The notes under the pieces are model-generated. The model was not told where the DNA came from, made no database searches, and worked only from the letters and a program-made list of their open reading frames with translations. Below are positions 1-32,246 of a stretch of DNA of 32,246 nucleotides, piece by piece. Made by a program: the position numbers and the translations under genes. Each line of letters starts with the position of its first letter. The stretch's first letter is position 1. Source of the stretch: Nostoc sp. TH1S01 (GTDB lineage: Bacteria > Cyanobacteriota > Cyanobacteriia > Cyanobacteriales > Nostocaceae); NCBI GenBank assembly GCA_018993265.1, contig JAGKSW010000075.1, positions 1 through 32,246 on the forward strand, given 5' to 3'.

Positions 1-74
1 CCCCCTCAACTGTCCCCTTTGTCAATACTCTGTTACCTGAATCCTTACTGTGAATATTTAACTTGGGAAAAACA

Positions 75-1130
75 ATGACGGCAAAAGTGTTATTGTATGG
101 TGCAACTGGCTATGCAGGAAAACTAATAGCTGAAACTGCAAAAAGTCAGGGTGTAGAGTTAATTTTGGCTGGAAGAAATCAAGGTGCGTTGGTATCAGTC
201 GCCGAGAAATTAAACTTTGATTTTCGGGTGTTTAGTTTGAATGACGCACAGGCGATCGCACACGCCCTGCAAGATGTTATAGTTGTTCTCAATTGTGCCG
301 GGCCTTTTGCGAAAACTGCCAAATCACTAGTTGATGTATGTTTGCAAACTCACACCAATTATTTAGATATTGCTGGCGAAGTTCCGGAATTTCAGACTTT
401 AGCAGCACGAAATGACGAAGCGAAAAATGCAGGAATTATGCTACTTCCTGGTGTTGGGTTTGGTGTAGTCCCGACAGATTGTCTTGCAGTGTACCTCAAA
501 TCTCAGTTACCGACTGCCAACACCCTCACCTTAATCTATGAAACTGAAGGCGGTGTCTCTCAAGGAACTGCTAACACTGTTTTGCCGAGCTTACATGAAA
601 TGGGTGTCGTCCGCAAAGCAGGTAAATTGATTCAATCTCGACCAGCCGAGAAAAAACGTCAAGTTGATTTTGGTGCTGGTTTAGTAACAGCCGTAACTAA
701 CCCTTGGCGTGCTGATCTTGTTACAGCATTCCAGAGTACTAATATTCCTAATATTGAAACTTACACAGTCTTTCCCAACCCTGTAAGTTTCCTCATGGAA
801 AAAAGCCAGTATTTAGGCTGGTTATTTAACTCATCTCTTTTTCAAAGCACTTTAGCTAATTTAATTAAAAAACTACCACCAGGGCCAAATGCAGCAGAAC
901 GCGCCAAAGGTAAAGTTGGAGTTGTCGGTATTGCAGAAGATGAATCTGGTCGTCAAATAACAGCGAAACTCATCGGCCCCGAAGCTTACGATTTTACGGC
1001 TTTAGCTGCTGTAGTAGTGATTAAACACATCATCCAAGGTGAAGTCAAGCCAGGATTTCAAACCCCAGCGAATGTTTATGGCGCTGATTTAGTATTAGAA
1101 ATACCTGGAGTAAAAAGATGGAGTGATTAA
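75..1130 (+). CDS. Saccharopine dehydrogenase-like NAD(P)-binding oxidoreductase
   Basis: The protein starts with a Rossmann nucleotide-binding loop (LLYGATGYAGK, residues 6-16) and continues with strands and a 'LNCAGPF' segment typical of the saccharopine dehydrogenase / trans-acting enoyl reductase family, which uses NAD(P)H. An in-frame TTG at 63 would add four residues, but the ATG at 75 places the nucleotide-binding strand at the normal distance from the N-terminus, so I chose it. The length (351 residues) suits the short members of the family rather than true lysine-pathway enzymes. No substrate can be deduced. It lies about 100 bp upstream of the next small gene on the same strand. The general fold assignment is secure; the reaction is unknown. 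Confidence 0.85.
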   Translation: MTAKVLLYGATGYAGKLIAETAKSQGVELILAGRNQGALVSVAEKLNFDFRVFSLNDAQAIAHALQDVIVVLNCAGPFAKTAKSLVDVCLQTHTNYLDIAGEVPEFQTLAARNDEAKNAGIMLLPGVGFGVVPTDCLAVYLKSQLPTANTLTLIYETEGGVSQGTANTVLPSLHEMGVVRKAGKLIQSRPAEKKRQVDFGAGLVTAVTNPWRADLVTAFQSTNIPNIETYTVFPNPVSFLMEKSQYLGWLFNSSLFQSTLANLIKKLPPGPNAAERAKGKVGVVGIAEDESGRQITAKLIGPEAYDFTALAAVVVIKHIIQGEVKPGFQTPANVYGADLVLEIPGVKRWSD

Positions 1131-1231
1131 ACTGTGTTGTTTAATTGGTTTGGAAAAACTGCAACTACTGGATTTATTTTTGAGTACCCTATCAAATTTA
1201 AGATAAATCTGTAGTTAAAAACATCACAATA

Positions 1232-1558
1232 ATGCAAACCGTGTCATCTGAACTCACCTTAGAAAAAGTCAACCAAGCCGTTAACGCTATTCTGGAAGTC
1301 TTAGGAACTCCTGAAACAGAATTACATCGCCAAGCTTTAGCTGCTTTCCAAAGTGGTGATCACCAAACTGTTAAACGTTTAGCTTCTACCAATCTGTCTG
1401 ATTACTACGTCAAAGCTCTTGGGTATCTCGGTGGAGCATTAAAGTTAACTCCCAATACAGATACAATCCTTGCAGAATCTGCACGTTCCGCCGCTGATTT
1501 TGCCAAAGAAAAAACCCTCAAACAACTTGGAGAAGCATTAGCGAAAGCTTTGTCTTAG
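1232..1558 (+). CDS. Small conserved-looking hypothetical protein (108 aa)
   Basis: A 108-residue, mostly helical, soluble protein with no signal peptide, membrane segment or cysteines. The composition is normal for a real cyanobacterial protein (regular Ala/Leu/Lys/Glu helices such as 'AESARSAADFAKEKTLKQ'). It begins at an ATG preceded by an AT-rich leader with no clear Shine-Dalgarno, which is common in cyanobacteria. It follows the oxidoreductase by about 100 bp on the same strand, so co-transcription is possible. A MITE-like repeat begins 12 bp after its stop. I do not recognise a family and assign no function. Confidence 0.6.
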   Translation: MQTVSSELTLEKVNQAVNAILEVLGTPETELHRQALAAFQSGDHQTVKRLASTNLSDYYVKALGYLGGALKLTPNTDTILAESARSAADFAKEKTLKQLGEALAKALS

Positions 1559-1570
1559 AGTTTGAATTAC

Positions 1571-1673
1571 AGGACTTACGCATAATTATGAAAAAACGTA
1601 GACGCACTCCTCGGCTTCCTAAAGGGTAAGACACGAAGTTAAGAGGATTTTAGAGGGTTATTGCGTAAGTCCT
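1571..1673. repeat. MITE-like repeat with perfect 12-bp terminal inverted repeats
   Basis: AGGACTTACGCA at 1571-1582 is exactly the reverse complement of TGCGTAAGTCCT at 1662-1673. The 103-bp unit encodes no protein and sits between the stop of the small hypothetical gene and the convergent Uma2 gene. 'GGACTTACGCA' termini are, from general knowledge, frequent in Nostocales genomes and are thought to be non-autonomous elements mobilised by a full transposase elsewhere. No target-site duplication is obvious to me. Confidence 0.65.
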
Positions 1674-1737
1674 AATTATGTTGAAAGCCCAGATTCATAA
1701 ATTATTTAGAATTTCTATATGCAGTGTCTTTGTACTT

Positions 1738-2259
1738 TTAACTATTCACCTGTTTTGTTTGTAATTGCTGCATCAACCAATTAGCGGCTGCGGTATTAGT
1801 TTCTTGGGCTAATCTTTCTAGTGTTTGTTCTACAAGGGCGATGGGTAAACCAGTCAACACCTGAGAAACTTCGATGGCTTGATAGATATCTGTTGCTGTT
1901 AAACCAAATGCAAATAGTCGCATTCCTTTAACATCAATTACCCAGTATTCTGCAATTCCTAAACTAGCATAAAGTCGCTTTTGTTCATCCAAATCAATAC
2001 CTAAAGTTGTATCAGCAATTTCTCCTACTAAATCGGGTAGACGATGACGGTCAAGAATAATCCGACTTGGCTCACCTGGATTCCATTTCGGAATATCTTG
2101 ACCTTTGTACAATACTAAATCTGGCGCACAGGCGTGGGTTTCTGGATTTTCAATTAAACAGCGTCCGTAGGATTGTAATACTACCTCTGGATGTAAGAAC
2201 GCCACAAGTCCAATGGAGTGTGATTTGCGATCTATGATAACGCTTTGACCAGATTCCAA
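1738..2259 (-). CDS. Uma2-family (DUF820) putative nuclease, N-terminally short
   Basis: The C-terminal two thirds carry the Uma2 signature of the PD-(D/E)XK nuclease fold: 'APDLVLY', then 'LPDLVGEIADTT', then a lysine-containing helix 'DEQKRLYASLGIAEYWVID'. Usual members have about 20-40 more residues at the N-terminus with a 'YELVDGEL'-like strand, which is absent here. The frame upstream is open only back to the stop of the cupin gene (TAG, 2293-2295), and the only start is TTG at 2259. The gene is therefore either a short variant or a 5'-truncated copy. It follows the cupin gene on the same strand with a 33-bp gap. Uma2 proteins are abundant in cyanobacteria and their biological role is unsettled. 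Confidence 0.7.
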   Translation of the reverse strand: MESGQSVIIDRKSHSIGLVAFLHPEVVLQSYGRCLIENPETHACAPDLVLYKGQDIPKWNPGEPSRIILDRHRLPDLVGEIADTTLGIDLDEQKRLYASLGIAEYWVIDVKGMRLFAFGLTATDIYQAIEVSQVLTGLPIALVEQTLERLAQETNTAAANWLMQQLQTKQVNS

Positions 2260-2292
2260 GTTTATGCGATCGCTCTTATTAAACCTGCAAAA

Positions 2293-3090
2293 CTACAAGG
2301 GTTTTTTAGCAGCAAGATCAAAACCATATAGTAACTTGTCTTCTTTTATCTGTTGCTCAGGAAACTGAAAATCTTCCCCAACAATAAACCTATTTGTATT
2401 ATCGGCAGGATAAGTCTTAACATAAATAAGACAACCATCTTTTGAAGCAGGGCGATAAGGGCAATTGGGTGAGTAACGTACCCAACTGTAAGTAGGATAA
2501 TCCCCGAATTCGTCACTCCATGTTCCTTCAATCACAAAGATTTCTTTAATCATAGTCTCGACCGCATAAGATAGCTGGGTACCAGGCTGCCACTGCTCAA
2601 TCCAGACTTTCTCTGGGTAATCCATTTGCTCATAGAGTGGTTTAACTTGAACTCCTGGGATAACTCCGGGTTGCCAGGGCAACTCGAAAATATTGACTCT
2701 CACTTGCTGACGAGTTTTTCCCCCATGTTGCCTTAATTTCACAAAGGTTAGACATCCTTCATCACTGTAGGGACGGTGGATAAAACCCTCCGGATTTAAC
2801 ATATAACTTCCTGAAGGATGCACACCGATTTCGTCTTTAAAGAGACCTTGAAGAACTAAAATTTCTTCTCCACCAGGATGACCATGTAGTCCAAAAAAGC
2901 CTCCTGGCTCAAATTTAGTCAGCATTGTCACTGGATGATTTTGGAGTTCTTGATCAGACTCAAAACAGCCAAACAAAATCCCAGTATGAAGGGTGTCATA
3001 CCAAGTTAAAGAATTGTATAAAACTGCTGTGTGGCTGAACAAATTTTCATTAATTTTTTGGGGTTGCCACAGAACTGAAGAAGATTCCAT
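2293..3090 (-). CDS. ChrR-like bicupin domain protein
   Basis: Two cupin barrels in tandem. The first (about residues 45-120) has the metal-site pattern 'GLHGHPGGEEILVLQG' followed by 'FKDEIGVHPSGSYMLNPEG' and 'GCLTFVKL', which is the ChrR-type cupin (anti-sigma-factor C-terminal domain-like) arrangement. The second (about 155-245) repeats the pattern in weaker form: 'MIKEIFVIEGTWSDEFGDYPTYSWVRYSP' and 'GCLIYVKTY'. Such proteins bind a metal and act either as sensors or as small dioxygenase-like or isomerase-like enzymes. There is no N-terminal zinc anti-sigma domain and no sigma gene beside it, so an anti-sigma role is unlikely. The family call is good; function is unknown. Confidence 0.8.
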   Translation of the reverse strand: MESSSVLWQPQKINENLFSHTAVLYNSLTWYDTLHTGILFGCFESDQELQNHPVTMLTKFEPGGFFGLHGHPGGEEILVLQGLFKDEIGVHPSGSYMLNPEGFIHRPYSDEGCLTFVKLRQHGGKTRQQVRVNIFELPWQPGVIPGVQVKPLYEQMDYPEKVWIEQWQPGTQLSYAVETMIKEIFVIEGTWSDEFGDYPTYSWVRYSPNCPYRPASKDGCLIYVKTYPADNTNRFIVGEDFQFPEQQIKEDKLLYGFDLAAKKPL

Positions 3091-3195
3091 AGTCAGATTT
3101 GAGTTGTACTTAAGAACGTAAATTTCGGAGTCTTAAATCAATGTTGTAAAAATGGTGATCAATTGGAATTTTTGAGCAATTAACCACCTTAGACT

Positions 3196-3247
3196 TATTA
3201 GCTTGGTTTATCTTCAGTGAAAATGCTGAGAATAAACCAAGCTAATA
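3196..3247. repeat. Perfect 16-bp inverted repeat (hairpin)
   Basis: TATTAGCTTGGTTTAT (3196-3211) is the exact reverse complement of ATAAACCAAGCTAATA (3232-3247), with a 20-nt loop. It lies in the divergent spacer about 100 bp upstream of the cupin start. No U-run follows on either strand, so a simple intrinsic terminator is not supported; a repeat element or a folded leader RNA is equally possible. Confidence 0.6.
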
Positions 3248-3453
3248 TGAAAATATATAGCATTTTGCTGGTTATTACATACATTACCTTTAAAAAAGGT
3301 TACTTGCTACCTCTTGGTACAGGAAACCGTCGCATCTTCTCCAGCAATTCCACTACCTACCCATAGGGGATGTAAACGACCCCACGTGACATATCAACAC
3401 AATTCTCTTCCGTCGCGCCTACTCAAACCACCTAATCAGGTTTTAGAGAATAG

Positions 3454-3483
3454 GGGTGTAGGTAAGCAAAAACCCCTACACCC
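3454..3483. repeat. GGGTGTAGG hairpin repeat
   Basis: GGGTGTAGG (3454-3462) pairs perfectly with CCTACACCC (3475-3483) across a 12-nt loop, followed by a further TTACACCC copy. Sequences of this type recur in intergenic DNA of Nostocales and resemble small mobile palindromes. Confidence 0.4.
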
Positions 3484-3673
3484 TTACACCCAGTTTCAAC
3501 AGACAATCTTTGTGCGTAACTCATACTCAAGTTTCCACATCAAAACAGACTGGTGAACTATACTCAAGATTCTTGGAATACAGACTTTAGATGTAGTATG
3601 TGATACTGTCAAAGCATCTGGAGGATTCAACCTTTCCAGTGGCATTTTATTCTTAGAATTCACAAAAAATCTT

Positions 3674-5929
3674 ATGTATCGCTTCCAGGTTAGTGCATAT
3701 ACACAAACTGGTGAATCTATTGCTCTGGTTGGTTCTACTTCCGAGTTGGGACTGTGGGATATGACTAGATGTGTTCACCTCCGTACCAGTGCCGATCGCT
3801 ATCCTTTATGGTGGACAGATGAAATTGATATTCAGCCATCTTGCGAATTAAGCGATGATCCAAGAGTGGAATATAAGTATGTGCGTTTCGATGCAAAAAG
3901 TCTTGGCCAATGGGAAGCTTTAGGTTCCAATCGTTGGGTGCCAATTAATCGTGAGCATTCCAGTACTATTATTGTGGATGATGGGGCATTTGGTTTTTTG
4001 CAGCCTTATCCTTTCGGATACTTTGAGCAGTCAACTACAGACAAACAGGTTGTGAAAAAAGAATCTGACAGTTTAAAAATTGTGGTGATTGGCAGTTCTG
4101 TGGGCTTGGGTCATAAAGCTTGGTTGTTGAAAGGCTGGGTTAGTCTACTAGCAGAGGCTTTACAACAAAAATATGGACATAAAGTAGTCAATGTTTCTGA
4201 AGTAGGAGCCAATGTCAGCCGCACGATCGCTCGCTTCGCTTCCGTAGTTACACCAGAACAACCTGATGTAGTAATTATTGCCTTATCTCTGGGTAACGAA
4301 GGATTAGCTTACTGTGCGTCGCACGAACGGCGAGCCGTACAAAGGCGGTTTGAAAGCGGCTTGCAGCAGTTGGTGAAAATGACGCGCCAACTGGGAGCAT
4401 TACCAATTCTGGGGGGTGTCTATCCCAATAATGATTATTCTTCTGAGCATTATTGGCTGTTAAAGGATACCCACAATCGAATGTTAAGTTGGGAAGTACC
4501 ACTTTTGAATTGGTTGTCAGCCTTAGATAATGGCCAGGGACGCTGGCGAGATGGGATATCTTTTGATCCGGCGCATCCTAACACCGTCGGTCATCGCTTG
4601 ATGTTTGAAGCCATCGACTTACAATTATTTGATATCGACAAAGCCAAATTAGCCAAAGAAAATAAACATTTCTGGCAACCGAACGAAATCCCGATTTATC
4701 TTGATAATGCGGGATTTTATGTTTGTGCCTGTATTGCAGAAAAGGGTTTGCGAATTAGTAATCCATCACCCTACAATTACACCATTGCACCTTATTGGCA
4801 AGAACTCCAAACTGTTCTGCAAAGCAAAGCTGGTTTACTTGCTGGTATTTACATTGCCAAAAATCCCCAACCGGGAACACTGCCCTTTTTTGCTGTGCAA
4901 GAGGATGGTGCGATCGCTACAACCGTAGAAATACCATCAGGCTCTGATTTAGAATATACAGCAGCTTTCAATTTATTTGCCCCGAATGACTCCCAAGTTT
5001 TGTTTTATGATGGGCATCTGGGAATCTTGCAAAAAGATGAACGCCACCTCTGGGTAATTAATGAGTCAGACCATGAATATAATATCCATCCCATGTGGAA
5101 AGAAGTACGGCAGGCACTAAAAACTGTACCAGCAGGTGTTTACGAAGACCCATTACACCCTGAGATTCCGTTCCGCACGATGATGATTGGTAAAGATGGT
5201 CTGGAAAGTCGGGTGAAAATACCATCACAGTCGGCGGTGTTATTTCAATATCAATGTAAATTATCAGACATTAGTCGGATTGCAATTGTGCCATTAGGCG
5301 ATCGCTGTGCGGTGCGGATGATGTTATACAAAATGGAATATGATGGCCCGGCTTTTCCCTTTGACTTGACCCGCACTACTAAGATTGCAGACATCGCAGA
5401 TATCATCGAAAATCGTTTTTATGATATGTGGAATCCTAATTACCTGGATTACAGTCCAGAAGCAGGGAGAATTTATCACAGCAAATGGTCTGGGTTATCT
5501 TTTGCCCATGAAGTTGAAGCCACAGACAACCCTGTATACGATATGTCTCCTGTGTATGAACGGATGCGGGTACGCTATACAGCGCGTTCTCAACGGTTTT
5601 GGTACACAATTGAAAATTGCGACCAAGCACTTTTTGTTCGCACGGGCGTTGGCGATCGCGGTGGCGTGATAGATTTAGTCAAGAAGCTAGAAAAACACTG
5701 TCAAGGTAAACCATTTCAACTTTTGCTGCTTTCGCCTCAAGAGTCTGATGAGTTTTTAGATATTCCCAATGTGCTGCATTACAATGTCGAGTTTAACCCT
5801 GACCGAATGTATGATGACTTGGGGCATTGGATGTACTGCACAGAAATTATGCGCGGAATTTTAGAATCTTTGGGTATTTCCAGCAAAAATTTGTTTTGGT
5901 GTCCTCCCAACGTGCGCGTTAAGGAATAA
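3674..5929 (+). CDS. Multidomain protein: CBM20-like, GDSL/SGNH-like hydrolase, duplicated module, DUF1796-like cysteine peptidase
   Basis: 751 residues. Residues 1-110 resemble a CBM20 starch-binding domain ('LVGSTSELGLWD', 'WWTDEIDI', 'VEYKYVRF', 'WEALGSNRWV'). Residues about 134-315 look like an SGNH hydrolase: a first block with serine ('VVIGSSVGLG', Ser141 or Ser142), 'IIALSLGNEGL', and the C-terminal 'DPAHPN' Asp298/His301 pair. Residues about 345-435 and 443-530 form an internal duplication ('YNYTIAPYWQELQTVL..AGIY' against 'YNIHPMWKEVRQAL..AGVY'). Residues about 535-720 match the DUF1796 putative papain-like cysteine peptidase pattern: 'PLGDRCAVRMMLYKM' (Cys545), 'FPFDLT', 'SFAHE' (His612), 'ALFVRTG'. 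No signal peptide or membrane segment is seen, so it should be cytoplasmic. It may act on glycans or glycosylated cell-surface components, which is inference. No Shine-Dalgarno precedes the ATG. Confidence 0.75.
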   Translation: MYRFQVSAYTQTGESIALVGSTSELGLWDMTRCVHLRTSADRYPLWWTDEIDIQPSCELSDDPRVEYKYVRFDAKSLGQWEALGSNRWVPINREHSSTIIVDDGAFGFLQPYPFGYFEQSTTDKQVVKKESDSLKIVVIGSSVGLGHKAWLLKGWVSLLAEALQQKYGHKVVNVSEVGANVSRTIARFASVVTPEQPDVVIIALSLGNEGLAYCASHERRAVQRRFESGLQQLVKMTRQLGALPILGGVYPNNDYSSEHYWLLKDTHNRMLSWEVPLLNWLSALDNGQGRWRDGISFDPAHPNTVGHRLMFEAIDLQLFDIDKAKLAKENKHFWQPNEIPIYLDNAGFYVCACIAEKGLRISNPSPYNYTIAPYWQELQTVLQSKAGLLAGIYIAKNPQPGTLPFFAVQEDGAIATTVEIPSGSDLEYTAAFNLFAPNDSQVLFYDGHLGILQKDERHLWVINESDHEYNIHPMWKEVRQALKTVPAGVYEDPLHPEIPFRTMMIGKDGLESRVKIPSQSAVLFQYQCKLSDISRIAIVPLGDRCAVRMMLYKMEYDGPAFPFDLTRTTKIADIADIIENRFYDMWNPNYLDYSPEAGRIYHSKWSGLSFAHEVEATDNPVYDMSPVYERMRVRYTARSQRFWYTIENCDQALFVRTGVGDRGGVIDLVKKLEKHCQGKPFQLLLLSPQESDEFLDIPNVLHYNVEFNPDRMYDDLGHWMYCTEIMRGILESLGISSKNLFWCPPNVRVKE

Positions 5930-6112
5930 AAACTCGGCTTGTGCCTGTATAGTTGCTAATGTAAATCACAATTTCTACAAGACGATCAACACAACGTTCT
6001 CGGTAAATAGAATCAGTTAAAACCCGGTCAGCATTGCCAATTGTCACCACAGGTAATGAGGTCGGGCTATTTTCTTCACGCATAACTTGTTCAAGGGAGT
6101 CTTCACGTTTAT
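5919..6112 (-). pseudogene. 3' remnant of an unidentified gene cut by the 42-bp repeat array
   Basis: On the minus strand the last about 60 codons (from 'REDSLEQVMREENSPTSLP' through 'VVTIGNADRVLTDSIYRERC' to 'YTGTSRVFIP') look like the natural C-terminus of a globular protein. Upstream of about 6112 the same frame enters the repeat array and becomes low-complexity, so the original 5' part is missing. The stop (5919-5921) overlaps the end of the convergent multidomain gene by 11 bp. The pattern weakly recalls C-termini of small cyanobacterial PIN-like proteins, but I cannot identify it. The call as a remnant is inference from the abrupt change in composition. Confidence 0.4.
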
Positions 6113-6331
6113 GCGATCGCTGAAATAGCTTTTGCGTTTGTAAAAATAACAAATGTGTTCACCGAAATAGCTTTTGCGTTCGCAAAAATAACAAATGCGT
6201 TCACCGAAATAGCTTTTGCGTTCGCAAAAATAACAAATGCGTTCACTGAAATAGCTTTTGCGTTCGCAAAAATAACAAATGCGTTCACCGAAATAGCTTT
6301 TGCGAACGCAAAAATAACAAATGCGATCGCC
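6113..6331. repeat. Five 42-bp tandem repeats built from HIP1-like octamers
   Basis: Five units start at 6122, 6164, 6206, 6248 and 6290, each 42 bp. Units 2-4 are identical except for the last base of unit 3. Each has a short-loop hairpin TTTTGCG-TT-CGCAAAA; unit 1 is degenerate (GCGTTTGT) and in unit 5 the loop is AA, not TT. GCGATCGC (HIP1) bounds the array at 6113-6120 and 6323-6330, and the matching internal position reads GCGTTCAC (GTGTTCAC in unit 1). Because 42 is a multiple of three, both strands stay open through the array, giving spurious 14-residue periodic peptides. There are no unique spacers, so it is not a CRISPR. It separates the remnant above from the 3' end of the acyl-CoA synthetase gene. 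Confidence 0.9.
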
Positions 6332-6357
6332 TTGATTGCAACAATTGAGATTCAAAA

Positions 6358-7848
6358 TCAATCTGCACGAAATAACTCAACCACTGCTGGCTTAGTTACT
6401 TTCCCCATTGCGTTGCGCGGTAACTCTGCAACTGTGAGTATTTTAGTAGGGACTTTATAAACTGCTAATTGCTCTTTTGCCCAACTCCGAAATGATTCTA
6501 ATGTTAACTGGCGTTGGGGATGCAGTACTAACGCTGCACAAACTCTCTCACCCCACTCAGGATCAGCAACTCCAACCACTGCACATTCTTGGATATCGGG
6601 ATGATTTCTTAACGCTTCTTCAATTTCTAAGGCAGATACTTTATAGCCACCAGTTTTGATGATATCTACACTCATTCTGCCAAGAATGCGGTAATTACCA
6701 TTTTCCACTACAGCTAAATCTCCTGTGCAAAACCAGCCGTCTTTAAAGGTTTTAGCGGTTGCTTCGGGATTTTGCCAGTATTCTAAAAATACACCTGGGC
6801 TTTTAACTTGAATTTCGCCTGGTGTTCCTGATGGTACTAGTTCTCCACTTTCATCAACTAATTTAACTTCTACTTGCGGTAAAGGCTGACCAACATAACC
6901 TGCATAACGTTGACCGTGTAAAGAATTTGACAACGCCATACCAATTTCAGTCATTCCATAGCGTTCTAGTAGAAAATGACCGCTAATAGTTTGCCATTTT
7001 TCTAAAACCTGCACCGGTAAAGCGGCGGAACCAGAAACCATCAGGCGCATTTTTTTACAACCTGCGGTCATACTTTGTTGGCGTTCAGCAGTGGCGTTTT
7101 CCCAAGCTGCAATTAATTTTACATAAATCGTTGGGACTGCCATAAATAAAGTTAAGTCACCCTCGCAAATACAATTCCATACAACTTCCGCATCGAATTT
7201 GCTTAACATATAACATTCTGCCCCAGCCCATAAAGCACAGGTGAGGACGTTGATAATGCCATGAATATGATGTAATGGGAGTACGTGTAAAATGCGATCG
7301 CTTGATTTCCATTCCCAAGCTGTAATTAAACTGGTAACTTGCGCTTGAATATTTTGATGGGTTGTCACCACACCCTTTGGTTTGCCTGTTGTACCACTTG
7401 TGTAGAGAATTAAAGCACGTCTATTAATATCTATTTCTGGCAGACTAACAAGATGATCCGGTAGTGTTTCGGAAGTAAGGATGAATCGGAGATTGTGTTC
7501 AATTGCAATTGGATGTAATATCTCCTCAAACTGCGGATGGGTAATAAGAATCGATGCGCCTGAATTTGTAATTACATATTCTAATTCTGGTCTTGGATGA
7601 GAAATGCAAAGCGGTACAGCTATCCCACCAGCCCGCCAAATTCCCCACTGTGTCGCAACATACTCAAACCCAGACGGGATAAGAAACGCAACTCGTTGTT
7701 CTTGTAAATCTGCTGTATTTTGTAATAAATTTGCCGCTATTTGACCGGAAGCTTGTAGCAAATCCTGATATGTAAATACTCCTGTATCTGCAATAATCGC
7801 TGTTTTCTTGTTATGTGCTTCAGCACGAGTAATTAAAGGGAGATTCAC
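6358..7848 (-). CDS. AMP-dependent acyl-CoA synthetase, ACSF3/malonyl-CoA synthetase-like
   Basis: 496 residues of the ANL (acyl-CoA synthetase, NRPS adenylation, luciferase) superfamily, which activates a carboxylate with ATP and transfers it to CoA. The core motifs are all present: phosphate loop 'YTSGTTGKPKG' (149-159), 'PLHHIHG' (191-197), 'ERYGMTE' (295-301), 'GWFCTGD' (371-377), hinge 'GRMSVDIIKTGGYKVSALE' (390-408) and the C-terminal catalytic lysine motif 'PRNAMGK'. 'HHIHGIIN', 'GMTEIGMALS' and especially 'SVDIIKTGGYKVSALE' are closer to ACSF3-type malonyl-CoA synthetases than to long-chain fatty acid ligases. The substrate is inferred. It is a single-gene unit convergent with the repeat array, and divergent from the sigma factor gene with a 371-bp spacer. 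Confidence 0.9.
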   Translation of the reverse strand: MNLPLITRAEAHNKKTAIIADTGVFTYQDLLQASGQIAANLLQNTADLQEQRVAFLIPSGFEYVATQWGIWRAGGIAVPLCISHPRPELEYVITNSGASILITHPQFEEILHPIAIEHNLRFILTSETLPDHLVSLPEIDINRRALILYTSGTTGKPKGVVTTHQNIQAQVTSLITAWEWKSSDRILHVLPLHHIHGIINVLTCALWAGAECYMLSKFDAEVVWNCICEGDLTLFMAVPTIYVKLIAAWENATAERQQSMTAGCKKMRLMVSGSAALPVQVLEKWQTISGHFLLERYGMTEIGMALSNSLHGQRYAGYVGQPLPQVEVKLVDESGELVPSGTPGEIQVKSPGVFLEYWQNPEATAKTFKDGWFCTGDLAVVENGNYRILGRMSVDIIKTGGYKVSALEIEEALRNHPDIQECAVVGVADPEWGERVCAALVLHPQRQLTLESFRSWAKEQLAVYKVPTKILTVAELPRNAMGKVTKPAVVELFRAD

Positions 7849-8219
7849 TTTTGTTTACCAATTTATACTTAATTTAGTTTAATTACTGAAAGCATATAGC
7901 ACTTTTAAATACTTTTTTGAACTTTTTAAACTTCATTTATACTGATTATTTTTTTGTCTCCCTTGTCATCCTTGTCTACCTTGTCGCTTTTGTTCATATC
8001 CCAAACAAAACTGATATCATTTTTCCATAGACATGATTTTTTCAAATCTTTGACAAGTTTCTGTCACATCAACCTCTTACCTTAAGAAAAGTTAATTCTC
8101 AAATAGAAAAGTGTATCTAGTTATCGCTGGATAAATTTTAGCGAATACTTAACCTTTTATATTTAGGATACTAATCATTTTCTGCTAAACCCAAAAATTA
8201 TTATAGGGATGATAGAAAA
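7849..8219. other. Divergent promoter spacer with a 9-bp tandem repeat
   Basis: This 371-bp AT-rich spacer separates the divergent synthetase and sigma factor genes. At 7954-7989 there are four degenerate 9-bp units TTGTCTCCC / TTGTCATCC / TTGTCTACC / TTGTCGCTT. The rest has no open frame of note and no clear operator; promoters for both genes are expected here but cannot be placed with confidence. Confidence 0.4.
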
Positions 8220-9218
8220 ATGAAATACCTATCAGATAAACCAATTGACGTAAACGAAGCAAATAGAAAGTCATTGTCTCAGGCTGATTTGGTGCGTAGT
8301 TATCTTCATGAAATTGGACGCATCCCTTTATTAAGTCATGAACAAGAAATCAAACTTGGGCAGCAAGTTCAACAAATGATGAATTTACTGACTGTTAAAG
8401 AAAAATTAACGGTGCAGTTACAACGGCAACCAACACAATCAGAATGGGCAGAATATGTCCAGCTTAGTGAAGCAGAACTATTGCAACAACTCAAGCAAGG
8501 TTATCAAGCTAAGGAACAAATGATTAGGGCTAATCTGCGACTTGTAGTTTCTGTTGCTAAGAAATATCAAAAACGCAATTTAGATTTTTTGGATTTAATT
8601 CAAGAGGGAAGCTTAGGTTTAGAAAGAGGTGTTGAGAAGTTTGAACCTCAAAGGGGATACAAATTTTCTACTTACGCTTATTGGTGGATTCGTCAGGCTA
8701 TCACAAGAGCGATCGCAGAACAAGCACGCACTATCCGCTTACCAATTCATATTACGGAAAAACTCAATAAAATTAAACGCACTCAACGGGAACTAGCACA
8801 AAAATTAGGTCGTACTCCTTCCACAGTTGATATCGCTCAAGCATTATCTTTAGAACCGCAACAAGTTCGAGACTATCTTCTGTTAGCACGCCAACCTTTA
8901 TCGTTAGAATTACGAGTCGGACCCGAAAGAGATACACAATTATCTAGTATGCTAGAAGATGATGGTATGTCTCCTGAATCATACGCTGACCAAAGTTTTC
9001 TCAAACAAAATATCCAAGATTTATTATTAAAATTAACTCCTCAGCAACGCGAAATCTTAACCTTAAGATTTGGCTTGACAGGCGGAAATACCCTATCTTT
9101 ATCTGAGATTGGCGAACAGATGGGTATTAGTCGAGAACGAGTCCGACAAATAGAATTACAAGCTTTAAGCACTCTTCGCAGACACAAAGATAAAATCAGC
9201 GGCTATTTAGCTAGTTGA
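8220..9218 (+). CDS. RNA polymerase sigma factor, group 2 sigma-70 (RpoD-like, SigB-type candidate)
   Basis: 332 residues with all sigma-70 regions of a non-essential group 2 factor. Region 1.2: 'DLVRSYLHEIGRIPLLSHEQE' (23-43, split here by position only). Region 2: residues 102-168 with 'RANLRLVVSVAKKY', 'LDLIQEGSLGL', 'GYKFSTYAYWWIRQAI'. Region 3: about 170-250. Region 4: 'TLRFGL' and the helix-turn-helix 'LSEIGEQMGISRERVRQIE' (294-312). The acidic N-terminal region 1.1 of primary SigA is absent. Within cyanobacterial group 2 it looks most like SigB-type proteins, but I cannot separate SigB, C, D and E by eye, so no symbol is given. Such factors steer core polymerase to stress or nitrogen/carbon-response promoters. 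No anti-sigma gene is adjacent. Confidence 0.92.
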   Translation: MKYLSDKPIDVNEANRKSLSQADLVRSYLHEIGRIPLLSHEQEIKLGQQVQQMMNLLTVKEKLTVQLQRQPTQSEWAEYVQLSEAELLQQLKQGYQAKEQMIRANLRLVVSVAKKYQKRNLDFLDLIQEGSLGLERGVEKFEPQRGYKFSTYAYWWIRQAITRAIAEQARTIRLPIHITEKLNKIKRTQRELAQKLGRTPSTVDIAQALSLEPQQVRDYLLLARQPLSLELRVGPERDTQLSSMLEDDGMSPESYADQSFLKQNIQDLLLKLTPQQREILTLRFGLTGGNTLSLSEIGEQMGISRERVRQIELQALSTLRRHKDKISGYLAS

Positions 9219-9335
9219 TGACTCCCGCAAAAATGCTTGATTTGAATTTATGCAACCATTCTGCTAGTCAATCACGGGAAAAACCCACAACCAAACATGA
9301 AAGAGAGACTCTTGACTCTTGACTAGATATTAGGA

Positions 9336-9503
9336 TTTTTACTCAGCAACGCTAGTCCGCTCAAGTCGAGCCAGCGCGTTGCGGTGAAGCACTTGCGGTG
9401 GACGGGTTTCCCGGCATAAGCAAAGTGGTTCACCCGAAGGGAGGTTCCCTCCATTGTAGCGACTGGGGTGGGAAACCCGCCCATGCGGCTGGCTCCTCAG
9501 CAC
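9336..9503. repeat. Composite palindromic repeat, long copy
   Basis: Its ends (TTTTTACTCAGCAACGC at 9336-9352 and CTGGCTCCTCAGCAC at 9489-9503) match the ends of the shorter repeat at 15375-15440 in reverse orientation. The interior is longer and holds further palindromic pieces (GTTTCCC near 9404, GGGAAAC near 9470), as if another element had inserted in the centre. It fills the middle of the 324-bp gap between the sigma factor gene and the convergent hypothetical gene. No coding capacity. Confidence 0.6.
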
Positions 9504-9542
9504 TTTCAACTCAGCAGAGGAGATAAGCTTGATGTTACCTGT

Positions 9543-9893
9543 TTATCCAACTTGTTCTAGATATTGGTTAATGTCTTCAATGAGTCGAGTGAGTTCAGCT
9601 TCCGTTGTTAAGCGAATGGTGACATCTCGCACTGTCAACAAAACTTTAGCTGCAAAGGGAGTCGGCCAGATATTAGGATTACAGAAAATTTCTAAAAATA
9701 CCTCGCCAGTGTAACGATATTCCAAAGGCGGTTGGGGGGTGACTTTACCACCAGTCGCAGGTTTAGCCGCAACAGCTTTCAGACGTTCCATTAACTGATC
9801 AATTGCAGCTTTCAATTCTTGTGCAGCTTGGGGTGAAAAACTGAAGGACACAGAACCTTCAACTAAGTTTAATGTCAAAGGAGTTGAAGACAT
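9543..9893 (-). CDS. Hypothetical protein (116 aa), cyanobacterial type
   Basis: A 116-residue soluble protein. The N-terminal 50 residues look like a beta-strand pair ('[17 protein letters not shown]') and an amphipathic helix ('[17 protein letters not shown]'). A proline/glycine linker follows, then '[19 protein letters not shown]', '[20 protein letters not shown]' and a C-terminal helix. The pattern is consistent with a real, folded protein. I recognise no domain. It is divergent from the CDF transporter gene with a 304-bp spacer that contains a perfect palindrome. ATG start; no clear Shine-Dalgarno. Confidence 0.65.
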
Positions 9894-10197
9894 GAGCTTG
9901 ATTAAATTTGTTTGATACCTACTTAATAGTACAGGAATTGACTGGAGTATTCATCTAAAAATAAAATTAATGAAAATTTTTCATTAATTAATGATAATAA
10001 GTCACTTTTGATAAAAATTAATTCATTCATAATAATAGGCGTATAGCTGACATTAATTAAAATTAATCGCAACAACTTCTACAAAGTCTTTGAGTCAATA
10101 TAGACAATTATTCTAAATAAGCAAAAAATCAGTGTATCTGATTAACGTTTTGAGTTTTACACTTATAAGTCATAGTACTTGCTGTTAATAAATACCT
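9894..10197. other. AT-rich divergent spacer upstream of the CDF transporter
   Basis: This 304-bp region lies between the divergent hypothetical gene and the CDF transporter gene. It is very AT-rich, contains the 23-bp palindrome at 9966-9988 and, just after it, 'TTAATGATAATAAGTC', which loosely resembles half of a Fur/Zur-type box. No open frame is evident. Confidence 0.35.
9966..9988. promoter_or_regulatory. Perfect palindrome, possible operator
   Basis: ATTAATGAAAA (9966-9976), one central T, then TTTTCATTAAT (9978-9988) is a perfect 11-bp inverted repeat between two divergent genes. A dimeric regulator could bind it. In such AT-rich DNA a chance palindrome cannot be excluded. Confidence 0.25.
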
Positions 10198-11088
10198 ATG
10201 ACTTTCGATAATCGCAAAACTGTAAGAAAAGTTTTAATAATTACCCTAATTCTCAATCTGTTCGTTATGGTATTAAAGGCTGTTGTGGGTTATTGGACTG
10301 GTTCTTTAAGCTTGTTAGCTGATGCTTTGCATAGTGTGACAGACAGTGCCAATAATGTTTTAGGGTTATTTGCTAGTAAGTTTTCTTCGCCACATCCTGA
10401 CCGTGAACATCCTTACGGACACCAAAAATTTGAAGCTGTAGGAGCTTTAGGAATAGCAGCTTTTTTAGGTATCGCTTGCTTTGAAATTCTCCAAGGAGCA
10501 ATTGAGCGGATTATCAAAGGTGGTGAGCCTGTGCGGATTTCACCGCCTGAGTTATGGCTATTACTAATAGTGTTGGGCGTGAATATTTTTGTGGCGTTTT
10601 ACGAACGAAAAGTAGGTCAGCGGGTAGGTAGCCCAATTTTAATTGCTGATGCTATGCACACCATGAGTGATGTTTGGGTGACAATCTCGGTAATTGGTGG
10701 TTTGATTGGAGTTTGGCTTGGTTATCAGTGGTTAGATATAGTCTTGGCGTTTCCTGTAGCTTTGTTGGTATTTTGGAGTGGCTGGTCAGTATTACAAGCT
10801 AATTTACCTTGGTTATTAGATCAAATGGCGATCGCACCAGAAGCAATCCATGAAATCGCTACTTCTGTACCGGGAGTGCTGAACTGTCATGATATTGCTT
10901 CTAGAGGAATTTTAGGTAGACAAGTTTTCATTGAAATGCACTTAGTTGTAGATGCACCAGATGTCAAAACTGCACACCGTGTGACTGAAAATGTTGAAAG
11001 ACTCTTGGAAGAACGCTTTCATCCTGTGAGAATATTAATTCACGTTGAACCACCAGAGTATAAATCTGAACAAATTAGCTTTAGTTAG
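10198..11088 (+). CDS. Cation diffusion facilitator (CDF) family metal exporter
   Basis: 296 residues: six predicted membrane helices in the first about 205 residues and a cytoplasmic ferredoxin-like domain from about 206 to the end ('SVPGVLNCHDIASRGILGRQ'). The metal site is of the HxxxD type: 'LADALHSVTDS' in helix 2 and 'ADAMHTMSDVW' in helix 5, matching zinc-type CDF proteins (the first site residue is His rather than the Asp of YiiP). The histidine-containing 'HPDREHPYGHQKFEAVGALG' lies before helix 3. CDF proteins exchange Zn2+ or related divalent ions for protons and remove excess metal from the cytoplasm. It is a single gene with no metal-sensing regulator beside it. The specific metal is inferred. 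Confidence 0.92.
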   Translation: MTFDNRKTVRKVLIITLILNLFVMVLKAVVGYWTGSLSLLADALHSVTDSANNVLGLFASKFSSPHPDREHPYGHQKFEAVGALGIAAFLGIACFEILQGAIERIIKGGEPVRISPPELWLLLIVLGVNIFVAFYERKVGQRVGSPILIADAMHTMSDVWVTISVIGGLIGVWLGYQWLDIVLAFPVALLVFWSGWSVLQANLPWLLDQMAIAPEAIHEIATSVPGVLNCHDIASRGILGRQVFIEMHLVVDAPDVKTAHRVTENVERLLEERFHPVRILIHVEPPEYKSEQISFS

Positions 11089-11133
11089 GGAGATGTGGCG
11101 GATATGGGAGACAAGGGAGATATATTCCTATCA

Positions 11134-11171
11134 CCTCTAGCCTCTAACCTCTAACCTCTAGCCTCTAACCT
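11134..11171. repeat. Heptanucleotide tandem repeat CCTCTAR, five copies
   Basis: Units CCTCTAG, CCTCTAA, CCTCTAA, CCTCTAG, CCTCTAA run from 11134 to 11168, followed by a partial unit. The array reaches the stop codon of the convergent response regulator gene (11170-11172). Heptameric short tandem repeats (STRRs) are a known feature of heterocystous cyanobacteria. Confidence 0.75.
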
Positions 11172-11646
11172 AATACTTCTCACAGTTAGTTGCCGACTTG
11201 GCGACGATCGCTACTAGTTCATTTGGGTCAACTGGCTTGGCAACATGAGTTTGAAAACCTGCTTCTAAGGCGCGGATACGATCCTCTGTATCGCCGTAGG
11301 CGGTTAAAGCAATTGCTGGAGTTCTTCCACCTTGGTCTGGTTTGAGCAATCGCACTTTGCGGATGAGCGTGTAACCATCTTCCTCTGGCATAGCAATATC
11401 ACATACCAAAACTTCTGGCTGTAGCTGGATCAACGCTTCTAGTGCAGCGGCGGCTGATCCTACTGCGACAACATTGGCTCCATCTGTTTCTAAAACGGTA
11501 GTCACGTAAAAGCGGCTATCATCATCATCATCAACTACCAGGACATTTAAGCCAGCAAGAGGTAGAGGAGCTTCCATAAAATCTCCGTTAACTTTGAAAA
11601 ATGTTGATTTTTCCAAGCGAATTTGTTGTTTTTCCTTAGTGACCAT
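11170..11646 (-). CDS. Stand-alone response regulator receiver protein
   Basis: A single CheY-like receiver domain (about residues 33-150) with the acidic cluster 'VVDDDDDSR', phosphoacceptor Asp83 ('VCDIAMPEEDGY'), the Thr115 switch residue ('ALTAYGD') and Lys137 ('AKPVDPNEL'). There is no output domain, so it probably acts by protein-protein contact or as a phosphorelay intermediate. The receiver most resembles those at the C-terminus of cyanobacterial hybrid kinases. The first 23 residues are poorly conserved in style, and Met24 ('MEAPLPLAGLNVLVVDD') is a plausible alternative start. No kinase is adjacent on the same strand. Confidence 0.85.
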   Translation of the reverse strand: MVTKEKQQIRLEKSTFFKVNGDFMEAPLPLAGLNVLVVDDDDDSRFYVTTVLETDGANVVAVGSAAAALEALIQLQPEVLVCDIAMPEEDGYTLIRKVRLLKPDQGGRTPAIALTAYGDTEDRIRALEAGFQTHVAKPVDPNELVAIVAKSATNCEKY

Positions 11647-11941
11647 ACTATTGACAATTTTACTGCGCTCACAGCAGATTTTACATAAAAAACCCTAATT
11701 TTATCTGGTATGATTGCAATTTCCTAAGTTTTACTTGCTGGCATTTTTATTTACCACATTAATTAATTTTTGTGAATAATTATTTACTGATAAAATAAAT
11801 AATACTCTAATCAATATTATGTTTAATAGGACATATTAACAAAAGTGATATTTCTCTAACTAGAGTCGTACCTCTTAGGATATATATCGGTAGTTGTAGT
11901 CTAATAATCTTGAAAACACTCGTAATTATTTTAACTCAGAT

Positions 11942-12067
11942 GTGAATACTCAAGATAATAACATTCCTTTTCGTTTTTTATTGAATAACTGTGACTGGAG
12001 CCAATTTATATCCTTGGTTAAACTCAGCCACATAGTAGAACTTGAAGAATATAGCAATCCTACATAA
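11942..12067 (+). CDS. Possible 41-aa micro-ORF
   Basis: A GTG-initiated frame encoding 41 residues ending in '...SHIVELEEYSNPT'. Its amino-acid mix is more protein-like than the surrounding AT-rich DNA would give by chance, but it lacks a Shine-Dalgarno and I recognise no family. It may be a decayed gene end. Low confidence. Confidence 0.12.
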   Translation: MNTQDNNIPFRFLLNNCDWSQFISLVKLSHIVELEEYSNPT

Positions 12068-12088
12068 CTTGTAAAAATTGAGAGGCTC

Positions 12089-12121
12089 AGATCCCCGACT
12101 TCTTTAAGAAGTCGGGGATCT
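12089..12121. repeat. Perfect 16-bp hairpin repeat (GATCCCCGACTTCTT type)
   Basis: AGATCCCCGACTTCTT (12089-12104) and AAGAAGTCGGGGATCT (12106-12121) are exact reverse complements around a single T. The same hairpin, from general knowledge, recurs in intergenic DNA of many filamentous cyanobacteria. The U-run after it is short (CTTGTTGTT), so a terminator role is possible but weak; a REP-like mobile palindrome is more likely. Confidence 0.7.
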
Positions 12122-12353
12122 TGTTGTTCACAAATGATTTATGACTGCTATATAACACCATAAATAATAATTATATATATTACTTTTCCTACTTTAAATA
12201 TATTGAATAATACCTAAATAGAGTGAATCTATCAGTCTGTAAATAAGTAACTTAATTTATAAAAAACAATCTGTTCAAAGATGATTTATCTTAATAAAAG
12301 ATAAATGCTTTTGCTGACATAAGTAGCTCAGTGTTAAAAATTATCGTTATGGA

Positions 12354-12381
12354 AAGGCAGAAGGCAGGAGGCAGGAGGCAG
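12354..12381. repeat. Heptanucleotide tandem repeat RAGGCAG, four copies
   Basis: AAGGCAG AAGGCAG GAGGCAG GAGGCAG runs through 12354-12381 in the spacer upstream of the hybrid kinase. It is of the STRR type. Confidence 0.7.
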
Positions 12382-12601
12382 AAGGGAAGAGGATAGTAGC
12401 TTTGTTTACTTTTCTTAACTTAGTGTTGTTTTTTCACACCGACTTACTTAACTTGTCACGATTCACAAGAAATAAAAAATTGTTGCACGATATAGCAGTA
12501 AAATTTGGGTAGCTTCTAACTACAGTGAAGTAAGACTTTCTCTTTCACTCTATAAGGAGTATTTTGGATTCATGATTGGTAATCCTACTCAATATCTATA
12601 A

Positions 12602-12715
12602 ATGATTCAAGATAGTGACGAAGAGTTTGAAGCGTTCTGTCGCATCATACAGCGTCAAGCAGTTGCCAATTTCATATTTTCGATATTATTGGTTGGATAT
12701 TGTGATTTTCCCTGA
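12602..12715 (+). CDS. Possible 37-aa micro-ORF upstream of the hybrid kinase
   Basis: An ATG frame encoding an acidic N-terminus ('MIQDSDEEFEAFCRIIQRQ') and a hydrophobic C-terminus ('FIFSILLVGYCDFP'), ending 18 bp before the kinase start. It could be a leader peptide, a small membrane protein, or the remnant of a gene. The nine-codon frame at 12572 just before it, with a Shine-Dalgarno-like AAGGAG, suggests the two may once have been one gene separated by a frameshift. Not recognised. Confidence 0.2.
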   Translation: MIQDSDEEFEAFCRIIQRQAVANFIFSILLVGYCDFP

Positions 12716-12733
12716 TGCTGCCAGTAACTAGTC

Positions 12734-14668
12734 ATGGTGCAACCGCTGACAATTTTAATCATAGACGATTCTCCCGAAGACCGTGAGGTTTATCGTCGTT
12801 ATCTGCTGCAAGACCAGGAATATAGTTACACGATTCTCGAATCATCATCGGGAGAAAAAGCCTTAGAACTATATCGGCAATCTTCCACAGATTGCATTTT
12901 ATTAGATTTTTTATTGCCAGATATGGACGGGCTAGAATTTTTGGCAGAGTTGCCGAAACTCGCAAAACCAGTTATGCCAGCAGTGATAATGTTGACTGGG
13001 TATGGTAACGAAGCCATTGCTGTTCAGGCGATGAAAAGCGGTGTTCAAGATTATTTGGTCAAAGGACAAACCACCGCCAGACGTTTGCATTCAACAATTC
13101 ACTCAGCAGTCGCACAAGTTAAGTTGCGTCAAGAACTACAACAGAGTGAAGCACGCTTGCGCGAAAGTCAGCAGTTCATTGAACGGATTGCGGAAACAAC
13201 ACCGGGAATTATGTACGTCCATGATTTGCTAGAACAGCGCAATCTGTATCTCAATAGTCAGGTTAATAGATTGCTTGGTTATACTCCCCAAGAAATTCAA
13301 GATTTGGGGACAGAATTTTTGATAAAGCTCATGCATCCAGAGGATTTGCCTCTGTTCTTTGTGCATCTGCAAAAAATAGCAACGATTCAAGATAACGAAA
13401 TTCTAGAATTTGAATACCGGATGCGCCATGCTGATGGTCAATGGCGTTGGTTTTACAGTCGAGATGCTGTATTTACTAGAAATGAGGATGGTTCGCCGCG
13501 CCAGATTGTCGGAACAGCTTATGATATCACCGTCCGCAAACAGCATGAAGCCGCACTGCGTGAAAGTGAAACCAAGTTCCGCAGAATCATTGAATCGAAC
13601 GTGATTGGGATTTATTTTGGTGACTATAGCGGTCGCATCTATGAAGCGAATGATGCTTTTTTAGAGTTGTTGGGCTATACCCGTGCAGAATTGAAAGATG
13701 GAAATCTGCGTTGGGACATTTTAACTCCACCAGAATATTATGCTCTTGATCAACAGAAAGTACAAGAATTGCAGATTTCTGGAGTTTGTACTCCGTTTGA
13801 GAAGGAATATCTTCGCCAAGATGGTACGCGTGTGCCAATTCTTTTAGGGATTGTGCGAATTGATGATACAGATAAGAAAGGTTATAGTGCTTGCTTTGTG
13901 CTGGATCTTACCCAACGCAAACTTGTAGAAGCAGAACGTCAGCGGTTGTTGCAATTAGAACAAGCCGCCCGTGCGGAAGCTGAAGCCGCCAACCGCGCTA
14001 AAGATGAGTTTGTGGCGATGGTATCACATGATTTGCGATCGCCTTTAAATGCGATTTTGGGCTGGACGCAATTACTCCGAACTAGAGAGTTTGAGAAAGA
14101 AACCTTCAACCGCGCCCTAGAAACAATCGAGCGCAATGCCCAATCTCAGGCAAAACTTTTAGAAGATTTACTGAATATGTCTCGGATTATCCGAGGCCAG
14201 TTACAGCTAGAGTTGAGACAAGTTCATTTAGGAGCGATTGTTAGCCAAGCTATCCAGGCTGCTTACCCCGCAGCCAATGCCAAAAATATTCTTCTCGAAT
14301 CTGTGATTGATCAGTCAATCCCAATGATGAGTGGAGATTGCGATCGCTTGCTGCAAATTTTCGGCAATTTACTCTCTAACGCCATTAAGTTTACTCCAGC
14401 AGACGGACGCATAGATGTAAAACTATTGCGTCACGAATATCATGTAGAAATAACTGTCACTGATACAGGTATTGGGATTAGCCCAGAATTTTTGCCTTAT
14501 GTGTTTGAACGCTACCGCCAAGATCATCGTATTTCCAAACAAGGCGGTTTAGGTTTGGGTTTAGCGATCGCTCGTCATTTAGTAGAACTTCACAATGGCA
14601 CAATTCAAGCTGTCAGCCTCGGAGAAGGACAAGGTTCTACCTTCAGCATTAAGTTACCTTTGCCGTAA
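12734..14668 (+). CDS. Hybrid sensor histidine kinase, REC-PAS-PAS-HisKA-HATPase
   Basis: 644 residues. An N-terminal receiver domain (5-125) has 'ILIIDDSPEDRE', phosphoacceptor Asp58 ('CILLDFLLPDMDG') and Lys110. Two PAS/PAC modules follow, about 150-270 (ending 'GTAYDITVRKQ') and 278-397 (ending 'FVLDLTQRK'), then a coiled-coil linker, the dimerisation/phosphotransfer helix with His432 ('VSHDLRSPLNAILGW') and an intact ATPase domain: N-box 'NLLSNAIKF', G1 'DTGIGIS', G2 'GGLGLGLAI'. There is no membrane segment, so it is a soluble sensor. The receiver-first order suggests phosphorelay input from another kinase. The start ATG has no clear Shine-Dalgarno. Its partner regulator is not adjacent; the orphan regulator 1.1 kb upstream is on the other strand. 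Confidence 0.93.
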   Translation: MVQPLTILIIDDSPEDREVYRRYLLQDQEYSYTILESSSGEKALELYRQSSTDCILLDFLLPDMDGLEFLAELPKLAKPVMPAVIMLTGYGNEAIAVQAMKSGVQDYLVKGQTTARRLHSTIHSAVAQVKLRQELQQSEARLRESQQFIERIAETTPGIMYVHDLLEQRNLYLNSQVNRLLGYTPQEIQDLGTEFLIKLMHPEDLPLFFVHLQKIATIQDNEILEFEYRMRHADGQWRWFYSRDAVFTRNEDGSPRQIVGTAYDITVRKQHEAALRESETKFRRIIESNVIGIYFGDYSGRIYEANDAFLELLGYTRAELKDGNLRWDILTPPEYYALDQQKVQELQISGVCTPFEKEYLRQDGTRVPILLGIVRIDDTDKKGYSACFVLDLTQRKLVEAERQRLLQLEQAARAEAEAANRAKDEFVAMVSHDLRSPLNAILGWTQLLRTREFEKETFNRALETIERNAQSQAKLLEDLLNMSRIIRGQLQLELRQVHLGAIVSQAIQAAYPAANAKNILLESVIDQSIPMMSGDCDRLLQIFGNLLSNAIKFTPADGRIDVKLLRHEYHVEITVTDTGIGISPEFLPYVFERYRQDHRISKQGGLGLGLAIARHLVELHNGTIQAVSLGEGQGSTFSIKLPLP

Positions 14669-15159
14669 ATTTCCTGAGAAAACATCACAAATAAATTTCA
14701 GTTGGTCAATATCTCTGTCACCAATGACCAAGGACAAATGACTAATGACCAAAAAACTACTTATCTATACTACTCATAAAAATTAAGTAAAGGTTAAAAT
14801 CGAGATTTTGTTACCAAATATACAGTAATACTTGGTAATTAACTTTTGAATACATAAATAACTTTGTAATTAATTTGGAATGATTAAAAATAAAGCTCTC
14901 TCAAAGTTTTAATCATGGGGATCATCTCATTTCTAAGTACAAACTACTTAACCATAAATTTATATATCTAAAGTGGGATGGTAAAAGCACCTAAAGATTA
15001 AGATAATAAATAAAGCCATTACAAAAGTTTCCTAGCTAAAATTTTTCTTAAGAATATCAGCCAATATTATGGCTGTTTGTTACGTTGGTTAAGACTAACA
15101 CCGCAGTTTAAACTAACAGTTCTAAAAGCTAAAAAATAGTTACATCCAGGGGTTTTAAA
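14669..15159. other. AT-rich spacer with a short heptamer array
   Basis: This 491-bp spacer between the hybrid kinase and the small zinc-ribbon gene contains four degenerate heptamers AATGACC/AAGGACA/AATGACT/AATGACC at 14723-14750 and a weak AGCCA/TGGCT hairpin near 15058. No open frame of note. The promoter of the zinc-ribbon gene is expected in its last part. Confidence 0.4.
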
Positions 15160-15342
15160 ATGCAGACAGTACACAAGATTTACTGCCCAAATTGTGGTAG
15201 TAATGCAGAGCGTTATTATATTTTGGACAGCGAATTAACACGTACCCAATGCTCAAGTTGTGATTACTTGATGATTAGTTGCACGCGTACTGGCAAAGTG
15301 GTTGAAGCTTACGCCCCTGGAATTCAACTAAGTAAAAGATAA
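15160..15342 (+). CDS. Small zinc-ribbon protein (60 aa)
   Basis: A 60-residue protein with two CxxC knuckles, 'YCPNCGS' (Cys9/Cys12) and 'QCSSCDY' (about Cys31/Cys34), spaced to hold one zinc ion. Small proteins of this form occur across cyanobacteria and are sometimes mislabelled as 'PriA' because of the shared zinc ribbon; there is no helicase part here. The role is unknown; nucleic-acid or protein binding is a reasonable guess. A 'CAGGGGTTTTAAAATG' leader gives a weak Shine-Dalgarno. A heptamer array begins five bases after its stop. Confidence 0.8.
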   Translation: MQTVHKIYCPNCGSNAERYYILDSELTRTQCSSCDYLMISCTRTGKVVEAYAPGIQLSKR

Positions 15343-15346
15343 AAAA

Positions 15347-15381
15347 GTGCTGAGTGCTGAGTGCTGAGTGCTGAGTGCTGA
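15347..15381. repeat. Heptanucleotide tandem repeat GTGCTGA, five perfect copies
   Basis: Five perfect GTGCTGA units (15347-15381) directly follow the zinc-ribbon gene and run into the palindromic repeat at 15375-15440, whose own end is GTGCTGAGGAGCC. The array may therefore have grown from the end of that element. Confidence 0.85.
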
Positions 15382-15440
15382 GGAGCCAGTGCGTTGGGCG
15401 GCTTTGCCAACTTGAAGCAACTGGCGTTGCTGAGTAAAAA
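15375..15440. repeat. Palindromic repeat, short copy, with 39-bp hairpin core
   Basis: The core at 15386-15424 (CCAGTGCGTTG ... TTGAAGCAACTGG) is homologous, base for base in length, to the 39-bp palindrome inside tnpB at 17771-17809. The flanks GTGCTGAGGAG and CGTTGCTGAGTAAAAA match the reversed ends of the longer copy at 9336-9503. Confidence 0.7.
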
Positions 15441-15565
15441 TTCATTTCAGGGAGTCGTGAGTGGGGAGTAGGGAGTACGAATATTATTTATGAGCGCAAC
15501 TTAAGATCAGTTTCTCCTAAAATGAATTAATTTCAGAATTCAGAATTCAGACTTCACACTTCAAT

Positions 15566-16633
15566 TTACTTTTTATTCATTCTCAATTGTCCACAAGCAG
15601 CATCAGCTTCTAAACCGCGAGAATAACGCACGCTAACAGCGATTTTTTGTTGTTGGAGAATGTTGACAAAAGCTTGAATGCGATCGCGGCTAGGGCGTTG
15701 ATAATCAACTTCTTGAATTGGGTTATAAGGAATCAAATTAACATGACTTTGAAACCCGCGCAGACGTTGTGCTAGTTCTAAGGCGTGTTCTGGCAAATCG
15801 TTCACACCAGCCAGCAAGATATATTCAAAAGTTACACGGCGGCCTGTCATCGCTACGTATTCTCGACATTCAGCCAGTAAATCTTCTAAAGGATAGGGGC
15901 GGGCGCTGGGGATAAGTTGTTCTCGCAGTGCTTGGTTGGGTGCGTGGAGACTCACCGCCAGAGTAACTTGCAAATGGTGTTGGGCGAATTGACGAATGCG
16001 ATCGCGGATTCCGACTGTAGAAACAGTTAGCATTCGCTGTCCAATACCCACATCTTGATTTAAGGATGTGAGTGCAGCTAAGACATTATCTGTATTTAGC
16101 AACGGTTCACCCATACCCATGAACACCACATTGCTGACTCGTTCTTGAAAATCTTCTTGTACAGTTAAAACCTGATCGACAATTTCGTGAAGGGCGAGGT
16201 TGCGTTTATAGCCATCTTTCCCTGTGGCGCAGAAATCGCAAGCCATCGGACAACCCACCTGGGTAGAAACACAGACAGTTAATCGCTTATCGGCGGGAAT
16301 ACCCACAGTTTCAATAATCTGCCCATCAGCTAGTTGCAGCAGATATTTGACTGTACCATCCGATGCAACTTTGCGATAGTGGATGGTAGAACGACCAATG
16401 GGGATATCTGCGATTTCTGCACGCCATTGTTTAGGAAAAACGGAAATATCAGCAAGCGATCGCACTTGCTTATGATAAATCCAATCATGTAACTGTTTAC
16501 CTCGATAAGCTGGCTGTCCCTGCTGCTGTACCCAAGCAGTTAACTCGCTAACCGAAGCACCGAGTAAGGGAGGAATTGCTAATTTTTTAGTGGCGGGTGA
16601 GTCAACTGGAGAAATTGATGGCGTAGCAGACAT
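15566..16633 (-). CDS. rlmN: Dual-specificity RNA methyltransferase RlmN
   Basis: 355 residues, the normal length for RlmN, a radical-SAM enzyme that methylates C2 of A2503 in 23S rRNA (and A37 of some tRNAs). The Fe4S4 cluster motif CxxxCxxC is at Cys128, Cys132 and Cys135 ('[14 protein letters not shown]'). SAM-binding 'MGMGEPLLN' follows, then 'TVSTVGI' and 'AVSLHAPN', and the catalytic C-terminal cysteine Cys347 lies in 'EADAACGQL'. An N-terminal RNA-binding helical domain ('[13 protein letters not shown]') is present. It is a stand-alone gene on the minus strand; nothing suggests co-transcription with the transposon gene 66 bp upstream. The identification is secure. Confidence 0.97.
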
Positions 16634-16699
16634 AGGGAGAGACTTACGAGTTGAGACTTGGATCTCTATCCTAAGCTTTTACGCTAGGAAATTGCATAT

Positions 16700-17083
16700 C
16701 TAATTAGAGTATCCACTGACATACTTAATTACTGGGTCTGTTTGGATCACCCGATTATTTTTGATAATATCTAGACTCGCACCATTCACAACATATTCGT
16801 AGTTTTGATTCTTAACAACATACCCTGTGCCTTCTTCTGTGTAAGCACGTAGAGAACGAACACCTTTACCGTTCAATTTAGAGATACCTGTATAAAACAG
16901 CTTCCCACTTTTGTTACAAATATGAATATAAAAATTGGTAGTTTCAATATAAGCTTCTAACTGTCCCCCTCCTGCATAGCGAGGGCAAGTATAGGCATTT
17001 GCAATTATTTGATTACTTACTGTTTGTGCAGCACTCGCAGATGAAGAAGTTCCGACAATTCCTGTTAATAGTAAACTACCTAC
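16700..17083 (-). pseudogene. 3' part of an interrupted secreted-protein gene
   Basis: From about 17083 down to the stop at 16700 the minus strand encodes the rest of a signal peptide (hydrophobic 'GSLLLTGIVG', then 'SSSASAA' before Gln, a standard signal-peptidase site) and a mature domain of about 108 residues with two cysteines, 'YTCPRYAGG' and 'IHICNKSG', likely a disulphide. It is now in frame with tnpB. Joined to the 5' piece at 18540-18592 it would restore a protein of about 145 residues. I do not recognise the mature domain; it looks like a small periplasmic or extracellular cyanobacterial protein. Confidence 0.7.
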
Positions 17084-18322
17084 ACCGACCTGAGTACAGG
17101 TGCGGTGTAGGCTTTTTAGTAGCCCTGAACTATCCACGCTGAGTTCACAGCATAAACAGTTCGAGCCTCTGGGCGAGTTTACAAAATTCACCCCAATAGC
17201 AGCAATATTTTTTGCTCCGTTTAAATCAGCATCACCACTCCAAGAACAAGCCTCATTGATGCACTTGAAACGCTTGTCAGAACGCATCCCAATATGTAGG
17301 CATTGATGACACATTTGACTTGTCCAAGCTGGAGGAACAGCAATTATTTTTACTCCAAATTGGATGGCTTTGTATTCCAAGAAAGAACGCAATTGGAAAA
17401 AAGACCAAGAGTTAGAACGCCTACGTTCTGTTTTACTTCTTGTCTTTTGATTGGTTCTTTCACGAATACCCGTTAAGTCCTCAATTGCCACGGCTGCATT
17501 ATTTTTTAATGCGTTCTGAATTATAGACTTGCTGATGTTGTGGTTTAGCCATTGCTGAAATCTTCTCTCCTTGCCCGACAACCGTTGCAAAATCTGCCTT
17601 GCCCTGCGGCGAGTAGACCTTGTGCCTTTCGTAGCCTTTTTCTGGAGAGATGCCCTCACTCTAGAAAACTTATCTCTAACATCGTTGATTTGCTTCCCAT
17701 CCCACTTATCCCCATTGCTAGTTACAGCAATGTCTCTGCGACCAAAATCAACACCAATGACATTATTGAGCCACTGCGTTGCCGGGGTTTCCCCGGTTGA
17801 AGCAAGTGGCGTAGGTTTGATTGGTTCTGGTACTTCGTCTTTAATTTGGATGTGGATGTAGTAGTTACCGTCACGATGTTTACATAACTGTGCTGATGTT
17901 GGTTTTCTACCTTTTAATTTGCCTCTTTGATAATTACCAGCATCAATTTTGATATGTTCCCTGCCATTCATTAAAGTTAAGCTAACAGTCCAGTCCTTCT
18001 CTTTAAACGAGAAGATTCTGGCATCATAATCAGCCGATGTTGGCTTAAATACTTTAACTGGCTTGTCTTTTAGTTTGGCAGTTTTGCGATTAGCCCCAAC
18101 CCTGGCACAAGCACGAACAGCTAAATTTGCGCTTAACCCAAACAAAGCACGAATCTCGTTATAAACCAGATTCTGAATAGTCATCTTGCTGGTTATCTGA
18201 GGCTTAACTTTCTGATTGGCATAGTTACACGCATCAGCAAAAGCTGTCAGCAACAATTCGATTTCTTCTGATTGTTTTTGGGAGGGGTTGAGTTTGCAAA
18301 CTAGCGTCAACACTTGTTCCAT
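16700..18322 (-). CDS. tnpB: TnpB-type RNA-guided nuclease, reading frame fused to the 3' part of the interrupted host gene
   Basis: Residues 1 to about 410 are a complete-looking TnpB of the IS891/IS1341 branch: RuvC catalytic Asp192 ('GVDFGRRD'), Glu281 ('AVAIEDLTG') and Asp366 ('DADLNGAKNI'), plus a zinc finger (Cys338, Cys341, Cys354, Cys359). There is no stop at the element's end, so translation runs into about 127 residues of unrelated sequence beginning 'VGSLLLTGIVGTSSSASAAQ', which is the second half of a signal peptide and a mature secreted protein. Residues about 170-185 ('TPLASTGETPATQW') are encoded by an inserted 39-bp palindrome. No tnpA accompanies it. TnpB proteins cut DNA with a guide RNA made from the element's right end, which helps keep the element at its site. 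Start ATG at 18322. Confidence 0.9.
   Translation of the reverse strand: MEQVLTLVCKLNPSQKQSEEIELLLTAFADACNYANQKVKPQITSKMTIQNLVYNEIRALFGLSANLAVRACARVGANRKTAKLKDKPVKVFKPTSADYDARIFSFKEKDWTVSLTLMNGREHIKIDAGNYQRGKLKGRKPTSAQLCKHRDGNYYIHIQIKDEVPEPIKPTPLASTGETPATQWLNNVIGVDFGRRDIAVTSNGDKWDGKQINDVRDKFSRVRASLQKKATKGTRSTRRRARQILQRLSGKERRFQQWLNHNISKSIIQNALKNNAAVAIEDLTGIRERTNQKTRSKTERRRSNSWSFFQLRSFLEYKAIQFGVKIIAVPPAWTSQMCHQCLHIGMRSDKRFKCINEACSWSGDADLNGAKNIAAIGVNFVNSPRGSNCLCCELSVDSSGLLKSLHRTCTQVGVGSLLLTGIVGTSSSASAAQTVSNQIIANAYTCPRYAGGGQLEAYIETTNFYIHICNKSGKLFYTGISKLNGKGVRSLRAYTEEGTGYVVKNQNYEYVVNGASLDIIKNNRVIQTDPVIKYVSGYSN
17079..17111. repeat. Right-end hairpin of the tnpB element
   Basis: CCTACACCGACCTG (17079-17092), loop AGTA, then CAGGT, a bulged G and CGGTGTAGG (to 17111): a 14-bp stem with one bulge at the tnpB 3' end. 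Subterminal hairpins of this kind mark IS200/IS605-family ends and belong to the guide-RNA scaffold in known TnpB systems. On the minus strand the sequence just past the hairpin is host DNA and would form the guide. Confidence 0.6.
17771..17809. repeat. 39-bp palindromic repeat inserted in frame within tnpB
   Basis: CCACTGCGTTGCCGGGG, TTT, then CCCCGGTTGAAGCAAGTGG. Inner stem CCGGGG (17782-17787) / CCCCGG (17791-17796); outer stem CCACT / AGTGG. Length 39 keeps the tnpB frame and adds about 13 residues just before RuvC motif I. It aligns without gaps to 15386-15424 (29 of 39 identical), and three difference pairs (positions 4/36, 12/26, 17/21) are compensatory in the stem. Confidence 0.8.
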
Positions 18323-18461
18323 GACTTCGACCTAATCACAGATGAACATAATACATCAAAATAATCGTGTTGTATCAAAGACTTATTTGGGAAACGCGAG
18401 GGCTACCCTCTCCCTAACTTCGCTTACGCTCAGTATCGGTCAAGGGATGTTTCGCATTTCC

Positions 18462-18514
18462 CCCGCAATTCCTCTCGCCGCTTCTCTTCGAGTAAGCGGG
18501 AGCCTTCTTGCGGG
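18462..18514. repeat. GC-rich nested palindrome in the tnpB left-end region
   Basis: Outer stem CCCGCAA (18462-18468) / TTGCGGG (18508-18514); inner stem CCGCTT (18478-18483) / AAGCGG (18494-18499). A second, looser pairing joins TCGCATTTCCC near 18452 with GGGAAACGCGA near 18390. This could be the folded left end of the element or a separately inserted REP-like repeat. Confidence 0.5.
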
Positions 18515-18539
18515 AATAGGTGAAGCTGCGCCACAAGCA

Positions 18540-18592
18540 CCAGCTACAATTAGCGACAATGATTTATTTTGTATTTGTTGAAAGCTGTTCAT
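18540..18592 (-). pseudogene. 5' part of the interrupted secreted-protein gene (start and first half of signal peptide)
   Basis: The ATG at 18592 opens 'MNSFQQIQNKSLSLIVAG', a typical signal-peptide start (polar N-region with a lysine, then a hydrophobic stretch). After about 18 codons the frame passes into the mobile element and ends at a TGA at 18440. The missing half of the hydrophobic core and the cleavage site are found 1.46 kb away, at 17083 and below. Confidence 0.65.
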
Positions 18593-18875
18593 AATTAGTT
18601 TTGAAGTTTAATTATTCTCAACTTCAAACTCAACTTACATTTTTTCGGAATTGGAGAAAAAAAATTTTGCGCTCTTTTTCTCTGCGACTCTGTATGACTC
18701 ACAATCGCACATTTGTAATGAAATGTATCGCTAAGTTGCCAATAACGCCAAGAAAAATTTTAACGCACTACTGGACTGACACGACTAAAATAGTGCATTA
18801 GTAAAAATGTGAAAAACATTGATTTATCTCAATTTTATCCAAAATCTATTACAACATTTTAGCTGTGTCAATCCA

Positions 18876-20294
18876 CTACGCATTATCAAACCACCAAGGG
18901 TCTTTATGCGAATTGGTTTTAATTAAAAAAGCTTTTTTCCGCAAAAACCGTTTGATTGCGGCTGCACCCATACGTGAACCTCCTAAGCCGGAGAATTTGA
19001 AAGCGTTTTTCTCACCTTCGTGCATAATGGAGGTGAGACCAGCATCATTAATACTGATAGCACCTGCATCTATTTGTTGGGCAACGGCTAACGCTTCAGT
19101 TTCCGTTTCAGCAAACACCGCAGCACTCAGTCCATAAATTGAATCGTTGGCTAAATTAATTGCTTCCTCAACTGTGGCAAAAGGCATGACTGGCATAATA
19201 GGGCCAAAGGTCTCTTCAGTCATCACTTTCATTGTATGGTTAACTTGAGTTAACACCGTAGGACGACACCACCAACCACCGCCTAACTCCTCAACTTTAC
19301 CACCGCAATGAATTACTGCACCTTTTTCCACAGCATCTGAGATATGTTTGTTAATTACGCCTGCTTGTCTTTCGGCAATAATTGGGCCGATTTCGCCACT
19401 ATCAATTGTGGGATAGGCTAGTTGTAGGCGATGAGCTTTAGCTACTAGTTGATGGTAAAACTTTTCAAATATAGATTCGGCAACGTAAATTCGCTCAATT
19501 GATAAACATGACTGTCCGGTATTGACGACAGAACCCCATAAAATTGCTGATGTGGCTAATTCTAAATTGGCTGATTCTAAAACGATCGCCGGATCTTTGC
19601 CGCCCAATTCCAAAAAAGCGGGAATAAACTTTTTAGCTGCGGCTTCTGCTACTTTGCGTCCAGTAGTGTCACTACCTGTAAAGCAGACTAAATCTACATT
19701 CTCAATTAAAGCCGCCGCAGTTTCTCCAGATCCTTCCACAAAACTTAAAATATCACGCAATGCGGGAACTTCATTGATTGCAGCTGTGAGTGGGGCGATG
19801 AATCGTGGCGCAATTTTACTAGGTTTGACAACTACTGCACAACCCGCCAGCAGTGCAGGAATGGTATCAATGGTAGACAACAATAACGGTAAGTTCCACG
19901 GACTAATGACCCCAACTAAAGGGTAAGGCGTTGATGTTTGTTGTAAGGCGATAAACGGAATAGATGTATTTTTCGCCGAATCTTGTAATAATTCTGGCGC
20001 TAACCCACACCAGCGATCAATACTGCCAAGAAATGAGTCAATTTCCAGCACCGAAATAGATAATCTACCCGTATCATTTACTAAAGCATCTGTGAGTTTT
20101 TCACGCCCAGCCAATATTGCTTGCTTCCATTCTTGTAAAGCTGCAACTCTTCCTTCTACACCTAGTTTTTGCCAACGCACTTGCGCCCTTCGCGCCCTGT
20201 TACATTGCTGTGCCAGCAATTTCGGCGGCGGTGGGATAATTACATAATCATATTTTCCCGTTCGGGGGTTACGGACTTCGATTGGTTTTTTCAT
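18876..20294 (-). CDS. NAD(P)-dependent aldehyde dehydrogenase family protein
   Basis: 472 residues with all hallmarks of the aldehyde dehydrogenase superfamily, which oxidises aldehydes to acids with NAD(P)+: 'GVISPWNLPL' (oxyanion Asn134), 'VVVKPSK', 'FTGSDTTGR' (cofactor loop), general base Glu229 ('AFLELGGKDP'), nucleophile Cys263 ('NTGQSCLSIERIYV') and 'EETFGPIMPV'. No signal peptide. The C-terminal 'FKFSGLGGSRMG' agrees with the class. The nitrilase-like gene lies 74 bp upstream on the same strand, so the two are probably co-transcribed. A heptamer array overlaps the start codon and replaces any normal ribosome-binding site. The substrate is not evident. Confidence 0.93.
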   Translation of the reverse strand: MKKPIEVRNPRTGKYDYVIIPPPPKLLAQQCNRARRAQVRWQKLGVEGRVAALQEWKQAILAGREKLTDALVNDTGRLSISVLEIDSFLGSIDRWCGLAPELLQDSAKNTSIPFIALQQTSTPYPLVGVISPWNLPLLLSTIDTIPALLAGCAVVVKPSKIAPRFIAPLTAAINEVPALRDILSFVEGSGETAAALIENVDLVCFTGSDTTGRKVAEAAAKKFIPAFLELGGKDPAIVLESANLELATSAILWGSVVNTGQSCLSIERIYVAESIFEKFYHQLVAKAHRLQLAYPTIDSGEIGPIIAERQAGVINKHISDAVEKGAVIHCGGKVEELGGGWWCRPTVLTQVNHTMKVMTEETFGPIMPVMPFATVEEAINLANDSIYGLSAAVFAETETEALAVAQQIDAGAISINDAGLTSIMHEGEKNAFKFSGLGGSRMGAAAIKRFLRKKAFLIKTNSHKDPWWFDNA

Positions 20295-20318
20295 TGGTCA
20301 TTGGTCATTTGTCATTGG
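20291..20318. repeat. Heptanucleotide array TCATTGG overlapping the aldehyde dehydrogenase start codon
   Basis: TCATTGG, TCATTGG, TCATTTG, TCATTGG at 20291-20318. In the gene's orientation each unit contains an ATG; the last is the annotated start (20294) and the earlier ones lie in other frames or run into an early stop. There is no Shine-Dalgarno, since the array takes its place. A second array (ACTTCAC/ACTTCAT) at about 20340-20366 fills the rest of the gap to the nitrilase-like gene. Confidence 0.65.
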
Positions 20319-20368
20319 TCAGCACGCAAGAATCAAATTTCATACTTCACACTTCACACTTCATACTT

Positions 20369-21412
20369 TTAAATCACTCCTAGTTGAGATAGGCGTTCTA
20401 TAGTTTGTTGCTGTGTTTGGATGAAGTGTTTGCGATCGCATTCTTTATTCAGCATAGTGTTTGCTGGGTAAAATTGTGCCTGACTGTAACTTTGACTGTA
20501 TAATTCAAATCGCTGGCGAGAAAGTATATTATTTAACCCAGGACGACGGCGATCGCGTCTTAAAGCTGCTAAATCTATCTCTGCAAAAGCTGCCATACTT
20601 TCGCCTGCACCTGTTTGGGCTAAAACAATACCGCGATAGTCTACAATTTTTGAGCCGCCATCAACAGAAGCAATGGGAATAGTACTATTAGCTAAACCTG
20701 CGGTATTACTAGAAACAACGTAAGCCATATTTTCGACAGCGCGAGAAATTTTTGCCGCCTCTTTGGGCGTGAGATTTTGATTGTAAACTTCGGAGGTGGA
20801 ATGCAGAAAAATCTCTGCACCACGCATTGCTAAACACCTTGCTACTTCCGGATACAAAATTTCTTCGGAAGCTAAAGCCGCTAAGTTGCCAATTGCTGTT
20901 TTCGCTACAGGAAAAACCCCTTCTAAACCATAGCAATCAAGATATTTGTCCCAAACATCACCAGGTGTCGGTGCAAATAAAGAATTTAGCCGCCGATAGC
21001 GCAAAACAATAGTGCCAGAGGGGTCAATGACAAAACAAGTTTGAAAGTACAAGCCGGGAAAGTTGGGGTCGAGTTCGTAGGCGTTACCAGCTAAAAATAT
21101 CTGATGTTTTTGAGCAATTTTACTTAGAGCTTCATACTCGGCACCATACATTTCTATACAAGCTTTTTCTCCCCACACAGCCAAAGGTTCCCCCATCGGA
21201 AAACCTGTGAGGAAATATTCTGGTAGGACAATTAAGCGACAGTCAAAACCAATAAAAGCAATGCTGGCGGCGATTTGTTGTGCCAAGCGGTTGATAGTAT
21301 TGTGCATCATCACTTGGGCTTCTTGGCGATCGCTGGCTTGATTTACTGCATGGCAAGTAACTTGCAGTGCCAAGGCACGGTATGATGCGATGGAATTTGT
21401 AGTATCTGCCAT
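20369..21412 (-). CDS. Nitrilase-superfamily (carbon-nitrogen hydrolase) protein with altered catalytic triad
   Basis: 347 residues from the ATG at 21412, which has a GGAG about 11 nt upstream; an in-frame GTG at 21439 would add nine. The fold signature is clear: 'LIVLPEYFLTGFP' with the general base Glu65, a central 'GTIVLRYRRLN' strand, 'ASEEILYPEVARCLAMRGAE' and 'MAYVVSSNTAG'. The usual Lys is Arg (Arg141 in 'RYRRLN') and the nucleophilic Cys is Ser (Ser182 in 'LASEEILYP'; codon TCC). With Glu-Arg-Ser in place of Glu-Lys-Cys, the usual amidase/nitrilase chemistry is doubtful; it may be a non-hydrolytic homologue or a distinct subfamily. It sits upstream of the aldehyde dehydrogenase in probable operon order, which hints at a shared amide/aldehyde pathway. 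Confidence 0.85.
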   Translation of the reverse strand: MADTTNSIASYRALALQVTCHAVNQASDRQEAQVMMHNTINRLAQQIAASIAFIGFDCRLIVLPEYFLTGFPMGEPLAVWGEKACIEMYGAEYEALSKIAQKHQIFLAGNAYELDPNFPGLYFQTCFVIDPSGTIVLRYRRLNSLFAPTPGDVWDKYLDCYGLEGVFPVAKTAIGNLAALASEEILYPEVARCLAMRGAEIFLHSTSEVYNQNLTPKEAAKISRAVENMAYVVSSNTAGLANSTIPIASVDGGSKIVDYRGIVLAQTGAGESMAAFAEIDLAALRRDRRRPGLNNILSRQRFELYSQSYSQAQFYPANTMLNKECDRKHFIQTQQQTIERLSQLGVI

Positions 21413-21508
21413 GCTGTTTGCTGCTCCAAAACGCCACACTATTCAATTTACCGAAAAAATGGGTTTAAAGCCTCGCCTTCAAGGGCGACTTTGTTTATTT
21501 AGCTTCAA

Positions 21509-21557
21509 CCGACATTCATCCCACATCTGACCGAAGGCAGTGTGGGATGAATGTCGG
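21509..21557. repeat. Perfect 17-bp hairpin at the left side of the IS605 remnant
   Basis: CCGACATTCATCCCACA (21509-21525) is the exact reverse complement of TGTGGGATGAATGTCGG (21541-21557), with a 15-nt loop. It lies downstream of tnpA and upstream of the nitrilase-like gene start, and probably belongs to the element's end. Confidence 0.7.
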
Positions 21558-21620
21558 GGTGATGACGAATTGACCCGCAACCAATTCAATCCGTAGGATT
21601 GACAGGGCAGGGGGTCGATG

Positions 21621-21911
21621 TTAGCGAAGCGGTAGCGACGAAGGAGCGTCGGAATCACCATTTTCTGGTCGGTCTTGCGATTCAATGTATTGTTTCAAAG
21701 TTGAAATGGTTACTCCTCCACAACTAGCAATAAAGTATGAACCATTCCAAAAAACATCTTTGGTGTAGAAACGGCTCAGATGTGTTGAAAACTCTTGCCT
21801 AAGTCTACGGGATGTTGTTGATTTAATGTTGCCTACTAGTGTGCTTAATTGCAAATCGGGGTGATATTGAAACAATAAATGTACATGGTCGCACTCACCG
21901 TTAAACTCTAC
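21621..21911 (-). pseudogene. tnpA: TnpA (Y1 transposase, IS200/IS605) C-terminal remnant
   Basis: The minus strand reads 'KLVEFNGECDHVHLLFQYHP' then 'DLQLSTLVGNIKSTTSRRLR' and 'FWNGSYFIASCGGVTISTLK'. This covers the HUH metal motif (His-Val-His) and the C-terminal part with the expected catalytic-tyrosine helix region ('LKQYIESQ'). The first about 60 residues are missing: upstream of about 21917 the frame has no TnpA similarity and meets a TGA at 21942-21944. The frame also reads past the normal end into GC-rich repeat DNA. Not functional as it stands. Confidence 0.8.
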
Positions 21912-22484
21912 AAGCTTGCACGTAAAGTTAAAGGGAGCAAATCAAGGAACAAATTCAGAAAACTTTTAGCGAAGGTTCATGAAAGAGTATCAAATTCCCG
22001 CCAAGATTTTCTGCATAAATTAAGCAGAAATCTGGTTAACGAGAGTCAAGTTATCGTTGTGGAAGACCTTAACGTCAAGGGAATGGTACGGAATCGCAAA
22101 CTATCTAAATCAATATCTGATGTTGGGTGGGGGATGTTTGTCAATTTCATTGATTACAAGTTAAAAGCCAAAGACGGTCAACTTGTAGAGATTGGTAGAT
22201 TTTTCCCTAGCTCAAAAACCTGCTCTTGTTGTGGACACATCGTTGATGAATTGCCTCTAGATATCAGAGAGTGGGATTGTCCTGCTTGTAAAAATCATCA
22301 TGATAGGGATGCGAACGCAAGTAAGAATATCAGAGTAGAAGGCATACGGATATTATCTATCGGCGGAGGGAACCCCGTCCTTGCCGAGCAGAGGCGGAGT
22401 AAGACCAATAAGCCGCAAGGTGGAAAGGCATCTGTCAGTGAAGCCGGAAGCCCACACTTACTGCGTCAGCAGAAGTTTGGGTAG
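21879..22484 (+). pseudogene. tnpB: TnpB C-terminal remnant
   Basis: From about residue 11 ('YKLARKVKGSKSRNKFRKLL') the frame is a standard TnpB: RuvC Glu in 'VIVVEDLNVKGM', 'FFPSSKTCSCCGH', zinc-finger cysteines (CSCC, CPAC) and 'HDRDANASKNI'. The N-terminal about 200 residues including RuvC motif I (the first catalytic Asp) are gone, and the first ten codons are antisense to tnpA. The last 30 residues run through the element's right end. It has no cutting activity by itself. It differs clearly in sequence from the intact TnpB at 16700-18322, so it comes from another element family. Confidence 0.85.
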
Positions 22485-22785
22485 TTCACGATGATATTTT
22501 GTTAACTATATGTAACTTCTGTTGAATGCTACTTAGAGAAATTTGGCACTAATAAATACTTAAAACCATAAAATTGTAAATTTTATTCAAAGCTATCTGA
22601 GGTTATTACTTAACTAATATTGTATAAATATTACGAATAATTTATTAATGTTGTTTTATTCACAACATTCTCATATTTCATAACTATCCTCGTAAGTATA
22701 GACAGTTAGTTGAGTGACGACAGTTTCATCAAGTGGCTGCCTTACTTTTAAAAACCACCTTTATATCAATTAATTGTAGAAAAAT

Positions 22786-23049
22786 ATGAATTACTGTCCT
22801 TGCTGTTCCGAAGTACTGTTACAACATGTGCGCGGTACTGAAATTGCCTGGTTTTGCCGCCACTGCTGGCAAGATATGCCTGTATTAAGTTGTAAGCGTT
22901 CTGGTTTGTTAGCAGAAGTTCTCAGAGAAGAAATACCTAGTAAACCTGAAATACCAGAAAATATTCCAGTTACAAGTTATGTCAGTTCATACAAAAAAAT
23001 AACTGGATGGATAGGCGTTAAAGATGCGCTAAGTAGAAGCGATGTTTAG
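22786..23049 (+). CDS. Small conserved cyanobacterial protein with CxxC motifs (87 aa)
   Basis: The N-terminal 40 residues contain 'YCPCCSEVLLQHVRG' and 'WFCRHCWQDMPVLSC', i.e. CxxC at Cys4/Cys7 and CxxC at Cys24/Cys27, a likely zinc ribbon. The C-terminal half is proline- and lysine-rich and probably disordered. Proteins starting with this pattern recur in cyanobacteria, from memory, with no known function. It stands alone, after an AT-rich spacer (22498-22785) with only an AATGTTGT/ACAACATT hairpin at 22647-22669. ATG start without a clear Shine-Dalgarno. Confidence 0.75.
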   Translation: MNYCPCCSEVLLQHVRGTEIAWFCRHCWQDMPVLSCKRSGLLAEVLREEIPSKPEIPENIPVTSYVSSYKKITGWIGVKDALSRSDV

Positions 23050-23214
23050 CGATATCTAATTGTGCGTTGACACATTACTATTGCTTATTTCATTTTACGA
23101 CATCCTCAAATTGAGCCAACTCTTGTATCTCATCTCATATATATTGATGAAGGCAACTTTAATCTTGAGGAAATATAACAGTCTGATTTGATTGATGAAA
23201 AAATTTAAGTACGT

Positions 23215-23462
23215 GTAGGGTGTGCTAGTGAAGCATAAAACACCATTGGAAGCTTGCGCTACGTCAGGGCTTACATCTAACAACCCTATGTGTATCTCAA
23301 AAATCAAAAAATCAAATATAGTAATCCGATTGGATTTCTGAACTTACTCGTCAACGTAGGGAACACTTCGACAAGCTTAGTGCATTGCAGGGAATAGAAA
23401 GTATACTAAGTTTTTTTCAGAAATCAAATCGGTGCGTTGCGCTGTGCGACAACACACCCTAC
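23215..23462. repeat. Nested inverted repeat, GTAGGGTGTG termini
   Basis: Outer ends GTAGGGTGTG (23215-23224) and CACACCCTAC (23453-23462) pair perfectly, and partial similarity continues inward (to CACC / GGTG). Inside lies a second pair: CCGATTGGATTTCTGAA (23326-23342) and TTCAGAAATCAAATCGG (23416-23432), 16 of 17 matching. This looks like one small element inserted in another. No coding capacity. Confidence 0.6.
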
Positions 23463-23587
23463 ATTTCCTAATGTTGTTTTATGTTTCATTACTTTGACTT
23501 AATTATCTTTAAAATTAGTGTAAGTTTAATTACTCCAGCAACATTTGCACAAAAATAGAATACCTTTGAAGAAATGATGGAATAATT

Positions 23588-23665
23588 ATGACAGTGCTAA
23601 TTAATAGCAGACTGATGATCATGCACCAGGCTCGATATCAGTCTGCTAAACTTTTTTCGCATTAA
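23588..23665 (+). CDS. Possible 25-aa micro-ORF overlapping a terminator-like hairpin
   Basis: ATG at 23588 with a GGA about 8 nt upstream encodes 'MTVLINSRLMIMHQARYQSA' and five more residues before TAA. The codons run through both arms of the hairpin at 23605-23648. That arrangement could suit a leader peptide or attenuator ahead of the membrane-protein gene at 23814. It may equally be chance. Not recognised. Confidence 0.18.
   Translation: MTVLINSRLMIMHQARYQSAKLFSH
23605..23657 (+). terminator. Hairpin followed by T-run (possible intrinsic terminator)
   Basis: TAGCAGACTGAT (23605-23616) and ATCAGTCTGCTA (23637-23648) form a perfect 12-bp stem with a 20-nt loop, followed by AAC and six T (23652-23657). 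This is the only strong terminator-like structure seen in the window. No annotated gene ends just before it, so it would end a small RNA or the micro-ORF transcript. Confidence 0.45.
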
Positions 23666-23813
23666 GTGTAACTACTGTTTTATCTATTTTTTCCTTTAGC
23701 ATAATATTTATCTGGCTGCAAATATTCTCTTGACCTCCGAAGAAATAATAATTTAATCATTTTTAGGCAGTATATGTTTGAGAAAATTTAAATACCTTTC
23801 AGAAGGATGAATT

Positions 23814-24107
23814 ATGAATCAAATACAAGTAACTATAACTTTAGTTATTGCCTATCTGCTCATGACAGGCTATTTCTTTGGCAACTGGCTGAGATTTTCC
23901 CTACGTAATCCAGCATCTTCTCCAGAAGAAAAATTCTTGTCTTTTATTGTATCTTTAATTACAACTGTCTTTTGGCCTTTGATTATTCCTATATCTTGTT
24001 GGCAACTAATCAAGAAGCGTAAGTTAGAACTAGATCATTTGATTCCTGTAATCTTAGCAATGTTTGCTTTTAGTATTTCTTACTGTCTGACTTATCTTTA
24101 TCAATAA
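23814..24107 (+). CDS. Small membrane protein (97 aa), three predicted helices
   Basis: Three hydrophobic segments (about residues 5-25, 41-65 and 76-96) separated by short polar loops with positive charges ('FSLRNPASSPEEKF', 'KKRKLELDH'); no cysteine pair or known motif. It is probably an inner-membrane (plasma or thylakoid) protein. A clear ribosome-binding region, AGAAGGATGA, precedes the ATG. It stands alone between long spacers. I do not recognise a family. Confidence 0.65.
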   Translation: MNQIQVTITLVIAYLLMTGYFFGNWLRFSLRNPASSPEEKFLSFIVSLITTVFWPLIIPISCWQLIKKRKLELDHLIPVILAMFAFSISYCLTYLYQ

Positions 24108-24649
24108 CATTTCTAGCCTTACCCATTTTAGGTAAACAGGCAAGTTATATGCCTGGTTCAAGTTTATATGTACAGCGATAAAAGTCTGACATCATAAGAT
24201 ATATGCACTACCTCGGTGAACAACCTACTTCTCTGTGGCGGTAATCTAGCTGACATTGTTAACAGAGTGGCTTGCATCTGGTTAGTCCTCACTAGTGACT
24301 CTATAGTGGAGTCTCAGGTTCTCTTGGGGAGTACGGGAATTTGCTGATTTGCCTGTGATTGCCGTTAACTTGGTGTAAGGGACTTCCAGAAATTAAATTA
24401 TTCAACCGACAGCAAAGATATTGATCAGAATCTTTTTCTCTCTCTGCACCTCTGCTTTCTCTGCTCCCTCTGCGGCCTTAATGATAAGTCTTTGACCGGA
24501 CACAATATCAAGCCTGTGATTCAGGACATTGAAGGGCTGATTTTCAACCAGGAATCTGAATAAATTGAAAATTTTCAACTAACTGCATCAAGGTTTGCCA
24601 ATCTTATCAGAATATAAAGATTGATTAAGATAATGGCGTACTGAAAAAT
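24108..24649. other. Spacer (0.54 kb) with short hairpins, no gene
   Basis: It begins with a CAGGCA / TGCCTG hairpin (24137-24155) that might end the membrane-protein transcript although no U-run follows. Around 24287-24320 there are overlapping short inverted repeats (TCACTAGTGA; GACTC...GAGTC). At about 24440-24475 it has pyrimidine-rich 'CTCTGC' repeats common in Nostocales spacers. I cannot match any riboswitch family and see no usable open frame. Confidence 0.4.
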
Positions 24650-25894
24650 ATGATAAAGATGTTAGCTGAAAACTGGACTGTGATTGAAGCAAATTTACAG
24701 ATTAATTGGCTGCTAGTAAATACCTGTTTGCAGTTTGCAGCTTGGGGAGTTTTTTCGCTGTTGCTGGCTGAGGTACTCAGGGACAGCTATCACGCTTTGT
24801 GTCACAAAGTGAGCAGGTTGGGTAAATGGCATAACAAGCATCATGCGGCATATCGCCGCGATTTATCGGTAGTTTCTCTCAAAATTTATCAAGAATCTCA
24901 GCTTTACAATGATGTTGTAGAGTCAGCCCTTTTAGTTTTCGTTTTAACGATAGTTGCTTTATTAAGCCACCAATGGGGGTTATGGTTAGGAGTAGTCTAT
25001 GCTTCCACCTTTTTGTATGGGGCATCGGTGCGATATTTTCAAGGGAAAATTGATACTGACTATAATCACTTACCTGGCCCTTTAGAAATTATTCCTTCGA
25101 CTTGGTGGGTGAATCGTGCTTACCATTGGCGACATCATTTCGATGATGTTAACGCTTATTACAGTGGTGTGTTTCCGCTGGTGGATAAAATTCTGGGTAC
25201 AGGACTTTCTCTCAAAGGTAAAACCATTGCCATAACTGGTGCATCTGGAACTTTGGGACAAGCGTTAACAGCAGAACTTATCAAACACAATGCGAAGGTT
25301 GTAGCTATTACTACTAATCCAGAGAAGTTAGCCAGCCAAACAGGAGTAATGGTGCTTCCTTGGGAATTGGGGAATGAGGCACAACTGCGAGATAGATTAG
25401 AAAAAGTTGATATTTTGATTATCAATCATGGTGTGAATGTTTATAGCGATCGCACACCTCAAGCCATCACTTCATCTTATGAGGTTAATACCTTTTCGGC
25501 ATTGCGGTTGATGGATATCTTTATGACAACGGTGACGGGGCCACAAGATAAAGCCACTAAAGAAATTTGGGTGAATACTTCGGAAGCTGAGGTATCACCA
25601 GCCTTGAGTCCACTTTATGAACTGAGTAAACGCACATTGGGAAATATTATTACCCTCAAACGCTTAGAAGGTAATTGCATTATTCGTAAATTAATTCTCG
25701 GCCCGTTTAAAAGTCCCTTAAATCCTTATGGGGTGATGTCAGCCACCCAAGTGGCAAAATTCATTGTATTTTTGGCAGTCCGAGACTTTCGCAATATTAT
25801 TGTGACAATTAATCCTCTGACTTATTTGCTATTTCCGATCAAGGAAACTAGTACATGGCTGTATTATCGCGTGTTTAGTAAAGCTAAGAACTAG
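24650..25894 (+). CDS. Bifunctional fatty acid hydroxylase/sterol desaturase-like and short-chain dehydrogenase fusion
   Basis: 414 residues. The N-terminal about 185 residues are membrane-embedded, with the di-iron histidine clusters of the fatty acid hydroxylase/sterol desaturase superfamily: 'HALCH' (His48/52), 'WHNKHH' (His61/64/65), 'YNHLPG' (His140) and 'HWRHHFDD' (His159/162/163). From about 190 a short-chain dehydrogenase/reductase follows: 'ITGASGTLGQ' (cofactor loop, 195-204), 'IINHGVN', Ser311 and the Tyr323-x3-Lys327 pair ('YELSK'). Such fusions are annotated in cyanobacteria; the chain order recalls plant CER1/WAX2-type proteins in its N-terminal half, but the C-terminal half differs. 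A lipid hydroxylation or desaturation step coupled to oxidoreduction is the likely chemistry; the substrate is unknown. Met4 is an alternative start. Confidence 0.88.
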   Translation: MIKMLAENWTVIEANLQINWLLVNTCLQFAAWGVFSLLLAEVLRDSYHALCHKVSRLGKWHNKHHAAYRRDLSVVSLKIYQESQLYNDVVESALLVFVLTIVALLSHQWGLWLGVVYASTFLYGASVRYFQGKIDTDYNHLPGPLEIIPSTWWVNRAYHWRHHFDDVNAYYSGVFPLVDKILGTGLSLKGKTIAITGASGTLGQALTAELIKHNAKVVAITTNPEKLASQTGVMVLPWELGNEAQLRDRLEKVDILIINHGVNVYSDRTPQAITSSYEVNTFSALRLMDIFMTTVTGPQDKATKEIWVNTSEAEVSPALSPLYELSKRTLGNIITLKRLEGNCIIRKLILGPFKSPLNPYGVMSATQVAKFIVFLAVRDFRNIIVTINPLTYLLFPIKETSTWLYYRVFSKAKN

Positions 25895-26104
25895 AATTAA
25901 TGCGATCGCTAATCAGTAAGATGTATGATGGCGATCGCATGTATAGCGGTTCTCAACTCGGTCAGGTACAAGAACAAATAATTAACCGCAGATAAACGCG
26001 GATGAATCTGTATTTCACACCAGTAAAAATAGCTATCTAATTCTGACTCGGTTCTAGCCGATAAAATGAAACAAAGAAAGGCAACCAGCTAAACGGAAAC
26101 TATT

Positions 26105-26674
26105 ATGAGTCAAGCTATTGAAGGAGTACGCTGGACAATCCACGATATAGAGGTTCTACCTGAAAATGAGTGGACACGCTACGAAATTATTAATGGAGAA
26201 CTGTTTGTGACTCGCACGCCTCACCATCGCCATCAACAAGTGTGTGTTAAAACTTCTCGCCAGCTTGATATTTGGTCAGAGTCTAGTGGTTTGGGCGTGA
26301 CAATTATATCTCCAGGGTTAATTTTTTCGGAAGCAGATAGCGTTATACCCGATTTAGTTTGGGTTAGCCGAGAAAGATTAGCCCAAATTGAAGATGAAGC
26401 AGGACATTTAACAGCCGCGCCAGAATTGGTAATAGAAGTATTATCTCCCGGTACACAAAACGAGCGTCGAGATAAGGAAGCAAAACTGAAACTTTATTCA
26501 ATTCATGGTGTGCGTGAGTATTGGATTCTGAATCGCTTCACGAAGCAAGTGGAAGTTTATCGACGAGAAAAAGCCCAGTTAATTTTAGTGGCAACTTTGA
26601 TAGGCAATGATGAAATAACTTCGCCACTTTTACCAGAATTTTGTTGTTCTATCAGTTGCTTTTTTCCTGAATAA
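26105..26674 (+). CDS. Uma2-family (DUF820) putative nuclease, full length
   Basis: 189 residues covering the whole family: N-terminal 'WTRYEIINGELFVTRTPHH', 'GVTIISPGLIF', 'IPDLVWVSRERL' (first catalytic Asp), 'APELVIEVLSPGTQNERRDK' (catalytic Glu and Lys region) and 'KLKLYSIHGVREYWILN'. All PD-(D/E)XK positions expected from the family are present, unlike the shorter copy at 1738-2259. It ends 12 bp from the convergent kinase gene. Its short upstream spacer (25895-26104) contains two HIP1 sites and an 'AACCGCAGATAAACGCGGAT' repeat commonly seen in these genomes. The cellular role is unknown. Confidence 0.88.
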   Translation: MSQAIEGVRWTIHDIEVLPENEWTRYEIINGELFVTRTPHHRHQQVCVKTSRQLDIWSESSGLGVTIISPGLIFSEADSVIPDLVWVSRERLAQIEDEAGHLTAAPELVIEVLSPGTQNERRDKEAKLKLYSIHGVREYWILNRFTKQVEVYRREKAQLILVATLIGNDEITSPLLPEFCCSISCFFPE

Positions 26675-26685
26675 TCAAATCATAT

Positions 26686-28860
26686 TCAGCCAATTGGTAG
26701 GGTAAACCAAAATGTTACGCCTGTTTCTAATCCACTTTGTACACCAATTTCGCCACCATGAGCTTGGATGATTTGTTTACACAGATATAATCCCAAACCT
26801 AAACCTAAAGAATAAGGGTTATTCTTGCCACGGAAATATAAATCAAACAATCTTTGGCTTTGTTCTGGGCTAATGCCAACACCATTATCGCTGACGGTAC
26901 AATAAATTTTTTCACCTTCAACTATGGCGTTAATTGTAATTTGCAATCCTGGCAAATTATGTTTGATAGCATTGCCAATTAAATTAGAAAATACTCGCCA
27001 TAGTTGCGTTGGGTCGGCGTTGATTAATGGTAAATATGCGGTGACAAGATTGATGAGAGTAGTTTGATTTTTTCGCAGCATTGATTCTAAATCTGCGATC
27101 GCATCTGCGACAACCATATCTAATTGCACAGGTTGACGCTGTAAAAATAAGCCTTGCACGTCGTTGACATGGGCTTCCATCAATGAATTAATTAAATTTA
27201 ATTGGCGATCGCTACTCTGCACCATCCGTTCTAAAGTGGTACGCGGTACAGAAATCACATTACTCCCCTCTCCCCCATTATCTAGCAAATTCTTCAGCAC
27301 CATCAAACTACCCAAAACTGGGTTACGTAAGTCGTGAGAAACTGCATGGAAAAAGACTCGCAGTGCTTCTTCGCTACGTTGGAGATCGCGTAGTGCAGCT
27401 TGAAGTTCGCTAATATCTAAAATTATGCCGACCAAGCCGCCCAAAGAACCATCAACTTTAGAAAAGGTGGCTTTGTAAAATATGACATCATGTTTGGTTT
27501 GATCAGCAAACACCAAAAAACTTTCGTAAGTTTGCACTTGTTGCTGCTCAAACAAAGTTATATCTGCGTGATAATATTGGTCAGCAAGTTCTTTGGGTGC
27601 AAGGTCATAATCAGACTTGCCGAGAATTTGTTCTTTCCGTAAACCAAGAACTGCTTCAAAAGCTTTGTTGCAACCAAGGTATAAACCTTGAGTATTCTTA
27701 TAAAAAACTGGAGTTGGAATTGTATCAATTAAAACTTGTAAAAAATCTAATTGTTCTTGTAAGGCTTCCTCGGCTTGTTTGCGTTGGGTAATATCTTCAA
27801 TTAACCCTTCATAATAAAGTAGTTGTCCGGCTGAGTCACGCACAGCATAAGCTTTTTCAGAAATCCACACAATGCTGCCATCTTGGCGATAAATTTGTGA
27901 TTCAAATTCGGAGATAATACCATACTTTTCAATTAACCGCACAAACTCAGCCCGGCGGTTTGGATCAACATACAATTGATTTTCAATATCTGTAAAATTG
28001 GCTGTAACTTCTTCTGGCGAAGAATATCCATAAATCTTGGCTAGTGCAGGATTAGCTGTAATATATCGACCATCCGGACTACTTTGGAAAATGCCTTCAA
28101 TGGCGTTTTCAAAAATACTACGATATTTGGCTTCTGCTATGACTAATTTTCTATTAGCTGATTCTAATTCTTTACGGGCGTAAAATTCCGAACGTTGTAG
28201 GCGATCGTATAAATAAATCCCTAAATCGCAGATAATACAAAACCAGAATATATACAAAACAAATGTCACATTATATATTTCTGGATGTTCTGGTTTAAGT
28301 GTTTTTAAACCCAAGGCAGTATTGACAATAAAATAATAACCTAAAATACTTACCTGAGATATTAAGTGGAGCGGCCAGCGCACTGGCATGAATATAGCTT
28401 GACTGAGAAATAGTAGTGACCAACCAACAATATCAGGTAAAGCAAAACCTTTAATAGTGGCGAACAATTGAGATGCAAAACCAACTGACCAAGATGTGCC
28501 TAAAAATAATCTGCCTGGGTGACGATGACCAAAGCGAGTTTTATGTAAAGTAAAACAAAAACATAAACTCAGCAACATGGAAACGTTAATCGCCAGTCCC
28601 TGAATTCTGATTATTCTTGGTAGCTGTGCCAACTCTCTTAAAGAAAAGAATAAGTCATAAATATCGCGGACAGTAAAAGTTAATAAACAAATAAATGCCA
28701 GCCATAACCACAAGCGCAATCTCTGCCATAAAAAATGATTACGCCATGATTGATATTCAGCCGTAATTACATCTATTTTTGGTGCAGAAAAAACTTGTTT
28801 CCACCAAATTCCAAATTTTTGCAATAAGTTAGCCATTAGTTTCTTACCAACTTTGACCAT
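26686..28860 (-). CDS. Membrane-bound PAS-PAS sensor histidine kinase
   Basis: 724 residues. The N-terminal about 220 residues contain several membrane helices (about 48-70, 88-106, 116-137, 143-160, 167-185, 198-219), forming a membrane sensor module. A short coiled coil leads into two PAS/PAC domains (about 240-365, with 'GLIEDITQRKQ', and 370-490, with 'GIILDISELQ'). The phosphotransfer helix has His509 ('HAVSHDLRNPVLGSLMVLKN'), and the ATPase domain is intact: 'NLIGNAIKH', 'DNGVGIS', 'LGLGLGLYLCKQIIQAHGG'. The stimulus is unknown. The next gene upstream is a related kinase on the same strand, 82 bp away, so the pair may be co-transcribed. Met9 is an alternative start. No response regulator is adjacent. 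Confidence 0.93.
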   Translation of the reverse strand: MVKVGKKLMANLLQKFGIWWKQVFSAPKIDVITAEYQSWRNHFLWQRLRLWLWLAFICLLTFTVRDIYDLFFSLRELAQLPRIIRIQGLAINVSMLLSLCFCFTLHKTRFGHRHPGRLFLGTSWSVGFASQLFATIKGFALPDIVGWSLLFLSQAIFMPVRWPLHLISQVSILGYYFIVNTALGLKTLKPEHPEIYNVTFVLYIFWFCIICDLGIYLYDRLQRSEFYARKELESANRKLVIAEAKYRSIFENAIEGIFQSSPDGRYITANPALAKIYGYSSPEEVTANFTDIENQLYVDPNRRAEFVRLIEKYGIISEFESQIYRQDGSIVWISEKAYAVRDSAGQLLYYEGLIEDITQRKQAEEALQEQLDFLQVLIDTIPTPVFYKNTQGLYLGCNKAFEAVLGLRKEQILGKSDYDLAPKELADQYYHADITLFEQQQVQTYESFLVFADQTKHDVIFYKATFSKVDGSLGGLVGIILDISELQAALRDLQRSEEALRVFFHAVSHDLRNPVLGSLMVLKNLLDNGGEGSNVISVPRTTLERMVQSSDRQLNLINSLMEAHVNDVQGLFLQRQPVQLDMVVADAIADLESMLRKNQTTLINLVTAYLPLINADPTQLWRVFSNLIGNAIKHNLPGLQITINAIVEGEKIYCTVSDNGVGISPEQSQRLFDLYFRGKNNPYSLGLGLGLYLCKQIIQAHGGEIGVQSGLETGVTFWFTLPIG

Positions 28861-28942
28861 ACCATCGCAGGTGTTTTTCTATTTTGCCGCAATTAGCACA
28901 CCCTCGTATTTATTATGGTGAGTTATGGGTACATTGTGACGA

Positions 28943-31489
28943 CTAATCGGCTACAGACAATGTGAACCAAAATGATAATCCTCGTTTGCGGTTACTAATC
29001 ACACCAATTTCACCACCGTGTGCTTGAATAATTTGGCGACAAAGATACATTTTCAACCCTAGAATTGTGGAACAAGGTGCTTGGGGTTCTCTCACATATA
29101 AATCAAACAGGCGATCGCTATCTGCTTTACTCATTGTGACACCGTTATGTTCAATTTGAATTTTGATCATCCTTTCCACAACGGTGGCTGTTAGCGAAAA
29201 TTTCAATCCTGGGGGATTTTGTTGCAAGCTATAAATCAACAAAGTTAGCAACACTGTTTGTAACTGGGTGGGATCTGTCTTGATTAATGGCAAATCTTCG
29301 TTGATTAAATTTTCGAGTGTTGCCTGATTTTGCCACAAAAGTGGTTGTAAGTCGGGAAGAATTTTTTCGAGGAGTGTGTTTAAATTTACCTGCTGAGGAT
29401 GTATGGTAACACCTTGCTCCATACAGCAATGAATTTCTAACAAAGAGTTAATCATTGCCAATTGGCGATCGTTTCCTTGAATCATCCGTTCAATAATTGA
29501 ACTAGGTACAGGAATTGACTGCTGAGAAACAGCAGGGTAAGAACTTTCTGATAGCGGCGTAGAGGAACAGAGGAGGACAGGCGGTGATTTTTCTCCAACT
29601 CCCGACTCCCGACTCCCGACTGCCCCATTTTCCAGTAAATTCTTCATTACCATCAAGTTCCCCATAACTGTGGTGCGTAAATCATGGGCGACTGTATGCA
29701 GCACCACATCTTTGACTTGTTGCAGTTTTTCTAATTCCTGCATTTTTTGTTGCAGTTGGGCGGTGCGTTCTTCTACTTGGCGTTCTAAATTAGTGTTAAG
29801 TTCTGCGAGTTCTTGGTAGAGTTGAGCTTGCTGAATGGCGATCGCTAATTGTTCTGATAATTGCTGGAGTAAGTCTATTTCTATCGGTCGCCATTGACGC
29901 GGTGCAGAACATTGGTTAGCTACTAAAGCACCAATTAATTCTTCACCTAACATAATCGGTACAGCCAAACTTGCCCTGGTCTGAAATTGTTGATAATGGG
30001 CTTGTAATTTTGGTGATACTGTTATTTGGTTAACATCTTCAACTACACGCACGCGATGAGTTGAAAAAATAGTTTTTAATTCTTGTAAATAACTTTTATC
30101 CTCTGGTGTCCAACCTAATACAGAGGGATATTTGGGGTCTACTGATTCAGCGATTGTTTTGACTGTTACCTCATAATCATTCAATCCAATAAAAACGCGA
30201 TCAGCTTGTAAAAATTGCCGAACTTCTGAGACGGTAGTTTGGAGAATTTGTGCTAAATTCAGCGAAGAGCGAATTCTCACTAGCGTTTCCGTCAACAAGC
30301 GATCGCGTTGTGCTGTCAACCGCATTTGGGCTTCTGCTTGCTTACGGGCGGTAATATCATGATTAATGGCTAAAATACATGGTACGCCATCTAAATCAAT
30401 CACATCGGCAGAAAGTAGTGTTGTGCGTACTTCGCCGGACTTGCGCCGAAAAGTAAATTCTAAGTTGCGGATGGCTCCCTTGGTTTGTAAATCTGCTAAT
30501 AATTGAGTGCGATCGCCTTCATTTACCCAGATTTTTAAATCAAAATCTGTATGACCAATTACTTCATTTTGCTCATAGCCTGATAGCTGGATAAAACTAT
30601 CATTAACTTCGATGAAGCGTCCTTCTTTGAGGGTACTAATACTAATTGGATCTGGACTGCAACTAAAAGCTTTAGCAAATTTTTGTGCTAAATTTCGCAG
30701 CGAAGTTTCTGCTTGTTTACGCTCGGTAATATCCCTCACAATAGCTAACACTTCATCAGTGCCGCTAACTACTAACCGCGCCTCAAAATCACGGATACCT
30801 CTGGGTGTTGGTAATTGATATTCGCAAGTTTGCAAAGTTCCAGCATCCAAAGTTTTCGCAATGGTTTCTTGTCCAATTAAGGCTAGCTCACTTGGTAATA
30901 AATCTCGCATATTTTTACCAACTATCTCTTCTTTAGTTAAAGTGAGACTGATACCATCACCTTTCAAATCAAGATATTCACCATCACGGCTCAAGCGAAA
31001 CATCAAATCCGGAATTGCCGCCAAAATTGCTTGATACCTCGCCTCACTAGTGCGTAACTCTTCTTCGGTTTGTTTTCTATGGGTAATATCTATAACTAAG
31101 CCATTACAGAGAATATCTCCGTTGGCTTCGGGTTCTAGTTGGCAAGCTCCTTGAATCCACTTGAGTTTGCCACTAGGAGTCATAATTCGACCTTCCCAAT
31201 GCCAAGGTTTAAGTGTTGCAAAAGCAACAGCCAGAGATTTCTTAAACTTGGTTCTATCTTGGGGGTGAATTAGTTGGTATAAGATTTGCCAGTCTGCTTG
31301 GATTAATTCTGGTTCTAATTCTGACAGTTCTCGACAACCAGAACTTACGTATAAAACAATTTGCGAACCATCCGCCTGTTGTCGGAATTGAAAAATCATC
31401 CCTGGTAAAATAGCAGCAATTTTGTCCAACAAAGTAATAGTCTCTGGCGGAAATTCTAGTTTACGTAGTAATTTTAAGGCTTCATCCAC
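28943..31489 (-). CDS. PAS-PAS-PAS-GAF histidine kinase-like protein with degenerate ATPase domain
   Basis: 848 residues, soluble. Three PAS/PAC modules (about 25-138, 148-258 and 268-385, ending 'DITHRKQ', 'DITERKQ', 'DITARKQ'), a GAF domain (about 400-555), a coiled coil (560-595) and a phosphotransfer helix with His602 ('HTVAHDLRTTVMGNLMVMKN'). The C-terminus is clearly related to the neighbouring 724-aa kinase, but the ATP-binding boxes have decayed: N-box 'LLIYSLQQNPPG' (neighbour 'NLIGNAIKHNLPG'), G1 'EHNGVTMS' (neighbour 'DNGVGIS') and G2 'STILGLKMYLC' (neighbour 'LGLGLGLYLC'). Residues about 622-662 are an extra low-complexity stretch containing a heptamer repeat. It may be a sensor that cannot bind ATP and works with the neighbouring kinase as a heterodimer, which is inference. 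Confidence 0.88.
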   Translation of the reverse strand: MDEALKLLRKLEFPPETITLLDKIAAILPGMIFQFRQQADGSQIVLYVSSGCRELSELEPELIQADWQILYQLIHPQDRTKFKKSLAVAFATLKPWHWEGRIMTPSGKLKWIQGACQLEPEANGDILCNGLVIDITHRKQTEEELRTSEARYQAILAAIPDLMFRLSRDGEYLDLKGDGISLTLTKEEIVGKNMRDLLPSELALIGQETIAKTLDAGTLQTCEYQLPTPRGIRDFEARLVVSGTDEVLAIVRDITERKQAETSLRNLAQKFAKAFSCSPDPISISTLKEGRFIEVNDSFIQLSGYEQNEVIGHTDFDLKIWVNEGDRTQLLADLQTKGAIRNLEFTFRRKSGEVRTTLLSADVIDLDGVPCILAINHDITARKQAEAQMRLTAQRDRLLTETLVRIRSSLNLAQILQTTVSEVRQFLQADRVFIGLNDYEVTVKTIAESVDPKYPSVLGWTPEDKSYLQELKTIFSTHRVRVVEDVNQITVSPKLQAHYQQFQTRASLAVPIMLGEELIGALVANQCSAPRQWRPIEIDLLQQLSEQLAIAIQQAQLYQELAELNTNLERQVEERTAQLQQKMQELEKLQQVKDVVLHTVAHDLRTTVMGNLMVMKNLLENGAVGSRESGVGEKSPPVLLCSSTPLSESSYPAVSQQSIPVPSSIIERMIQGNDRQLAMINSLLEIHCCMEQGVTIHPQQVNLNTLLEKILPDLQPLLWQNQATLENLINEDLPLIKTDPTQLQTVLLTLLIYSLQQNPPGLKFSLTATVVERMIKIQIEHNGVTMSKADSDRLFDLYVREPQAPCSTILGLKMYLCRQIIQAHGGEIGVISNRKRGLSFWFTLSVAD
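29597..29624. repeat. Heptamer repeat GACTCCC inside the kinase coding region
   Basis: AACTCCC, GACTCCC, GACTCCC, GACTGCC at 29597-29624. In the gene (minus strand) it reads as GGGAGTC units and encodes 'AVGSRESGVG' within a non-conserved stretch of about 30-40 residues absent from the neighbouring paralogue. The same heptamer type normally lies between genes. Confidence 0.7.
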
Positions 31490-31698
31490 TATTTCACCCT
31501 TTGATACCCAAGCAACTGACGCGATTTGTCAAGAGATGGTAACTATGGCGACAATTTCGCTGCTGTGAACATCAGTGCTAACAGCAGCAAAACATAGCCT
31601 TATTTCAGGTTAATTCTTGATGGGGCGATCGCATTCACCCAATCGGGTGAACCAATTACTCATCCCAATTTCGGATTTGATATTTTCTAATTAGAAAA
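31490..31698. other. Spacer with two short hairpins between the nucleotidyltransferase and kinase genes
   Basis: GCTGCTGT (31559-31566) / ACAGCAGC (31581-31588) forms an 8-bp stem in the kinase leader region. TTCACCC (31634-31640) / GGGTGAA (31645-31651) forms a 7-bp stem with an AATC loop beyond the end of the nucleotidyltransferase gene. Neither is followed by a U-run on the coding strand; terminator or leader roles are possible. A HIP1 site lies at about 31625. Confidence 0.3.
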
Positions 31699-32246
31699 CT
31701 AGGGAATTTGCATAGTTGTGGGTTGCTGATTTTCTGCCATCAGCTGTTCGTAATCTTGGGGCGTATCCAAGTCGATTAAACCTTGGGGAAACGGAATCGC
31801 CAGAACTTCTTGAGCATAGTTTTTGATGATCTGTTTTGCACCCACTTTACCACTGAGAGTAGTTAATTTGGCAAATAAAGCACGGTGAAATAAGGCGGGA
31901 ACCCCCATTGTATTGGCATATTCGGAAGCGACAATTAGCTGATGATTAGTCTTATGTACTTCAACGAGCTGATTAATCAGTTGCGAATTGACAAAAGGTT
32001 GATCGCACAGCATGATCACAACGGCTTCTACATCTGGATTAATAATGTTCAAAGTTTCTACACCCAAACGAATTGAGGTACTCATTCCCTCATACCAAAG
32101 GGGATTTTTGATAATATTTACTTTTAATAAGTCAAGCTCTGGTTGAATGCGTTCAGCGTATGCCCCCAGTACAACTATAATTGGTTGACAAACAGAGGCG
32201 AGCGCCACTTTAACTATGTGACTAAATGAACTACTCACCCCTACTT
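31699..32246 (-). CDS. MobA/MocA-like nucleotidyltransferase, 5' end beyond the window
   Basis: The visible part carries the second half of a MobA-like NTP transferase: 'VKVALASVCQPIIVVLGA', 'IKNPLWYEGMSTSIRLGVE', 'VIMLCDQPFV' (metal-binding Asp), 'VASEYANTMGVPALFHRALF', a lysine/glycine loop 'SGKVGAKQIIKNY' and the C-terminal 'GLIDLDTPQDYEQL'. This matches MocA-type molybdopterin cytidylyltransferases and related purine-catabolism proteins (YgfJ/PucB type). The N-terminal loop 'LAAGxSxRMGxPKxLL' is missing; the frame stays open to the right edge, so the GTG at 32238 is not taken as the start. Downstream lies a short spacer before the kinase. The exact substrate nucleotide cannot be judged without the missing part. 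Confidence 0.82.
   Translation of the reverse strand, partial: VGVSSSFSHIVKVALASVCQPIIVVLGAYAERIQPELDLLKVNIIKNPLWYEGMSTSIRLGVETLNIINPDVEAVVIMLCDQPFVNSQLINQLVEVHKTNHQLIVASEYANTMGVPALFHRALFAKLTTLSGKVGAKQIIKNYAQEVLAIPFPQGLIDLDTPQDYEQLMAENQQPTTMQIP

What the first reader, a model, noticed from the sequence alone, without database searches (positions are those of the whole stretch)
17771..17809. 39-bp palindromic repeat inserted in frame inside tnpB, with compensatory stem changes against a second copy
Seen: 17771-17809 and 15386-15424 are both 39 bp and align without gaps at 29 of 39 positions. Three pairs of differences (4/36 G-C to C-G, 12/26 G-C to C-G, 17/21 C-G to G-C) preserve base pairing. 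In tnpB the copy adds about 13 residues (around TPLASTGETPATQW) just before RuvC motif I. Inference: a structured mobile palindrome, kept by its hairpin and tolerated inside proteins, comparable in idea to the palindromic elements known inside Rickettsia genes. In-frame spread in cyanobacteria would be worth describing.
Basis: partly seen in the sequence, partly recalled or inferred. Interest (0 to 1): 0.7.

Follow-up and report, generated by a model that had tools for sequence, protein, structure and literature searches.

The report
Mobile hairpin repeat inside bacterial proteins
A 45-letter hairpin-forming repeat that has spread through the genomes of Nostoc-type cyanobacteria sits in frame inside a tnpB gene, adding 15 amino acids that the relatives compared lack, and it does the same in other genes, including DNA-replication and repair genes.

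Summary
The two 39-bp copies are the inner part of a 45-nt element (17768-17812, 15383-15427) with at least 140 covariance-model matches in this genome. On 35 distinct copies the hairpin covaries strongly (99.3% of cells paired; 7 pairs changed on both sides). In tnpB it adds exactly 15 residues to a linker before RuvC motif I; 27 of 27 other loci whose best alignment covers the site lack it. Single 45-bp filled/empty differences without target duplication appear in tnpB, recJ and smc. Two diverged tnpB copies sharing the insert show dN/dS 0.11. Of 116 copies examined here, 11 lie well inside long ORFs, all open; of 92 elsewhere, 12 do, 11 open. Hosts include TnpB, transposases, SMC, PriA, RecJ and TrpD. 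Copies are depleted from genes (11 of 104 against 67% of control positions), and openness is only borderline above what length and stop-poor frames give (P about 0.05). Small mobile hairpins in cyanobacteria, and REPs inside genes, were known. Filed as a new member of a known kind.

The parts
17768..17812 (+). 45-nt hairpin element inside tnpB; on the coding (minus) strand it reads TPLASTGETPATQWL
   Evidence: Model R1 63.4 bits; single 45-bp gap against empty homologue L174; absent from 27 of 27 other loci whose best alignment covers the site
15383..15427 (+). second 45-nt copy, outside the listed ORFs, inserted in a GTGCTGA heptamer array
   Evidence: Model R1 71 bits; sequence and flanks; ORF list
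9387..9429 (+). weak, degenerate third copy (43 nt)
   Evidence: Model R1 23.7 bits, E 0.00044, filters off
17117..18322 (-). tnpB coding part (402 aa) that carries the element; its frame runs on to 16700
   Evidence: Pfam OrfB_IS605 and Cas12f1-like_TNB; homologues
17069..18477 (.). extent of DNA alignable with the second tnpB copy on contig C66, i.e. the probable insertion sequence
   Evidence: Local alignment
15347..15382 (+). GTGCTGA heptamer tandem array on the left of the second copy
   Evidence: Sequence, read by eye

Best explanation
The feature is one copy of a non-autonomous, hairpin-forming mobile element of 45 nt that is spread over Nostoc-family genomes. Shown: the element folds into two helices around a fixed internal loop (GTTG on one side, TTGAA, or TTGTA in a subfamily, on the other). 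Its stems change by compensation while the loop stays fixed. Filled and empty sites differ by 45 bp without target duplication, and in tnpB it is 15 extra residues in a linker, predicted with low confidence (probably disordered), before RuvC motif I. Inferred: it is copied in trans by an enzyme that recognises the fixed loop within the folded strand (ssDNA or RNA). Most gene insertions are removed by selection or avoided. Those in linkers and surface loops survive because 45 nt is 15 whole codons and most frames of the element lack stops, so the protein gains a tolerated peptide and keeps working.
For: Covariation on 35 distinct copies picked by the inner core alone: 99.3% paired, 7 of 13 pairs changed on both sides; 0 of 500 shuffles as high for four of the five measures, 4 of 500 for the fifth; sliding the partners destroys it. 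The outer stem goes with the core: 71 of 75 cores have all six outer pairs, 4 have five, G-T counted as a pair (at most 51 of the 75 were fetched by core alone, the rest through model hits). At least 140 model matches here, a lower bound because 150 of 3315 candidates were scored. 24 of 25 genomes of family f1, own included, match in the relatives set. Single 45-bp differences: tnpB against L174, recJ against L279, smc against L256. Nesting of copies in copies, read by eye. tnpB loci without the insert 27 of 27. tnpB copies with the insert: dS 0.262, dN/dS 0.11, against 0.08-0.12 in comparisons with the empty homologues; element identical 45/45. The insert (171-185) coincides with the pLDDT<50 segment 170-184 between strands 154-163 and 188-192. 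Open in-ORF copies: 11 of 11 here, 11 of 12 elsewhere.
Against: No mobilising enzyme found: over 10 Y1 transposase loci the only model hit is at E 0.99. The target shows only a weak purine preference on the left. Movement is inferred, not observed; precise loss instead of gain is not excluded for recJ and smc. Several filled/empty comparisons gave no single 45-bp gap: split gaps for tnpB against L173, L175 and L195 (45 in all each), and complex differences for recJ against L278 and L280, smc against L254 and L259, and every trpD and priA comparison. Not all in-gene units are 45 nt: in SMC of L257 one is 43 and in L258 47, yet the frame is open, so nearby indels must compensate. The excess of open insertions is borderline, ORFs were judged stop to stop, and two pairs of the 22 open cases are not independent (C7/C66 tnpB; L319/L382 transposase). 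The model has pTM 0.55 from 18 sequences.
Confidence: 0.87

Rival explanations
1. The segment is ordinary tnpB sequence, an ancestral loop lost in other homologues.
For: Both tnpB copies of this family found in this genome carry it.
Against: 27 of 27 other loci whose best alignment covers the site lack it; the same structure has at least 140 model matches in the genome; a related TnpB in Calothrix (L318, 46% identical) carries a copy at another site and in another frame.
Confidence: 0.01
2. The element is a REP-like unit moved by a Y1 (HUH) transposase, RAYT or other, through a single-stranded DNA intermediate.
For: Hairpin, insertion without target duplication and weak target preference fit single-strand transposition; 10 Y1 transposase matches are present.
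Against: No GTAG or CGTC tag at a fixed end; no credible copy beside any of the 10 Y1 matches; by eye only about 7 pairs of copies lie within 300 bp of each other in the list of 140, unlike REP doublets.
Confidence: 0.3
3. The element spreads through an RNA intermediate, as proposed for cyanobacterial SDRs (recalled from the abstract of Elhai et al. 2008, which is not held).
For: Stem compensation with an invariant internal loop is typical of a structured RNA.
Against: No Rfam match; no reverse transcriptase was looked for; the same covariation would be expected of a folded single DNA strand.
Confidence: 0.3
4. In-gene copies are mostly carried in by GTGCTGA-type heptamer arrays rather than inserting into genes by themselves.
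For: In smc, priA, recJ, trpD and the U32 gene the copy lies inside heptamer-coded QHSALST stretches; 14 of 116 copies abut such heptamers.
Against: recJ L279 and smc L256 have the array without the element, which fits a later insertion; the TnpB and transposase copies, the GH38 copy (L090) and the PKS copy (L367) show no such array next to them in the peptides printed.
Confidence: 0.2

Closest known systems
Small dispersed repeats (SDR) of Nostoc punctiforme and relatives (Elhai et al. 2008; abstract recalled, paper not held)
   Same: Very small, mobile, hairpin with compensatory changes, embedded in heptamer arrays, nested in themselves, confined mainly to one cyanobacterial group
   Different: SDRs are described as 21-27 nt (recalled); this unit is 45 nt. 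Sequence identity with the SDR families could not be checked
Rickettsia palindromic elements (RPE)
   Same: Palindromic repeats inserted in frame in unrelated proteins
   Different: RPEs are about 150 bp (review PMC10969869, passages seen) and end in CGTC (PMC3733652, passages seen); different phylum, no CGTC end here; no RPE sequence was compared
GTAG- and CGTC-tagged REPs (PMC3733652; section 15 and passages read)
   Same: Short palindromes, some inside DNA synthesis and repair genes of several species
   Different: No terminal GTAG or CGTC tag and no neighbouring Y1 gene found here; cyanobacterial families GTAG-12, -15 and -16 are named there but their consensus letters were not in what I read
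REPINs (PMC3116915; passages seen)
   Same: Non-autonomous hairpin repeats; Nostoc punctiforme was among the genomes studied
   Different: REPINs are REP doublets linked to a RAYT; this unit is mostly single

Membership tests
SDR (Elhai 2008, abstract recalled) | Conserved hairpin supported by compensatory changes | tested here: met
SDR (Elhai 2008, abstract recalled) | Found in heptamer arrays and nested in copies of themselves | tested here: met
   nesting read by eye
SDR (Elhai 2008, abstract recalled) | Unit of 21-27 nt | tested here: not met
   109 of 116 copies are 45 nt; among 75 cores in the fetched loci of this genome none lacks the outer stem
SDR (Elhai 2008, abstract recalled) | Sequence match to a published SDR family | not testable with these tools
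   Paper PMC2527708 not held
GTAG/CGTC REP | Terminal unpaired GTAG or CGTC tag | tested here: not met
   Of 48 flank clusters the ends are GAG...CGT in 31, AAG...CGC in 6, others in 11
GTAG/CGTC REP | RAYT gene flanked by the repeat | tested here: not met
   10 Y1_Tnp loci with their fetched flanks (33150 bases in all), only hit at E 0.99
RPE-like in-frame element | In-frame insertion in conserved proteins, absent from homologues | tested here: met
   tnpB, recJ, smc
RPE-like in-frame element | Homology to a Rickettsia RPE family | not tested
   No RPE sequence was compared
MITE | Target-site duplication on insertion | tested here: not met
   Single 45-bp differences without duplication in tnpB, recJ and smc
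Known RNA family | Rfam match | tested here: not met
   No match up to E 1 over 15200-18800

The most novel reading that the evidence does not exclude
An independently evolved, protein-compatible mobile element: its 45-nt length and stop-poor frames are themselves kept by selection because copies that enter genes must be translatable, and repeated in-frame insertion is lengthening the same loops of replication and repair proteins (SMC, PriA, RecJ) across the Nostoc family.
Probability: 0.15. Interest if true: 0.78.

Novelty: new member of a known kind. Interest (0 to 1): 0.52.

Why it matters
It extends translated palindromic insertions to a very abundant cyanobacterial element with clear filled and empty sites, and gives a natural experiment on how proteins accept new peptide segments. 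Because filled and empty alleles exist in close relatives, both the mobility mechanism and the cost to the protein can be tested directly. The recurrence in replication and repair genes, reported for unrelated REPs too (PMC3733652), is an open question that this family could help settle.

Tried and rejected
Ordinary tnpB sequence: rejected, 27 of 27 other loci whose best alignment covers the site lack it. Known RNA family: no Rfam match. RAYT-linked REP: no tag and no copy beside Y1 matches. A sharp target motif: only a weak purine preference at -2 and -3 over 48 flank clusters. Selection for coding compatibility: the 82 distinct 45-mers have 4.84 of 6 frames open against 4.14 for structure-preserving random sequences, suggestive only; one sense frame is open in just 30% of them. 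Excess of open insertions: P about 0.05, ignoring non-independence. Literature: eight searches, of which I saw only the listed rows, showed no paper on in-frame insertion of this family in cyanobacteria; Elhai et al. 2008, the most relevant paper, is not held, so prior description there cannot be excluded.

Full report
OBSERVATION. Two more differing pairs (13/25 and 14/24) pair only in the tnpB copy. Comparison of the 51 copies found with the inner pattern (35 distinct 45-mers) shows that the unit is 45 nt, from GAG or AAG to CGT or CGC in most copies.

STRUCTURE. On the 35 distinct copies the two-helix structure has 99.3% of cells paired, 7 of 13 pairs with a change on both sides and a covariation score of 0.324 against 0.103 +/- 0.013 in shuffles; no shuffle of 500 reaches the observed value on four measures, 4 of 500 do on the number of further pair types; sliding the partners by one to three columns leaves a score of at most 0.106. 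The copies are related, so the shuffles are not a probability. They were chosen by their inner core only, so the outer stem is a fair test. In a wider set of 75 cores in the fetched loci of this genome, 71 have all six outer pairs and 4 have five (G-T counted); part of these loci came from model hits, so this set is less independent. GTTG and TTGAA are invariant in the alignment, but the pattern that selected the copies fixed them. No Rfam family matches 15200-18800.

COPY NUMBER AND SPREAD. The covariance model finds 140 matches at E <= 0.1 in the 7.65-Mb genome, with 150 of 3315 candidates scored, so this is a lower bound. I fetched 118 of the 140; 22 weaker ones were left out, and 116 distinct contexts remained. 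Further subfamilies share the fold with different cores, and copies are nested inside one another (by eye). Among 41 genomes, own included, 24 of 25 of the same family match and 2 of 16 others do, weakly. In a phylum sample 27 of 244 genomes match at E <= 1e-4, 20 in the same family and 7 in the same order; two of those seven have 18 and 9 matches, and only 25 candidates per genome were scored. A pattern scan of named genomes stopped at its limit with 103 stretches; the 80 listed are mostly Nostocales, with a few in Xenococcaceae, Pleurocapsales, Crocosphaera and others. On plasmids 33 of 38 records are cyanobacterial, the other five being matches of 19-21 nt.

THE tnpB COPY. The element encodes exactly 15 residues, TPLASTGETPATQWL, four residues before GVDFG (RuvC motif I, recalled). 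Homologues were searched in 41 genomes and 30 loci taken. Two are this genome's own copies with the insert. In 27 of the other 28 the best alignment covers the site and shows gaps of 14 to 16 residues there. In L201 the best alignment stops short, and a distant second one (24% identity) crosses the site with unrelated letters. DNA alignment with L174 shows one gap of 45 bp; with L173, L175 and L195 the aligner split 45 bp into two gaps. An alignment of 18 family members keeps the acidic RuvC positions and zinc-ribbon cysteines (their roles are recalled). The predicted model is confident before the insert and recovers after it, but not within it: segment 170-184 is below pLDDT 50, between strands 154-163 and 188-192 (mean pLDDT 81.3, pTM 0.55). 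The two tnpB copies sharing the insert differ at dS 0.262 and dN 0.030 (ratio 0.11); comparisons with the empty homologues, element left out, give 0.08 to 0.12. The protein thus stayed under purifying selection after the insertion, if the insert preceded the split of the copies. The element is identical between them over 45 of 45 bases while the gene is 93% identical.

OTHER GENES. After excising each of 116 copies in a script, 11 lie in a long ORF (stop to stop, at least 40 codons on each side, 150 in all); all 11 are open with the element in place. Copies in shorter or edge-near ORFs (L015, L022, L030, L048, L050, L051, L120, L126) are not in this count; L022 lies near a TnpB C-terminus. Hosts by Pfam: two further TnpBs (L022, L045), a DDE transposase (ISAs1-like by recall), PriA, SMC, RecJ, TrpD (Glycos_transf_3), a U32 peptidase, a caspase-like and a NACHT/NB-ARC protein. 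Among 92 copies from named and relative genomes, not deduplicated, 12 lie in long ORFs: 11 open and 1 broken. The broken one is in a Uma2-like gene, where by eye the copy is nested in an older copy. Hosts there include three TnpBs, three DDE transposases, NACHT, PKS, GH38, SpoIID and AIR-synthase-like proteins; in the SpoIID case the copy lies near the ORF start and may be untranslated. A Gloeocapsa plasmid PKS also carries a copy in frame. For TrpD, PriA, SMC and RecJ the insert lies in a loop that varies greatly among 25 genomes (the script found both anchors in 25, 22, 24 and 25 loci). The model finds further copies in that loop of SMC in three relatives (L257 with two, L258, L261), of RecJ in one (L280) and of PriA in one (L233). 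Two of these SMC units are 43 and 47 nt, not 45, although the frames are open. recJ and smc show single 45-bp differences against L279 and L256, which keep the heptamer array without the element; the trpD and priA comparisons, and recJ and smc against other relatives, gave no single 45-bp gap because the loops differ in length.

HOW STRONG IS THE IN-FRAME SIGNAL. Copies avoid genes: 11 of 104 copies with at least 300 bp on each side lie in a long ORF against 924 of 1385 control positions in the same loci. Given insertion, 22 of 23 are open. By orientation and phase alone about 81% would be (4.84 of 6 frames), giving P about 0.05, and two pairs of cases are not independent. Frame preservation is thus largely a mechanical result of 45 nt and few stops.

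MECHANISM. Insertion without target duplication, a hairpin with a fixed internal loop and only weak target preference suggest recognition of a folded single strand by an enzyme acting in trans (inference). Ten Y1 transposase matches exist but none has a credible copy beside it. The choice between a single-stranded DNA and an RNA intermediate is open; reverse transcriptases were not searched.

RELATION TO KNOWN WORK. Review PMC10969869 (passages seen) describes RPEs in frame in Rickettsia genes. PMC3733652 (section 15 and passages read) reports GTAG and CGTC REPs inside genes, many for DNA synthesis and repair, and names cyanobacterial REP families. PMC3116915 (passages seen) includes Nostoc punctiforme among REPIN genomes. 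PMC4390886 (passages seen) cites SDR5 inserted in HIP1. Elhai et al. 2008 is known to me only by recall of its abstract and is the closest candidate; its sequences could not be checked.

Noticed in passing
window 16700-18600: The tnpB frame has no stop within the insertion sequence and runs into what looks like the 3' part of a signal-peptide gene whose 5' part lies near 18590: the insertion sequence seems to have split that gene and fused with it.
   Followed up: partly
window 21621-22484: A Y1 (IS200-like) transposase fragment on the minus strand overlaps the start of a TnpB fragment on the plus strand, probably a remnant of an IS200/IS605-type element.
   Followed up: partly
L138, L053, L137, L149: Elements nested inside other elements after the same CGCGTTGGG stretch of the host copy.
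   Followed up: partly
L125, L126 and contigs C70, C75, C102, C117 of G000: Six stretches share one element and its right flank in a transposase gene; the element is in frame in the two (L125, L126) where the left side could be read, so an insertion sequence appears to have multiplied with the element on board.
   Followed up: partly
G000, 33 matches to the TnpB TNB domain: Four of 33 TnpB-domain matches (some are fragments) belong to genes with an element in frame, which looks more than their small share of the genome would give; no formal test was run, and dispensability of tnpB may explain it.
   Followed up: partly
L227-L301 (PriA, SMC, RecJ) and L202-L226 (TrpD): GTGCTGA-type heptamer arrays are themselves translated as QHSALST repeats in variable loops of core proteins.
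   Followed up: no
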